This document shows, piece after piece, positions 1 through 55,806 of a DNA stretch of 55,806 nt. This DNA comes from Verrucomicrobiota bacterium. GTDB taxonomy: Bacteria; Verrucomicrobiota; Verrucomicrobiia; Verrucomicrobiales; DEV007. The translations under genes and the position numbers were made by a program. Numbering within the stretch: the first letter of the stretch is position 1; each line of letters starts with the position of its first letter. The stretch spans positions 1 through 55,806 of the forward strand of contig DAOUQC010000022.1 of the NCBI GenBank assembly GCA_030625775.1. The letters run 5' to 3'. The notes below the pieces were generated by a model. The model was not told the origin of the DNA and searched no databases. It worked only from the letters and a program-made list of their open reading frames with translations.

Positions 1-630
1 TACGCGTCCGCCACCATGCTCACCGATCACTGCATGTGGAATCGTATTGTCCTTCAGCGCGACCGACACCATGGATCTCTTGGAGATTTCGCTGCCTTTG
101 CGAATGCAATCCGCTACCTCGTTCGCTTTACCAAAACCGTACCCGACATTGCCTTTCTGATCACCGGAAACCACCAGAGCACTGAAGCTGAAACGACGTC
201 CACCTTTCACCACCTTGGCACAACGGTTGATGAAGACCACTTTCTCCATCAGCTCCTCTTCTTCGTCCACTTCAAATTCTTTAAGCTTCTCTTCAGCTTT
301 TTTCAAAACATCCGAGGAGCCCTTGTCCGGCGCAGTTTTTTTGTCTTCCGTAGAATCACTTGCTGGTTTTTCCTCCACCTTTTCAGCTTTTTCAGCAGCA
401 GGTTTTTCCTCAGCTTTCTCCTCCACCTTTTCCGCTGCAGGTTTCTCCTCAACCTTCTCGGCTGCAGGTTTCTCCTCAGATTTTTCGGCGGGAGCTTTCT
501 CTTCCGCTTTTTCTGCAGCTGCCGGAGCTTCCGCCTCAGCTTCTGGTTTTTGCTGTTCTGGAGCCTCCGTAGCTTCGGCCTTGACCTCTTCTTCGGATTC
601 TTCCGCTTTACTGGTATCGTTTTCGCTCAT
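1..630 (-). CDS. rpsE: 30S ribosomal protein S5, partial, with long N-terminal extension
   Basis: S5 is a small-subunit protein involved in decoding accuracy and mRNA unwinding. The S5 core starts near residue 128 ([19 protein letters not shown]) and continues through [11 protein letters not shown] and [10 protein letters not shown] to the window edge. The gene is cut off after 210 codons, so the C-terminal part of S5 lies outside. The first ~125 residues are a low-complexity Ala/Glu/Lys/Pro region with repeated EEKPAAEK-type units; ordinary S5 has only about 10 residues before this point. The ATG at 630 is the only plausible start and lies 17 bp after rplR. It is the last gene of the supercluster seen here. 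The identity is certain; the function of the tail is unknown. Confidence 0.95.
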
Positions 631-647
631 TACCCTTATTTCTAAAA

Positions 648-1004
648 TTAAAATCCCAATCCTGCCTCGCGCGCCGCATCCGCCAAGGCTTTCACCTTGC
701 CGTGATAAACAAAACCACCGCGATCAAAAACTACATTATCAATTTTGGCTGCTTTGGCACGCCCGGCGATTTCCTCACCCACCTTCGTCGCTGAAGCAAC
801 ACTGGAACCGGCCACTTTCACGGCTTTATCGCAAGTCGAGGCAGCAGCCAGAGTTTTACCCGCCGTATCATCAATCAATTGGGCGTAAACATTTTTATTG
901 GAAAAATACACCGACAACCGAGGCCGTTCGGCAGTCCCTGAAATTTTCCGGCGAATGCGTTTGTGCATCCTGTTGCGCGCATGATGGCGATTGAATTGAC
1001 TCAT
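648..1004 (-). CDS. rplR: 50S ribosomal protein L18
   Basis: L18 binds 5S rRNA in the central protuberance of the large subunit. The 118-residue product has the usual family length. It shows the basic N-terminus ([16 protein letters not shown]), the [20 protein letters not shown] strand and the C-terminal [20 protein letters not shown] block, all diagnostic of L18. It sits between rplF and rpsE as in most bacterial spc operons, with 49 bp to rplF. Nothing is unusual. Confidence 0.97.
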
Positions 1005-1053
1005 GATCCTAAATTTTCTAAGTTCTCTCTCCTAAATTCTCTCTCCTAATCTA

Positions 1054-1590
1054 CTACTGCACACTCTTACCAGCCTTACGACGCACGTGCTCGCCCACAT
1101 AGCGCACCCCTTTACCCTTGTAAGGCTCCGGCGGATAATAAGCACGGACATGAGCGGCAAATTGACCAACCAGTTGTTTGTCGATGCCCTCAACCTTGAT
1201 GTTGGTATTCTCATTCACCGTCACCGTCAATTCATCCGGAATCGGATGTTCCACGGGATGCGAAAAACCAAGGCTCAGATCTAAAAACTTGCCTTTCACC
1301 GCTGCACGGAAACCCACGCCCTGGATCTCCAGCTCTTTAACAAAACCAGTGGAAACACCCTCGATCATGTTCGCCACCAGGCTGCGTGCCAAGCCATGCA
1401 AAGCACGCACACTGCGATGATCACTGTTACGAGTCAGAGTCAAGTCACCCTCACTCTGTTCCATTGAGATGCCCTCGGGCAAGTCCCATTCAAGCTTCCC
1501 TTTCGGACCTTCGACACTCACATGAGCATCACTCATGGAGACCGAAACCTTCTCGGGCAAGCTGATCAATTTATTCCCTATTCGCGACAT
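1054..1590 (-). CDS. rplF: 50S ribosomal protein L6
   Basis: L6 lies near the factor-binding site of the large subunit. The product is 178 residues from the ATG at 1590 (MSRIGNKLISLPEKVSVSM). The frame stays open upstream into rpsH, but only this start gives the canonical N-terminus. The two L6 repeats are visible, as is the C-terminal ligand motif VRAYYPPEPYKGKGVRY with its basic tail. Order rpsH-rplF-rplR is canonical. Confidence 0.97.
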   Translation of the reverse strand: MSRIGNKLISLPEKVSVSMSDAHVSVEGPKGKLEWDLPEGISMEQSEGDLTLTRNSDHRSVRALHGLARSLVANMIEGVSTGFVKELEIQGVGFRAAVKGKFLDLSLGFSHPVEHPIPDELTVTVNENTNIKVEGIDKQLVGQFAAHVRAYYPPEPYKGKGVRYVGEHVRRKAGKSVQ

Positions 1591-1633
1591 GACTGTTTTT
1601 GTTAAATAAAAATCGTTTTGTTCCCAGTGGGCC

Positions 1634-2032
1634 CTACCAGACAAAAGCCAGCACTTCACCGCCGAGTTTTTCTTTTGCCGCCTTATGACCGACCATAACT
1701 CCCTTTGATGTGGAAAGAATGGAAATTCCCATTCCGCCAAGAACGCTTGGAATTTCACCGGATCCCGAATACTGGCGTAGACCAGGACGGCTGACCCTCT
1801 TCAAATCGGTCAGAGCCGGTGTATTGTCAACGTACTTTGGCTTCACCCGGATTTCGGGATACTTGCCGTCGGTATCGATTTCATAACTCCAGATATACCC
1901 TTCTTCTTTCAAAATACGGGCAATGTCCGCTTTGATTTTCGAAAAGGGTGCGTTGAATTCTTCCTTCTGCGCACGAGTGGCATTTTTAAACCGAGTTAAA
2001 AAATCGGCGATTGGATCAGTGAGAACAGCCAT
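1634..2032 (-). CDS. rpsH: 30S ribosomal protein S8
   Basis: S8 binds helix 21 of 16S rRNA and, in E. coli, represses the spc operon. The 132-residue product starts with MAVLTDPIADFLTRFKNA and ends with the strongly conserved STSKGVMVGHKAAKEKLGGEVLAFVW-type region (residues ~108-132). The gene begins 51 bp after rplE; in most bacteria rpsN lies between these two genes, and there is no room for it here. Confidence 0.97.
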   Translation of the reverse strand: MAVLTDPIADFLTRFKNATRAQKEEFNAPFSKIKADIARILKEEGYIWSYEIDTDGKYPEIRVKPKYVDNTPALTDLKRVSRPGLRQYSGSGEIPSVLGGMGISILSTSKGVMVGHKAAKEKLGGEVLAFVW

Positions 2033-2083
2033 AATACTTTCTAGTTAGCTTTTTATATAAAGTGTCTGATAGGTTTCGTCAGC

Positions 2084-2641
2084 TTAAGAGTTGCCACCGG
2101 GTTTACGGAAAGGCATACCCAATCCGGTCAGTAGTTCTCTTGCCGCTTCATCTGTGGAAGCAGTTGTTACGATTGTGATATCGAAACCAATTGCCCGTTT
2201 AACTTTGTCGAGCTCGATTTCCGGGAAAATCGTCTGGTCGCTCACCCCCAAGGTGTAATTGCCATTGCCGTCAAAGCTTTTGGTAGGCACACCACGGAAA
2301 TCTCGAATCGTAGGCATCGCCGCATTCAACAGGCGGTCGAGGAATTCCCACATAATCTGTCCGCGCAATGTCACGCGGGCACCAATGGTATCTCCTGCCC
2401 GGAGCTTGAAGTTCGAAATGCTGTTTTTCGCTTTGGTCAAAACCGGGCGCTGACCAGTGATGATCGACATATCATTCACCACGTCTTCAGCCGCCTGCTT
2501 ACGGTCATCCACGTTACCAAACCCGCTGTTGAGAACCACTTTCTCCACCTGCGGAATCTGATGCACATTGCTAGTGCCCAGTTTTTCCTTCAGTTCAGGA
2601 ACGACTTCTTCGTTGTATTTTTTTAAAAGATTCGGCTGCAT
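2084..2641 (-). CDS. rplE: 50S ribosomal protein L5
   Basis: L5 binds 5S rRNA and contacts the P-site tRNA. The 185-residue product has the usual length. Motifs seen include VEKVVLNSGFGN, ITGQRPVLTKAKNSISNFKL, RDFRGVPTKSFDGNGNYTLG and the C-terminal DITIVTTASTDEAARELL. It follows rplX by 51 bp. The next gene is rpsH directly, without rpsN. Confidence 0.97.
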   Translation of the reverse strand: MQPNLLKKYNEEVVPELKEKLGTSNVHQIPQVEKVVLNSGFGNVDDRKQAAEDVVNDMSIITGQRPVLTKAKNSISNFKLRAGDTIGARVTLRGQIMWEFLDRLLNAAMPTIRDFRGVPTKSFDGNGNYTLGVSDQTIFPEIELDKVKRAIGFDITIVTTASTDEAARELLTGLGMPFRKPGGNS

Positions 2642-2692
2642 GATCTTTTTCTAATCTCTGTTTACCCTAAAATAATTACTCTCGATGCCTGC

Positions 2693-2941
2693 TTATTTGC
2701 TATCGCTGACCAGCTTGACATTCGAAATGTGAATAGGCCCCTCGAGTTCGATGATTCCCCCCTCCGGAAGATCCTCGCTGCGTCGAGCTGCTTTTTTAAT
2801 AAGACGCACGCCTTCGATGAGCACATGTCCCTTTTCGGGAAGCACCTGCAACACCTTGCCACGAGCCCCGGTATGGTTGCCCGAAATGACTTCGACTTCG
2901 TCGTTCTTCTTAACGTGTGTTTTGATTTTTTTCCTGTTCAT
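2693..2941 (-). CDS. rplX: 50S ribosomal protein L24
   Basis: L24 initiates assembly of the large subunit by binding the 5' end of 23S rRNA. The 82-residue product is short but carries the KOW motif ([20 protein letters not shown]) and the ending [12 protein letters not shown]. The ATG at 2941 overlaps the rplN stop by 4 bp, which suggests translational coupling. E. coli L24 is ~104 residues, so this one is about 20 residues shorter at the C-terminus. Confidence 0.96.
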
Positions 2942-3303
2942 AGCACTTCTGGAGCTAGTGATACGATCTTCATGAAGTTCTGCTCGCGTAACTCACGCGC
3001 AACAGGTCCAAAAATACGTGTTCCCTGTGGGTTTTTGTCTTTATCGATAATCACGATGGCGTTTTTATCAAAACGCAGCACTGACCCGTCGGGCCGTCGG
3101 ATTGGGGCTGCTGTACGAACCACAACAGCACGAACCACCTCCCCTTTTTTGACATTTGCTGTCGGGGTAGCTTCCCTGATGTGCACCGTAATGACATCCC
3201 CGATGCCAGCACTCTTGGTGCGCTTTCCGATCACCCCAATCATTTTGGCGGACCGGGCTCCGGTATTATCGGCCACTAGGACCTTGGATTCCATTTGGAT
3301 CAT
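2938..3303 (-). CDS. rplN: 50S ribosomal protein L14
   Basis: L14 forms an intersubunit bridge on the large subunit. The 121-residue product begins [19 protein letters not shown] and contains [40 protein letters not shown] and [18 protein letters not shown], the full family signature at the normal length. It lies between rpsQ and rplX as expected. Confidence 0.98.
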
Positions 3304-3376
3304 CGCTCAATTACCTTTCTTAAAATTCTTAACTTCTAATTGCCTTCGTCTGTCTCCGTTTCACTCCGGCTCTCCA

Positions 3377-3652
3377 TCAGTGGCTCAACACTTCCGTCAA
3401 ACGCCAACATTTATTTTTGCTGACCGGGCGTGTTTCCATCACCTCAACCTTGTCACCCATTTTGGCCTCTTCTCTTTCATCGTGGGCAAGCACCGTAGTC
3501 GAACGCTTCACGATTTTACGAAATTTCGAATGGGGAACACGACGCACCAATTCGACCTTGATCGTCTTGTGCATTTTGTCCGAAACGACGACTCCGACGA
3601 GACTCCTTCGTGAGTTTCGACTCTGGTTTTCCGTGGTGGCTGTATCACTCAT
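3377..3652 (-). CDS. rpsQ: 30S ribosomal protein S17
   Basis: S17 binds 16S rRNA early in assembly. The 91-residue product has a short Ser/Arg-rich leader of about 16 residues and then the core SLVGVVVSDKMHKTIKVELV, HSKFRKIVKRSTTVLAHDE and VEVMETRPVSKNKCWRLTEV. This is the normal S17 size. It lies between rpmC and rplN. Confidence 0.97.
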   Translation of the reverse strand: MSDTATTENQSRNSRRSLVGVVVSDKMHKTIKVELVRRVPHSKFRKIVKRSTTVLAHDEREEAKMGDKVEVMETRPVSKNKCWRLTEVLSH

Positions 3653-3756
3653 GACTGCTAAATTTTCTAACTTCTGACGAATGCTCTATTCCTATGCGAT
3701 CCGTTTCTCTTAAATCTATCTTCTGTTTCTATTCCTGCCGCTTACCTCACCCCTCA

Positions 3757-3984
3757 CTACTCTGCTGCTGGAGCCGCTACTTTTTTCGCCGCCAACCTCC
3801 GCTCAGACAGGATCGTTTCAATTTTAGCTACCCCACGGCGGATGGTACGCAATCGCGAGGAATTCTCCAACTGGCCAGACTCCTGTTGCACCCGCAGATG
3901 CAAGCCCTCTTCCTTGAGATCCCGTCGCCGGGTCGCAAGTTCATCTACGCTCAATTCTCTCAGATCTTTAATTTTTGTACTCAT
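3757..3984 (-). CDS. rpmC: 50S ribosomal protein L29
   Basis: L29 lines the peptide exit tunnel rim. The 75-residue product has the two-helix pattern [19 protein letters not shown] and [22 protein letters not shown], followed by an Ala/Lys/Glu end ([12 protein letters not shown]). The [20 protein letters not shown] loop is typical. Order rplP-rpmC-rpsQ is canonical. Confidence 0.95.
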
Positions 3985-4058
3985 CTCATTTCAAGACTTT
4001 TAAACCAACCCTGGTTTCATATAACCATTTCTGATTTTTACCTCATCCAAATTTATTA

Positions 4059-4466
4059 TTATCTACTTACAAAGCGGGTTCTGACACCCAGCTTGTTCGC
4101 CGCCAATCGCATGGCTTCCTTTGCCAGTGATTCCGGCACTCCACCCACTTCAAACAACATTGTTCCCGGACGAACTACAGCCACCCAATGTTCCGGGGAA
4201 CCTTTACCTTTACCCATACGGGTTTCCGGTGGTCGTTGCGTGATTGGTTTGTGAGGAAATACGCGAATCCAAACTTTCCCTTTACGTTTCAGGTGACGGT
4301 TGATCGCAACACGACAAGCTTCAATCTGGCGGTTCGTGATCCATTCACGACCGAGGGCCTGCAGGCCAAACTCGCCAAAGCTCACCTTGGTTCCACGCTG
4401 AGCATCACCGGCACGGCTTCCGCGCTGGCTCTTGCGATACTTCACTCTTTTCGGCATTAAAGGCAT
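4059..4466 (-). CDS. rplP: 50S ribosomal protein L16
   Basis: L16 helps form the A-site and peptidyl-transferase surroundings. The 135-residue product shows [53 protein letters not shown] and [19 protein letters not shown], the complete signature at normal length. A second in-frame ATG at 4457 could be the true start, because the first three residues are not conserved in the family. Confidence 0.97.
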
Positions 4467-4531
4467 AACTCTTTTCCTTCGTTTCTAAAATTTATCTTAC
4501 TAATTTTCTCAGCTTCCCATAGGGCCGACTA

Positions 4532-5260
4532 CTAACGTCTTGCCCCCGGACCACCACCTGGGCGACCTCCCGGACGGCCTCCGCCGCCACGCCGATCAGG
4601 ACGACCTCCGGTTTGTTTTTTTGCGTTGGTTTCAAGCTCTTCTTTTTTGTTGATCCAACACTTGATCCCAATAATTCCCCAAGTCGTGCGGGCTTCAGTA
4701 AATCCGTAATCAATCGGCACACGCAATGTGTGCAAAGGCACACTACCTTTGCGGTACCACTCGGCACGGGCAATGTCCGCACCACCCAAACGGCCGGCAC
4801 AACGCAATCGAATTCCTTCAGCTCCGAATTCCATCGCTGTCTGCAAAGCTCTTTTCATCGCCCGACGGAAGGCAATACGGCGCTCCAACTGCAGGGCAAC
4901 CGACTCGGCGACCAGCTGGGCATCCGTTTCCGGCTGCTTGATTTCCTGGATATCCACCTTGACCTGCTTGCCTCCACACATTTTGGAAACTTCCGCCGTC
5001 ATGCGCTCGATTTCCGATCCCTTTCGTCCAATGACGAGTCCCGGACGGGAGGTGAAGAGCGTTACCCTCACACTATTCCACGCACGCTCGATCATGATTT
5101 TTGATACAGCGGCAAAATGGAGTTTCTCCTTCAGATAGGTGCGAATTTCCAAATCGCTGTGCAGATATTCTGCGAACTGCCCTTTAGGTGCATACCATTT
5201 CGAACGCCAGTCTTTATTGACTGCGAGGCGAAATCCAATTGGATTGACTTTTTGTCCCAT
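4532..5260 (-). CDS. rpsC: 30S ribosomal protein S3 with Gly/Arg-rich tail
   Basis: S3 forms part of the mRNA entry channel. The product is 242 residues: MGQKVNPIGFRLAVNKDWRS at the N-terminus, the KH domain with TSRPGLVIGRKGSEIERM near residues 70-90, and the C-terminal S3 domain with RCAGRLGGADIARAEWYRKG and TTWGIIGIKCWI. The last ~27 residues (from TGGRPDRRGGGG onward) are a Gly/Arg/Pro-rich tail. Such RGG-like tails are seen in S3 of some phyla. Gene order is canonical. Confidence 0.97.
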   Translation of the reverse strand: MGQKVNPIGFRLAVNKDWRSKWYAPKGQFAEYLHSDLEIRTYLKEKLHFAAVSKIMIERAWNSVRVTLFTSRPGLVIGRKGSEIERMTAEVSKMCGGKQVKVDIQEIKQPETDAQLVAESVALQLERRIAFRRAMKRALQTAMEFGAEGIRLRCAGRLGGADIARAEWYRKGSVPLHTLRVPIDYGFTEARTTWGIIGIKCWINKKEELETNAKKQTGGRPDRRGGGGRPGGRPGGGPGARR

Positions 5261-5289
5261 GATTCTTGTCTCTCGTTCTTAATTAAAAA

Positions 5290-5886
5290 TTACTTCTTGT
5301 CGCCATCTTCAGCGGTATTCTCTTTATCGCCGGAATCTACAGCTGTTTCCTCAGCCGCCGAATCGACAGTGCTTTCACTTGCACTTTCTGCAACAACTTC
5401 TTCTACCACTGTTTCCTCTTCTCCTGCAGGCTCAGTGACTTCGGCTTTGCTCTCCTTCTTGGCTTTTGGGGTGGTTTTTTTAGCTGCTTTTTTCTTTGGA
5501 GCCGCCTTTTTCCTTTTCCGCTCGGAAGTTTTTTCCATAGCTTCAATCAAATCAGCATCCTCGGTTAATACGATGTTAATCCGGCTGGTGCGCTTGCGAA
5601 TTGGCGAAGCCGATCCTCTTGCCCGCGGCATGAAGCGTTTCATCGTCGGGCCTTCACCCGCCGTTGCCTCCTTGATCACCAGGCTGTCCACAGCCAGCTC
5701 AAAATTATTCTCCGCATCGGCCACCGCAGCTTTCAGCGTCTTCGCTACCAGGCGAGCTGCTTTTCTCGGCGTAAAAGCCAGCAGGTCCAGTGCATGCGAA
5801 ACCGGTAGGCCTTGAATTTCACGAGTGACATCACGCACTTTACGTGCTGAGATACGGGCTCCTTTATATGTTGATCGAACGTCCAT
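5290..5886 (-). CDS. rplV: 50S ribosomal protein L22 with long charged C-terminal tail
   Basis: L22 reaches into the peptide exit tunnel. The start is the ATG at 5886 (MDVRSTYKGARISARKVRDV); the frame is open further upstream but only this gives the canonical N-terminus. The core (residues 1-~111) includes GLPVSHALDLLAFTPRKAA and MPRARGSASPIRKRTSRINI. After it comes an 86-residue tail that is Lys-rich at residues ~121-145 and then Glu/Ser/Thr-rich to residue 198. Typical L22 ends near residue 110, so the tail nearly doubles it. The gene directly follows the unusual secreted-protein gene, with a 19 bp gap. Confidence 0.95.
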   Translation of the reverse strand: MDVRSTYKGARISARKVRDVTREIQGLPVSHALDLLAFTPRKAARLVAKTLKAAVADAENNFELAVDSLVIKEATAGEGPTMKRFMPRARGSASPIRKRTSRINIVLTEDADLIEAMEKTSERKRKKAAPKKKAAKKTTPKAKKESKAEVTEPAGEEETVVEEVVAESASESTVDSAAEETAVDSGDKENTAEDGDKK

Positions 5887-5905
5887 TAAATCCAATATTC
5901 TAAGT

Positions 5906-6757
5906 TCAAAGTTGCTGTGGTTTCGGTTGTATCCGGTCACCAATTTTTACATCATCGTTTTCGCTGACTAATTCATTGAGCACTGCTCCACAGATCGAGT
6001 CACGCACATCAACTACCATGGCTGTGCCAATCGGACGGTCAGTGCGCAAAATTTCAAGAGGCATTCCCACACGGGCTCCGCCTTTTCTCCCTACATTCAA
6101 AACAATCAAACCAACTTCCGGGTCCATGCTCACCACCCGTGCGCGTGACACAGTGACGGGAGCTTTTTTTGCTTTTGGCAGACTCAGCCCCAAGGCTACA
6201 TCGCCGGCCCTCAACTCGGACTCCACCGCCATTCTACTTTTTGGATCGTGCTGCCCACCGCCAGTTGACTGAAAGTAACTCACCACGGATTCACTCAGCT
6301 TCAACAATTGCCCGGACAATTTCCGGTTCTGTTCGCGCTCCAGTTCAGTTGTTCTCACCGCTTTGAGCAATCGCTGCTGCAATCCCTTCGGATCCACATT
6401 CAGCACATCTACGCCCAAGGCTTCCATCTTGATCAGCAGATCTTGATAAGCCGCCCGCTCTACTTTAGCTTCACTATTAGCTGCCGCCAGACTCTCAGCG
6501 AGAGCTTTGCGCATCTCATCCAGAGCCGCCGTGCGACCCTTTTCTGCAGCCAACTGCTTTTGGCTGATCGTCAATGCTGTCTTCAGCTCCTGAAGTTCAA
6601 TCGCTGAACTCGAAGCATTCGACGCTTTGCTTTGTGCCACAATAGATTCAGAAGCCAGACATGCACCCAAAACCAACACCACACAGACTAGCACCCTCGC
6701 CGCAGAAGCGGGAGTCGTGGCGCTTTTGCGCATCTGGTTGTTGGAGTTCAGGTTCAT
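5906..6757 (-). CDS. Exported coiled-coil protein of unknown function inside the S10 operon
   Basis: No known family was recognised. The 283-residue product has an N-terminal signal or anchor helix (residues ~18-42, ending near ESIVAQ). A long helical, probably coiled-coil region follows (residues ~50-165, rich in Glu, Lys, Leu and Ala). The C-terminal ~75-residue domain is probably beta-rich (ARVVSMDPEVGLIVLNVGRK, GGARVGMPLEILRTDRPIGT, GDRIQP). This coiled coil plus beta-domain layout resembles MreC-like or envelope scaffold proteins, but that is only a shape comparison. The gene lies between rpsS (24 bp) and rplV (19 bp) on the same strand, so it is presumably co-transcribed with ribosomal genes. 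A later ATG (MRKSATT, 6733) is an alternative start. Confidence 0.85.
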   Translation of the reverse strand: MNLNSNNQMRKSATTPASAARVLVCVVLVLGACLASESIVAQSKASNASSSAIELQELKTALTISQKQLAAEKGRTAALDEMRKALAESLAAANSEAKVERAAYQDLLIKMEALGVDVLNVDPKGLQQRLLKAVRTTELEREQNRKLSGQLLKLSESVVSYFQSTGGGQHDPKSRMAVESELRAGDVALGLSLPKAKKAPVTVSRARVVSMDPEVGLIVLNVGRKGGARVGMPLEILRTDRPIGTAMVVDVRDSICGAVLNELVSENDDVKIGDRIQPKPQQL

Positions 6758-6781
6758 CGTTTTGTTATTCTTTCCTCTAAA

Positions 6782-7054
6782 TTACAGTTTTGGATTGTGT
6801 CCGCCGTGAGCGATAAATTTCCGCGTCGCAGAAAACTCCCCCAGCTTATGGCCGACCATGTTTTCCGTAACAAACACAGACGGGAAATCCTTGCCGTTGT
6901 GAACCAGGAAGGTGTGTCCGACAAAATCAGGAGTGATCAGCGAACGTCTCGACCAGGTTTTGATCGGACGCTTCCCGCCACTCTCGTTCATCGCATCGAT
7001 TTTGCCCAGAAGCTTCTGGTCAACAAACGGCCCTTTTTTCAGTGATCTGCCCAT
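6782..7054 (-). CDS. rpsS: 30S ribosomal protein S19
   Basis: S19 sits in the head of the small subunit near the A site. The 90-residue product begins [20 protein letters not shown] and contains [20 protein letters not shown] and [19 protein letters not shown], the complete family signature at normal length. It is followed not by rplV but by the exported coiled-coil gene. Confidence 0.98.
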
Positions 7055-7141
7055 GATTTCTTAAATGCTTTCGAAGTCTTTAAAATTCGATTTATTATTC
7101 TAACAGCGAGTATTACGTATTTTGACAAAGCCAAAACCCAA

Positions 7142-7990
7142 TTAACGACGCCCTCCTTTTTTCTTCCGTCTTTCGACAATAAACTTGTTGCTGGCCTTGT
7201 GTTTTTTACGAGTCTTCTGGCCCTTTACATGTCCCCAGGGACTTTTCAAGTGCTGGCGGCCACCACCTGATTTTGATTTACCCTCACCACCACCATTGGG
7301 ATGATCGACCGGATTCATACACATACCGCGCACAGTCGGGCGAATCCCCAGCCAGCGGGTTCTGCCAGCCTTGGCGCTAACCACATTCATGTGCTCATGA
7401 TTTCCTACTACTCCAAGCGTGGCGTAACATTTCAAATTGATCTTGCGCATCTCGCCGGATGGCAGTCTCACAACCGCATATTTCTCTTCTTTACTGGCCA
7501 AAGTAGCCGATTGTCCGGCACTGCGCGCCATCTGGCCACCACGTCCAGGGGTCAATTCAATGTTGTGAATCAAACTACTGATCGGAATTTCCGAAAGAGG
7601 CATTGCATTGCCGGGCTTGAGGGGGCTGCCCTCTCCTGCTTGAATCGAGTTACCCACTTCAAGATTACGCGGAGCCAGAATGTAAGATCTCTGTCCGTCT
7701 GCGTATTCGATCAAAGCGATGCGAGCGGTGCGATTTGGATCGTATTCAATCGCAACCACTTTAGCCGCCCCATCACGGCGAGTCCGTTTGAAATCGATCA
7801 AACGATACTTGCGCTTGTGACCACCCCCGCGATGGCGGCAGGTGATTCGCCCACGGTTATTCCGTCCACCTGATTTTTTCAGTGAACTGGTCAGATTTTT
7901 TTCCGGCTTCGATTTTGTGATTTCCGCAAAATCGGGCAGGAGCTTGTAACGATTCGAAGGCGTTACTGGTCTAAATTTTTTCAACGGCAT
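7142..7990 (-). CDS. rplB: 50S ribosomal protein L2
   Basis: L2 is needed for subunit association and peptidyl-transferase activity. The 282-residue product has the expected length. It shows [20 protein letters not shown] near residue 40, [20 protein letters not shown] in the middle, and the signature [17 protein letters not shown] with the basic C-terminus ([17 protein letters not shown]). Order rplW-rplB-rpsS is canonical. Confidence 0.98.
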
Positions 7991-8018
7991 GACTTCCCCT
8001 TAACTTAAAAGTTTATCT

Positions 8019-8303
8019 TTATACGATCTCGATCTCTTCCCCCTCCTTGAGGCGGACAAAGGCTTTTTTCCAATGTGCTGCCCGGCCGTAGTCGGCCCGA
8101 CGCTCACGCTTCTTTTTGCCTTTATAATTGGCTGTGCGCACATCAATAACAGTTTTTTTAAACAGTCTTTGCACCGCTTCCTTGATCTCCAGCTTGTTGG
8201 CACGCGGATCCACTTTAAACACGTACACATTCTCCGTGTCCGACAGCAGCGTCGCTTTTTCACTCAACTGGAGAGTTTTGATAACTTGAAAAATATCTTT
8301 CAT
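8019..8303 (-). CDS. rplW: 50S ribosomal protein L23
   Basis: L23 is the docking site for trigger factor and SRP at the tunnel exit. The 94-residue product shows IKTLQLSEKATLLSDTENVY, FKVDPRANKLEIKEAVQRLF, DVRTANYKGKKKRER and the ending KKAFVRLKEGEEIEIV, all typical. It lies 26 bp downstream of rplD and 28 bp upstream of rplB. Confidence 0.97.
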   Translation of the reverse strand: MKDIFQVIKTLQLSEKATLLSDTENVYVFKVDPRANKLEIKEAVQRLFKKTVIDVRTANYKGKKKRERRADYGRAAHWKKAFVRLKEGEEIEIV

Positions 8304-8329
8304 TGTCGTCGTCCTACTAAATTTTCAAT

Positions 8330-9022
8330 TTACGCTTCTTCGGCTTCAGCTTCAGCTTCAGGCGCTTTAGCCTCTTCTTCGGCAGGCGCACTTACTTCTT
8401 TTTCCCCACTCTTGGCCCCTGTGCGAGTAGCCAGGATCTCCAAAGCATCTTTCACAATCACGACCTTATCGAAATACAACAGGTTCTCGGTATTGACCTC
8501 CGCCGCACTCATCAACAGTGTCTTCTCAACATTACGTCCTGAGAGGAATGTGGATTCACTGAAGTCCAGACCGATGATCAAAGTTTTGCGGGCTTCCACA
8601 ACATTCTTTACTGCAGTCACAAAACTTTTTGTTTTGCCATCCTTCACTTCGAATGAAGGAACCACCACCACATCACCAGCCAGAATCCGCTCACTGAGAG
8701 CTTTGCGGAAAGCCAGGCGCTTGGTCGATTTGTTGGTCTGCTTAGCATAACTCCTGGCACGCGGCCCGAAAACCACACCGCCTCCACGCCAGATCGGCGA
8801 AGATGAACGTCCGGCACGGGCACGGCCCGTTCCTTTCTGACGCCAGGGCTTTTTGTTCGTTGCTTTGACTTCGCCACGAGTTTTGGTGTTTGCAGAACCG
8901 CAACGACGGTTTGCGCGCATCGCAGTGACCACTTCGTGAACCGCCTGGATCCCCCGACGGTCTTCGATCACATCGAAATTCGCTTTTTTAGCTGCTGTAA
9001 CTGTAAGTACTGTTCCTGCCAT
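8330..9022 (-). CDS. rplD: 50S ribosomal protein L4 with acidic C-terminal tail
   Basis: L4 lines the exit tunnel; in E. coli it also regulates the S10 operon. The 230-residue product carries RANRRCGSANTKTRGEVKAT, KPWRQKGTGRARAGRSSSPI and GGGVVFGPRARSYAKQTNK, diagnostic of L4. The last ~22 residues form an Ala/Glu-rich acidic tail (EEEAKAPEAEAEAEEA) beyond the usual end. Order rplC-rplD-rplW is canonical. Confidence 0.97.
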   Translation of the reverse strand: MAGTVLTVTAAKKANFDVIEDRRGIQAVHEVVTAMRANRRCGSANTKTRGEVKATNKKPWRQKGTGRARAGRSSSPIWRGGGVVFGPRARSYAKQTNKSTKRLAFRKALSERILAGDVVVVPSFEVKDGKTKSFVTAVKNVVEARKTLIIGLDFSESTFLSGRNVEKTLLMSAAEVNTENLLYFDKVVIVKDALEILATRTGAKSGEKEVSAPAEEEAKAPEAEAEAEEA

Positions 9023-9044
9023 GATATTTTTCCTTTAACAGTTT

Positions 9045-9740
9045 TTATTCTTTGTCAGCACTCTCTTCTTTGGAGGGCGCATCACTCGCTTTCAATTTTT
9101 GATCCGGTGCCGGATGTTTCACCGCCGGACGAATCATGACATAGCTGCCTTTTGATCCAGGGATTGCTCCACTAATCAAAAGCACATTGTCTTCCTCGCG
9201 TTTAGCGACGATTTTCAAATTCTGGATTGTCTTGCGATAGACCCCGTGATGACCAGGCATTTTCTTATTCTTCCACACCCGGCCAGGCCATGTGCCGGCA
9301 CCGATACCCCCCGGACGGCGATGCATCATCGATCCGTGGGCAGCAGGAAGTCCTCCGAAATTGTAACGCTTGACCACTCCCTGGAACCCTTTGCCTTTAC
9401 TAGTTCCGATCACATCCACCCATTGATCTTCTTCGAACAGATTAATGCCCGGATGATCAACTTCAGGAAGAGCGGCATCGTCAGCCACACGAAACTCACG
9501 GATGCGCTTTTTCGGATCGCCTCCACTCGCCTTGATGTGTCCATTTTTCGCTTTCGTCAGGCGGCTTTCCTTCTGCTCGTCAAAGCTTACTTGAACAGCC
9601 GAATAACCGTCTTTCTCCTGGGTTTTCTTCTGGAGAAACTGATTATCACTCACATCGATCACTGTTACAGCGACCGCTACACCGTCCTCGGTGAAAACGC
9701 GAGTCATTCCAATTTTTTTGCCTATCAATCCAATACTCAT
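9045..9740 (-). CDS. rplC: 50S ribosomal protein L3
   Basis: L3 helps organise the peptidyl-transferase region. The 231-residue product starts MSIGLIGKKIGMTRVFTEDG and contains the family signature GKGFQGVVKRYNFGGLPAAH, then HRRPGGIGAGTWPGRVWKNK and KMPGHHGVYRKTIQNLKIV. The C-terminus has a short Lys/Glu/Ser-rich extension (KASDAPSKEESADKE). The second gene of the S10 segment, 51 bp after rpsJ. Confidence 0.97.
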   Translation of the reverse strand: MSIGLIGKKIGMTRVFTEDGVAVAVTVIDVSDNQFLQKKTQEKDGYSAVQVSFDEQKESRLTKAKNGHIKASGGDPKKRIREFRVADDAALPEVDHPGINLFEEDQWVDVIGTSKGKGFQGVVKRYNFGGLPAAHGSMMHRRPGGIGAGTWPGRVWKNKKMPGHHGVYRKTIQNLKIVAKREEDNVLLISGAIPGSKGSYVMIRPAVKHPAPDQKLKASDAPSKEESADKE

Positions 9741-9791
9741 GGTTCAGCGTGCAATTTTGACCTGGGGTCAATCAAACAATTAAAGTTCCAA

Positions 9792-10100
9792 CTAAATCTT
9801 AATGGTGATGTCCACCCCTGCTGGCAGGTTGAGCTTTTTCAACTCGTCCACCGTCCTTGAAGTCGGCTCGATGATATTCAACAGCCGCTTGTGTGTTCTA
9901 ATTTCAAATTGTTCCGCAGCCTTTTTGTTCACGTGCGGAGAAGCATTCACACTGAATTTTTCAATCCGTGTTGGCAGGGGAATAGGTCCCGCTACTTTGG
10001 CACCAGTGCGCTTTGCAGTCTCAACAATATCGAGAGTCGATTTGTCGAGGATGCGGTGATCGTAAGCCCGAAGGCGTATTTTTATGCTTGTGTTTTGCAT
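9792..10100 (-). CDS. rpsJ: 30S ribosomal protein S10
   Basis: S10 works in the small-subunit head and, as NusE, in transcription antitermination. The 102-residue product shows [59 protein letters not shown] and the C-terminal [11 protein letters not shown], complete at normal length. It follows fusA by 72 bp. EF-Tu, often found between fusA and rpsJ, is not present here. Confidence 0.98.
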
Positions 10101-10172
10101 TGTAATACTGGGTTGCAGTGTATCTAAAGTCTGTTCCTAAAATTTTTATCCGGTGGTTTGATTCGGCGTTTT

Positions 10173-12341
10173 TTATCCGCCGCCGCGCCGCTCTACAATT
10201 TCTTCTACTATTTTCGGAGGCACCTCATCAAAGTGAGAAGGTTTCATTGAAAAATCCGCACGACCGCTTGAGAGGCTGCGCATATCCGTCGAGTAACCGA
10301 ACATCTCCGCCAGTGGTGCTTCCACCTTCACGATGCTATGGCTTCCCTTAGCTTCGATCTCTTGGATTTTCCCGCGACGTCGATTCAAATCCCCGATGAT
10401 ATCACCTTGATATTCATCCGGAGTGCTCACCTCTACTCCCATTATTGGTTCAAGCAAGATCCCTTTTGCATTTTTAAAGCCATCCTTCATCGCAAAGATG
10501 GTCGCCATCTTGAATGCCTGCTCATTTGAGTCCACGTCGTGACTCGACCCGTCGAGCAGTTCGACATGCACGTCCACCATCGGATAACCAGCGATCACCC
10601 CATTGATCATCGATTCTTCGATACCTGAGTAACAGGCATTGATGAATTCTTTTGGAATGGAGCCACTAACCACTTTATTTTCAATCGTCAGGCCTTCTCC
10701 CTGTTTGTTGGGAGCAACGCTCAACACCACATGGCCGTATTGCCCTTTTCCACCTGACTGTTTGATTAACTTGCCCTCGCCGCGAGCCTGCTCCGAAATA
10801 GTTTCACGGTAGGCGATCTGGGGTTTGCCTGAAGCACTCTCCACCCCGAACTCACGCTTCATACGCTCCTGCAGCACCTCAAGGTGCAACTCACCCATAC
10901 CTGAAATAATCGTCTGGCCAGTTTCCTCATCTGTATGAACCGTGAAAGTCGGATCCTCTTCAGACAAGCTCTGCAGCGCTACCGCCATTTTTTCCTGATC
11001 CAAGGTGGTTCTTGGCTCTACCGACATTGAAATCACTGGCTGCGGAAAAGCCGGAGGCTCCAGCATAATCTTAAACCCCTTGTCCGCCAGCGTATCCCCG
11101 GTGCCCACAGTCTTGATCCCCACGATCGCTGCGATGTCCCCTGCGTAGCAGGTCTTGATATCCTTGTGCTCGTCCGACTGGATCTGGATCAAGCGTCCCA
11201 CCCGGCTGGTTTTTCCAGTGCGTGGATTGTAAACCTGATCCCCCTTGGAAATCGCACCCGAATAAACCCGGATAAATACCAGCTTGCCAACAAATTTGTC
11301 ACTCCACAATTTGAAGGCCAAAGCACAGAACTTAGCATTGTCATTCGCTTCGGCCTCAACAATGATCGATTCATCACTCGGATCGTGCCCTTCAGCTGCA
11401 GGAATCTCCAAAGGATTGGGCAAATAATCCACCACTGCATCAAGCAAATACTGAACTCCCTTGTTCTTAAAAGCAGATCCTCCCACCACTGGGATAATCT
11501 TGTTGGCAATCGTCGCCCGGCGCAAAGCCGTTTTGACATCGAGCACGGTGATTTCTTCTTCGTCGAGAAATTTCAATCCGATCTCTTCATCGGCCTCCAC
11601 CAGTGCGGCCATCAATTCTTCGTAGGCAGCCTCGGCAATCAAGCTCTGATCAGCATCGAGATCGACCACCTGATAGGTAGAACCCAGAACATCGTCGTCT
11701 GAATAAATGACCGCCCTCTTGTTGATCACGTCGATTTGGCCGCGCAAATCCTCTTCAGAGCCAATTGGAATGAGAATCGGATGCGCATTCGCACCCAGCT
11801 TTTCCCGCACGTCGCCCACCACTGCATCAAAATCAGCAGCAACACGATCCATTTTGTTCACAAAAACAATGCGCGGAACTCCGTAGGTATCCGCCTGGCG
11901 CCAGACCGTTTCCGACTGCGGCTGAACCCCGGCCACTCCACAGAAAACCACCACCACCCCATCGAGAACGCGCAGTGACCGCTCCACTTCAGCAGTGAAA
12001 TCCACGTGCCCGGGAGTATCGATGATATTCACCCGTTGCTCCTGGTCGGCAAAAGCTTTGTAAACCCCCACTTCGGGAAGCTGCGTCCAACGGCAACTGA
12101 CCGCTGCCGACGTGATCGTAATGCCTCGTTCACGCTCTTGATCCATCCAGTCCGTCGTCGCCGCCCCATCATGAACCTCACCAATGCGATGGATCATGCC
12201 AGTGTAAAACAATACCCGCTCCGTCAGCGTTGTCTTACCCGCGTCAATATGCGCCACAATGCCGATGTTCCGCGTACGTTCCAGAGGAACTTCGCGGTCA
12301 GGCGAATTGGGAGAAATAGGACTGCTCACTTTTTTGGGCAT
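10173..12341 (-). CDS. fusA: Elongation factor G
   Basis: EF-G is the GTPase that drives ribosomal translocation. The 722-residue product has the P-loop AHIDAGKTT (residues ~30-38), the switch II motif [13 protein letters not shown], and domains II-V with [30 protein letters not shown] and MEPIMGVEV-like segments. The C-terminus includes [20 protein letters not shown]. The frame extends 21 bp upstream to a GTG at 12362; I prefer the ATG at 12341 ([10 protein letters not shown]), which leaves a ~20-residue variable leader. It follows rpsG and precedes rpsJ, as in other str operons lacking tuf. Confidence 0.97.
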
Positions 12342-12370
12342 ATCTAGGACTACAGCACTCACGGTTCAAA

Positions 12371-12386
12371 GCCGATACTGATCGGC
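12371..12386. other. Small inverted repeat just upstream of fusA
   Basis: A perfect 6 bp inverted repeat with a 4 nt loop (GCCGAT-actg-ATCGGC) lies in the 145 bp rpsG-fusA gap, 30 bp before the preferred fusA ATG. It could form a weak hairpin in the str mRNA. It has no T-tract, so it is not a terminator. Function is unknown. Confidence 0.3.
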
Positions 12387-12486
12387 ACAAAGTTTTATCA
12401 ATCGTCAAATTTACGTCTCTTATTCGTATCGTCCGGTAGACGTCGCCGTTACCAGCCGGGCATTTTTGCCAAAATCAACACCTCCT

Positions 12487-12960
12487 TTACCAACGAAAAT
12501 GCGAAAAAGCACGGTTGGCTTGCGCCATCTTGTGCGTTTCATCCTTCTTACGAATCACGCCACCCTGATTGCTGCTGGCATCCTTGATTTCGTTGGCCAG
12601 AGCCGTGTGCATCGGCACCCCCTTGCGTCCACGAGCTGCTGTGACAATCCAGCGCATGGCCATCGCCTCCTGGCGATCAGTTGCCACTTCGATCGGCACT
12701 TGGTAAGTAGCACCTCCCACCCGACGGCTCTTCACCTCTACACGGGGTTTGGCATTTTCAATCGCCCGATTGACAACCTCCAATGGATCGACTGCATCCG
12801 AACCCTCGTTCGCTTTGTCGATAGCCGCATAAACGATTCTTTCAGCGAGTGATTTCTTTCCCGAAACCATCACCTTGGAGATCATCTTGGCAACGAGAGT
12901 GCTCTCGTAGCGAGGATCATGCAGCTCAGGCTTTTTGATTGTTTTTCTTCTTCGTGACAT
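12487..12960 (-). CDS. rpsG: 30S ribosomal protein S7
   Basis: S7 initiates head assembly and, in E. coli, represses the str operon. The 157-residue product has the usual length and shows MSRRRKTIKKPELHDPRYES, FMVSGKKSLAERIVYAAIDK-like sequence, RVGGATYQVPIEVATDRQEA and the C-terminal RKKDETHKMAQANRAFSHFRW-type end. It lies 66 bp after rpsL. Confidence 0.98.
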   Translation of the reverse strand: MSRRRKTIKKPELHDPRYESTLVAKMISKVMVSGKKSLAERIVYAAIDKANEGSDAVDPLEVVNRAIENAKPRVEVKSRRVGGATYQVPIEVATDRQEAMAMRWIVTAARGRKGVPMHTALANEIKDASSNQGGVIRKKDETHKMAQANRAFSHFRW

Positions 12961-13026
12961 AGGATAATATGTGTAAAACTATATTTTCGTATCGCGAGGA
13001 GATTGGCTATCGCCAAAATCTCCACA

Positions 13027-13404
13027 CTATCCGGCCTTCGGCCGCTTGGCTCCGTACTTGGAGCGAGATTGTTTTCTACCGTCGACACCCAGAGTATCCA
13101 GAGCGCCGCGAACCACGTGATAACGCACACCTGGCAAATCCTTCACCCGGCCACCACGCACCAGCACAATCGAGTGCTCCTGCAAATTGTGTCCCTCGCC
13201 GCCGACATAAGCGATGACCTCCTGGCCATTCGTCAACCTCACCTTGGCGACTTTACGCAAAGCCGAGTTCGGTTTTTTCGGCGTCCGCGTGTAAACCTGC
13301 AAACAAACACCGCGACGCTGTGGGCAATTAGCCAAAGCCGGAGACTTTGATTTCACCACTTTGTCTTTGCGTCCAAAACGAACGAGCTGATTGATAGTCG
13401 GCAT
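13027..13404 (-). CDS. rpsL: 30S ribosomal protein S12
   Basis: S12 controls decoding fidelity. The start is the ATG at 13404 ([13 protein letters not shown]); the frame is open upstream but those codons are not conserved. The 125-residue product has [35 protein letters not shown] and [20 protein letters not shown]. Both loops where streptomycin-resistance mutations usually fall (TPKKPNS and [11 protein letters not shown]) look wild-type. It is the first gene of the supercluster. Confidence 0.98.
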
Positions 13405-13576
13405 ACTGGCTTGTGAGTAAAGTTTATAAAAAATGTTTATCCTTCGATTTCCGCTCCTTTCATCGTCCCGGAAAATAGAAGCAGCCTTGAAAAACAGGGC
13501 CTTCCAGGGCTCAAATTGAGTCGTTTCCTCCTTGCAGAATTCCACCAAAAGGGAGCCTTCTGCGAAGGCGGGCCGG

Positions 13577-13604
13577 AATATAGTCAGTAAACCCACTTAC
13601 GCAA
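13577..13604 (-). promoter_or_regulatory. Candidate sigma70 promoter of the ribosomal supercluster
   Basis: On the minus strand, TTGCGT and TATATT are separated by 16 bp, about 170 bp upstream of rpsL. The transcript would start near 13570 and carry a ~165 nt leader. This is the only convincing promoter I see between the CAU tRNA and rpsL. Assignment is by eye. Confidence 0.5.
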
Positions 13605-13674
13605 GCCGATTCCCCCTAAATTTTTAAAGAAATTCGAGAGCAAACAGAATCGGGGATTCTGACTTCTGCAAAAG

Positions 13675-13746
13675 TAGCAGGGGAGGGATTCGAACCCCCG
13701 ACCAAGAGATTATGATTCTCCTGCTCTACCACTGAGCTACCCTGCC
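13675..13746 (-). tRNA. tRNA with CAU anticodon (elongator Met, or Ile2)
   Basis: The minus strand folds as a cloverleaf. The acceptor stem is GGCAGGG/CCCTGCT with a G·U first pair. The D arm is AGCTCAGTGGTAGAGC, the anticodon stem GGAGA/TCTCT has the loop ATCATAA (anticodon CAU), and the T arm is GGGGGTTCGAATCCCTC. CCA is not encoded after the discriminator A. A CAU tRNA may be elongator tRNA-Met or the lysidine-modified tRNA-Ile2. I favour Met from the TGCTA 3' end, but cannot exclude Ile2. tilS, which modifies Ile2, is at 43.7-44.7 kb. Confidence 0.9.
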
Positions 13747-13854
13747 GTTTTGAGAGGTCTTATAGTTGTCCCGACTCCCACAAAGTCAACCGTCAAAACA
13801 AGGGAATCTGACATTTCAAGGGAACCTTGCACTTAAAATTTACGGGCTCGAATT

Positions 13855-14502
13855 CTAAATCACATAACAGTACACCGCTATGAAATGACTGATACTGCCA
13901 GCCAGAACAAAAACGTGAAAAAGGGCGTGATTGAATTTCAGTTTTCCCAAACTGAAAAAAATCGCCCCCACCGTATAACTCACCCCTCCGGCAACCAGCC
14001 AGAACAAACCTTCCGATGACAAATTGGTGGCCAACGGCTTGATTGCAAAAACGATGATCCACCCCATGAACACGTACATCGCAGTCGATGTCCGGTGGAA
14101 TCGGCCGGTAAAATACAACTTGAGCACCACTCCCACCAGCGCCATCGCCCAGGAAATGACAAAAATCGTCCACCCCACCGGCCCTTTCAAGGTGATCAGA
14201 CAGAAGGGGGTGTAGGTGCCCGCAATCAGAATATAAATGGCAGCATGATCCAACACCCTCATGCGTCCCCTCAATTTGGGATCTCTCACACTGTGGTATG
14301 CCGTCGAAGCGGCATACAGCAAAACCAAACTGACACCAAAAATGCTGAAGCTGAGCACATGCCCGACATTTCCGTAAGTGATAGCTCGTATCACCAAAAG
14401 AACCAAGCCCGCTACACTCAGGATCAACCCGCCCGCATGGGATAAAATATTGAGCGCCTCTTCCGTCCGTGAGTAATGCTTTGCTGCGCCCGGGCTTTCC
14501 AT
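13855..14502 (-). CDS. Hemolysin III / PAQR-family membrane protein
   Basis: The 215-residue product is a seven-helix membrane protein of the hemolysin III (PAQR-related) family; in bacteria the role is poorly defined, with links to membrane homeostasis. Family marks are visible: NILSHAGG near the N-terminus, the Ser/His of STAYHSV, DHAAIYILIAGTYTPF, and the C-terminal HALFHVFVLAGSISHF with paired His, all likely metal-site residues. Length fits the family (~210). It may be transcribed after the chorismatase gene, which ends immediately upstream at 14503. Confidence 0.88.
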   Translation of the reverse strand: MESPGAAKHYSRTEEALNILSHAGGLILSVAGLVLLVIRAITYGNVGHVLSFSIFGVSLVLLYAASTAYHSVRDPKLRGRMRVLDHAAIYILIAGTYTPFCLITLKGPVGWTIFVISWAMALVGVVLKLYFTGRFHRTSTAMYVFMGWIIVFAIKPLATNLSSEGLFWLVAGGVSYTVGAIFFSLGKLKFNHALFHVFVLAGSISHFIAVYCYVI

Positions 14503-15447
14503 TTAACTCCTGAACACCCCCTCAATCTCCAGTTTCAGGGGTTTCCTGCAAATATCCGCCTGGACGAACACTGTCTGCCCGGCGGTTTCCTCTCCCACCA
14601 CTTCGGTGAACCTCTGCCTGATCTCGGGATAATCCGCCGCATCGCGGACATACACGCGGAACTGCAAAGAACAACCTGCCACCTTACCCGGCCAGCCCTC
14701 AAAACCCATCCGACTCAGCGCCTCTTTAATGTTCTCAATCGTTTCGCAAACCTGCTTTTCCAGATCTCCCGCGCCCACCGTTTCACAGCCACAAATACTC
14801 GATGTGCCTGAAAGGTAACCCAGCCTACCCTTCCCGCTAGCCACGACTGCTCCACGGGCAAAGCTCGGCGAACGCGGACCATACTCACTCGGATATTGAT
14901 AGGCCGGTGTTTGCCTCGGGTTTTCGAAATACTCCACTGAATCCTGTCCGGCCAGAAAAATCACCGCCAGACGATGACTCTCTTCCTGCAGTCCAACTGC
15001 CGTGGCTGCTGGTAAAAGCTGATCCATCTCCGTCTTGCCATAAGCTTCGGCAAAAGCTTTCCAGCGGCCCACGTTGAATGACCGGTAGATTTCCTGGCCG
15101 AGCGATTCATCATTGATGTAGGGAATAAAATTCCACAAGCGGTGCAATTTCAAACCTGCTGTCTCTGCAAGCAGCTCTTCATATATGAGCTTGGCTGCCG
15201 ATTCGATCCCATCCGGATCACAGTCGATGACCGCCACTCCCGCCACAGCACCCTTGCCCCGCAGCAAGCAGAGATTTTTCCTCGTCACTTGCTCTGCATC
15301 TTCGCACTCGAACAGCACCTCGCTCTTCGGCCCGGCCAGATGCGGCGATGCCAGATTCAGTTGCAGTCCGGTGGCGTCAACACAGCACTTCGTTTCAGGT
15401 TCCCCAAAACAAATTCTGATGTCTGTCAAACTAGCTGCCACGCTCAT
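14503..15447 (-). CDS. FkbO/Hyg5-type chorismatase-like protein
   Basis: The 314-residue product resembles the chorismatase/3-hydroxybenzoate synthase family (FkbO, Hyg5, XanB2), whose RidA-like fold hydrolyses chorismate. Motifs are RLWNFIPYINDE (~103-114), YRSFNVGRWKAFAEAYG (~121-137), YGPRSPSFARG (~189-199) and GTSSICGCETVGAGDL (~214-229). From memory, well-known members have GTASxxGHxS at the last site; here the His position reads Cys. The ATG at 15447 is chosen over a TTG two codons upstream. No chorismate-using pathway genes flank it. The fold is fairly sure; the exact reaction is not. Confidence 0.72.
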   Translation of the reverse strand: MSVAASLTDIRICFGEPETKCCVDATGLQLNLASPHLAGPKSEVLFECEDAEQVTRKNLCLLRGKGAVAGVAVIDCDPDGIESAAKLIYEELLAETAGLKLHRLWNFIPYINDESLGQEIYRSFNVGRWKAFAEAYGKTEMDQLLPAATAVGLQEESHRLAVIFLAGQDSVEYFENPRQTPAYQYPSEYGPRSPSFARGAVVASGKGRLGYLSGTSSICGCETVGAGDLEKQVCETIENIKEALSRMGFEGWPGKVAGCSLQFRVYVRDAADYPEIRQRFTEVVGEETAGQTVFVQADICRKPLKLEIEGVFRS

Positions 15448-15661
15448 AAACAATATCTCGTTATACTATCTACGGAGCCAGTTCCTCCAGCCTTAATAAT
15501 ATGAGGAAATTCTTAAGCATGGATTACACAGATTACACAAGTATGAAAAGAATAAAAAAAGGAGAAATTTCTGTCTGAATTATCCGTAATATCCGTAGTC
15601 AAATTCTCCCCCTCTTGCAAAACGTTTGTCGTCCAGACCGAGTGGGCAAAGCCGCTCAAAT
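15448..15661. other. Non-coding gap with a degenerate dispersed-repeat sequence
   Basis: No gene is visible. At 15519-15543 there is GATTACACAGATTACAC, and near 15580-15600 ATCCGTAATATCCGTAGT. These are short internal direct repeats resembling dispersed intergenic repeats of this kind in other genomes. The stretch is AT-rich, with a run of A and G near 15555. Confidence 0.3.
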
Positions 15662-15693
15662 AAAAAACGTCGCCCGATAAAAGACGACGTTTT
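15662..15693 (-). terminator. Rho-independent terminator of rpsU
   Basis: A perfect 9 bp stem (AAAACGTCG at 15664-15672 and CGACGTTTT at 15685-15693) has a 12 nt loop. Read on the minus strand it ends in a T-run. It lies 33 bp after the rpsU stop. Confidence 0.8.
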
Positions 15694-15725
15694 GGTAATT
15701 TTATTCACCTTGAGGCCAAAAACGG

Positions 15726-15947
15726 TCAGCCTTCTTCTTTTTTGTTGTGCTGATCCAAAGTGAAGCGCACACGATTGCGGGCTCGTTTCGCATTAGCTCT
15801 TGCTTTGCGTTTGGTGCGCTGCGTAGGAGTTTCGAATGAGCGCAGACGGCGGATCTCTTCAAGGATGCCCTCGTTCTCAAGTTTGTTCTTCAAACGCTTG
15901 AGAGCACGATCAACCGGCTCTCCTTTTTTTACACTTACTTCAGCCAT
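15726..15947 (-). CDS. rpsU: 30S ribosomal protein S21
   Basis: S21 helps mRNA binding at initiation. The 73-residue product shows AEVSVKKGEPVDRALKRLKN, LEEIRRLRSFETPTQRTKRK and a highly basic C-terminus (ANAKRARNRVRF), the normal S21 pattern. It forms a single-gene unit with its own promoter (16019-16047) and a strong terminator immediately downstream. Confidence 0.96.
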   Translation of the reverse strand: MAEVSVKKGEPVDRALKRLKNKLENEGILEEIRRLRSFETPTQRTKRKARANAKRARNRVRFTLDQHNKKEEG

Positions 15948-16018
15948 GATTTATTAAACAATTAGTAAAACTAAATAAATTTCTCCAGCTCTCCTCTCTA
16001 CGGGTCAAGCGGGCGGCA

Positions 16019-16047
16019 ATTCTAGCCACGATACGGAATAAAGTCAA
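16019..16047 (-). promoter_or_regulatory. Sigma70-type promoter of rpsU
   Basis: The minus strand reads TTGACT, a 17 bp spacer, then TAGAAT, close to consensus at ideal spacing. Transcription would start near 16012, giving a ~65 nt leader before the rpsU ATG. Confidence 0.7.
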
Positions 16048-16152
16048 TTGCCAGCTCAAATTTCTTTTTCAACCCTCCAGCCAAGCCACCCCTCTCTTTC
16101 ATTGCTTTGTGTTTCTTGGCGCCTTGACGAGAAAAATTCTTCCCGCCTTGCT

Positions 16153-18609
16153 TTACGCCTCGATCACCTGCGAATCGGGGCCAATCCTGTCTTGGTCAGA
16201 ATCCAAAACCTCACGACGCAGGTTTGTTTTGGTCTTACGCGCCCACCACAACACAATCGGAGAGGCGACAAAAACCGATGAGTAAGTTCCGACCAGTACC
16301 CCTGCGATCAGAGTGAAAGCAAAATTATTAAGAGCCGGCCCACCGAAGACATACAGGGTCACCAGAGTCAACAAAGTAGTCATACTCGTCAGCAATGTCC
16401 GTGACAGGGTAGCATTCAGTGAAAAATTCATGATGTCTTTCACATCACCTCGCTTGGTTCTCAGTCCTTCACGCACCCGGTCAAAGACCACAATCGAGTC
16501 ATTGATCGAATACCCGGCAATGGTCAGGAAAGCACCCACCGTGATCAATGAGACTTCAAGTCCGAACACCGTCACCAGGCCCATCACGATGATCAGGTCG
16601 TGCACCAGTGCGACCAGGGCTCCGAGTGCAAAAGCAAACTCGAAGCGAATTGTCACATAGAGCAAAATTGCGATCATGCCAAAACCCAGTGCCATCAGTG
16701 AAGTTTTCAACATTTCCGAACCCACCAATGAACCCACCGATTCCACTTCAATTTCAGAAACATCCATCTTCAAATCTTTTTCCAAAGTGTCCTTGATCAG
16801 CTCCCCCGTACCATGTGCACTGCGAATAGTGAGGAAATCCCCCCCGCCACCCATGGCGTGCTGTTTTTGCACATAAAAACCATCGTAGTTGGCTGCTTGC
16901 AAAACTTGATCAACTTTATCCGTCGTGACATCACCTGGAGAATGAACGGTCAGCAAATCACCACCTTTCAAATCCACCCCACGTGGGTCTTTCGTCGGTG
17001 TGATCACCAGTGACAAAACCACTACTACTGCCGATGCCATCAAGGCCACCTTCCGTTTGCTCAAAAAATCAAACTGCCGCTTTGGAGCGATGTTGGCAAA
17101 AGAAAGCTTTTTGACCACCCCTCCTTTGTCACTCACCAACCAGGAAAAACAAACCCGTGTCACCAGCAACGCCGAGAACAAAGATGCCAGAATCCCCAGG
17201 ATCAAAGTGATTGCAAAACCCTTCACCGTTCCGGTCGCCACCATATACAAAATCGTCGCCGTGATCAGAGTCGTGATGTTCGCATCAATGATCGCCGACA
17301 GCGCCTTGCCATAAGCAGTTTTAATCGCATTCGGCAGTGATTTGCCGCCCGCCATTTCTTCCCGCAAACGTTCGTAGATCAACACATTGGCATCAATGGC
17401 AATCCCGATGGTCAGAATGATACCCGCGATGCCAGGCAAGGTCAGGGTGAATTTGAACAATGCCATCGAACCAAAAATGATGGCGATATTGATCAGCATG
17501 CCTAGAATCGCCAGCATGCCTGCTACCCGGTAGTAAATCAGAATGAAAAACAAAGTCAGCGCCAGACCTGCCACCCCGGCAGTGACACCCTGCTTCACCG
17601 TCGCTTCCCCCATGGTGGGCGAAATGAAACTGACCGATTCCTTGCTCAGCGGCTCCTTCAATGGATTCGACATCGCTGCGGCCAAAGACAAAGCTTCCAG
17701 TTGGGTGAAATCACCACTGATCCGGCAAGTGCCACCCCAAATCGGGCCACTGTTGAATGCCGGAGAGGAAATGACCTCTCCGTCCAGAATGATCGCCATT
17801 TGCCGATTGGGATTGGCTGCAGAAAGCTCGCCAAACTGCTGGGCCCCTTCATTGTCAAAAGTAATACTGATTCCCCATCCCTGTTGGTCAAAACTCGCAT
17901 AAGCCTTGGTCACCGAATTCCCCGACATGTCGGCTTTGAGCTTCATCAACACATAGTCGACCTCTGCCTCTGCTTCTTTCTCATCAGCCCCCTCTGCTTC
18001 TTTTTTGTCAGCTCCCTCGCCCTCTGCTGCATCTTTCTCTTCAACATCTGCGGTCTTTTTTTTGTCTTCTCCCGCTTTCTTCAGAGGCAAGGCTTTGTAA
18101 CCAGGCACAATTTGCGTGCCCTCGTAAACCGCATTACCCAGCACAAAGGCATTGCCCGGGATCCGATCGTCCTGCGGCGTTGGTATGATTGAAAACTCAA
18201 GCTTGGCCGCCTTGGTCACGGTTTTAACAATATCATCGGCCTGATCCTCTCCAATCGAAGGCATTTGCAGGAAAATGCGATCCGCACCCTGGGGTGCAAG
18301 AATCAGCTCCTTGGTTCCCAATTTATTCAGGCGTCTCTCCAACACCCCGATCACTGTCTCCTGGGTGTCACGGGTGATCGGCATGTCATCACTGCCCGGT
18401 TGAATCCGCAAATTCACCGCAATCCCCCCCTTCAGCTCGATGCCTTTCTCGATACCCAGCTTTTCGTAAAAATACAGGCTTGCCGCCGTCACCCCAATCG
18501 TCAAAAAAGTTCCGATCCGCCTTTTAGTCGTTGCCGATTCGGTACCGAAATACCACGCAAAAGCGAACAACAATGCAATGCCCAAGAGAAAAATAAGTCC
18601 TGCTGCCAT
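16153..18609 (-). CDS. secDF: Protein translocase subunit SecDF (fused SecD and SecF)
   Basis: SecD and SecF use the proton gradient to pull proteins through SecYEG. Here both are one 818-residue chain. The SecD half (~1-490) has an N-terminal TM helix, ELKGGIAVNLRI, the P1 head region and five TM helices with LTLPGIAGIILTIGIAIDAN. The SecF half (~500-818) has VDLKGGDLLTVHSPGDV, LITVGAFLTIAGYSINDSIV and FDRVREGLR. A charged, Lys/Glu/Ala-rich insert sits in the SecD periplasmic part (~185-225). It follows yajC and tgt, the classic order. Confidence 0.96.
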   Translation of the reverse strand: MAAGLIFLLGIALLFAFAWYFGTESATTKRRIGTFLTIGVTAASLYFYEKLGIEKGIELKGGIAVNLRIQPGSDDMPITRDTQETVIGVLERRLNKLGTKELILAPQGADRIFLQMPSIGEDQADDIVKTVTKAAKLEFSIIPTPQDDRIPGNAFVLGNAVYEGTQIVPGYKALPLKKAGEDKKKTADVEEKDAAEGEGADKKEAEGADEKEAEAEVDYVLMKLKADMSGNSVTKAYASFDQQGWGISITFDNEGAQQFGELSAANPNRQMAIILDGEVISSPAFNSGPIWGGTCRISGDFTQLEALSLAAAMSNPLKEPLSKESVSFISPTMGEATVKQGVTAGVAGLALTLFFILIYYRVAGMLAILGMLINIAIIFGSMALFKFTLTLPGIAGIILTIGIAIDANVLIYERLREEMAGGKSLPNAIKTAYGKALSAIIDANITTLITATILYMVATGTVKGFAITLILGILASLFSALLVTRVCFSWLVSDKGGVVKKLSFANIAPKRQFDFLSKRKVALMASAVVVVLSLVITPTKDPRGVDLKGGDLLTVHSPGDVTTDKVDQVLQAANYDGFYVQKQHAMGGGGDFLTIRSAHGTGELIKDTLEKDLKMDVSEIEVESVGSLVGSEMLKTSLMALGFGMIAILLYVTIRFEFAFALGALVALVHDLIIVMGLVTVFGLEVSLITVGAFLTIAGYSINDSIVVFDRVREGLRTKRGDVKDIMNFSLNATLSRTLLTSMTTLLTLVTLYVFGGPALNNFAFTLIAGVLVGTYSSVFVASPIVLWWARKTKTNLRREVLDSDQDRIGPDSQVIEA

Positions 18610-18690
18610 GATTTAAATAATTAAAATATGTCTGTATAGAAAATTTGCCGGGCAATATCAGCCCGGCCAGAGAGAAAATCTGCTTCCCGC

Positions 18691-19068
18691 CTATTTATTA
18701 GGAACGTCCTTCTCCTCGACTACCTCAGTCTCCACTTCCGTCGCCGCACCGCCCTTGTCCTTACCGAACACCTGCGTCACGCTGGATTTTTCAAACTTGA
18801 TCTTCACTCCGTCCTGCACTTTCACTGTCACAGTACGGTCACTTTTGTTCGACACGATGCCGTGAATGCCCCCCGCCGTGATGACCTCATCTCCGATTTT
18901 GAGATTGTCTATCAGCTTCGTCTGCTCCTTCTGCTTCTTCTGCTGAGGGCGAATCATGACAAAATACATCATCACCAGCATCAGCAGCATTGGAATCAGA
19001 AAGCCTCCCATGGGAGAAGCTCCAGTGGATGGATCAGCGGCAAGTATAGTATAAAGTTGTGCGTTCAT
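18691..19068 (-). CDS. yajC: Preprotein translocase subunit YajC
   Basis: YajC is a small accessory subunit of SecDF. From the ATG at 19068 the product is 125 residues: one TM helix (MGGFLIPMLLMLVMMYFVM) followed directly by RPQQKKQKEQTKLIDNLKIG and DEVITAGGIHGIVSNKSDRT, the family hallmark. The end is Glu/Lys/Val-rich. An upstream in-frame start exists but would overlap the tgt coding end. Located between tgt and secDF, as in many bacteria. Confidence 0.95.
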   Translation of the reverse strand: MNAQLYTILAADPSTGASPMGGFLIPMLLMLVMMYFVMIRPQQKKQKEQTKLIDNLKIGDEVITAGGIHGIVSNKSDRTVTVKVQDGVKIKFEKSSVTQVFGKDKGGAATEVETEVVEEKDVPNK

Positions 19069-19081
19069 TCGAAATTGTGTT

Positions 19082-20191
19082 TCACTCCCCACGGTAACGA
19101 CGAATAAAGTCGTCCTTAAAAGTATTGAAAGAGCCGACTTCGATAGCACACCTGACCTCTTTCATCAAGTTGAGATAAAAATGAAGATTGTGCAGGCTCA
19201 GCAGACGCAACCCCAAAATCTCATCACTTTTGATCAAATGCCGTAAATAACCACGACTGAATCCCTGGCAAAGCGGGTGCGTATCCTCACAAATCGGCCG
19301 CTGGTCCATCTCAAATTTTTTGTTTTTGATATTCAAAGTCCCATCGCGGGTATAAACCGTGCCATTCCTTGCCACCCGGGTCGGCAGAACACAATCAAAC
19401 ATGTCCACCCCACGTGAAATCAGTTCCAGTAACTGGTCAGGCTGCCCCATGCCCATCGCATATCGCGGCTTGTTTTGCGGCAAAAACGGCACCGCGATAT
19501 CCACCGCCGAATACAATTCTTCATTCGGCTCGCCCACACTCAGACCGCCCACTGCATAACCATCAAAATCCAGTTCCACCAAATCCCTCGCCGCTTTTTC
19601 CCGCAAATCCGGATAAGTCGATCCCTGCACAATACCAAAATAATTTTGCCCCTGACGGCGATTTTTTTCAATCCACTCCCGCGAACGACGTGCCCAATCG
19701 GTGGTGATCCTGAGACTGTTCTCCGCGTAATCCCGCTCGCAGGGATAAGGTGGGCACTCATCCAACAGCATCGCAATGTCAGAGCCGATCGTCGATTGGA
19801 TCTCCAGTGCCGATTCCGGGCTCAGGAAAAGTTTGGCTCCATCCAAGTGACTTTGAAAAGCCACCCCCTCATCCGTGATCTTGCGCAGCTTGGCCAAAGA
19901 AAAAACCTGGTAACCGCCCGAATCCGTCAGAATCGGCCCATCCCAATTCATGAAATTATGCAGGCCGTCAAATTCCTTGATCACCTCCATGCCCGGACGA
20001 ATGAACAAATGATAGGTATTACCCAGAATAATACTCGCCTCCAACTCGTGCAGCTCCGCTGGGCTCACCGTCTTAACCGTGCCCCGCGTCCCCACCGGCA
20101 TGAAAGCCGGCGTCTCCACCACTCCGTGGGAGAGTGTCAATTTCCCTCGCCGTGCCCCGGAAGCTTCATCCTGACTGATCAATTCAAACAT
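19082..20191 (-). CDS. tgt: Queuine tRNA-ribosyltransferase with altered zinc site
   Basis: TGT exchanges guanine-34 for preQ1 in Asp, Asn, His and Tyr tRNAs. The 369-residue product starts MFELISQDEASGARRGKLTL. It has THGVVETPAFMPVGTRGTVK-like sequence, the catalytic region LTDSGGYQVFSL, VGGLSVGEP, the nucleophile region GVDMFDCVLPTRVARNGT and LSLHNLHFY. The zinc motif CxCxxC near the C-terminus is replaced: aligned on the last Cys (PLCQGFSRGYLRHL) the two first ligands read Asp and His (D-T-H-P-L-C). Start chosen at 20191; a further upstream codon at 20218 is not conserved. Divergent from the small cupin gene. Confidence 0.95.
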   Translation of the reverse strand: MFELISQDEASGARRGKLTLSHGVVETPAFMPVGTRGTVKTVSPAELHELEASIILGNTYHLFIRPGMEVIKEFDGLHNFMNWDGPILTDSGGYQVFSLAKLRKITDEGVAFQSHLDGAKLFLSPESALEIQSTIGSDIAMLLDECPPYPCERDYAENSLRITTDWARRSREWIEKNRRQGQNYFGIVQGSTYPDLREKAARDLVELDFDGYAVGGLSVGEPNEELYSAVDIAVPFLPQNKPRYAMGMGQPDQLLELISRGVDMFDCVLPTRVARNGTVYTRDGTLNIKNKKFEMDQRPICEDTHPLCQGFSRGYLRHLIKSDEILGLRLLSLHNLHFYLNLMKEVRCAIEVGSFNTFKDDFIRRYRGE

Positions 20192-20200
20192 AGGCCGCAG

Positions 20201-20443
20201 ATGATAGCGACAATCCAAAGGAACGAAAGCCTGAAATCACCTCACTGGGGCTACATGATCGAAGGTCAAGCCACCATCACCTATACCAGCGGTGAAGAAA
20301 AGGTCTGCTCGGGCGGTGATTTGTTTTACTGCCCTCCCGGACACAGCGTCAGAGCGGAACAGGATTCGGGAATCATCCTATTCAGCCCACAGGCTGAACA
20401 CTGCACTGTGGCCGAACATCTGAAAGAGAAGCTGACGGGGTAG
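20201..20443 (+). CDS. Small single-domain cupin, possibly truncated
   Basis: The 80-residue product contains a cupin-like core: HWGYMIEGQATITYTSGEEK, then GGDLFYCPPGHSVRAEQDSG and a strand GIILFSP. Relatives I recall with this pattern carry about 50-60 more residues before the HWGY motif. Here the ATG lies only 9 bp from the divergent tgt start, so that part is missing or overlaps tgt. It may be a functional mini-cupin or a remnant of a longer gene cut at this point. No ligand-specific function can be given. Confidence 0.5.
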   Translation: MIATIQRNESLKSPHWGYMIEGQATITYTSGEEKVCSGGDLFYCPPGHSVRAEQDSGIILFSPQAEHCTVAEHLKEKLTG

Positions 20444-20809
20444 TCCAACTCCCTTTAATCCTCCCTGATTCCAACAATCCCCTCATCCCTCTGGTCCCGT
20501 TTTGGGACCAGGAGTCGCACCATTCATTAAATCTTGCCGCATCAGACGCCACGCTCTGGCACTGGACTTACGGCTTCCTCCGCTCATCATATTTGGATCA
20601 GGATTGACCGCAATGTTCCCAGCAAAATCCGCGTTACCGGGAATCTGGATTTCCCGCAATTTTCCTATTTGCTTAATCCTCCCCTTTTCCTGTATCTGTG
20701 GAATTTGACAATATCTACTTCACCTTTCTGCTAGCACTTCCAAAACCCCGATTTGCTTGCCCGTGAAACCAAAATTTCGTGGGCACTCCCTCGTGTGTTA
20801 CCCTCCACC
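20444..20809. other. Non-coding gap with an 8 bp hairpin
   Basis: No gene is visible in these 366 bp. A perfect inverted repeat CTGGTCCC-gtttt-GGGACCAG lies at 20491-20511, without a T-run, about 50 bp after the cupin stop. A TTGACA at 20705-20710 could be a -35 box for the sialidase-like gene, but there is no good -10 at the right distance. Confidence 0.4.
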
Positions 20810-21940
20810 ATGCTCCACCGATTTTTGCTTTCTTTGTTTGCCGCGATTCTAATAGCCGTTCCTGCCTCGTCTGCACAAAACGACTCAGTCAAGACCTCCG
20901 GCATCCGGCTGGAAAAACGTGCCAAAGATATGCCCGGCGCCATGATGGGGCCATTTGTCATTTTGCCAGGTGACCGCCTGCTCACGATCAAAGATGAACT
21001 CGCCTACGTTTCTGGTGACGACGGCAAGAGCTGGAAATCCTGGCCACTTTTGCCCAATGGCCCCACAGTGAAAGTCAGCAACGAGCGAGCTTTGCTTCGA
21101 ACAAAAAATGGCGCCATCATTCTTGTGTTCATGAACCTCGCGAGCGAGCGCAAATGGAAGTGGGACAAAGAGAAAAACGCACCGGCACCAGATTCCCGAC
21201 TCGATGTCTGGTCGATGCGCAGCCTCGACGATGGCAAAACCTGGATCGATGCACAAGCAATCATGAAGGGTTACTGCGGCGCCATCCGTGACATGATCCA
21301 AACCCGCAGCGGCGAAGTAGTCGCCACCGTGCAACCTCTGCTTATTAAAGAAGCACGCCATGCCACCCAACCCTATATTTCCTCTGACGATGGCAAAACC
21401 TGGACCGCTGGTCAATTACTCGACATCGGCGGACGCGGTCACCACGATGGCTCGGTCGAAGCCACCCTCACCGAGCTTAAGGACGGCCGCCTATGGATGT
21501 TGCTGCGCAGCAACATGGATGACTTTCTCTCCACGACTTCATCCGATAGCGGGCTGACCTGGATAAAAATGAAGCCGGCCGGCATCGGCGCCAGCAGTTC
21601 TCCGGCGATGCTGAAGCGTCTGACGAGCGGACGACTTCTGCTGGTCTGGAATCAACTTTATCCTGAAGGCAAAAGCAGCTACGAACGCCGCTCCGGCAAC
21701 TACTCTCAACACGCAGGCAGCTGGCATCGCGAGGAACTCTCTATCGCTTTTTCCAGTGATGATGGAAAAACATGGACCCTTCCCGTTGTCATTGCTCGCA
21801 AAGCAAAAACCTGGATCTCCTACCCCTACGTTCTCGAACGCCGCCCCGGCGAAATCTGGATCACCACCATGCAAGGCGGACTAAGGGTGATAATCCACGA
21901 GCAGGATTTTGTCAGCAAGAACTCCAAAAAGGCTAGGTAA
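20810..21940 (+). CDS. Exported sialidase-like Asp-box (BNR) protein
   Basis: The 376-residue product has a signal peptide (MLHRFLLSLFAAILIAVPAS, cut near SSA/Q). It carries five Asp boxes (S-x-D-x-G-x-x-W): residues ~68-75, 138-145, 191-198, 244-251 and 315-322. This pattern marks a six-bladed propeller of the sialidase superfamily. Relatives may be exo-sialidases (GH33) or lack catalysis; I did not verify the Arg triad. The start at 20810 follows the signal peptide; an upstream ATG (20753) would add unconserved residues. It could act on sialylated or similar glycans outside the cytoplasm. Confidence 0.8.
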   Translation: MLHRFLLSLFAAILIAVPASSAQNDSVKTSGIRLEKRAKDMPGAMMGPFVILPGDRLLTIKDELAYVSGDDGKSWKSWPLLPNGPTVKVSNERALLRTKNGAIILVFMNLASERKWKWDKEKNAPAPDSRLDVWSMRSLDDGKTWIDAQAIMKGYCGAIRDMIQTRSGEVVATVQPLLIKEARHATQPYISSDDGKTWTAGQLLDIGGRGHHDGSVEATLTELKDGRLWMLLRSNMDDFLSTTSSDSGLTWIKMKPAGIGASSSPAMLKRLTSGRLLLVWNQLYPEGKSSYERRSGNYSQHAGSWHREELSIAFSSDDGKTWTLPVVIARKAKTWISYPYVLERRPGEIWITTMQGGLRVIIHEQDFVSKNSKKAR

Positions 21941-21965
21941 CTACCCCTGAAGCCCTTCTTCTAAT

Positions 21966-22095
21966 GTGGGGCAGAGCCGAAATGAAATGCAGACAGCCGG
22001 AGGCAATTCCATACCCGTCTTCTTCAGCTTGCGTTTTCTCCGGCAGACATGGAACCGGAGTGCAATGGAGATAGACGGAGTCAAGTCTGCCCCAC
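21966..22095. repeat. Short inverted-repeat element, copy 1
   Basis: A 130 bp non-coding element bounded by perfect 10 bp inverted repeats (GTGGGGCAGA ... TCTGCCCCAC). Its inside shares blocks such as GAATTGCCTCCGGC and TTGCACTCCGG (reverse orientation) with the element at 40958-41061. It sits between the sialidase-like gene and the convergent PQQ-like propeller gene. It looks like a small non-autonomous mobile or hairpin repeat. Confidence 0.65.
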
Positions 22096-22121
22096 GTCAT
22101 CACCTATTCCTGTTTTTGCTT

Positions 22122-23384
22122 TCAAGAGCCCTCACCAACACAGTACAAAAACTCCTGACGCTTCCCATTCTGCTTCTCCGAGGCTCTTACATAGATACGG
22201 TCTCCGGCAAAAGACGGGGTGGCAAACACATCGCTGCCCAGTTTGTTTTTGGATACCACATCGAGCTTCTTCGGACCAGGCTTGATGACAAAAGTCACGC
22301 CCTCCTGACTGGTGATAAAAACATGTTCTCCTGCCAGCACCGGCGACGAATTGAATATTCCGCCCAGTCTTTCTTTCCACATTTCCTTCCCTGTCGCCGC
22401 TTCAAAACAATAGGCCTCTCCCTTATCGGTGATCGCATACAAATAACCTTCATGGGTCAACATCGACGGCACGTAGACCTGCACCTCGTTGCGCCAAACC
22501 ACTTCGCCGGACCCATCCGCTTTCACCGCTATGGTTTCCTTCTTCGGATAGCCTCCACTGGCAAAAGCCAGCCCCCCATCGACCACCACCGAGCCGACAC
22601 ATTCCTCCGTCGTCGCATCATCCACACTCCACAGCAGCTTCCCGCTAGCGGGATCGTAGGCCGCCAGCATTTTGCATCCCGCCAGAATAACCTGATCCTT
22701 GCCGGCCACCTTGCAAACCACCGGTGAGGGATAATTCGGCGACTTCGGGCGATCCTGTCTCCAGATGACTTTTCCCGACTTGCGATCCAGTGCGGTGACA
22801 TATCCCCCATTGGCATGATCGGCTGCGACCAGGATCAAATCCTTATAAAGGATCGGTGAGGCGCTGTACCCCCAGTGGGATTTGAAATCACCCACTTCCT
22901 TCTGCCACAGTACTTCGCCCTCCAGGCTGAGCGCGGTCAAATGCACTGCTGCGTCATTCATGAACAAAACCAGCAAGCGCTCACCATCACAGGCAATGGA
23001 GGAAGTCGCCAGAGTGTTGCGTTTGTGCAGCCGTTTGTCCTTTTCAAAACCACTGAACAAAGTTTTCCCCCAAAGCTTTTTTCCCGATTTGCGATCAAAG
23101 GCCAACACCGATTGGCTGAGCTTCTCATCATCACCCGTTGCCAGATAAATACGATCCCCATACACCGTCGGCGAAGAATGCCCCCGCCCGGGCACCTCGG
23201 TTTTCCACAACACATTCGTCGAAGCATCCCACTTCACCGGCGGGTTTTCCTCCGGCACCTTGCCGTCATTGTTCAAACCACGCCAAGCCGGCCAATTTTC
23301 ACCTGCATCAGATGGCAGCACTGCCAAGCCAAAAACGGCAATCATCATAAGCCCCTTAAAAACATTTACCTTTTTCATCATCAT
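22122..23384 (-). CDS. Exported PQQ-like beta-propeller protein
   Basis: The 420-residue product has a signal peptide (residues ~1-27, ending SDAGENWPAW) and a propeller built of PQQ/WD-like repeats: SVLAFDRKSGKKLWGKT, VTALDRKSGKVIWRQ, LAAYDPASGKLLWSV and YCFEAATGKEMWKE. Such PQQ-binding-like proteins are abundant and mostly uncharacterised. Three consecutive ATG codons start the gene behind a GGGGAGG Shine-Dalgarno, so translation may begin at the second or third. It lies downstream of the Gfo/Idh/MocA gene on the same strand (31 bp), so the two may be co-transcribed. Confidence 0.85.
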   Translation of the reverse strand: MMMKKVNVFKGLMMIAVFGLAVLPSDAGENWPAWRGLNNDGKVPEENPPVKWDASTNVLWKTEVPGRGHSSPTVYGDRIYLATGDDEKLSQSVLAFDRKSGKKLWGKTLFSGFEKDKRLHKRNTLATSSIACDGERLLVLFMNDAAVHLTALSLEGEVLWQKEVGDFKSHWGYSASPILYKDLILVAADHANGGYVTALDRKSGKVIWRQDRPKSPNYPSPVVCKVAGKDQVILAGCKMLAAYDPASGKLLWSVDDATTEECVGSVVVDGGLAFASGGYPKKETIAVKADGSGEVVWRNEVQVYVPSMLTHEGYLYAITDKGEAYCFEAATGKEMWKERLGGIFNSSPVLAGEHVFITSQEGVTFVIKPGPKKLDVVSKNKLGSDVFATPSFAGDRIYVRASEKQNGKRQEFLYCVGEGS

Positions 23385-23415
23385 ATTCCTCCCCTAAATG
23401 CCTACAACCTTCTTC

Positions 23416-24453
23416 TTACAACTCAACAATCCGCCCTTCGCGAATCGAGTCCTCTGCCGCCACCGTCATCCGGGTTCCGTCCAGGCAATCCTCGACCGAG
23501 GTCAAAATCGGCGCGCCGTCCAACACAGCATTCACAAAAGCTTCGTGGATTTCCGAGAACCCCAAATGCCCGCCCCAACCAACGGCTTCCTTCGCTTCTA
23601 TCTTGTGCGCGATCGCCTCCTTCCGATCCGTACCGAGCTTCCATTGCAAAACCTCAATCGTCGAAATTCTTGTCTGTAAGGATCCCTTGTCACCAATGAT
23701 CCCCATCTCCAATTCCTCCTCCGGAAAATCGCGCGCAAACATACACAAGTGCAAGGTGCCGTGCACACCATTGTCGTATTCAAAACTCACCGTCGCATTG
23801 TCATGCACCTGGTGTTCACCCTCAATCACCCGGTTCACCGCATTGCCTCCAAAAGCCGCCACCTTTTTAGCCTTGCCTCCGCACCACCAGTTCATCACAT
23901 CAAAGTGATGGGCATTTTTATCCACCAGACAGCCGCCGGATTTGCGGTCATCCTGAATCCATTCCCCCGACTTCGGCTGAAACGGCCCGCGGAATTCCTT
24001 TGTCCACACCATCTGCGGCGTGCCGATTTCCCCATCATCAACCAGTTGCTTGATCTTCTGGAAAAAGGGAGAATAACGCAACTCATGACCAATCATGATA
24101 ATCTTGTCAGTCGACTTCGCCAGCACCCCCAGTTCATCACATTCTTCCAAAGTGATGCCACAGGGTTTTTCCAGGAAGAGATGTTTGTCAGCTTTGATCA
24201 CCGCTTTCGCCAGACGCAAATGAGTGAAATTCGGGGTGGAAATAAACACCGCGTCTACATCGGATTGGATCAGTTCATCTTCATCGTTATAGACCCGGGC
24301 ATCCGGCGCGGTCTCCAGACACTTCGCAATGTTGTCCTTGTTATTACCGCAAACAGCGACAACCTCCGCTCGTTCACCGTTCTCCCGATGAATCAAATCC
24401 ACATGACTGCGCCCCATCGCACCGATACCGATAAATCCACATTTCAATTTCAT
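23416..24453 (-). CDS. Gfo/Idh/MocA-family NAD(P)-dependent oxidoreductase
   Basis: The 345-residue product has an N-terminal Rossmann fold (CGFIGIGAMGRSHVDLI), the conserved LFLEKPCGITLEE (EKP motif), and a C-terminal domain with GGCLVDKNAHHFDVMNWW, where DxxxH-type residues normally contact the sugar. Family members oxidise or isomerise sugars and cyclitols. The substrate cannot be told from the sequence. It is divergent from the amidohydrolase gene and upstream of the PQQ-like propeller, suggesting a carbohydrate-catabolic locus. Confidence 0.88.
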   Translation of the reverse strand: MKLKCGFIGIGAMGRSHVDLIHRENGERAEVVAVCGNNKDNIAKCLETAPDARVYNDEDELIQSDVDAVFISTPNFTHLRLAKAVIKADKHLFLEKPCGITLEECDELGVLAKSTDKIIMIGHELRYSPFFQKIKQLVDDGEIGTPQMVWTKEFRGPFQPKSGEWIQDDRKSGGCLVDKNAHHFDVMNWWCGGKAKKVAAFGGNAVNRVIEGEHQVHDNATVSFEYDNGVHGTLHLCMFARDFPEEELEMGIIGDKGSLQTRISTIEVLQWKLGTDRKEAIAHKIEAKEAVGWGGHLGFSEIHEAFVNAVLDGAPILTSVEDCLDGTRMTVAAEDSIREGRIVEL

Positions 24454-24548
24454 GGCTAATAGTTTTTCACGCTCTACCCGACTTTGTCAGGTGTTTTTTC
24501 TGAAAACAGAATATTCTCCGTGCGAAACCAATTGGAAACAATACCCCT

Positions 24549-24619
24549 GTAGGACGGAACTCCGATTCCGTCATGAAAAACCGTGATTTCCACATGGAAG
24601 ATATAGAAATCCGCCCTAC
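24549..24619. repeat. 71 bp inverted-repeat element between divergent genes
   Basis: The stretch is bounded by GTAGGACGG and CCGCCCTAC, inverted repeats matching at 8 of 9 positions, with an inner CGGAACTCCGATTCCGTC imperfect palindrome. It lies in the intergenic space between the Gfo/Idh/MocA gene and the amidohydrolase. It may be a dispersed hairpin repeat rather than a regulatory site. Confidence 0.5.
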
Positions 24620-24636
24620 TTTAACTCCCTGCAGCC

Positions 24637-25902
24637 ATGTCAATCTCCCTCAGCCAATACATCCATCAATTGCCCCTCATCGATGTGCACGAGCATCACC
24701 TGCCGGAGACTTTTCTGAGCAAGGATGTCGGCCTGCTCGACCTCTTCAAACAAAGCTACGCCGGGTGGACACAGGCGCGTCCTTATCCCCTGCCCGGTGA
24801 AATTGCAGATGAAAGCCTGATGGGACCCGCCGAGGGCGAAACCACCTGGTCCGACATCGCAGCCTACGTCGAGGACTGCGGATCGAATCAATTTGTGCGC
24901 AGCCTGATTCAAGGACTCGATGAGCTATACGATTTGAAAGGCGAAGGCATCACCAAGGACAACTGGCAGGCGCTTGATCAAAGCATCCGGAATAATCATA
25001 GCGACCCGAACTGGCCTCATGAAGTGATGCGACGCGCCGGAGTGCAACGAATCATCACCGATCCCTATTCGAGTCCAATGCAGAACGCCGCGGAAACTCT
25101 GGGTGAAAACTATCAATCGGTTCTGCGTATCAACGCACTCGCCATGGGTTGGCATCCGGACAACCGAGATCACAATGGCAATTGCGCATCCGAGTTTGCC
25201 AAAGAGCTGAACCTGCCACTCGATTCCTTTGACGACTTTTGTCACCTCATCGAAGTCCTCGTCGAGACCCTCGCCGTCCGCAATCAGATCGCGGTGAAAA
25301 ATGCGCTGGCTTATGATCGTGACATTCAATTCGATCCTCCCAACGAAGCTCTCGCCCGCAGTGCATGGAAAAAAGTCGATGCCGACCCGGAGGAACAAAA
25401 AGCATTCGGCGATTTTGTCGTCGATCGCTTTTGCGCTCTCGCTGGCGAACACGATGTGCCGGTGCAAATGCATCTCGGCACGGCGGTGATCCGCTTCTCA
25501 CACCCGATGAAAACCGTCGGCCTGATCGAACGCCATCCGAACACACGTTTCCTGCTGATGCATCTAGCCTACCCATGGAGCGCTGACCTGATGGGTATGG
25601 CCTTTGTCTACCGCAATATATGGATCGACCTGACCTGGTCACTGCTGCTCAGCGGCAGTCATTTCAAACGTGTCCTGCACGAAGCCATCGAAGTATTGCC
25701 CGACGAATCCCGCATCATGTTAGGCGGTGACAACTGGCATGCCGAGGAAAGTTTTAGCACCTTCAAACACGCACGCAATTTGATCAGCGAAGTGCTGCAG
25801 GAAAAAGTGGCTGCGGGTTACTTTCAGGAGTCGGACGCAAGGCGTCTGGCGGAGAAAATATTTTCCAAAAATGCGATCGCGTTTTTTGGATTGGATGAGT
25901 GA
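24637..25902 (+). CDS. Amidohydrolase-2 family metal-dependent hydrolase
   Basis: The 421-residue product fits the amidohydrolase-2 group of TIM-barrel hydrolases. Metal-binding motifs are LIDVHEHHLPE (His-x-His on strand 1), DVPVQMHLGTAV (strand-5 His), RFLLMHLAYPW (strand-6 His) and RIMLGGDNWHAEE (strand-8 Asp). Related enzymes include decarboxylases and uronate- or cyclitol-processing hydrolases; the exact substrate is unknown. The start at 24637 gives MSISLSQYIHQLPLIDVHEH. Placed divergently from the sugar-type dehydrogenase. Confidence 0.85.
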   Translation: MSISLSQYIHQLPLIDVHEHHLPETFLSKDVGLLDLFKQSYAGWTQARPYPLPGEIADESLMGPAEGETTWSDIAAYVEDCGSNQFVRSLIQGLDELYDLKGEGITKDNWQALDQSIRNNHSDPNWPHEVMRRAGVQRIITDPYSSPMQNAAETLGENYQSVLRINALAMGWHPDNRDHNGNCASEFAKELNLPLDSFDDFCHLIEVLVETLAVRNQIAVKNALAYDRDIQFDPPNEALARSAWKKVDADPEEQKAFGDFVVDRFCALAGEHDVPVQMHLGTAVIRFSHPMKTVGLIERHPNTRFLLMHLAYPWSADLMGMAFVYRNIWIDLTWSLLLSGSHFKRVLHEAIEVLPDESRIMLGGDNWHAEESFSTFKHARNLISEVLQEKVAAGYFQESDARRLAEKIFSKNAIAFFGLDE

Positions 25903-25912
25903 TTTTAATGTG

Positions 25913-25933
25913 GAGCAGGTTCGCAGCCTGCTC
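25913..25933. terminator. Hairpin after the amidohydrolase gene
   Basis: A perfect 7 bp stem GAGCAGG/CCTGCTC with a 7 nt loop is followed by TTAAAATT, 10 bp after the amidohydrolase stop. It could be a weak intrinsic terminator or part of a dispersed repeat. The downstream stretch (TTGCAATTGACTCCGTC) shares short blocks with the elements at 21966 and 34780. Confidence 0.45.
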
Positions 25934-26133
25934 TTAAAATTATATGAACAGGTTGCAATTGACTCCGTCCCGCTGAGTCACCCTGAATCGAACGGCTCCC
26001 GCCTACGCTTGCAGCTTCGGTGCGGCTAGCGCCACTCCGTATTTTTATTCACACCCCTTCTTTCTCCGTGCTTCTGTGTCCCTGTACGTGACTTTTTTTT
26101 CGCTGCCCCCAAAGTTGTAAACCAAAGCATTCC

Positions 26134-27570
26134 ATGACAAAGTCCGATATGAAACCTCATTCCGTTTTCCCATTTTTTGTCGGCACTGTATTGCTCGCCA
26201 CATCCACCCACTCCCCCGCACAAGACAAAAAGGCAGAGGACCCCTACATCTGGGCCATCCGCGCCGGGGGAACTCCGAGCGGGGAAAAAGTGCGCAGCCT
26301 GGCCGTCGGCGAAGACGGCTTCACTTACATCACCGGCCAGTTTGCGGGCGAGGCCGACTTCGGCAAACACAAGCTCACCAGTCGCGGAGCTCCTGATTGT
26401 TTTATCGCCAAAATCAATTCAGATGGTGAGTTTATCTGGGCACGGCAGATCGGCGGCGAGCTGACCGAACGAGGTTACGGCATCGATGCCGACAAAAACG
26501 GCAACGTCTTTGTCACCGGACATTTTGAAAGCAAGTCACTGACCTTTGCCGGCAAAACAATAAACAACATCGGCGACTACGACGCCTTCACCGCCAGCTA
26601 CGATAAAGACGGCAACGAGCGCTGGATCCATACCGGAGGAGGGGTGGCCTACGATTACGGGCACGGTTTGGATCTCATGCCCGGCGGCGGATGTGTTGTG
26701 GCTGGAAGAATGTCAGGCCACTCCACACTCGGAGACATCACCCTGGAGACCAGGGAAAAAGCTGCACGACTATTTGTCGCCCGCTACAGCGACGAGGGAA
26801 AGCTTCTCTGGGCAAAAGCTGGCGGCGCACCTGTATCCGGATCGGCTGATGACGTTGCCGCCGATTCAAAAGGTAATGTCTGGGTCTGTGGCAAGGCTTA
26901 CAAAAACGCCACTTACGATGGCAAACCCCTTGGCCGTGAAGAAGACGGATCGCTGCTGACCGCAAAAATTTCCGGGGAAGACGGATCACTCATCCAGGCA
27001 ACCCGCTTCGGGGGTAAAATCGAAGGCCACCTTGCCGGCATCATCCCCGATGAAGTGAATGGTGGCTTTTACCTTTGCGGCGCTTACAAAGGAGAGCTTC
27101 AAGTCGGCGATGACAAGATCACCAGTGTCGGCGACAAGGATGTTCTGGTTGCGCATTTTGATGAGACCGGCAAAATCGAATGGGTGCGAAGCTGCGGCGG
27201 CCCCGGATGGGATCTCGCTCTGGGAATCGGCATCGACACCAAGGGCAATGTGCTGGTCACCGGTTTTGTTACCGAAAAGGGAGAATTTGGCCAGGGCTTC
27301 CCTGCGATCTGCGGAGCAGCCCGCGAAGGTTTTGTCTCTTCATACGATCACAAGGGCAAGCTCTTGTGGGTGGTCGAAAACGGCGGAGCCGATAATGAAA
27401 TCAACGAGGACGTCGCCGCCGATCAGGACGGCAACATCGTCAACGGCGGCGGCTTCCAGACCGAAGGCACTTTTGGCCGCTTCAAACTGTTGGTCAAATC
27501 AGACGGCAAACGCGGACAGGATATTTTTGTGGTAAAATTCCGGGTGCCTGCAACGAGCGGCAAAAAATAA
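26134..27570 (+). CDS. Exported SBBP-type beta-propeller protein
   Basis: The 478-residue product has a signal peptide (cut near HSPAQ/DKK) and at least seven ~45-60-residue repeats. Each has a 'D..GN..VTG.F....F' half and a 'DAF...YD..G...W....GG' half (for example AVGEDGFTYITGQFAGEADF, FIAKINSDGEFIWARQIGG, DADKNGNVFVTGHFESKSL). This matches the beta-propeller repeat family SBBP. Function of such proteins is unknown; they are usually secreted. Two starts (26134 and ATG at 26149) are possible; the downstream one begins MKPHSVFPFF. Confidence 0.85.
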   Translation: MTKSDMKPHSVFPFFVGTVLLATSTHSPAQDKKAEDPYIWAIRAGGTPSGEKVRSLAVGEDGFTYITGQFAGEADFGKHKLTSRGAPDCFIAKINSDGEFIWARQIGGELTERGYGIDADKNGNVFVTGHFESKSLTFAGKTINNIGDYDAFTASYDKDGNERWIHTGGGVAYDYGHGLDLMPGGGCVVAGRMSGHSTLGDITLETREKAARLFVARYSDEGKLLWAKAGGAPVSGSADDVAADSKGNVWVCGKAYKNATYDGKPLGREEDGSLLTAKISGEDGSLIQATRFGGKIEGHLAGIIPDEVNGGFYLCGAYKGELQVGDDKITSVGDKDVLVAHFDETGKIEWVRSCGGPGWDLALGIGIDTKGNVLVTGFVTEKGEFGQGFPAICGAAREGFVSSYDHKGKLLWVVENGGADNEINEDVAADQDGNIVNGGGFQTEGTFGRFKLLVKSDGKRGQDIFVVKFRVPATSGKK

Positions 27571-27672
27571 AATCCCCCATTCCTCCTTTGTACTCTCAGC
27601 GTCTTGGTGAGACTATAAAATACGCATCGTACGCGTTTGCTCTGACAACATGGCTAGAGTAAATTATGCGGC

Positions 27673-29112
27673 ATGAAGCCGTATTTCTCACTTCTCGTTG
27701 CGGTCATTATTGCCGGAACCCACGCCCTCTCCGCTGCAGAAATTCAAGTTCCGCAAGATCACCCTAAAATTCAGGGAGCCATCGGTGCTGCCAGGTCCGG
27801 AGATCTCATCATCGTCGCCCCGGGGCGCTATCTGGAACGCATCAAATTGAAACCCGGCATCACGGTTCGCAGTAAAGGATCCGACGAAAAAGGGAAACTG
27901 GGACTCACCCGAGCCGAAGTCACCATTATCGACGGCGGTGGCGATCAGGGAAAAGCACCCGGCGTTGAACTCGCCGAGGGAGCGACTCTGGACGGATTCA
28001 CGATTACCAATATCGGTCTGTACAATGAAAAAAAGTGGCAGCTTAACTGGATGGAGAAAGGTGCAAATCAAGCGCATGAACACATCGGCGGGTTCGGGGT
28101 TCCCGGCATCGCTGTAACAGGTGTTAGCTGCACTATTCGCAACAACATCGTTCACCACATTGGTGATACCGGCATCGCCATCCGTGGGAAAAAAGGCAAG
28201 CGCTGCGCGCCGGTGGTATCCAATAATGTTTGTTACCGCAATATGGGCGGCGGCATTGGTTCGATGAAGGGCTCCACAGCAATCATCGATAACAATATCT
28301 GTTTCGAAAATTTTTATGCCGGTATCGGGCATGACAATGCCAACCCTGTAGTCACCCGTAATGAATGTTACGCAAACATCCGCTCGGGCATTGGTATCAG
28401 CGAAGGAGCTTGTCCGGTGGTGCGAAAAAACCGCTGTTACGAGAACCGGCGCTCAGGTATCGGCATTCGTACTACATCCAGGACACGACCTGTGGTCGAA
28501 GACAACGACTGCTTTCAAAACGAAATGTCCGGTATCGGAATCGACGAGGATGCCGCCCCCATTATTCGCGACAATCGTTGCCACCACAACAAGCTAGCCG
28601 GCATCGGCTGTCAAAATGGCGCTCAGCCAAGCATCCTGGAAAATCTGTGTTTTGAAAATGGGGCCGCAGGCATCGGTGCGATCTCTGCTACTCCGTTGAT
28701 TAGAGACAATCGATGCGAAAAAAATCGCACAGCAGGCATCGCAATCAGTGAAAAGTCACATGCCCTGGTGCTTGACAATGTCTGCACGGAAAACAAACTG
28801 GTAGCTCTGGCCGTCCCGGGAGAAAGCACTGCGCTGGTGATTGGAAATACTTTTTCCCGATCATCCGGCATGCCCCCGATCATTGTGATTCCTCAAGGCT
28901 CATCGGCGACTTTGATTCAAAACACCATCGAAGGAGGAGGTGTTGCCGGTATTATAATTCAAGGCAACGCCACTCTGACCAACAACACCCTCAAGGGTTC
29001 GAACGGTGGAAGCGGCATTTGGATCCGCGAAAATGGCCAGGCTTTACTTTCTGGCAATCAAATCAGCGGCTACACAAATCCAGTAAATGACCAGGGAAAA
29101 CCTGGCCGTTAA
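27673..29112 (+). CDS. Exported right-handed parallel beta-helix protein with a cysteine ladder
   Basis: The 479-residue product has a signal peptide (cut near SAAEIQ) and an N-terminal strand region (PQDHPKIQGAIGAARSGD, IVAPGRYLERIKLKPG) typical of pectate-lyase-like or NosD-like helices. About twelve turns of ~23 residues follow, each with N-x-C-x-x-N then GIG (NVCYRN, NICFEN, NECYAN, NRCYEN, NDCFQN, NRCHHN, NLCFEN, NRCEKN, NVCTEN). Catalytic residues for polysaccharide lyase activity cannot be assigned. It likely works outside the cytoplasm on polysaccharide or as a structural surface protein. Confidence 0.85.
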   Translation: MKPYFSLLVAVIIAGTHALSAAEIQVPQDHPKIQGAIGAARSGDLIIVAPGRYLERIKLKPGITVRSKGSDEKGKLGLTRAEVTIIDGGGDQGKAPGVELAEGATLDGFTITNIGLYNEKKWQLNWMEKGANQAHEHIGGFGVPGIAVTGVSCTIRNNIVHHIGDTGIAIRGKKGKRCAPVVSNNVCYRNMGGGIGSMKGSTAIIDNNICFENFYAGIGHDNANPVVTRNECYANIRSGIGISEGACPVVRKNRCYENRRSGIGIRTTSRTRPVVEDNDCFQNEMSGIGIDEDAAPIIRDNRCHHNKLAGIGCQNGAQPSILENLCFENGAAGIGAISATPLIRDNRCEKNRTAGIAISEKSHALVLDNVCTENKLVALAVPGESTALVIGNTFSRSSGMPPIIVIPQGSSATLIQNTIEGGGVAGIIIQGNATLTNNTLKGSNGGSGIWIRENGQALLSGNQISGYTNPVNDQGKPGR

Positions 29113-29178
29113 TTCTAATCACGGTTAATGGCCCGGCCCTTGGTGCAGAGTGCCCCCTGTAACTGCAAAAACTTTGGA

Positions 29179-29208
29179 TTGACTTGCTTGAAAAAGCTAG
29201 CCTATACT
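29179..29208 (+). promoter_or_regulatory. Sigma70-type promoter upstream of the SHD1 gene
   Basis: TTGACT and TATACT are separated by 18 bp, with the start of transcription expected near 29215. This gives a ~68 nt leader to the ATG at 29283. Confidence 0.65.
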
Positions 29209-29282
29209 GTATAAGTCCTAGAAGGTCTGAGATCTAGGCGACACCGGCTGAACATGCCTTGCCAGCATAACTCACCCTTACC

Positions 29283-30023
29283 ATGATAATACGACATCGT
29301 TCCTGCTGGATCAACTGCACCATGGTCGGCTTCTACCTTATTCTGTCGGGCCTTCTACTCTCTGCCCACGAATTCACCTCCACCGACGGCAAAAAAATGG
29401 AAGCCGCCGTTGTGGCTGTCCAGGGAAACAATGTCGTTTTGAAACGCGGGGCCAAGCAATACACCGTCCCCGTAAACCGCTTCATTTTGGACGATCAAAA
29501 TTACATTAAAAAATGGGGGGAAGACCAATTGAAAAACATGGTCCCTAAACTCAAAGTCGACATCAATCCCGGCAAATCAAATCGCCGGGATAGAAAGGAC
29601 TACTATGATGACCGGAAAGGTTCATTCCAGGTCTCAATAAAAATTTCTAATGAGGAAATTCACTATGTCCTGAAGGATGGCAAAGCTTCTTTGTCAATTA
29701 TCGGAGAAGATTGCGACGATCCGAAAAGATACGGCATCATGCAAAAATCCTCCTTCAAGGTAAACGCTGCCCCAGGCAAGAATTTTGCCTGGAAAGGGGC
29801 GGCCTTGCATTTTAAATTCGATGACCGCCCTCCCGCCTATTGGGGCACTAAATACTACAGCTATGTTTTTCAAATCAAGAACGCTGACGGTAAGGTTATC
29901 TACCAGGTATCCAGCCAGAAAAAATTTGACCGCTATATTGATAAAATACTCAAACTCAGGGTGGAAGAGGGTTTTGACAAAAATTTAAATTCCCGGGGAG
30001 ACGTCTATATCCGCAAAAATTAA
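29283..30023 (+). CDS. Exported SHD1-domain protein of unknown function
   Basis: The 246-residue product has an N-terminal hydrophobic segment (residues ~14-28) and then a short SHD1-like module, HEFTSTDGKKMEAAVVAVQ, VVLKRGAKQYTVPVNRFILD, DDQNYIKKW (residues ~30-78). The remainder is Lys/Tyr-rich and predicted beta (IKISNEEIHYVLKDGKASL). SHD1-like modules are common in planctomycetal and verrucomicrobial exported proteins of unknown role. The true start may be the ATG at 29322 (MVGFYLIL). It has its own promoter. Confidence 0.75.
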   Translation: MIIRHRSCWINCTMVGFYLILSGLLLSAHEFTSTDGKKMEAAVVAVQGNNVVLKRGAKQYTVPVNRFILDDQNYIKKWGEDQLKNMVPKLKVDINPGKSNRRDRKDYYDDRKGSFQVSIKISNEEIHYVLKDGKASLSIIGEDCDDPKRYGIMQKSSFKVNAAPGKNFAWKGAALHFKFDDRPPAYWGTKYYSYVFQIKNADGKVIYQVSSQKKFDRYIDKILKLRVEEGFDKNLNSRGDVYIRKN

Positions 30024-30092
30024 ATATCCCGCTTAATTGACCTGCACAAATCCACTGCAGCCCTGTTTGCCTGGTTTATAAAAGATATTGAG

Positions 30093-30117
30093 GAGCTATG
30101 GTGAAGCACTATAGCTC
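30093..30117 (+). promoter_or_regulatory. Inverted repeat abutting the start codon of the YheT-like gene
   Basis: GAGCTAT (30093-30099) and ATAGCTC (30111-30117) form a perfect 7 bp inverted repeat, with the second arm ending at the base before the ATG. In mRNA this would make a hairpin over the translation start; in DNA it could be an operator. Either role is inferred. Confidence 0.35.
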
Positions 30118-31086
30118 ATGTCACTGATTCGAGAATCATCCTACCCACCTGCGACTATTTTTCGCAGCGGCCACCTTGATACGATTCTTCCCGCAGCCTT
30201 GCGCAGGCCTGCCGCATGGCCTGTACAGAAAATCCGCATCGATACGCCGGACGGTGATTTTCTCGACCTCGACTACCACAGCGATGGCGCTACGCATAAA
30301 ATCGCCATTCTTTCCCACGGACTGGAGGGCAGCTCCAGCCAGTCCTACATCCGGGGCATGGCAAAATCACTGGCCATGCAAGGCTGGGACACCCTTGCAT
30401 GGAATTTTCGCGGCTGCAGCGGTGAGCCCAATCGCCTGCTGCGTTTTTATCACAGTGGGGCCACCGACGATCTACAGGCAGTCATCGACCACGTTCTACT
30501 TACCCAGCGTTATGAAAAAATTGCCCTTATTGGTTTCAGTCTGGGAGGAAACCTTAACCTAAAGTACCTCGGGGATCTGGGTTCGTCTATCGATCAACGG
30601 ATCTACAAAGCCGTCAGCTTTTCTGTCCCCTGCGACCTGGAGGCCTGCTCCTATCAACTGGCCATACCCTCGAACCGTTATTACATGCGGCGATTCATGC
30701 GCAGTCTGAGACTGAAGATGCAAAACAAAGCGCTGCGCTTTCCAGGTGAGCTCGACATCACCGGGCTCACTCAAATGCGCACCTTTGCAGAATTTGATGG
30801 CCGCTACACCGCTCCCCTGCATGGATTCGACGGAGCAGTAGATTACTGGACCCGTTGCAGCTGCCTTCCCGTTCTGACCAGAATCCGTATCCCGACTTTA
30901 CTGGTCAATGCCCGCAACGACCCCTTTCTCGCACCAGAATGTTATCCGGAAAAAGAAGCCGCCAAGCACCCTTACTTCCACTTCGAATCACCGGACGGTG
31001 GGGGCCACGTGGGCTTTATGAGCTCACGCCCCAATGGTGAATACTGGTCGGAAACCCGCGCCATCGAATTTCTGGAAAAACTGTAG
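30118..31086 (+). CDS. YheT-type alpha/beta hydrolase
   Basis: The 322-residue product belongs to the YheT/EMB8-like alpha/beta-hydrolases. It has the typical N-terminus (ATIFRSGHLDTILPAALRRP), oxyanion-hole region ILSHGLEGSSSQSY, NFRGCSGEPN, nucleophile elbow IGFSLGGNLNLKYLG, catalytic-Asp region LVNARNDPFLAPECYP and catalytic His in DGGGHVGFMS. Length is normal (~320). Physiological substrates are unknown; esters are plausible. The start codon is hidden in a possible hairpin. Confidence 0.9.
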   Translation: MSLIRESSYPPATIFRSGHLDTILPAALRRPAAWPVQKIRIDTPDGDFLDLDYHSDGATHKIAILSHGLEGSSSQSYIRGMAKSLAMQGWDTLAWNFRGCSGEPNRLLRFYHSGATDDLQAVIDHVLLTQRYEKIALIGFSLGGNLNLKYLGDLGSSIDQRIYKAVSFSVPCDLEACSYQLAIPSNRYYMRRFMRSLRLKMQNKALRFPGELDITGLTQMRTFAEFDGRYTAPLHGFDGAVDYWTRCSCLPVLTRIRIPTLLVNARNDPFLAPECYPEKEAAKHPYFHFESPDGGGHVGFMSSRPNGEYWSETRAIEFLEKL

Positions 31087-31140
31087 GCTGCTGGATTATA
31101 CCATTTCAATAGTCAGACTGGTGTAATCCCGGAGAAAATT

Positions 31141-31839
31141 TTACCCGCCCAGGCGTTGATCATAGAGAGTGCGCACCAGCGACAGATCATCCGGTGTGTC
31201 CACATCGGTCGAACGCCACGCCTCCATTTCCACGAACCCTATTTTCCCTCCCAGCCGACAACCACTTTCGATGAGAAGATCCCGCTTTACTGCATAGACA
31301 GCTTTGTTTTCCGCCCATTGATTCCATGCCTCCTTCTGCCTCGGCATACGCTGCGTCGGATCGTAGTTCGTTGGAACAACCCTTTCTCCCTCCTGTTGCC
31401 AAAGGTAACGATCATCATAATACAGACTTAACACCGAGTCATAACCATCCCTGGTGATCTTCAGAATCGCTTCATCAATAGTTTTAGGGGCCCTCAAAGG
31501 CGAGGTTGGATAAAGCAAAACAACAATGTCCACTGGCTTAAATTTTTTCTCAAACTCTCGGACTGTCCAAACCAATAACAGATCCACCTCGTTAGCCATG
31601 ACTTCCTCGGTGTACTCCATCGGGCGATCCATCACCGGCGCCCCATACTTTGCCGCCACCTCACGAATTTCCTCATCCTCGGAATTCATCAGGATATCGG
31701 TCACCAGTTCAGCTTTCTGCGCATGGAGTATAGAATGGGCCACCAGAGGAATGCCCCCGAGGGTTTCCAGATTTTTCCGCGGAATTCCCCGGGACCCTCC
31801 TCTTGCCGGAATGATCGCCAGTATCGTTTCTTCACTCAT
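31141..31839 (-). CDS. CMP-sugar synthetase (acylneuraminate cytidylyltransferase family)
   Basis: The 232-residue product activates an acidic sugar with CTP. The N-terminus AIIPARGGSRGIPRKNLETL is the diagnostic nucleotide-binding loop. Further motifs are LLYPTSPLRAPKTIDEAIL and WRSTDVDTPDDLSLVRTLY (catalytic Asp pair near the end). Family members make CMP-Neu5Ac, CMP-legionaminate or CMP-pseudaminate; the substrate cannot be named. It overlaps the upstream putative glycan gene by 4 bp, so the two are translationally coupled. Confidence 0.88.
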   Translation of the reverse strand: MSEETILAIIPARGGSRGIPRKNLETLGGIPLVAHSILHAQKAELVTDILMNSEDEEIREVAAKYGAPVMDRPMEYTEEVMANEVDLLLVWTVREFEKKFKPVDIVVLLYPTSPLRAPKTIDEAILKITRDGYDSVLSLYYDDRYLWQQEGERVVPTNYDPTQRMPRQKEAWNQWAENKAVYAVKRDLLIESGCRLGGKIGFVEMEAWRSTDVDTPDDLSLVRTLYDQRLGG

Positions 31840-33629
31840 TGGGCTCGGAGGGTTAATTGCGCCTTGGCCAGATCATCACCGGAATATCCGGGACTCTCTA
31901 AAAATGCATCAAAGGAATCATTTATCACTTTCCAGGCCGCTTCATCAAAAAAACTCATCAAAACATTAAAAAAATCGGAATGTGATTTTGCTGTCACATA
32001 CCTTTCCTGGAGAATAAATTCCGTTTTTTTGTGCTTTGCGATGTGCTCACCGCCAAACCTGTTAAAATAATAGTTATTCGTATAATAAAAGGCCTCGACC
32101 TCACTTTGATCAATGTTTACTGACGCTTGGTCGGCACTTCGAATGATTTTTTCGAGCTCTTCCCGGGACTGTGGCTTCAGACTGAAATCAAAACTCATGT
32201 GCATGGTATCACCACCGCACACCACCGGAATGCCCTGATAGGCAAATTCATGAACAGGCGAACCCCTGACCGTAAATACGGTCCTTATACCCTCAGCCAC
32301 CATCTGACTATTGGATGTGGTTGAAGGCAGAAAAGTGACCTTCGGAAAACGTTGCTCGAATCGGTTCAATACATCGTGGTTCAAGGCAGTTCGCTCAACC
32401 TGCCTTGGGTTTTCCGGATGCATTTTCACGTACCAATCAAAATCTGTTTCTGAAGCAGTCATCAATAAATTTTCCAACCATTCGTAGAAATCGACATGGA
32501 TCAATCGACCATAACGATGAATCTCGTCGCAAAAATCGGGAGGCAACACCAGCATTCTTGGTTTCCCGCTTTCCCTGAAAATAGGTGGTCCATCTTTCGC
32601 GTGAGAGGAACACTTCCATGCGCCTTCACCGGGGCTTGTCCCCAAACCGAGAAGTTTTGTCAATTCGCCGCGGGCCCAAAGCCGCGCTGTTTCCTGCTGA
32701 TCGGAGGGCAATTGCTCAAACAAGCTCCTAAAGAGACGCCACGGCAGACTGGCGAAATTTGTACGTTGGCAGCCTGAGGAATCCACATCACCTCCCAGGC
32801 GGCGTACGTTCATCCGAGTACCAATAACCAAAACCGGGATCTTTCTGGCACAAGCCATACGACAGATAATGCCACTTCGAAAATAAGAAGGGTGATCCAA
32901 CAAAACCTGACACACATCATTGGTTTCAAAAAATTGCCCCATCAAACGGTAAATGCCCAGCGAATGCTCAACAAGACCCCAAAGACGCTCATCATCCAAA
33001 TCCAGCGTTTCGGCTATGTAATACCGGCAATAGGAATTGTAGATCAGATCCCCAACCCTCAATTCATCAAAACACATTTCGAGAAATTGACGCTTACTCT
33101 TTATCCCCGCCCTCCATTCGGCAATCAAGGTGATATCTTCGGCTTTCAAGGGAATGCAGTCTTTTAGAGCAATGAATTGCAGCCCCCCCAAAGCCTCCAG
33201 AAATTGAGTGGTAACCTCGTTCTCTGCACCGGTAAAATCGAACCCTTCGATACTTACCTGCTGTTTTGCCGCAAGATGATTAGCCAGTAGAAACTGGTTC
33301 ACCAATATAGAAGGAAGGCCGAGGAGACTGGTCAATACGACCTTACCACCTTGTGGCGGGACTTCCCGTGCCGGAATGAGGTTGCGGCAAAATGCCAGGA
33401 AAGGCTTTGGGTCTAAAACAGTTTGTGATTGAACCACAGACAAATAGTAAATCCGCTTGATATATAATACAAATCCAGAAAGAGACACTTTAATCCAGTT
33501 GATGTCAGCATATGAGCTCTGGAAAACGTTCTGGTCGTTACGATATTCCCTGTAGTCCTCTGGCTCGACAGGCGCTACAAGTTCAATAAACTGACTTTCC
33601 TCTGCCTGACGGCATTTGTCATTTTGCAT
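31836..33629 (-). CDS. Putative surface-glycan biosynthesis (transferase-like) protein
   Basis: No exact family was recognised. From the ATG at 33629 the product is 597 residues. The C-terminal half looks like capsule-type transferases: YVKMHPENPRQVERTA, VTFLPSTTSNSQMVAEGIRT, VFTVRGSPVHEFAYQGIPVV (an acidic-sugar or glycerol-phosphate transferase style G-x-P region). The N-terminal ~60 codons (33486-33629) lie antisense to a decayed DUF2238 gene, so the true start may be further in, perhaps at a GTG or TTG. Because it overlaps the CMP-sugar synthetase by 4 bp, it probably uses the same activated sugar. Confidence 0.65.
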   Translation of the reverse strand: MQNDKCRQAEESQFIELVAPVEPEDYREYRNDQNVFQSSYADINWIKVSLSGFVLYIKRIYYLSVVQSQTVLDPKPFLAFCRNLIPAREVPPQGGKVVLTSLLGLPSILVNQFLLANHLAAKQQVSIEGFDFTGAENEVTTQFLEALGGLQFIALKDCIPLKAEDITLIAEWRAGIKSKRQFLEMCFDELRVGDLIYNSYCRYYIAETLDLDDERLWGLVEHSLGIYRLMGQFFETNDVCQVLLDHPSYFRSGIICRMACARKIPVLVIGTRMNVRRLGGDVDSSGCQRTNFASLPWRLFRSLFEQLPSDQQETARLWARGELTKLLGLGTSPGEGAWKCSSHAKDGPPIFRESGKPRMLVLPPDFCDEIHRYGRLIHVDFYEWLENLLMTASETDFDWYVKMHPENPRQVERTALNHDVLNRFEQRFPKVTFLPSTTSNSQMVAEGIRTVFTVRGSPVHEFAYQGIPVVCGGDTMHMSFDFSLKPQSREELEKIIRSADQASVNIDQSEVEAFYYTNNYYFNRFGGEHIAKHKKTEFILQERYVTAKSHSDFFNVLMSFFDEAAWKVINDSFDAFLESPGYSGDDLAKAQLTLRAQ

Positions 33630-34076
33630 CTCTTTGGTGCGCACATGACTTTCAACAGAATGTCTTACTTTACCTGGCTTTCCAACTGGATGGGCTTGGA
33701 ACAAAACTACTATGACCAAGTGGTTCACTTCCTGTTCGGGCTGCTGGTATTCTCAACCTTTTTTGAAATCTTCTGCCATCAGGGCCTTTCCAGGAAATTT
33801 AGCTACCAGATCGCTTTTCTATTCATCAGCAGTATCGGCGCCTGATAAGAACTCCTGGAGTGGTTTGCCATGTCATTGTTTTCAAGGCACACGGATGAAG
33901 TCAGCGCAGAGCTCATGACCCAGGGGGACGTGCGGGAAGCACAAAAGGATATCAGCTATGCCGTCATCGGCTCCCTTATTACCATGCTGCTACACATCCT
34001 ATGGAGTAGCAAGACTCGGAATGTGGAGAGCTCGGGGAGAGACGCCGAACTCCAGGGAAATAATGGAGCTAGTTAA
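33492..34076 (+). pseudogene. Decayed DUF2238 (YjdF-like) membrane-protein gene
   Basis: One frame carries a recognisable DUF2238 protein: ALENVLVVTIFPVVLWLDRR, ILHLFGAHMTFN, NYYDQVVHFLFGLLVFS, ELLEWFAMSLFS and MTQGDVREAQKDISYAVIGS. It is interrupted by an in-frame TGA at 33513-33515 (where family members have Trp) and by TGA TAA at 33843-33848, just before ELLEW. The extreme N-terminus is not found. Frame is preserved elsewhere, so inactivation looks recent. Its 5' part overlaps antisense with the surface-glycan gene. Confidence 0.8.
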
Positions 34077-34106
34077 CAGGCTCGAAGCGTGGATCTTATA
34101 TTGAAC

Positions 34107-34132
34107 TGCAATAATATTCTCCTGACCCCATT
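34107..34132 (+). repeat. 26 bp inverted repeat, left arm
   Basis: TGCAATAATATTCTCCTGACCCCATT-type 26-mer whose reverse complement recurs at 34760-34785 with two mismatches. It lies between the DUF2238 pseudogene and the small cytochrome gene. The core TATTCTCCTGACCCCATT is 18 bp identical in both arms. Confidence 0.75.
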
Positions 34133-34179
34133 TCACAGCCCCCTTTTCGTGGTGGTGGCGGTTCGTTCTTGCCTCCTTG

Positions 34180-34638
34180 TTATGGTGCAAGCTGGTGCTC
34201 GCCATCTGCGAAAGCGTCATGGCAAGTATTGCAGCTTTTCAGCATCAACCTGTACGATTTTGAAGCGGACGGGAAGTCTTTCTGTCTGGCAGCTTGGTAG
34301 AAGTCTGAACCAGCGGAGCGGGTTTCTACTGCAAGCCTGACCCAATCATCAGTATTTTCTTCTGGGAAACGGTGAAGTAGAAGGTTTGTCACCTCTGCAA
34401 GGGTAAGCGCATCTGCTTTCATCACCTTCCATGCCTTTTTGTCACTTGGTTCGCTGGCCATAGTGACCTGCAATCGTTTCCAAGCTGGCTCGAAAACATA
34501 TTCCATTAGATGATGCATATCATCATCCACAGGTTTGGGAGAAGCAGCAGACTTTGTGTCGTTATGGTCCGCCGCTACCGCGGCAAAAATCGAGGTTGCA
34601 ATCACTACGAGCAAAGTCAAAAAGGTGTTGTATTTCAT
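34180..34638 (-). CDS. Exported small c-type cytochrome (class II-like)
   Basis: The 152-residue product has a signal peptide (MKYNTFLTLLVVIATSIFAA, cut near AVAADH) and one haem motif CNTCH close to the C-terminus (residues ~136-140). A C-terminal CxxCH after a long helical body is the layout of cytochrome c'-type four-helix proteins. It is probably periplasmic. The ATG at 34638 is preferred over one five codons upstream. The gene lies between two 26 bp inverted repeats and upstream of nothing on its strand. Confidence 0.75.
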   Translation of the reverse strand: MKYNTFLTLLVVIATSIFAAVAADHNDTKSAASPKPVDDDMHHLMEYVFEPAWKRLQVTMASEPSDKKAWKVMKADALTLAEVTNLLLHRFPEENTDDWVRLAVETRSAGSDFYQAARQKDFPSASKSYRLMLKSCNTCHDAFADGEHQLAP

Positions 34639-34759
34639 AGGCCTAAATAACACCTGCAGGATATCCGTATGTCAAGCGGTACTAGCTGCCAAATTCGTGA
34701 TGCGACGATACTGATTTTACCGAACGATTAAGTGGTGCGGAAACCTGCCTCAAGTCGGG

Positions 34760-34785
34760 AATGGGGTCAGGAGAATACCATTGCA
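34760..34785 (-). repeat. 26 bp inverted repeat, right arm
   Basis: Reverse complement of the 34107-34132 sequence with two mismatches. Together they bracket about 630 bp holding the cytochrome gene. The neighbouring TTGCAATTGAC also occurs at 25953-25963. Confidence 0.75.
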
Positions 34786-34828
34786 ATTGACAACCAGAGA
34801 GCCCCTCTCTTTTTGCTTTATAAAAAAA

Positions 34829-34904
34829 TGGAGCCAGCTAACGGGCTCGAACCGTTGACCTGCTGATTACAAATCAGCTGCTCTACCAACTGAGCTAAGC
34901 TGGC
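34829..34904 (-). tRNA. tRNA-Thr (anticodon TGT)
   Basis: The minus strand folds as a cloverleaf: acceptor GCCAGCT/AGCTGGC, D arm AGCTCAGTTGGTAGAGC, anticodon stem CTGAT/ATCAG with loop TTGTA (anticodon TGT), and T arm ACGGTTCGAGCCCGT. The discriminator is T and CCA is encoded at 34829-34831. The CAU tRNA at 13.7 kb lacks an encoded CCA, so CCA encoding is mixed here. Confidence 0.93.
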
Positions 34905-34946
34905 CGCTTGATCGATACTCGAATTGAGCATCGGCAGCACTGGCTA

Positions 34947-34974
34947 ATGCTAGCGGGTTTATTCCGCTCTGCAA
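34947..34974 (-). promoter_or_regulatory. Candidate promoter of tRNA-Thr
   Basis: TTGCAG and TAGCAT are separated by 16 bp on the minus strand, with the -10 box about 42 bp from the mature tRNA 5' end. A moderate match. Confidence 0.4.
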
Positions 34975-35060
34975 GTGAGAATATGAAGCTGGAGGAAAAA
35001 GCATCCAGAAGGCCCCTCGCAACGGTATTTGCTCCCTAGCCACCGGCTTACTGCGCACCC

Positions 35061-37472
35061 TTATTTATTCGCTGAAATACCTACTGGCTTGGCGGATTTT
35101 TCTATTGCGATAAAATCCTGCAGGATGTGTAAAGTCTCGCGTGTATAGGGGTCGAAGCCGTGCGGGTATTCCAAGGCTTTGGCTTCCGGGTCCTCTTCCT
35201 CCACAACGGCAGTTTTCATTCCTGTCGTATCCTCGCTGCTGAGTTCGGATTTCAAAGTCAGCTTTTCATCATCGACATTGCTTTGGGTCAATCCGTAAAC
35301 GTCATAAAGCCCCTTCTCTTTTTTCTTAACCTGGGTATATCGCGCTTTGCGCTCTTCAATCTGCTCATCTCGTCGTTTTTCAAGACCCTCCACTTCCGCT
35401 TCTCTCTTTTTACGATTGAGGGAAATAACATTGTCCTCGATGCGTTTCTGGGTACGTCCTATGTCCTCACGAATATAAACAAAATCCTGCTCTTTTCCTA
35501 CACGTGCAGCCGAGGCTTTGCCCAAGCTTTCAACCGGCAAAGGAGTCGTGCTGACAATCGAATATTTCTCGGGATTAACTTTTTCCCAAACCAAGGGCCA
35601 TTCGAGAGAACCCTCACCAAAATCCAATACATCATTGGAAGATGGCAGATGAATATCGGGAATCACTCCCTTCAATTGAGTGGAGCCTCCGGAAATCCGG
35701 AAGAAGGTCTGGATCGTCAGCTTCAAAGCCCCGTTGGTCACTTCCTGGGAACGGAAAGGCAAGGGGATCCGGTCGGTGCGAACGGGGCGCAACTGCTGCA
35801 CCGTTCCTTTGCCGAATGTGGATTTGTCCCCAATGATAATACTGCGGTGGTAATCCTGCAAAGCGGCCGCAAGAATCTCGCTGGCCGAGGCGCTGGCCCG
35901 ATTGGTCAAAACCAGCAAGGGGCCATCATATAAAGCGTAACGATTGCGGGAAAATTTCTCATCCATGTCACCGCGCCAGTTTTTCGACTGCACCACCGGC
36001 CCCCGGGGAATAAACAAACCGGTCAGATTGATCGCTTCTTCCAGTGAACCACCGCCGTTGTCTCTCAGATCCAGAACCATTCCATCCACCCCTTCTTTTT
36101 TCAGGCGATTGACCAGTCGCTGAACGTCAACCGTGGTGCTGGTCTGGCCATCTCCCATGGAGCTGTAAAACGAAGCCAGATAAATCCAGCCGATTTTTTG
36201 CTCATTGCCCTCGGCATCCTTGGTGATGATCAGGTCAGCACTGGCCAGTTGTTCCTTGAGATCGACTTTATCCCTTAAGATGGTGATGATTTTTGTCTGT
36301 GACGGGTCTGCCGCATCGGCAGGAATCACTTCCAGACGCACGTAGGAATCCTTCTCACCACGAATCTGATCAACAATGTCACTGAGCTTTTCACCAACGA
36401 TGTCCACCATCTTGCCTTCCTTACCCTGCCCCACTTTGACGATTTTGTCTTTTATCTTAAGTTCCCCGTTTTTGGCTGCCGGCCCACCGACCACCAGTCC
36501 CTGGATTTCGGCGGCGCCGCTTTCTTCATCCAGACTCAGCATCGCACCGATTCCCTTCAGGGATTTGCTCATGCTGATGCGAAAATTGTCGTACTGGGAT
36601 TGGGAAAAATACTCGGAATGCGGATCATAACTGCGGGTGATCGCCTTGATAAACATGACCGCAATGTCTTCTGCATCATTTTCGGTGACATTCTTGAGGA
36701 TGCGGTCGTAGCGCTTGAGAATTTTCTCTTTTGGCGACAAATCATCAGACTTTTCCTCGGTTTTTTTTCCGTGTGTTGTGCCTGTTTCAATAGTGACCTT
36801 TTTTGAATCGCCCTCAATTTCCTGCGTTTTTCCTTTCAATGCATTGCCTGCATCCTTTTCTTTTTTTAGCTTTTCTGCCGCTTTTTTTGCCTTTTCCTTG
36901 TCCGCCATCTCCTTTCGCAAAGTGGCTTGCAGCATTTCACTCTCAATCAAACGATGCCAGAGCTCATCGGAAGCCGCTGTGTCAGCTGGCCATTTTTCTT
37001 TTTTGCGACTGATGTGGATCGTTTTGTCGGAATTAAAATCGAGCTCACCCTTGGCTAGGATTTCCTTTACCTTGGCAATGCGAGAAGTCACTCGCTCAAG
37101 ATAGATTTTGTATATCTCATCAGCTGCACTCAGATTTTTCGCCTTGATGTCATCATCCAGAGTGTGGCTGTATTTCTGATAAAACCCGTTGATGTCTCCC
37201 TGGGTAAAGTACTGGCGCCCGTAATCCAGAAAACGAATGTAATTATCAAGCGTGCGCTCCGACATCGCATCATCGAAGGGGTGCTGGCTGTAATGCTCTT
37301 CAGCAAGCATCTTGGCCACCCGCATGCCAATCTCATCAAAATTGGCTTCGGCGGCATCCGCTTTGATTGGAAATGCCGAGACCATCAGAGCGGTCAAACA
37401 AGCGAGCCAGGGAATAAAAAAGACCGCATGAGGTCGTGTAATTTGCTGGCGGAGTTTCGACCGGATAAACAT
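35061..37472 (-). CDS. prc: Carboxy-terminal (tail-specific) processing protease Prc
   Basis: Prc is a periplasmic S41-family Ser/Lys protease that trims or degrades proteins from the C-terminus. The 803-residue product has a signal segment (residues ~17-40), the Prc N-terminal helical domain with RFLDYGRQYFTQGDI, a PDZ domain (SLDEESGAAEIQGLVVGGPA) and the catalytic core. The core has VLDLRDNGGGSLEEAINLTG, NRASASASEILAAALQDYHR (nucleophile Ser in SASE) and KSTFGKGTVQQLRP (catalytic Lys in FGKG). The C-terminal DUF3340-like region is present. A Lys/Glu/Ala-rich insert (~195-250) separates the N-domain from the core. Confidence 0.93.
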   Translation of the reverse strand: MFIRSKLRQQITRPHAVFFIPWLACLTALMVSAFPIKADAAEANFDEIGMRVAKMLAEEHYSQHPFDDAMSERTLDNYIRFLDYGRQYFTQGDINGFYQKYSHTLDDDIKAKNLSAADEIYKIYLERVTSRIAKVKEILAKGELDFNSDKTIHISRKKEKWPADTAASDELWHRLIESEMLQATLRKEMADKEKAKKAAEKLKKEKDAGNALKGKTQEIEGDSKKVTIETGTTHGKKTEEKSDDLSPKEKILKRYDRILKNVTENDAEDIAVMFIKAITRSYDPHSEYFSQSQYDNFRISMSKSLKGIGAMLSLDEESGAAEIQGLVVGGPAAKNGELKIKDKIVKVGQGKEGKMVDIVGEKLSDIVDQIRGEKDSYVRLEVIPADAADPSQTKIITILRDKVDLKEQLASADLIITKDAEGNEQKIGWIYLASFYSSMGDGQTSTTVDVQRLVNRLKKEGVDGMVLDLRDNGGGSLEEAINLTGLFIPRGPVVQSKNWRGDMDEKFSRNRYALYDGPLLVLTNRASASASEILAAALQDYHRSIIIGDKSTFGKGTVQQLRPVRTDRIPLPFRSQEVTNGALKLTIQTFFRISGGSTQLKGVIPDIHLPSSNDVLDFGEGSLEWPLVWEKVNPEKYSIVSTTPLPVESLGKASAARVGKEQDFVYIREDIGRTQKRIEDNVISLNRKKREAEVEGLEKRRDEQIEERKARYTQVKKKEKGLYDVYGLTQSNVDDEKLTLKSELSSEDTTGMKTAVVEEEDPEAKALEYPHGFDPYTRETLHILQDFIAIEKSAKPVGISANK

Positions 37473-37654
37473 ATCAGAAAAAGGGTAGCTTTAATTTACG
37501 TAGGTCCTGTAGACCACAAATTAGAATTTCTCCCGATTCCTGCGAAAGAACAAGGGGGAAATTCATTCACGGCCAACATATACCAAAGAACTGCAGGATT
37601 AAAGATATTTGTCATTGCGGCTGATCGGCTGGATGATAGGGGCCGGGAGTGAGA

Positions 37655-38326
37655 ATGGCAGGCAACGACAAATCGAAAACACAGAATATGGAAATCGAAT
37701 GTTATACGGGAGGTTTTTTTCAAACCAACAGCTACCTGCTGCGCTGCCCCGGGGGTAATATCCTCATCGATGCGCCAGAGGGTGTTTCTGACTGGCTGCA
37801 GGAGAAAGAAGTGAAAATCGATGATTTGCTGCTGACTCACCTTCACTACGACCACGTGATCGACGCCGCTGTTTTGAAACGCAATCACCCCGGCTGCCGG
37901 ATCCGCTCTCACTCTGCCTACCACGACGACCTGACGCTGGCGACTTTTTTGAGTCAATCCATCGGCTGGCCGGCAAATCTGGAAGCATTCGAGATTGACG
38001 ACTTGCTCGAAGGGCAAACGCAACTGGCCGCAGGCGGGTTGGAATTTGCATTGAAACACGTGCCCGGACATTCTCCTGACAGTCTATGTTTTTATCTGGC
38101 GGGAGAAAATGATGGTGGCTCGGGTTCTTCACTGCTGTTTGGTGGAGACGTCTTGTTCAATGGCGGCATCGGTAGAACGGATTTCCCAAACGGCAGTACC
38201 GAACTGCTGCTGAGCGGTATTCACGAAAAAGTGCTTACCCTGCCCGGCGAAACCATGGTTTTCCCCGGCCACGGACCGGATACCACTGTGGCCGATGAAA
38301 AACAGTCGAATCCTTTTTTGATCTAA
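37655..38326 (+). CDS. MBL-fold metal hydrolase (glyoxalase II-like)
   Basis: The 223-residue product has the metallo-beta-lactamase metal motifs: LLTHLHYDHVIDAAV (HxHxDH), KHVPGHSPDS (metal His in GHSP), FGGDVLFNGG (bridging Asp) and VFPGHGPDTT (last His). This is the arrangement of glyoxalase II and related thioesterases; the substrate is not determined. The ATG at 37655 has GGGAG about 8 bp upstream; a GTG at 37649 and ATG at 37688 are alternatives. Divergent from prc. Confidence 0.88.
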   Translation: MAGNDKSKTQNMEIECYTGGFFQTNSYLLRCPGGNILIDAPEGVSDWLQEKEVKIDDLLLTHLHYDHVIDAAVLKRNHPGCRIRSHSAYHDDLTLATFLSQSIGWPANLEAFEIDDLLEGQTQLAAGGLEFALKHVPGHSPDSLCFYLAGENDGGSGSSLLFGGDVLFNGGIGRTDFPNGSTELLLSGIHEKVLTLPGETMVFPGHGPDTTVADEKQSNPFLI

Positions 38327-38415
38327 GCCTTTCAAACCCAGCTCCTTCCCACACCGCCTGTGTAAAACTCCTAGCCAACGTTCCCCGCCAAGGCAATACA
38401 GCGACCCACCTTTTC

Positions 38416-40848
38416 ATGACTTTCCACCCTCCCATAAATACCCTTTGCATTGCAACAAGCCTGCTTGTTTTTCTGACCAGCTGCAATCAATCAAACAAAC
38501 CTGAAGACGGCTCCGGTGCAAAGCCGGCTGCAGATACGGCAGGGACAACCTCGTCCGAAGCAGACTCCCCCTACCACTTGATCAAGAGTGCAAAGTATGT
38601 CGGTGCCCAGGACTGCCGAAGCTGCCATGAAAAGGAATATGGCGAGTGGAAACAGTCTGATCACCACAAGGCAATGGAACCTGCCAACGCAGACACCGTG
38701 CTGGGTGACTTCAACAATGTGGACTTCGTGCACTTCAAGCATCGCTGGCATTTTTTCAAGAAAGGCGAGGAATTCTGGGTCAAAGCCGAGGATGAAAAGG
38801 GCAAAGTCCAGGACTACAAAATTGATTACACCTTTGGTTTTTATCCTTTGCAGCAATATCTCATCCCCTTTCCAGGAGGCCGCTACCAGGCCCTGCAAGT
38901 CTGCTGGGACTCACGTCCCAAAGCCGAAGGAGGCCAGCGTTGGTACCATCTTTACCCCGACGAGGAAGTCCCTCCCTCGGATATCCTGCACTGGACCCGG
39001 CGGCATTTTAACTGGAATTTCATGTGTGCCGATTGCCACTCGACCAATCTGAGGAAAAATTTCGATGTGGCCAGCGACAGCTATGACACCCAATGGTCGG
39101 AGATGAATGTGAGCTGTGAAGCCTGTCACGGCCCGGGATCCGAACATTTGAAATGGGCGGCTCACCAGAAACAGACTGGGCAAACTTCAAGTCCCCCTGA
39201 ATCAAAGAGCATCGCGGATGACGAAGTCAAAAACTACCTCAAAAGCAAGGGCCTGGTCGCCAGTTTAAAAGAGCCGCAGGAGGGTAGCTGGACCATCAAC
39301 GCGGAAAGCGGAAAACCACAGCGCAGCCTGCCCCTGAATTCCAATGTCCAGGTCGAAACCTGTGCCCGCTGCCATGCCCACCGCAGACCTCTGCAGCCAG
39401 AATTCGCTGCTGGTCATTCCTTCCTCGGCAGCCACAGCCCGTCCGTGCTGCGTGACAATCTCTATCACCCCGATGGCCAGATCAACGAGGAGGTCTATGT
39501 CTATGGTTCGTTCATCCAGAGCAAAATGTATCACGCCGGAGTGCGCTGCAGCGATTGTCACAACCCTCATACTATGAAGCTGCAATTTGAAGGAAACGCC
39601 CTTTGTGTGCGTTGCCATGTATCTGAAAAATACAACACCCCCGCTCATCATTTCCATCAACTCGACAGCAAGGGAGCCCGTTGCGTGGAGTGCCACATGC
39701 CAAGCAAGGTCTACATGGGGGTTGATGCCCGCCGTGATCACAGCATCCGCATCCCCCGCCCTGACCTGACAAAAAAACTAGGATCCCCCAATGCCTGCAA
39801 CCAGTGCCACACTGACAAGGACGTGGATTGGGCTGTCACCGCCTTCGAAGAAAGGTGGGGCAAAACCGGACTGCGCAATGCCCACTACGGTGAGTTGCTG
39901 GCCGCCGGCAGACAGGGTGGACCGGAGGGAATGAAAAAACTCATGGCTCTGGCTGCGGATAAAAGTTATCCTGGGATGGTGCGGGCAACTGCCTTGGCAG
40001 AATTTGCCCGACAACCTTCCTCCCCCGATGCCTTGGCTGTCATCGCGGCTCAACTGAAAGACCCCAATCCCCTGGTACGTGAACAGGCTGTTTTTGCCTT
40101 GGAATCGACGCCTGCACCCCAACGCCTGACAATCGCCCGTGGCATGTTGAACGATCCGGTTCGAGCCGTACGGGTGGAAGCCGCCCGCCTATTGGCTGGT
40201 ACCCGGCAGCAACTGCGCGAGGACGAAGTGGCTGCCTGGGATCGAGCAGCTGCCGAATTTATTGCTGCCCAGATGGCCATGTCGGATCGGGCTGCCGGCC
40301 ACATGAGACTGGCTTTGTTTTACAGCGACCTGGGTAGAGCCAAAGAAGCCGAGTCAGCTTACCATGATGCGATCAGGATAGAACCCGAGGCCATTCCTCC
40401 GCGAATCAATTTGGCTGAAACCCTCTACCAACAGGGCCGAATAGAAGAGTCGGGTAAGGTCTTTGAGGCGGCAGTCGCGGCCGATCCGGCCAACGGAGTG
40501 GCTCATGAAGCCCTGGCCAGATATTTCATTCGCATCAAGCAATACGACAAGGGTCTGGTCGAGCTACAAAAAGCTGCCCAGTTGATGCCCGAACATGCCG
40601 CGACGCAATATTTTCTCGGGGTAGCTTTGAATTCGATGGGGCGTTTTGCCGAAGCTCTGCCCACGCTGCAAAAAGCCCATCAACTCGATGCCGGAAATCC
40701 AGAATACCTCATTGGGCTGGCCACCATCTGCCGGGATGCCGGACAAATGGATCTGGCCCTGTCTTACGTCAAAAAATTGCGCGCCCTGGATCCGCAATCA
40801 CAATCTTACCAACAACTGGAAGCCCAATTGAAAGCGGGAGCCCGGTGA
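38416..40848 (+). CDS. Octaheme c-type cytochrome lipoprotein with HEAT-like and TPR repeats
   Basis: The 810-residue product has a lipoprotein signal (VFLTSC, Cys 23) and eight haem motifs: CRSCH ~67, CADCH ~204, CEACH ~234, CARCH ~316, CSDCH ~378, CVRCH ~397, CVECH ~423 and CNQCH ~461. The haem part resembles the cytochrome c554/NrfB-like multihaem group. Residues ~490-610 look like HEAT repeats (LVREQAVFALEST, PVRAVRVEAARLLAG). About five TPR units follow (~625-800; YHDAIRIEPEAIPPRINLAE, AVAADPANGVAHEALARYF). It probably transfers electrons at the envelope; substrate and partners are unknown. Confidence 0.88.
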   Translation: MTFHPPINTLCIATSLLVFLTSCNQSNKPEDGSGAKPAADTAGTTSSEADSPYHLIKSAKYVGAQDCRSCHEKEYGEWKQSDHHKAMEPANADTVLGDFNNVDFVHFKHRWHFFKKGEEFWVKAEDEKGKVQDYKIDYTFGFYPLQQYLIPFPGGRYQALQVCWDSRPKAEGGQRWYHLYPDEEVPPSDILHWTRRHFNWNFMCADCHSTNLRKNFDVASDSYDTQWSEMNVSCEACHGPGSEHLKWAAHQKQTGQTSSPPESKSIADDEVKNYLKSKGLVASLKEPQEGSWTINAESGKPQRSLPLNSNVQVETCARCHAHRRPLQPEFAAGHSFLGSHSPSVLRDNLYHPDGQINEEVYVYGSFIQSKMYHAGVRCSDCHNPHTMKLQFEGNALCVRCHVSEKYNTPAHHFHQLDSKGARCVECHMPSKVYMGVDARRDHSIRIPRPDLTKKLGSPNACNQCHTDKDVDWAVTAFEERWGKTGLRNAHYGELLAAGRQGGPEGMKKLMALAADKSYPGMVRATALAEFARQPSSPDALAVIAAQLKDPNPLVREQAVFALESTPAPQRLTIARGMLNDPVRAVRVEAARLLAGTRQQLREDEVAAWDRAAAEFIAAQMAMSDRAAGHMRLALFYSDLGRAKEAESAYHDAIRIEPEAIPPRINLAETLYQQGRIEESGKVFEAAVAADPANGVAHEALARYFIRIKQYDKGLVELQKAAQLMPEHAATQYFLGVALNSMGRFAEALPTLQKAHQLDAGNPEYLIGLATICRDAGQMDLALSYVKKLRALDPQSQSYQQLEAQLKAGAR

Positions 40849-40910
40849 TTATTTTCTGCCGTTCTCTTTGCACCTCTTTCAGCAAATACCGCCCATGCAG
40901 TGCCTGTAGA

Positions 40911-40967
40911 ACAGAAGCGTGAGACAGAAGCGTGAGACAGAAGCGTGAGACAGAAGCGTGGGACAGA
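40911..40967 (+). repeat. Four-copy 13 bp tandem repeat
   Basis: The unit ACAGAAGCGTGAG occurs at 40911, 40924 and 40937, with a fourth copy ACAGAAGCGTGGG at 40950 and the start of a fifth at 40963. It runs straight into the inverted-repeat element at 40958. No gene is present. Confidence 0.85.
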
Positions 40968-41061
40968 ATTGCCTCCGGCGGTCTGCGTTACACTCCGGCA
41001 CCGTTTCTGTCATTCGAGAGCAGCGTAAGCATCACACGACAAATATGGAAATTTGTCCCAC
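40958..41061. repeat. Short inverted-repeat element, copy 2
   Basis: A 104 bp non-coding element bounded by GTGGGACA and TGTCCCAC. Internally it shares GAATTGCCTCCGGC, TCTGCGTTACACTCCGG and GTAAGC blocks with copy 1 at 21966-22095 in reverse orientation. A second inner hairpin GACAAAT...ATTTGTC lies near its right end. The heptamer-containing block GTCATTCGAGAGCA occurs twice here (near 41010 and 41065). Confidence 0.65.
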
Positions 41062-41132
41062 GAGTCATTCGAGAGCACCGCAAATTGCCGCCCACATTGC
41101 CACTTCCCCTCATCCTGATCCCGGCCAGCTGT

Positions 41133-41657
41133 CTAGGCCATCCCCGCATCACCCCCACCGCTGATCGGCTTGCGCCGTGCAGCCTCTTGATCCAGTTGCA
41201 GCAACCCCACGGGGTTTTCGCCAATCAAGTCTAGGCGATCAATCATATCACGAACATTTTTCTCTTCTTCAACCTGCTCATCGAGGAACCAGTTGAGAAA
41301 GTTTTTGGTCTCGTGATCCCGCGCCTCTTCTGCGGCTGAATACAAATTGTGAATCTGGGACGTGACCTTCTGCTCCTGTTCAAGGCTGGCTTTAAATACA
41401 TCGAGGGCACTGGCGTATTCTGCATGCGGTTGCCCGATCGCCATCAGATTGACCTGGGCATTGCGATCCACGAGAAAATGATAAAACTTCATCGCATGAT
41501 CCGTTTCCTCCAGACTCTGCGTATACATCCACTGGGCAAATCCCGAGTAGGGGGTCTCCTCAAACCAGGAGGACATCGCCAGATAGACGTATGACGACGA
41601 CATTTCGTGATTAATCTGCTCGTTGAGCAGGACGCGCAAGTTGGTATCCAGATCCAT
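41133..41657 (-). CDS. Ferritin (FtnA-like)
   Basis: The 174-residue product is a non-haem ferritin that stores iron as ferric oxide. All six ferroxidase ligands of FtnA-type ferritins are present: Glu18 (INHEMSSSYVYLAM), Glu51 and His54 (LEETDHAMKFYHF), Glu95, Gln128 and Glu131. The ATG at 41657 (MDLDTNLRVLLNEQ) is preferred; the frame is open upstream, with another ATG seven codons earlier. It sits close to the octahaem lipoprotein and upstream of a YkuD gene. Confidence 0.92.
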   Translation of the reverse strand: MDLDTNLRVLLNEQINHEMSSSYVYLAMSSWFEETPYSGFAQWMYTQSLEETDHAMKFYHFLVDRNAQVNLMAIGQPHAEYASALDVFKASLEQEQKVTSQIHNLYSAAEEARDHETKNFLNWFLDEQVEEEKNVRDMIDRLDLIGENPVGLLQLDQEAARRKPISGGGDAGMA

Positions 41658-41703
41658 GCGCGGATTGTAGGGCAGCATTGGCTGCGTGTCCAGACTAAGC
41701 GTT

Positions 41704-42471
41704 TTAGCGGCTCGAACCGGAAGCTGGAGTCGCCCAGGAAGACCCTCCATTCGAGTTCAGCACCAGGGTAGGTCTGTTGATGTAATCTCTCTGTAAGGCG
41801 GGATGAGAAGGAACCCTCTGGGCAGGCGACTGCTCTACCGATTGCCCTATCGCCGCTGCCGCCGCAACTACCGGAGCGAGGGTAGCCTGAACCATTGTTC
41901 CCGGCAAAGATCCGCGAACCACTACCACTTCGGTGCCCTTGCCAATTTTCCGGTAAAGGTGAATCACATCACGAGAGCGCATTCGAATACAACCGTAACT
42001 GGCGACCTGACCAATTTTTTTCTCTTCAGCAGTACCGTGAATGTAAATGAAGCGTTTGTAGGCATGCCGATTGCGATGCTCCGTCCCTGTCAGCCAGATG
42101 ATACGGGAAACGATCGGGTCACGTCCCGGCGCATTGGGCCTCAGGATCTCTCCTGTGCGACGACGTGATTTAAAAACCGAACCCCTGGGTGCGTTGCCTC
42201 CAATTTTTTCGGCTACTTTCATCGTGCCCAGTGGCGTACGGTAACTGCCGGGTTTATCGCCTTCTCCAAATTTCGAAGTGGAAACCGGGTATTTGCGCAC
42301 CAGCTTGCCCTCTTTATAAATAGCGAGTTTCTGCTCTTTCACCGATACCACTACCTTGGTGGATTTGCTGGAAACAGTCGAGCACTGGCAGAACAACAGT
42401 AAGACCATGCACGCCATGGCACTTATAAAAATGCGCTTATTGAAGGCAGTGTGAGGATTGGTTTTCCGCAT
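41704..42471 (-). CDS. L,D-transpeptidase (YkuD domain)
   Basis: The 255-residue product has an N-terminal hydrophobic segment (residues ~14-30) and a YkuD domain starting at TKVVVSVKEQKLAIYKEGKL. The active site is IHGTAEEKKIG then SYGCIRMRSRDV, with catalytic Cys ~161 and His ~145. It makes or remodels 3-3 peptidoglycan cross-links or anchors proteins. The ATG at 42471 is chosen; the frame is open further upstream. The C-terminal ~65 residues are Ala/Ser/Pro-rich and probably flexible. Confidence 0.9.
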   Translation of the reverse strand: MRKTNPHTAFNKRIFISAMACMVLLLFCQCSTVSSKSTKVVVSVKEQKLAIYKEGKLVRKYPVSTSKFGEGDKPGSYRTPLGTMKVAEKIGGNAPRGSVFKSRRRTGEILRPNAPGRDPIVSRIIWLTGTEHRNRHAYKRFIYIHGTAEEKKIGQVASYGCIRMRSRDVIHLYRKIGKGTEVVVVRGSLPGTMVQATLAPVVAAAAAIGQSVEQSPAQRVPSHPALQRDYINRPTLVLNSNGGSSWATPASGSSR

Positions 42472-42750
42472 AGTGTTTAGCCTGGTTAAGCCACATAATT
42501 CTACGACTCCCTTAGAGTGAGTCGCTTCCGATGACAAATGAAGCGATAACAATCCTATAGGAAATATAAAAATCAAGATAGATTAAATATTCCCCCACCT
42601 CAGGGCTCCTCCTGAAAGAACACCCACTTAGCCTTCAACCGTCATTGTCCTAAAACAAAAACTGGCCAACCCAGGATTCAGCCCCTACCTTAACCCGTCG
42701 AAATGATATTGAAAATAGACAAGACTGACGGCATTATTAGTTTCTAATTC

Positions 42751-43689
42751 ATGATCCCCCTCAACCGCACATTTCCCTCCGTCAAAGGTGCTGGGCTTTT
42801 TATCCTTGTTTTGCTTGGATTGAGCCCCTTTCAGTATGCTCAAGAGATCCCGGAAGACCTGCTTGAAGACGAACATGTGCGGGAAGAATTCGGGGTCAAT
42901 AAATTCACCGCTCCATCGATCAAGAAAATTTTTGAAGATCTCGATTCACTCGGTGATCTGCCTTACGAAAAACTCAAACGCCCCATCCCTGCCAAGACGC
43001 CTTCCGACCGCACTCGACTTGCCCTCGAACTGGGGGGGCTCATCGCCGATGGTTTTCTAGTCGTCGAAGCTGAGAAACTGCTCGATCTGGAAGCCGTGGG
43101 CCGGGCTTTATGGAAACGGGCAAAAATTCTGGGAGCCGGCACACGCCTGTCGAGTCATACCAAAAGCCTTTTGGAGAACAGCGCCCTCGGCGACTGGAAA
43201 CAATTAAAAGAAGAACTGGCCAAAACCCAGAAAGATGTCGAAGCGGAAATGGTATTGCTGCGCGATGTCGATGCGGCGCACTTGATCAGTCTGGGAGGCT
43301 GGCTGCGTGCCTTTGAGATTGCGTGCGTGACCGCCCTGGATCCTTTTGATGAAAAAAAGGCTAAGATCCTCGGACGCGTAGACGTTGCTGAATATTTCCT
43401 GATGTCCCTGCAAACCCTCGAACCTAAAATCCAGGAAACTGAACACATCCAGAAACTGACGGCTGGCGTGGAAAAACTCAAAAACATGCTCGACGTGCCG
43501 GAATCCAAAGCATTCACCAAAAGCGAAGTGGCGGACATGAATACCTTGATCAACGAATTGATCACCACAGCCAAAGAGAAGGGGGTCAAACCTGCCGCTA
43601 AAGCAGCCAAGGCCGATGCCGATGCCGACAAGCCTGCAAAAACAGCTAAACCAGCGGTGGCCGCTTCTGCTGAGAAAGCAAAAGAGTAA
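42751..43689 (+). CDS. Exported helical protein of unknown function
   Basis: No family was recognised. The 312-residue product has a signal peptide (residues ~10-31, ending FQYAQE). An alpha-helical body follows with KKIFEDLDSLGDLPYEKLKR, SDRTRLALELGGLIADGFLV and LISLGGWLRAFEIACVTAL. The last ~40 residues are Ala/Lys-rich (KAAKADADADKPAKTAK), like the low-complexity tails of the ribosomal proteins in this window. It runs towards tilS, ending 6 bp before it. Confidence 0.7.
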   Translation: MIPLNRTFPSVKGAGLFILVLLGLSPFQYAQEIPEDLLEDEHVREEFGVNKFTAPSIKKIFEDLDSLGDLPYEKLKRPIPAKTPSDRTRLALELGGLIADGFLVVEAEKLLDLEAVGRALWKRAKILGAGTRLSSHTKSLLENSALGDWKQLKEELAKTQKDVEAEMVLLRDVDAAHLISLGGWLRAFEIACVTALDPFDEKKAKILGRVDVAEYFLMSLQTLEPKIQETEHIQKLTAGVEKLKNMLDVPESKAFTKSEVADMNTLINELITTAKEKGVKPAAKAAKADADADKPAKTAKPAVAASAEKAKE

Positions 43690-43695
43690 GCCGAC

Positions 43696-44667
43696 TCACC
43701 CCCGCTCGATAAAAATTACCCCCTGCCGTCGTCGGGCGTATTGATGATTCGGTAAATTGATCTTGGCAATCCGACTGCCCTCAGGAATTAGTGAACGGAT
43801 TTCTTCAACTTCCCGATAACCAGTTCCTGTAATGCCACTGTTGTTAAGCCATTCCCTAATCACCCGTGCCTGCAGGGCCTCGGGCAAAGTTCGCAAGACG
43901 GTCACCGGGAGTTTTTCCTGCTGACTTAATCCCGGGCAGTCTCGCTCAATCAGGGCATCCAGGGCTCCACTTTCCGATCTTGCCATTTGGGCGAGTCGAT
44001 AGACCGCCCCCCTCACATCCCGCTTGAACACTTGTTTCACCTCTGGCAGCAAACGGTGGCGGATACGATTGCGCAAAGCAAAATCAGATTCGTTGCTCGC
44101 ATCATCGCGATAGAGCAATCCCTGCTTCTGCAAATATTCATCAATCTGCTCCTGCCACACTTCCAGTAAAGGGCGTAAAAATTGTACTTTGCCCCCATCG
44201 ATCGTGTGCTCTGAACAGGAGCGCATCCCGGCGATGCCACGCAGACCACTGCCGCGGAAAAGATTAATCAATACGGTCTCAACCTGATCATCGGCGTGAT
44301 GGGCCAGAAAAATACGAGGGCAACGCCGGGCTTTAACCACGGCAGCAAAAAACCGATGCCGCGCTTCACGCGCAGCAACTTCAATCGAAACCTTCTGCTC
44401 ACGGGCGAGTCGTTTCACTTCAACCCGCTGGACCTCGCAAGGGTAAGCCAGGCGACCTGCCAGACGTCTCACAAAAGCCGCATCCTGACCGGAAGCCTGG
44501 CCCCGCAAGGCATGGTTCAGATGACAGACCACTAATTTTTTATAGCCGGCATCATGCAGGCAATGCAACAGCGCGACTGAATCGCGACCACCGGAAACCC
44601 CGATCAAATACTTGCGCCGAGGCGGGCAAACCTCACGGAGATTGGCGAGAAAAGCTTCGCTCATCAT
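43696..44667 (-). CDS. tilS: tRNA(Ile)-lysidine synthetase
   Basis: TilS makes lysidine at the CAU anticodon of tRNA-Ile2 so that it reads AUA. The 323-residue product has the PP-loop GVSGGRDSVALLHCLHDAG, VCHLNHALRGQASGQDAAFV and FLAHHADDQVETVLINLFRG, plus RPLLEVWQEQIDEYLQKQGL. It lacks the full C-terminal domain of E. coli TilS (~430 residues) but shorter forms are common. Two ATGs abut the start (MMSEAF). It follows serS by 15 bp on the same strand. Confidence 0.92.
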   Translation of the reverse strand: MMSEAFLANLREVCPPRRKYLIGVSGGRDSVALLHCLHDAGYKKLVVCHLNHALRGQASGQDAAFVRRLAGRLAYPCEVQRVEVKRLAREQKVSIEVAAREARHRFFAAVVKARRCPRIFLAHHADDQVETVLINLFRGSGLRGIAGMRSCSEHTIDGGKVQFLRPLLEVWQEQIDEYLQKQGLLYRDDASNESDFALRNRIRHRLLPEVKQVFKRDVRGAVYRLAQMARSESGALDALIERDCPGLSQQEKLPVTVLRTLPEALQARVIREWLNNSGITGTGYREVEEIRSLIPEGSRIAKINLPNHQYARRRQGVIFIERG

Positions 44668-44682
44668 GACGCCAACTGTGGT

Positions 44683-45957
44683 CTAACGGATTTCCTCAGC
44701 ACCAAAATACGAGTGCAAAGCTTCGGGCAAACGAATCGATCCGTCGGCTTGTTGACAGGTTTCCAGCAAAGCCACGTAGAGCCGGGGCAAGGCAGTACCT
44801 GAACCGTTCAAGGTATGGCAAAAATGGTTTTTCCCATCCTCATCCTTGAAACGCAACTTCATCCGTCGTGCCTGGTAATCACCAAAACTACTGCAACTCG
44901 AAACTTCGAGGTATTCATTTTGTCCCGGCGCCCAGACTTCGATGTCGTAAGTTTTGGTTGAACTGAATCCCACATCACCGGTGCAGAGCTCGATAATGCG
45001 GTAGTGCAAACCCAGTGTTTGCAAAACCTTCTCCGCTTCGTTGGTAAGTATCTCCAGTTGAGCCAAAGACTGGTTAGGATGCACAACGTTGACCAGCTCG
45101 ACCTTGTCGAACTGGTGCATACGGATCAGCCCACGATTTTCACGACCTGCCGCACCGGCTTCACGACGAAAACAATGAGTAGCCGCAGTGGTCTTGATCG
45201 GAAAATCATCCATCTTCTGAATGGTGTCGCGGTAGAGATTGGTCACCGGCACTTCTGCGGTCGGGATGAGGAAATGGGCATTGTCCTCGATGCCATACAT
45301 GTCGTCTTCAAACTTGGGCAATTGTCCGGTGCCAAACATGCAGTCACGATTGACGACTACCGGCGGATTGACTTCTTCGTAGCCGTGTTCCCGGGTGTGC
45401 AGGTCGAGCAGGAACTGAATGAGTGCACGCTGGAGTCGTGCTCCTGCCCCGGTATAAACCACAAAACCGCTCGAACTGATTTTGGCACCAAGCTCAAAAT
45501 CAAACAGCCCGAGATTCGCTCCCAATGTCAGATGCTCTGCAGCTTCAAAATCATCAAAAGCAGGTTTTTCGCCCCAAGTGCGGATTTCAGGATTGGCTGT
45601 CTCATCATCACCCACCGGGCAGTTTTCGTGCGGCAGGTTAGGGATTTGTAACAGCAACTCACGCTGACGGGCATCCGCCGTTTCAGTGCTTTCACCGAGG
45701 GCTTTGATCTGCTCTCCAATACCACGCACCTTGTTTTCCAACTCGGCAGAATTTTCCCCCTGTGAACGCAATTTGCCTATCTCTTTTGACAGCAGGTTGC
45801 GCTGCTGTTGCAAAACCTGTTTTTCAGTCTCTCCACTGCGGCGTTTCTCGTCACATTCAAGCACTTCGGTGATCAATTCCCAGGCATCACCACCGCGCGC
45901 CTTCAGGCCTTGCTGACAGCGCTCGGGTTCCTCGCGAATTTGGCGGATATCAAGCAT
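44683..45957 (-). CDS. serS: Seryl-tRNA synthetase
   Basis: SerRS charges tRNA-Ser and tRNA-Sec. The 424-residue product has the N-terminal coiled-coil arm (RQIREEPERCQQGLKARGGD, then a heptad-rich ~30-100). The class II catalytic core has motif 2 CFRREAGAAGRENRGLIRMH and motif 3 LNGSGTALPRLYVALLET. Length is typical (~425). It probably forms an operon with tilS. Confidence 0.97.
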   Translation of the reverse strand: MLDIRQIREEPERCQQGLKARGGDAWELITEVLECDEKRRSGETEKQVLQQQRNLLSKEIGKLRSQGENSAELENKVRGIGEQIKALGESTETADARQRELLLQIPNLPHENCPVGDDETANPEIRTWGEKPAFDDFEAAEHLTLGANLGLFDFELGAKISSSGFVVYTGAGARLQRALIQFLLDLHTREHGYEEVNPPVVVNRDCMFGTGQLPKFEDDMYGIEDNAHFLIPTAEVPVTNLYRDTIQKMDDFPIKTTAATHCFRREAGAAGRENRGLIRMHQFDKVELVNVVHPNQSLAQLEILTNEAEKVLQTLGLHYRIIELCTGDVGFSSTKTYDIEVWAPGQNEYLEVSSCSSFGDYQARRMKLRFKDEDGKNHFCHTLNGSGTALPRLYVALLETCQQADGSIRLPEALHSYFGAEEIR

Positions 45958-46007
45958 GACGAGAGATTAGCGCAGTGCGCGAAAAGGGCAAGTAGCCGCG
46001 GTTCATT

Positions 46008-46901
46008 TCAGAGCAGCAGCAACAAAGGACTGAGCAAAACAGCATCTGCCAGAACCCGGGACAGGGAAGGCGCAAAACGCTCTTGGAAAAAATGCAGCAA
46101 GGTCAAAAAAAGTGAGCTGATGAAAATGACCAGATAAATGAAAAAATGACCCCCAAAAAAGCAGAATGCCACACTGACAATACAAAGCCCCAAACCTAAA
46201 AACATCAGATCCCGGTCCAATTGCAACCACCAGCCGGAGGCCGCGGTGGGATCGTTGATTTGGTCCGAATGCCTTTCCCGGGCAGCGATAACCAGACAAT
46301 TAAAAATGCACAGTCCGGCAAAAAGCAGAATGGATGGCAGAACCTCCAGGGGATGGGAAAGCAACCCGTGACGCAACACGTCGACGCCCAGAGCCGTGCC
46401 TATGGCAAAAACAAAACCACAGGCAAATTCCTTGGCGCGCAGGGGTTTGAATTGTGGCACGAGGCGAACAAAAGCAGTGAAATAGAGCGCAACCACCCCG
46501 CATAACCCGAGACCCGCAAGCAATAGATCTAACGGCAGCTCTTTCAAGGAAATGATGGCTGCGATCAATACGATGAGGCCGAGTAGCACCAGGAAAACTT
46601 TCTGGTGCACATGGACAAAACGATGCCGTGTGGTGGCCCGATCCCAATCTTTCTGGCGAAGACCATCCAGTAATCGGTCGGCAATGTATATCGCCCACAC
46701 GGTCAAAAACAGCACTGTTGCAGCGGGCCAGGCAAATGGAGAACCGAAGGTTCGGGAAAAAGCAAAAAACCAAAGCACGGCTACGATTGGAGCATCCAGA
46801 CTGAGCAGATTGGGGTAACTCCACCATGAATATCGCAGCGAATGCTCGCTACTCACAGCAGCATTGCCCTCAATCTGAGCTGTAATATAGGTAGATTTCA
46901 T
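46008..46901 (-). CDS. UbiA-like membrane prenyltransferase-family protein
   Basis: The 297-residue product is a multi-pass membrane protein with eight to nine predicted helices. The motif IYIADRLLDGLRQKDW (residues ~72-87) has the D-x-x-x-D spacing of the first Asp-rich site of UbiA transferases. LRAKEFACGFVFAIGTALGV is a UbiA-like loop, and RERHSDQINDPTA sits where the second acidic site would be. Match is partial, so function is uncertain. It is divergent from the nickel SOD and follows no operon partner. Confidence 0.55.
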   Translation of the reverse strand: MKSTYITAQIEGNAAVSSEHSLRYSWWSYPNLLSLDAPIVAVLWFFAFSRTFGSPFAWPAATVLFLTVWAIYIADRLLDGLRQKDWDRATTRHRFVHVHQKVFLVLLGLIVLIAAIISLKELPLDLLLAGLGLCGVVALYFTAFVRLVPQFKPLRAKEFACGFVFAIGTALGVDVLRHGLLSHPLEVLPSILLFAGLCIFNCLVIAARERHSDQINDPTAASGWWLQLDRDLMFLGLGLCIVSVAFCFFGGHFFIYLVIFISSLFLTLLHFFQERFAPSLSRVLADAVLLSPLLLLL

Positions 46902-46981
46902 TCAAGGAAGGGGCAAGCCACTCTATACTTCACAAAAGAAATTTTCCAGGAAGACCAAATCAAATGTGAAATACCCCCACA

Positions 46982-47010
46982 TTGACACCATTCCGGGGCC
47001 CTACTATACT
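46982..47010 (+). promoter_or_regulatory. Near-consensus sigma70 promoter of the Ni-SOD gene
   Basis: TTGACA and TATACT lie exactly 17 bp apart. Transcription would start near 47017, about 95 bp upstream of the sodN ATG. No other promoter in this window matches consensus as well, suggesting strong expression. Confidence 0.8.
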
Positions 47011-47111
47011 TTGCTTGAATCACCAATTTACTCATTTTTGGTGGCTCAACTTTAACCTGCTGGACTGCTATGCAGCCTATTTACTCACATTCAACTACAG
47101 AAAAATATACC

Positions 47112-47567
47112 ATGATCAAAACACTTCTCATTGCTTTCATCGCTGTTACCAGCGCGGGATTTATTGCCTCGCCAGCGGTGCAGGCTCATTGCGAAATTCC
47201 TTGTGGCATCTATGACGATCACGCCCGTGTTCAATCCATGCTCGAAGATGCAGATACAATCATTAAATCGGCAAAGCTGATTGGCGAACTGGCTGGCAAG
47301 TCAGATGCCCAGTCACAAAACCAACTGGTGCGTTGGGTGATGAATAAAGAAAAACATGCTCAAAGCATCATCGATACTATCAGCAATTATTTCCTTACCC
47401 AGCGGGTAAAATCAGATCAATCCGATTATGCTGAACGCCTGAAAAAACACCACACGGTGATCGTCGCCGCTATGAAGGCCAAGCAAAATGCCGATGGCGA
47501 ATTTGCCAAAAACCTGAAAGCAAGTATCGAAGCTTTGGCTACATATTACCCTGAGCACAAACATTAA
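47112..47567 (+). CDS. sodN: Exported nickel superoxide dismutase
   Basis: NiSOD dismutates superoxide with a nickel held by the N-terminal hook. The product is 151 residues: a 25-residue Sec signal peptide (MIKTLLIAFIAVTSAGFIAS, then PAVQA) and a mature form starting HCEIPCGIYDDHARVQ. The hook residues His1, Cys2 and Cys6 and Tyr9 are all present; position 3 is Glu where Asp is usual. Mature length ~126 fits the family (~117 plus a short tail). Cleavage after AVQA would expose His1, as nickel binding requires. No sodX-type maturation protease gene is visible nearby. Strong promoter and strong terminator flank it. Confidence 0.9.
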   Translation: MIKTLLIAFIAVTSAGFIASPAVQAHCEIPCGIYDDHARVQSMLEDADTIIKSAKLIGELAGKSDAQSQNQLVRWVMNKEKHAQSIIDTISNYFLTQRVKSDQSDYAERLKKHHTVIVAAMKAKQNADGEFAKNLKASIEALATYYPEHKH

Positions 47568-47636
47568 GGCCCACACATAGTGCCTCAACGCCATTCATTT
47601 ACATCAATGAGTGGCTCAGAAAAATATTCCCGTAAG

Positions 47637-47677
47637 GTCAGGGCTAGCAAAATGTCTCGCTAGCCCTGACTTTTTTT
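47637..47677 (+). terminator. Strong intrinsic terminator of sodN
   Basis: A perfect 12 bp stem (GTCAGGGCTAGC / GCTAGCCCTGAC) with a 10 nt loop is followed by seven T, about 70 bp after the sodN stop. The following 47678-47917 holds no gene I can see. Confidence 0.92.
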
Positions 47678-47917
47678 GCCCTGACCTGATGTTCTGTTGG
47701 AGCATCTCTCAAATAAAGTCAGCGGCCTGCCACCCCTTGAACTCTCTCAAAATTCCGGGTCGATGCTGCGTTGTAAGCTCTCGGCAAGCGAGCCGACAGA
47801 CCAAAGACCAAAGGTTCTCCTTGATGCGGGAGACCCGGGCTTTTTTTCATCTACACCCCGATTTGTACCCTTTGGGTTGATGTATGACTCTCAAAAGTGC
47901 GCGATTATCAGCTCACT

Positions 47918-48205
47918 ATGACAGAGAGCAGCGCCACAAAAGAGTCTGAGCCTCAAAAAATCGAAGATGTTCCTTATCTAACGATGGGGGGTGCTGCAAT
48001 TTATCAGATCCAGGTTCGAGGTAATCTCGACGAAAGTTGGTCAGAAAAATTGGGTGGCCTGAAACTCGAAACCACCATGGAGACAGCTACGACAGTTCTC
48101 ACTGGCTCTCTGCCTGACCAGGCTGCTTTGTCCGGCATTTTAAACACACTTTATGATTTGCAGCTTCCGGTTATTTCCGTGGAGCATTTGCCTCAAGCAA
48201 AATAA
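47918..48205 (+). CDS. Small conserved protein of unknown function
   Basis: The 95-residue product starts MTESSATKESEPQKIEDV and has a compact C-terminal block: AIYQIQVRGNLDESWSEKLGG, TATTVLTGSLPDQAALSGIL and NTLYDLQLPVISVEHLP. I recall small proteins with this 'Y.I.V.G.LD..WS' and 'L.G.L.DQAALSG.L' pattern in scattered bacteria, but know of no assigned function. A GTG seven codons upstream is an alternative start. It precedes the next gene by 65 bp on the same strand. Confidence 0.6.
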   Translation: MTESSATKESEPQKIEDVPYLTMGGAAIYQIQVRGNLDESWSEKLGGLKLETTMETATTVLTGSLPDQAALSGILNTLYDLQLPVISVEHLPQAK

Positions 48206-48270
48206 CTGAAAAAGAACTCATTTTAGGGGAAACCCAAGGCATGTATCTCTAAATTATCACCTGAATTATC

Positions 48271-48720
48271 ATGATGGCTGTTACAACACAAAATTCCATA
48301 GGAACCATCGACCCTGTGCTGGCCGAAATAGAGACCTCTATAGCTGGATATCCACTGGACTTACGTAAGGTTTATGACCAGAGCACTGCCGATTTGCACT
48401 GGTCGAAAGATATCTTCGGTAACGAGGCTTCAGATTTTACAGGGCTCTGCAATAAGGAACTGGCATTGGCCCACCGCTTGATGTTTGCATCGGCTTTTGC
48501 CGCCAGTGCTGCAGGTTTGCCGGGTCGCGAACTGGAAAAGGTGCCGGTCGCTTCAACCAGGATCCTGGACATCGTTACCGGAGCGGGCCTGCCGCCACGA
48601 GAGTTTCTTCGTCATTACGGTGAGTATGGCAATCAATTCACCTGGAAACTGCTGAAACTGACCGGGAGAATCAGTGACAGCAATGACCAGTCAATCCCTG
48701 ACCCAGTGGAAGGGCTGTGA
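48271..48720 (+). CDS. Small protein of unknown function
   Basis: No family was recognised. The 149-residue product has a hydrophobic, Ala-rich middle (LALAHRLMFASAFAASAAGL), then ILDIVTGAGLPPREFLRHYG and a C-terminus QFTWKLLKLTGRISDSND. No signal peptide or membrane segment is clear. It is followed by a strong hairpin and then by a 3' stub of a second copy. It may be co-transcribed with the 95-residue protein upstream. Confidence 0.6.
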   Translation: MMAVTTQNSIGTIDPVLAEIETSIAGYPLDLRKVYDQSTADLHWSKDIFGNEASDFTGLCNKELALAHRLMFASAFAASAAGLPGRELEKVPVASTRILDIVTGAGLPPREFLRHYGEYGNQFTWKLLKLTGRISDSNDQSIPDPVEGL

Positions 48721-48725
48721 TACCG

Positions 48726-48759
48726 CCGGTGCTTCGAAACTTATGTTTCGAAGCATCGG
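48726..48759 (+). terminator. Terminator-like hairpin after the 149-residue gene
   Basis: CCGGTGCTTCGAAA pairs with TTTCGAAGCATCGG (14 bp with one G·U), loop of 6 nt, followed by TTTCCTTTC. A longer related hairpin follows the stub copy at 48921-48990. Confidence 0.65.
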
Positions 48760-48831
48760 TTTCCTTTCAACAAACAAAATAAAATTTAACTAAATAGAAG
48801 CAACTTTCATCACAACATGAAGCGATGACTA

Positions 48832-48918
48832 CAATTCACCTGGAAACTGCTGAAGCTGCTCGGGAGAATCAGCGGAAGCAGTGACCAGCCAGCCCTTGAC
48901 CTTGTGAAAGGGGTGTGA
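48832..48918 (+). pseudogene. 3' stub of a paralogue of the 149-residue gene
   Basis: 28 codons ending in TGA encode QFTWKLLKLLGRISGSSDQP-ALDLVKGV, aligned without gaps to the last 28 codons of the gene ending at 48720. The differences spread over the stretch suggest an older paralogue whose 5' part has been lost, not a fresh duplication. The following hairpin is also duplicated but longer. Confidence 0.7.
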
Positions 48919-49037
48919 TGCCGCCGCCGTCTCGAAATATTTTCATTTATGAAAAAGTTCCCTGAAGGGAAGTTTCGGGACGTCGGTTTCCTCTCCAACA
49001 GCTTATAAAAATTCAATCAAGAATAACAATAATTTTT

Positions 49038-49564
49038 TCAACCCAATTCATCAAGAATGATCAGGTCATGCTTGTCCACCTAAGTAAAGAAGCGCTTCAG
49101 CTCATGAGCTTCACGCATCTCCAACATGTGGGTCACTAGGGCCGTGGCACCCCAGAAGCGCACTCACTTTCACTGGGCACAAGCAGCAAAGCCAAGCGCT
49201 GTCCCGATGTGTGGGTTTTGCCGGTGCCCGAGTTGCCGATCATCAATACGTTTTCCCTGGCGGCAAGATACTCACCGCTGATCAGTTCCTTTATCATGGT
49301 TTCGTTGATCGATGGTTGCGACTGGAACTTGAAGTTTTCCAAGGTCTTGATCACAGGGAACCTCGCGCTTTTGATGCACCGCTGGGCCGCCCGTGGTACA
49401 CGCTCGATCAACTCCCGTTCCGTCAAGCGCAACAGGAAGTCCTCGTAATCACTTCCTTCTGCAGCGCAAGATGCAGCAGCAGCTTCCCACTCACGCCGGA
49501 TTGTCGGTAGCCGGAGCTTTTCCAAATGATGCTTGAGTAACAAGCGGTTGCTTTCCACACTCAT
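49038..49564 (-). pseudogene. istB-like ATPase remnant of an IS21-family element
   Basis: Residues 1-~120 of an IstB ATPase are intact (MSVESNRLLLKHHLEKLRLP through NVLMIGNSGTGKTHTSG, with the Walker A GNSGTGKT). After GTGKTH the frame shifts; another frame continues as HIGTALGFAACAQ, VRFWGATALVTHMLEMREAH and DKHDLIILDELG with in-frame stops, and ends there. The rest of IstB is missing. IstB normally helps the IS21 transposase; this copy is dead. Confidence 0.85.
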
Positions 49565-49960
49565 ACCACCGCCTCCTTTCTATCTACCAGCAGGCTTGTA
49601 TAATCGCCGGGATCGGGGCAACTCACATTGACCACCTTGACATGTTCACGACCATCGAGCCGGAACACAGCGGCTTCCCGGTTCTCTCCATAAAGATACT
49701 GCTCGATGAGTTCCTTGCGTGGACAACCGGTTTCCAAGGCTGTAACCACTGCTCTTTTCAATCGCAACAAGCTCTCTGCTCCTCCAATAAACGAAACACT
49801 CCGATATACTCTTTAACGCCTTCATTACCATGGTCAGCTTCCAGACGATGGCGCAGCACGCGAAAGCATTCAGGTAGTTTCCAGTCTTCAGCCCACCTTG
49901 AACACGGCCAAGGCAATTGAATCTGCACCTACAAACAAGCACTCTGCTCAACCCGCGCAG
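49561..49960 (-). pseudogene. istA C-terminal remnant of an IS21-family element
   Basis: LPECFRVLRHRLEADHGNEG and VKEYIGVFRLLEEQ are found in one frame, then SLLRLKRAVVTALETGCPRK and SCPDPGDYTSLLVDRKEAVV in another, so a frameshift splits it. The transposase catalytic domain is absent. Its stop overlaps the istB start as ATGA, the standard IS21 arrangement. The left end of the original element is not seen; the right end stops near 49960, where composition turns AT-rich. Confidence 0.75.
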
Positions 49961-50164
49961 GTAGTCATTTTTAATTGTCTTCAGGGGTCTCTTCTAGTTG
50001 TAGTTACACACTGCTTTTTTGCCGTATAAATCCAAAGAAGCCTGTCTCTCTATGCATAAATTGCTATATAATTGCATAAGCGAATAAAAGCCTCTGGACT
50101 ATTTAACTAAACAACTTATAGAACCACGAAACCGCCTAATTAAGCAGAAAAGCACAATATTTGC
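49961..50164. other. AT-rich intergenic stretch before the sensory cassette
   Basis: No gene is visible. The DNA is markedly AT-rich, with many A/T runs (around 50041-50160), and marks the boundary between IS21 remains and the Roadblock cassette. No promoter was clear enough to list. Confidence 0.4.
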
Positions 50165-50806
50165 GTGGTCACATCTTTATTTATAAATTTACAGATTTGT
50201 GATGTAGTGGAAGAACCAAGACCAGCACAATTTCAGGGAGACGCTGATTATGAACAGACTTCATCACTTGCTAACAGTGATGAGGTAATGGCCTATGGAG
50301 TTGATATAGAAAGCAGCTCTTATTACCAGAAAGAGGCAGCGCGTGCCACTCGTATCGAGGGGGTAATCGAACGTGATAAAACTGAAAAAAAATCAGGGAG
50401 AAGTGAGTTTTCAGCTCTTATAACTTCATTATTGGAGGAATTCCTGGATCTAGGCAAACTCGACGGCCTTACAATAGTCACTGATGAGGGCTTGGTGGTC
50501 GCTCAAACTTGTAGTTTTAATGATGCCGATGTGATGGCTGCGATTGGTTCGGTTTTTGAATATGTGGCTCAGAGGGCGGAAGATGCAAAGATCGTTTCGA
50601 TAGTGGATGAGATGGTCATAAAGGGGTTTGATGGAGAGTTAGCCGTCGTGAGATATTTTCCAAACTTGGAGCATCGGTTTTTCCTAATGGCGTATGCTCG
50701 CCAATCCTGTGCCTATCGCAAAGTAACAAATTTGGTTTTAAAGCGTTGTGGGCAACTGCTGGAAAAGCGTTTTGGAACTAATAATGCGCCTGAGCTGGAT
50801 AGCTAA
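50165..50806 (+). CDS. Roadblock/LC7-domain protein, longer form
   Basis: Roadblock/LC7 (MglB-like) proteins bind and control small Ras-type GTPases or act in other signalling. In this product (213 residues from GTG 50165) the domain occupies ~80-205: ALITSLLEEFLDLGKLDGLT, IVTDEGLVVAQTC, AAIGSVFEYVAQRAEDAKIV and RYFPNLEHRFFLMAYARQSC. The first ~75 residues are polar and could be a linker. The ATG at 50288 (MAYGVDIESS) is an alternative start that still keeps the domain. It leads a same-strand group of five genes. Confidence 0.7.
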   Translation: MVTSLFINLQICDVVEEPRPAQFQGDADYEQTSSLANSDEVMAYGVDIESSSYYQKEAARATRIEGVIERDKTEKKSGRSEFSALITSLLEEFLDLGKLDGLTIVTDEGLVVAQTCSFNDADVMAAIGSVFEYVAQRAEDAKIVSIVDEMVIKGFDGELAVVRYFPNLEHRFFLMAYARQSCAYRKVTNLVLKRCGQLLEKRFGTNNAPELDS

Positions 50807-50837
50807 GGCACCAAAAAAAAACAAAAAAAACAAAAAA

Positions 50838-51212
50838 ATGAATAACATGTCAAAAGCTGATGCACTGAAAACAGTCTTAAATACATTATCCGCCTCCAGT
50901 GGGGATATTGAGGCATCCGCCGTTGTTTCCTCAGATGGCTTGATGATCGCCTCAAATTTTCCTGCTGGCCTTGACGAAGACCGCGTGGCAGCAATGACTG
51001 CAGCCCTTTTGTCAATGGGAGAGCGCGCTTCAGAAGAGCTGAGTCGCGGCGATCTTGAGCAAATGTTCGTAAAGGGAGCTAATGGAAACCTTGTTCTGTG
51101 TCAGGCTGGAGTTGAATCCGTACTGGTAACCTTAACAATGAAAAGTGCTAAGCTGGGCTTGGTATTTCTTGATATGAAGCGTTCAGCAGAAGAAATCGCA
51201 AGAATTGTCTAA
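50838..51212 (+). CDS. Roadblock/LC7-domain (MglB-like) protein
   Basis: The 124-residue product is a single Roadblock/LC7 domain: ADALKTVLNTLSASSGDIEA, SAVVSSDGLMIASNFPAGLD, AAMTAALLSMGERASEELSR and KSAKLGLVFLDMKRSAEEIA. This is close to the MglB consensus, a dimeric GTPase-activating protein for MglA. No MglA or other GTPase is encoded in the window. A poly-A leader precedes the ATG at 50838, which I choose over in-frame upstream starts. Confidence 0.8.
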   Translation: MNNMSKADALKTVLNTLSASSGDIEASAVVSSDGLMIASNFPAGLDEDRVAAMTAALLSMGERASEELSRGDLEQMFVKGANGNLVLCQAGVESVLVTLTMKSAKLGLVFLDMKRSAEEIARIV

Positions 51213-51246
51213 GCTAACCTATTTTTTGGAAGTGGGATTGTCAACA

Positions 51247-51858
51247 ATGAAAAGCATTGAAACTACAAGTACTCGTATTGCTGCAGTGACAAAGGAGGAG
51301 TGGAAGCCTTTTGTTGAGCGAGCTATTAGAGTAAGTGGATTTACTGATGAAGATGGTCAAATCATCAAAGAGGCTGCTCCTCATCTCAGACCCAAGCTTG
51401 ATGAGATTTCCAATCTCTTATATGAATCGATGCTGAACTATGAGCCTGTTGCAACTCTGATAGAAGCTAAAGACGAAGGAGTTGCATTCCGCACCAAGCT
51501 GAAAGCTTGGCTTGGAGCATTGTTAAGTGGAAAATATGGAGATAAGTTCTGGTCATGGCAATGGGTTTTCGGCTTGATTTTGCTCAAAAACAAGGTGGAC
51601 ACTGCTTACTTTTCCATAGCTCATAGCAGATTAAGCGTGATCATCATAAAAACAATATTTGAGGTGTTTAGTGAAGATTCAGGGAGACGTGTTGCAACTG
51701 CGTATCTCAACGCAATGAGCGGTGTCTCCTCGGTAATTTGCAAATCATATCAAAGGGAATATCAGGCAGCCATAGCCGATGCAGGGCTAAATGCCGCAAT
51801 AATAAACCGGGTTATCAAGCTGAGCGTTGACAACAAAATCAAAAACATCATAAAATAA
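51247..51858 (+). CDS. Protoglobin-fold protein lacking the proximal histidine
   Basis: The 203-residue product aligns with protoglobins and globin-coupled sensors: FTDEDGQIIKEAAPHLRPKL at the N-terminus, NLLYESMLNYEPVATLIE, and LSGKYGDKFWSWQWVFGL then ILLKNKVDTAYFSIAHSRLS. The last block aligns with IG-x-x-H-x-x-x-GV at spacing, and the invariant proximal His falls on Leu ~112. Haem binding is therefore doubtful, as in the non-haem globin domain of RsbR-type stressosome proteins. No transducer domain follows; the C-terminus is helical (~165-203). The ATG at 51247 is chosen over TTG 51205. Confidence 0.72.
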   Translation: MKSIETTSTRIAAVTKEEWKPFVERAIRVSGFTDEDGQIIKEAAPHLRPKLDEISNLLYESMLNYEPVATLIEAKDEGVAFRTKLKAWLGALLSGKYGDKFWSWQWVFGLILLKNKVDTAYFSIAHSRLSVIIIKTIFEVFSEDSGRRVATAYLNAMSGVSSVICKSYQREYQAAIADAGLNAAIINRVIKLSVDNKIKNIIK

Positions 51859-51873
51859 AAAGGGAACATATAT

Positions 51874-52299
51874 ATGAGTGAATATACAATATTAGAGTGG
51901 GCGGACTCGTTAAAAACCGGTAACCGTGCAATTGATAATCAGCATAAATATTTGATTGATCTTATCAATGAATTAGCGACTTGCTTAGAAGCAGGCAAGG
52001 CTGAACAAGAGCTTAAAAAAATAGCCAACTTACTGTATCACTTTACCGAATGGCATTTTTGTTTAGAAGAAAAGTGCATGGAGTCAAAAAACTGCCCTCT
52101 AGCTGCTGAGAATAAAGATGCACATGGTCAGTTTATCGCAGCCGTCACCTCATACCAGGCAAAAATAAGAGAAGCTAGCACTCAAAACTTTCAGGATATT
52201 GGCACCGAAATGCATAAGGTGCTTATTTCATGGTTTGTAAACCACATTCAAAAAATAGATATTCCAAATCTATCAGAGTGCAGTGCAGAGGATGCTTAA
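51874..52299 (+). CDS. Bacteriohemerythrin-like protein with one ligand substituted
   Basis: The 141-residue product has the single-domain bacteriohemerythrin fold, usually an O2-binding di-iron protein. Ligands seen are His24 (AIDNQHKYLI), His61 and Glu65 (TEWHFCLEEKCM), His84 (NKDAHGQF), His124 (WFVNHIQ) and Asp129 (KID). The second-helix pair normally reads H-x-x-x-H; here it is N80-x-x-x-H84, so one iron ligand is Asn. A six-ligand site could still bind iron but O2 binding may differ. It starts 15 bp after the protoglobin gene. Confidence 0.85.
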   Translation: MSEYTILEWADSLKTGNRAIDNQHKYLIDLINELATCLEAGKAEQELKKIANLLYHFTEWHFCLEEKCMESKNCPLAAENKDAHGQFIAAVTSYQAKIREASTQNFQDIGTEMHKVLISWFVNHIQKIDIPNLSECSAEDA

Positions 52300-52325
52300 T
52301 CTTAAATTTTAAACAAAAAGTAAAT

Positions 52326-53285
52326 ATGAAAAACAAAAAGTATTTAATAACTTTAGGAGCATTGCTTTTGAGCTTTTCTGCTGGAAATTTGATAGCTGGA
52401 CCAATCGATACTAAAGCTGTCGTTGAAGAAGGGCCTGATCCTTTTGCTAAAGTATTGCGACCGGTCAGCAACCCTACATTGTTTGACCTGGCATTGCCGA
52501 GAACGACCATTCATCCTGTATTTATGACCCAGTCCATATCGGACAAAATCAGCACAATTTTAGGAGATGTTCCGGCAGGGGGGGATTTTCAATTATATGC
52601 ATTGCAGCTGGAGTATGCTTTCAATGAGCGTTTGTCTTTTGTGGCAACCAAGGATGGATACATTGATTTCAATCCGGACTCCACGTTGAGCACTGACGAC
52701 GGGTGGGCCAATTTGGCGGCTGGCCTTAAGTATGCGGTATTGTATCAACCAGAGCACCAACATGTGCTCAGTGTGTCCGTAGTGGCCGAAGCTCCGACGG
52801 GAAATACGGGGGTTTTCCAAGGCACGGGAAACGGTGCTTTGAATTTGATCTTATCGGATGTGAAATTGTATGGTCGCTGGCAGTTGGCGGGAGCGATAGG
52901 AGCGCATATCCCCTTCGACAATGATGCAGAATCAACGACGGGCTTTGCCAGTGCTCATGTAAGTTATTGGCTGACTGAATGGTTAGCCCCTCTGGTGGAG
53001 GTGAATTGGTATCGTGTGCTGGATTCAGGTGATGGCGGCAATCGCTTTGGCAATCAATTGGGAGGCGCGTTGCCTGCTGTGGCTGAGTTTGAAGGGGGGG
53101 ATCTAATCAATTTCGGCTCTGCAAATGCGGGAACCAATCGCGATATTGTTACTCTCGCTGCTGGCTTTCGTGTTCAGGTAGCAAAAAACGTCAGTCTGGG
53201 GGCGGCCTATGAGATTCCACTGACTTCGAGCAAAGAAAATCTAATGGATAATAGAGTCACGATAGATCTGGTGTGGAACTTCTAG
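52326..53285 (+). CDS. Outer-membrane beta-barrel protein
   Basis: The 319-residue product has a signal peptide (MKNKKYLITLGALLLSFSAG, cut near NLIAG). Amphipathic strands follow (LQLEYAFNERLSFVATKDGY, GLKYAVLYQPEHQHVLSVSV, VAAGFRVQVAKNVSLGAAYE-like) and it ends in Phe (TIDLVWNF), the usual C-terminal signature for barrel insertion. Specific transport or other function is unknown. It is the last gene of the Roadblock cassette and is followed by two terminator hairpins. Confidence 0.75.
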   Translation: MKNKKYLITLGALLLSFSAGNLIAGPIDTKAVVEEGPDPFAKVLRPVSNPTLFDLALPRTTIHPVFMTQSISDKISTILGDVPAGGDFQLYALQLEYAFNERLSFVATKDGYIDFNPDSTLSTDDGWANLAAGLKYAVLYQPEHQHVLSVSVVAEAPTGNTGVFQGTGNGALNLILSDVKLYGRWQLAGAIGAHIPFDNDAESTTGFASAHVSYWLTEWLAPLVEVNWYRVLDSGDGGNRFGNQLGGALPAVAEFEGGDLINFGSANAGTNRDIVTLAAGFRVQVAKNVSLGAAYEIPLTSSKENLMDNRVTIDLVWNF

Positions 53286-53308
53286 GCCTTGGTTAAAAGC
53301 CTAGTTTT
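53282..53308 (+). terminator. First hairpin at the end of the cassette
   Basis: CTAGGC/GCCTAG with an 11 nt loop followed by TTTT; it overlaps the stop codon of the barrel gene. Confidence 0.5.
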
Positions 53309-53315
53309 GTTGATT

Positions 53316-53349
53316 CGCCTGTTCAGGAAATTTCCTGAACAGGCGTTTT
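53316..53349 (+). terminator. Strong hairpin terminator of the cassette
   Basis: CGCCTGTTCAGGAAA and TTTCCTGAACAGGCG form a perfect 15 bp palindrome (stem 12 bp with an AAATTT loop) followed by TTTT. It clearly separates the cassette from the FabZ-like gene. Confidence 0.85.
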
Positions 53350-53414
53350 GCTTGTCTAACAGGCTGAAAAAAATATTTGCTTTTCTGATAATATAAAGCG
53401 GGGTAAATCTGGCA

Positions 53415-53900
53415 ATGAACGAAACTCTGACACAGGCACTTGAGGCTCTCCCGCATGGGGCGGGGTTTCGTTTTGTGGATGAACTGACGGATTGGCAGCC
53501 AGGAGTCTCGGCGAGTGGTTTGTACTTGGTCAAAGGATCAGAGGCTTTTCTTGAAGCACATTTTCCAGGCGACCCGATGATGCCCGGGGTTATTTTGATA
53601 GAGGCCATCGCCCAGTTGGCAGGCATCGCTGCGCAAAGTGATGCGCCGGAAACTTCCACCTTTGCCGATTTGCGTCTCGCTGCGCTACGTCAGGCTAAAA
53701 TTTCAGGGGCAGCACGCCCCGGCGATCATTTGCTGATTGAGGCCCGAATCACTGCGAAAATGGGAGGGCTCATTCAGGCCGAGGGCTGTATCAGTATTGC
53801 CGCAGAGGGAGCCGAAGATCCGCTACTTATAGCTAAAGCCCAGATAACCTTGAGTGGAGCAGATCTCACCAATTCCGCCAGTCAGGAAAGTCCTGATTGA
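53415..53900 (+). CDS. FabZ-like 3-hydroxyacyl dehydratase (hotdog fold)
   Basis: The 161-residue product shows the FabZ/FabA-type pattern: LPHGAGFRFVDELTDW (catalytic His in PHG) and HFPGDPMMPGVILIEAIAQL (catalytic Glu in IEAIAQLAG). Family members dehydrate 3-hydroxyacyl-ACP; genomes often have several divergent copies, some in aryl-polyene or other lipid clusters. The standard fatty-acid neighbours (lpx genes) are absent, so this may be a secondary dehydratase. Confidence 0.82.
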   Translation: MNETLTQALEALPHGAGFRFVDELTDWQPGVSASGLYLVKGSEAFLEAHFPGDPMMPGVILIEAIAQLAGIAAQSDAPETSTFADLRLAALRQAKISGAARPGDHLLIEARITAKMGGLIQAEGCISIAAEGAEDPLLIAKAQITLSGADLTNSASQESPD

Positions 53901-53936
53901 TTTTAAATTTGTCTGCAGGGTTCAGTTCCAGGGAAA

Positions 53937-54959
53937 CTATTCCAAGGCATCCTGAAGGCGACGGATGAGTGACTTGATGCGTCGTGCGGAACGCACGTTG
54001 TAAAATACCAGGATGGGCATGGGAGATTCTACTGCGGCAAATTCAATCGTTGCCAATCCAAGCAAGCCCTGCAACCCACGCTGGCGGATGTATATGGCGC
54101 CAATATCTTCGATGCAAATTTCCCGGGAATCTTCCAGGATCAACCCGTGAATCACCTCCACTTGTTTCGGGGTGATAAAGTACTGATACCGGGTGCGGCG
54201 GTATTGCGCTTGAATGTAAATGATCAAAGCGATGGATAATCCTGCGAACAAGATCCAGTCAAATTGTTCACGCAACCAGATACCCAGGCCCAGACTGAGC
54301 ACTATCAGGAACAGGCTTTTTGGAAAGCTCAGTAGCGAAGGCCGTCCGGAATAGAGGATGGTCGTTGAGTCGCGGGGTGGCCCGCTCTGTATAGAAGTAA
54401 GAGCTTCTTCGTCTTCTGATAGATCTTCTTGCTCATCAGCTTCATCCAGGTATTCGATGTCATCAGCCTCATCATTTGGCAAGTTCGGCAGAGTGGGGTC
54501 ACCCTCACAATTTTCCATGCATTCGTCAGCATAATCACCGTCTTCATCTTCATCTTCATCCGACAAGAGCTCACACCCGTCCTCTTCATCCCCTTCGATA
54601 ATCGTTTCCTCCTGATCGTAATCTTCATCATCGCCCTCATGCCCGATCGAGCTATCCGCTTCTGTTTCGGCAGAAGCCCCTTCCGCATCACTATCATCGG
54701 GGACGTCCCAATCTGTAGCTTCAATAGCGAGCGGCAGTGTGGACTCGGCAGAATCCCCCAACTGCCGGGATGCTGCCGAAATCAGGTGTTCGTCTTCCCA
54801 ATCGAGAACCACACAAATTTTTTCACAGCTGGCGGCCCCTATCCGCAGACAATAATCCTCGTATTCGGCCTGACCTCGCTCAATTTCATTCAGCAAGTCA
54901 TCCAGAGAAAACGGGCCGCGTTTCCGTCCATGATTGAAGACATAGTAGCGATCATTCAT
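53937..54959 (-). CDS. GYF_2-like/acidic-linker/bacterial PH-domain membrane protein
   Basis: The 340-residue product has three parts. Residues ~1-55 match GYF_2-like N-termini (YYVFNHGRKRGPFSLDDLLN). A ~110-residue very acidic Asp/Glu linker follows (~84-190; DEDEDEDGDYADE). The C-terminus has two TM helices (~214-253) and a YdbT-type PH domain (RTRYQYFITPKQVEVIHGLI, DIGAIYIRQRGLQGLLGLAT). No function is known. It overlaps the upstream YbjN-like gene by 8 bp. Confidence 0.8.
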   Translation of the reverse strand: MNDRYYVFNHGRKRGPFSLDDLLNEIERGQAEYEDYCLRIGAASCEKICVVLDWEDEHLISAASRQLGDSAESTLPLAIEATDWDVPDDSDAEGASAETEADSSIGHEGDDEDYDQEETIIEGDEEDGCELLSDEDEDEDGDYADECMENCEGDPTLPNLPNDEADDIEYLDEADEQEDLSEDEEALTSIQSGPPRDSTTILYSGRPSLLSFPKSLFLIVLSLGLGIWLREQFDWILFAGLSIALIIYIQAQYRRTRYQYFITPKQVEVIHGLILEDSREICIEDIGAIYIRQRGLQGLLGLATIEFAAVESPMPILVFYNVRSARRIKSLIRRLQDALE

Positions 54960-55470
54960 TTTTCTCCTGCGGCTGGTCGGGCAGGCTTTCTATGTCCGTC
55001 TCCATCAACAGGGGAATGTTCAAAGCGGCAAGTTCTCCATCCGTGCAGGTTTCAGCCTCGAATAGAATATCAATCATAGGAGACAATCTGTCCATCTCGC
55101 TGATCGTGGCATGAACCATGCCGGCGATGATTTCTGCATCCCCCTTGCCCTTAGGGAAAAGATTGCTAGCCCGGAAGACGATTCGTGCGTCATCCCAGAA
55201 CATTTCGAAGTTTCCAATAGTCAGTATCTGGTTGGTGCGCAAGATGAGTTCGGCAAGGCGCTCACGCAAGGCCGCGGAATAGGTCATTTTTTCTGATTCG
55301 GATACTATGCTGATACCTCCAATTTCCGCAAATACTTGGACGTGCAGATTGATCTTCAGGTGCTGACCTTCAAATCCAGCGAGGATGACTTCATGATCCT
55401 CCACCTCGGTGTAAGTCCAGCCTTCCGAATCAAAAGTTTGCTTAACTGTATCAAATAGCGTTGATGCCAT
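54952..55470 (-). CDS. YbjN-like protein
   Basis: The 172-residue product from ATG 55470 (MASTLFDTVKQTFDSEGWTY) resembles YbjN-type proteins, which have a type III secretion chaperone-like fold: VILAGFEGQHLKINLHVQVF, ELILRTNQILTIGNFEMFWD and IAGMVHATISEMDRLSPMID. The C-terminus is acidic. In E. coli YbjN affects stress and motility genes, but function here is unknown. Its end overlaps the GYF/PH gene, suggesting an operon. Confidence 0.7.
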   Translation of the reverse strand: MASTLFDTVKQTFDSEGWTYTEVEDHEVILAGFEGQHLKINLHVQVFAEIGGISIVSESEKMTYSAALRERLAELILRTNQILTIGNFEMFWDDARIVFRASNLFPKGKGDAEIIAGMVHATISEMDRLSPMIDILFEAETCTDGELAALNIPLLMETDIESLPDQPQEKNE

Positions 55471-55506
55471 AGGGTAGCTTGGCGGATTGTAGGCGAAGGT
55501 CAATAA

Positions 55507-55806
55507 TTACCCTCCAGCTTTGTTTGAGAAACTACCCAGAATCAGCCTGAAACCGAATAATGCCAGCAGAGCAGGAAACCAGATTGAGTAAATCGCAGCT
55601 TTGCTTGGTTTGACAAGAATGGCAAGCGAAGGGTCGGTGGGCTTAACATAACAGATCACTTCATCCCCGGCAGAATAGAGTTTTTGCCAGGCCTTGATTT
55701 TTCTTTGATCGCGTTTGGCGATGGGCAGAAGCTTGACCTTGGAGGAAATATACTTTTTGCCTTCAACTGTGTAGCGATAGTGAACCTCCAGGCGGTAGTT
55801 CATATC
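55507..55806 (-). CDS. DUF3592-like protein, 5' end outside the window
   Basis: The visible ~99 codons include YRLEVHYRYTVEGKKYISSK, SAGDEVICYVKPTDPSLAIL and a TM helix (IYSIWFPALLALFGFRLIL), the layout of the second half of DUF3592 proteins. The usual N-terminal TM helix is missing, so the gene probably starts beyond the window edge, although an ATG at 55803 exists. It precedes the YbjN-like gene by 36 bp. Confidence 0.6.
   Translation of the reverse strand, partial: DMNYRLEVHYRYTVEGKKYISSKVKLLPIAKRDQRKIKAWQKLYSAGDEVICYVKPTDPSLAILVKPSKAAIYSIWFPALLALFGFRLILGSFSNKAGG

Follow-up and report, generated by a model that had tools for sequence, protein, structure and literature searches.

A reduced Roadblock gene cassette in a Verrucomicrobiota bacterium as a candidate member of a mobile, oxygen- or redox-responsive signalling system

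The stretch of DNA analysed here, referred to as the window, comprises 55,806 nucleotides of a Verrucomicrobiota genome (G000). At 50165–53285 it holds five genes on the plus strand, which encode a long and a short Roadblock protein (RBL and RBS), a protoglobin-fold protein (PGB), a bacteriohemerythrin (HR) and an outer-membrane barrel-like protein (OMP). As the initial annotation of the sequence had proposed, the genes are closely spaced; the reading of the ORFs gave five intact open frames with 15–35 nt between genes. The strong palindromic terminator which it described was located shortly after the last gene (Table 1). No Rfam families were found in positions 45000–55806.

Table 1. Coordinates of the cassette genes and associated features in the window.
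Feature	Position	Strand	Evidence
RBL, long Roadblock/LC7 protein, about 213 aa	50165..50806	+	PF03259; AlphaFold model
RBS, short MglB-like Roadblock protein, 124 aa	50838..51212	+	PF03259, 65.3 bits (cut-off 23)
PGB, protoglobin-fold protein, 203 aa	51247..51858	+	PF11563, 60.6 bits (cut-off 25)
HR, bacteriohemerythrin, 141 aa	51874..52299	+	NF033749, 96.3 bits (cut-off 84)
OMP, outer-membrane barrel-like protein, about 319 aa, accessory	52326..53285	+	weak PF13557
Intrinsic terminator, end of cassette	53316..53345	+	13-bp stem with 8 G-C pairs, then TTTTGCTTGT
IS21-family remnant abutting the cassette	49136..50020	-	PF01695; IS end
IS21 remnant and cassette, absent at congener sites	49014..53444	.	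synteny with G002:C193 and G001:C443

The protein families named in the initial annotation were borne out by the Pfam and NCBIfam profiles, with RBL borderline by sequence and recognised as a Roadblock fold by its model. RBL scored 22.8 bits against PF03259 (cut-off 23), and 24.4 bits in the genome search, while its AlphaFold model matched the solved Roadblock structures 9jue, 7f8m and MglB (TMt about 0.81). The Roadblock domain is located at about residues 80–203, and the N-terminal tail was of low confidence in the model. The start codon of RBL (GTG at 50165) is uncertain, as it has no evident ribosome-binding site and the N-termini of the relatives are shorter. The relatives of RBS in the PDB were 7f8m, cvnB5 (3leq) and MglB. 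Profile hits and fold thus show that both proteins contain a Roadblock domain. Few genomes carry the short Roadblock: it was found in two of the 75 genomes of the family and in six of 387 in the order, one distant form included.

To identify relatives of the cassette, genome contigs were scanned with a profile of the short Roadblock, and related genomes were searched. The core was present in five other loci, namely two in the congener G001 (contigs C26 and C471) and one in each of three Verrucomicrobiaceae MAGs (L042, L044 and L057), which upholds the earlier idea of a conserved signalling cassette; the opposing case, a gene set confined to one genome, was looked for and did not occur. The order RBL, RBS, protoglobin, hemerythrin recurs in G001:C471, L042, L044 and L057, with protein identities ranging from 28 to 79%. 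Against the five other loci, RBL was 48–51% and RBS 72–79% identical; identities to the window were 51–54% for HR and 28–37% for PGB. Since the flanking genes differ among the loci, the conserved order goes beyond simple shared synteny. Two candidates were left aside during these comparisons: a 214-aa gamma-proteobacterial protein gained no support as a long Roadblock homologue from profile comparison and was left out of the counts, and two small ORFs upstream of the G001:C26 copy gained none as extra Roadblock proteins.

The gene content of the relatives is fuller than that of the window. In L042, L044 and L057, the cassette reads Ser/Thr kinase, RBL, RBS, His-bearing protoglobin, hemerythrin with a Pro-rich tail and MglA-type GTPase; G001:C471 follows the same kinase-to-hemerythrin order, minus the GTPase. 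A Ser/Thr kinase gene therefore precedes the core in all four hemerythrin-bearing relatives. The second locus of the congener, G001:C26, carries RBL, RBS, a protoglobin with Leu at the heme-ligating position, a His-bearing protoglobin in the place of the hemerythrin, the barrel and a kinase. The cassette kinases of the relatives belong to the Pkinase family (PF00069), and the GTPases of L044 and L057 have a DAR G5 motif and a Lys-less G4, both of which have been reported for Group 2/3 MglA (PMC4316618). In every copy of the cassette, one or more proteins still have an O2-binding site that looks usable.

The earlier statement that the cassette has no GTPase, kinase or cyclase gene next to it holds for the window, but gives a wrong impression of the system. 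An MglA-type GTPase was found in none of G000, G001 and the further congener G002, while the same profile matched five of five control genomes. Similarly, the window genome, which is 96% complete, has no orthologue of the cassette kinase; its nearest kinases are at most 36–39% identical over partial length. Because the relatives carry the kinase in four of four cases, and the three Verrucomicrobiaceae also carry the GTPase, the absence of both from the window is secondary and no defining trait.

The window PGB has a sensor-globin fold, as seen from its profile match and from Foldseek, where the best matches of its model (pLDDT 87) were AfGcHK, GsGCS and HemAT (TMt 0.82–0.86). It had been described as a His-less protoglobin, and the alignments indeed place Leu112 at the position of the proximal heme-ligating His (F8). 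The first globin of G001:C26 also has Leu at this position, and His is found in G001:C471, L042, L044 and L057. In an unrooted tree of the three shared proteins, the window copy groups with G001:C26 at a split with 100% UFBoot support. As the two copies group together and both carry Leu, a single loss of the heme His is most likely; the grouping and the common His-to-Leu change further suggest that the heme-less globin was inherited and has been retained beside a working-looking sensor. The branches of the window copy are the longest in the tree, most of all for the globin (1.16 versus 0.48 in C26). As the sole query over the genome collection, the window protoglobin retrieved no relative because it is too divergent; the short Roadblock query succeeded instead. 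No plasmid match was found for the window globin.

The hemerythrin is likewise a variant, in agreement with its first description. It scores above the NF033749 cut-off and retains H24, H61, E65, H84, H124 and D129, and Asn80 occupies the position that corresponds to the first His of the HxxxH motif in DcrH. The complete ligand set of five His, one Glu and one Asp is thus not present, with Asn80 in place of the remaining His. By standard hemerythrin numbering, we take this position to be a ligand of the three-His iron, with the ligands of the other iron being kept. Oxygen binding by the hemerythrin is not assured, because one canonical iron ligand is missing. Asn80 is found in all five cassette hemerythrin copies, as are the invariant Cys63, Cys68 and Cys74. 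Among 240 sampled genomes of the order, a bacteriohemerythrin (NF033749) was found in five, which are exactly the five cassette genomes; an exact count that ignores relatedness puts the probability of such a co-occurrence by chance at about one in 6 billion draws.

The barrel, which the initial annotation had counted as a cassette member, is an accessory gene separate from the core. Its match to Phenol_MetA_deg (PF13557) reached 21.4 bits, just below the cut-off of 22. Homologues were present in 22 of the 75 family genomes, nearly all of them without the cassette, and this family-wide distribution rules the barrel out as a core part. In three of eight loci read, the homologues adjoin or diverge from genes for cbb3 oxidase subunits or assembly, and a connection of the barrel with low-oxygen physiology is possible. 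In G002, which does not have the cassette, the barrel gene is interrupted by a stop.

Both the base composition and the surroundings of the cassette are unusual for the window. Its GC content is 0.430, against 0.508 ± 0.017 for window stretches of the same size, and hardly any other 3.3-kb stretch of the window, if any, is richer in AT. That the region is AT-richer than its flanks had been noticed from the letters. The adjoining dead IS21 element consists of a truncated istB (49136–49564; PF01695, E 1.3e-22) and the remains of istA. Next to the latter lies an IS end (about 49960–50020); over 52 bp, it matches the end on the istA side of an istA/istB element in G001:C478 with 90% identity. The window, including the far side of the cassette, yielded no further IS end or copy, and a composite transposon was rejected for this reason.

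Comparison with the congeners revealed empty sites. The contigs G002:C193 and G001:C443 match the window up to 48947–49013 and again from 53445–53451, with about 170–380 bp between, so that about 4.4 kb, comprising the IS21 remnant and the cassette, is missing at the syntenic site in both. Similarly, G001:C471 has a unit of about 4.0 kb from kinase to hemerythrin that the corresponding site of G002:C144 lacks; in the alignment of G002:C144 with L040, the matches stop at 6567 and restart at 10592 of L040. These two within-genus empty sites demonstrate that the block is gained or lost as a unit. The first site is most simply explained by insertion in G000, and independent loss in the two congeners is possible. 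The transfer suggested in the initial annotation is supported by the low GC content, by the IS21 remnant and by the empty sites.

Considering these results together, we favour, with moderate confidence, the reading that the window carries a reduced version of a Roadblock signalling system which responds to oxygen or redox state. The system is mobile; a kinase normally belongs to it, a small GTPase is often present, and oxygen is its probable signal. In its fuller form, as found in the relatives, it consists of Ser/Thr kinase, RBL, RBS, protoglobin, hemerythrin and MglA-type small GTPase. In the window copy, the hemerythrin may serve as the oxygen- or redox-binding part, whose state would be passed to the heme-less globin, turned protein–protein adaptor. 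The globin would then act on RBL and RBS, which probably form a heterodimer platform. In the relatives, this platform may switch a partner formed by the GTPase and the dedicated kinase; in the window genome, where both were lost or never received, it may act on one of the other Ser/Thr kinases of the genome. We infer oxygen as the signal, as well as the complex formation, the direction of signalling and the output. The window copy would use a partner encoded elsewhere, or be on its way out.

The last possibility, taken further, would make the window copy a functionless, decaying fragment of the full system, with kinase, GTPase and heme gone. The kinase and GTPase are indeed neither nearby nor orthologous in the genome, the heme His is lost, the tree branches are the longest and the cassette adjoins a decayed IS21 element. 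However, all five frames are open, and the divergence of the cassette is concentrated at codon position 3. Conservation is strong for Asn80, the other HR ligands and RBS, and the His-to-Leu globin is common to G001:C26, where the kinase persists, so we regard decay as unlikely. A further reading, to which we give little credence, is that the window globin still binds heme through another residue, and that the cassette would have two parallel O2 sensors, as in the His-bearing copies. The globin fold is intact in the model, and unusual heme ligation is known from the closed form of HGbRL (PMC4476040). This is countered by RsbR, which, according to work cited in PMC4476040, has lost heme with its F8 His replaced. 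The presence of Leu at F8 in two related copies also argues against alternative ligation. Finally, hemerythrins and protoglobins are able to carry or scavenge gases, and 2.6 kb upstream of the cassette there is a Ni-SOD-like gene, but an O2/NO store or scavenger neighbouring the Roadblock genes by chance is improbable, given that the window and C26 globins are missing the usual His for heme ligation, that in the relatives the Roadblock pair is always accompanied by the kinase, and that the pair is kept where the O2-type protein is swapped for one of another family.

The preferred reading, a reduced Roadblock signalling system, was compared with known systems. No published description of Roadblock, protoglobin and hemerythrin together was found in the open-licence PMC literature; the system is apparently undescribed so far, and represents a variant of Roadblock/small-GTPase signalling. 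It is related to the Group 3 MglA/MglB systems and to conservons, and its gene set is matched by none of the systems compared. Group 3 systems are known from beta- and gamma-Proteobacteria (Wuichet and Sogaard-Andersen 2014, PMC4316618), and they share with the fuller form of the cassette a DAR-motif MglA-type GTPase and one or two MglB-like Roadblocks per gene group (PMC4316618). The gamma-proteobacterial loci found in this analysis resemble this form. The third member of Group 3 is a receiver-like/wHTH protein, whereas a Ser/Thr kinase, a protoglobin and a hemerythrin are found in the form from Verrucomicrobiota; neither the window cassette nor the related loci in Verrucomicrobiota showed a receiver-like/wHTH gene, and the text of PMC4316618 mentions neither globin nor hemerythrin. 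The window copy has the MglB-like Roadblocks of Group 3 and falls outside it for want of a GTPase in the unit, which L042, L044 and L057 do have.

The actinobacterial conservons (CvnA-D) similarly combine a kinase, an MglB-like protein and an MglA-like GTPase in one operon, and Roadblock genes orphaned through GTPase loss have also been described (PMC4316618). Unlike the cassette, they have a membrane histidine kinase and CvnC, with neither a Ser/Thr kinase nor separate O2-binding proteins; the cassette proteins gave no match to a histidine kinase or CvnC-type domain. HGbRL of Methylacidiphilum infernorum is also a verrucomicrobial globin tied to Roadblock/LC7 and a proposed sensor, but it is a single fused, heme-binding protein with a globin of the HGbI/Vitreoscilla type, encoded with a methyltransferase and without a kinase or hemerythrin (PMC4476040). 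The window globin and Roadblock proteins are, by comparison, separate genes. The globin of RsbR in the Bacillus stressosome is fused to a STAS domain and, differing from the cassette, has no Roadblock proteins. It is otherwise alike: the fold is that of a sensor-type globin, another residue stands at the F8 His position and heme is absent, as cited in PMC4476040.

Few input signals are known for the Roadblock/small-GTPase systems of bacteria. If our reading is true, O2-binding proteins from three unrelated folds around a constant Roadblock pair would provide a concrete, testable input. Within one gene run, gas sensing would be connected with both a Ser/Thr kinase and a Ras-like GTPase, and the window globin would be a further globin that kept its fold, lost heme and has a signalling role. 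More tentatively, there may be a widespread and so far undescribed class of split gas sensors in which the Roadblock pair is a socket for interchangeable protoglobin, hemerythrin or ODP and drives kinase and GTPase, with a heme-free globin adaptor in one branch. ODP is a diiron O2-binding protein that acts as a separate sensor partner; it has a metallo-beta-lactamase fold, not that of hemerythrin, and is missing from the window. The cross-phylum scan used two exact peptide patterns and was non-exhaustive, so that the loci it gave are a minimum. ODP diiron proteins were located beside the Roadblock pair or short-Roadblock relatives in at least L045, L058, L064 and L055, Deltaproteobacteria MAGs with Roadblock pairs being among the cases; family membership was tested for L045 and L055, and L058 and L064 were judged by evident sequence similarity. 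Across such loci, the Roadblock part is kept and its O2- or redox-type partner varies. Short-Roadblock relatives in other phyla also adjoin a protoglobin, in at least L047, L050 and L056, and a PAS protein in L050.

Two nearly identical pairs of short Roadblock and protoglobin genes were observed in tandem in locus L091 of genome G310, which probably belongs to the Methylacidiphilaceae. The proximal position holds His in one of the two protoglobins and Asp in the other, and on these residues the tandem pairs read as a parallel case of heme-His loss. A different conserved gene run was found in Deltaproteobacteria and Victivallales MAGs (loci L045, L058 and L064), in which an ODP diiron protein, a family assignment tested for L045 and judged by sequence similarity for L058 and L064, is followed by a response regulator (or histidine kinase), a long Roadblock and a short Roadblock protein.

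Two small ORFs lie directly upstream of the second cassette copy of congener G001 (locus L039), on the same strand. The family search of both returned no matches; they are possible extra cassette members. The other congener, G002, lacks the cassette and carries a barrel homologue whose frame is interrupted by one stop codon.

Upstream of the window cassette, the 3′ end of a 149-aa gene is duplicated downstream together with a terminator-like hairpin, and a C-terminal peptide resembling that of the gene can still be read from the window's second copy. The repeat had no Rfam match; two or three copies, with identity up to 89%, were identified in the congener loci L122 and L123. A protein resembling nickel superoxide dismutase matched PF09055 (E 3.5e-39) and scored under the NCBIfam sodN cut-off; a FabZ-like dehydratase scored under that of NCBIfam FabZ. 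The dehydratase forms the right-hand flank of the insertion site and is conserved in both congeners.

Coordinates of features near the cassette and in related loci
Feature	Locus	Position	Strand
Nickel superoxide dismutase-like protein	window	47070-47567	
149-aa gene	window	48271-48720	
Repeat, first copy	window	48625-48729	
Repeat, second copy	window	48831-48934	
FabZ-like dehydratase	window	53415-53900	
Small ORF	L039	6239-6676	minus
Small ORF	L039	7168-7695	minus
Tandem Roadblock-protoglobin pairs	L091	5836-8223	
Barrel homologue	L104 (G002:C144)	276-1298
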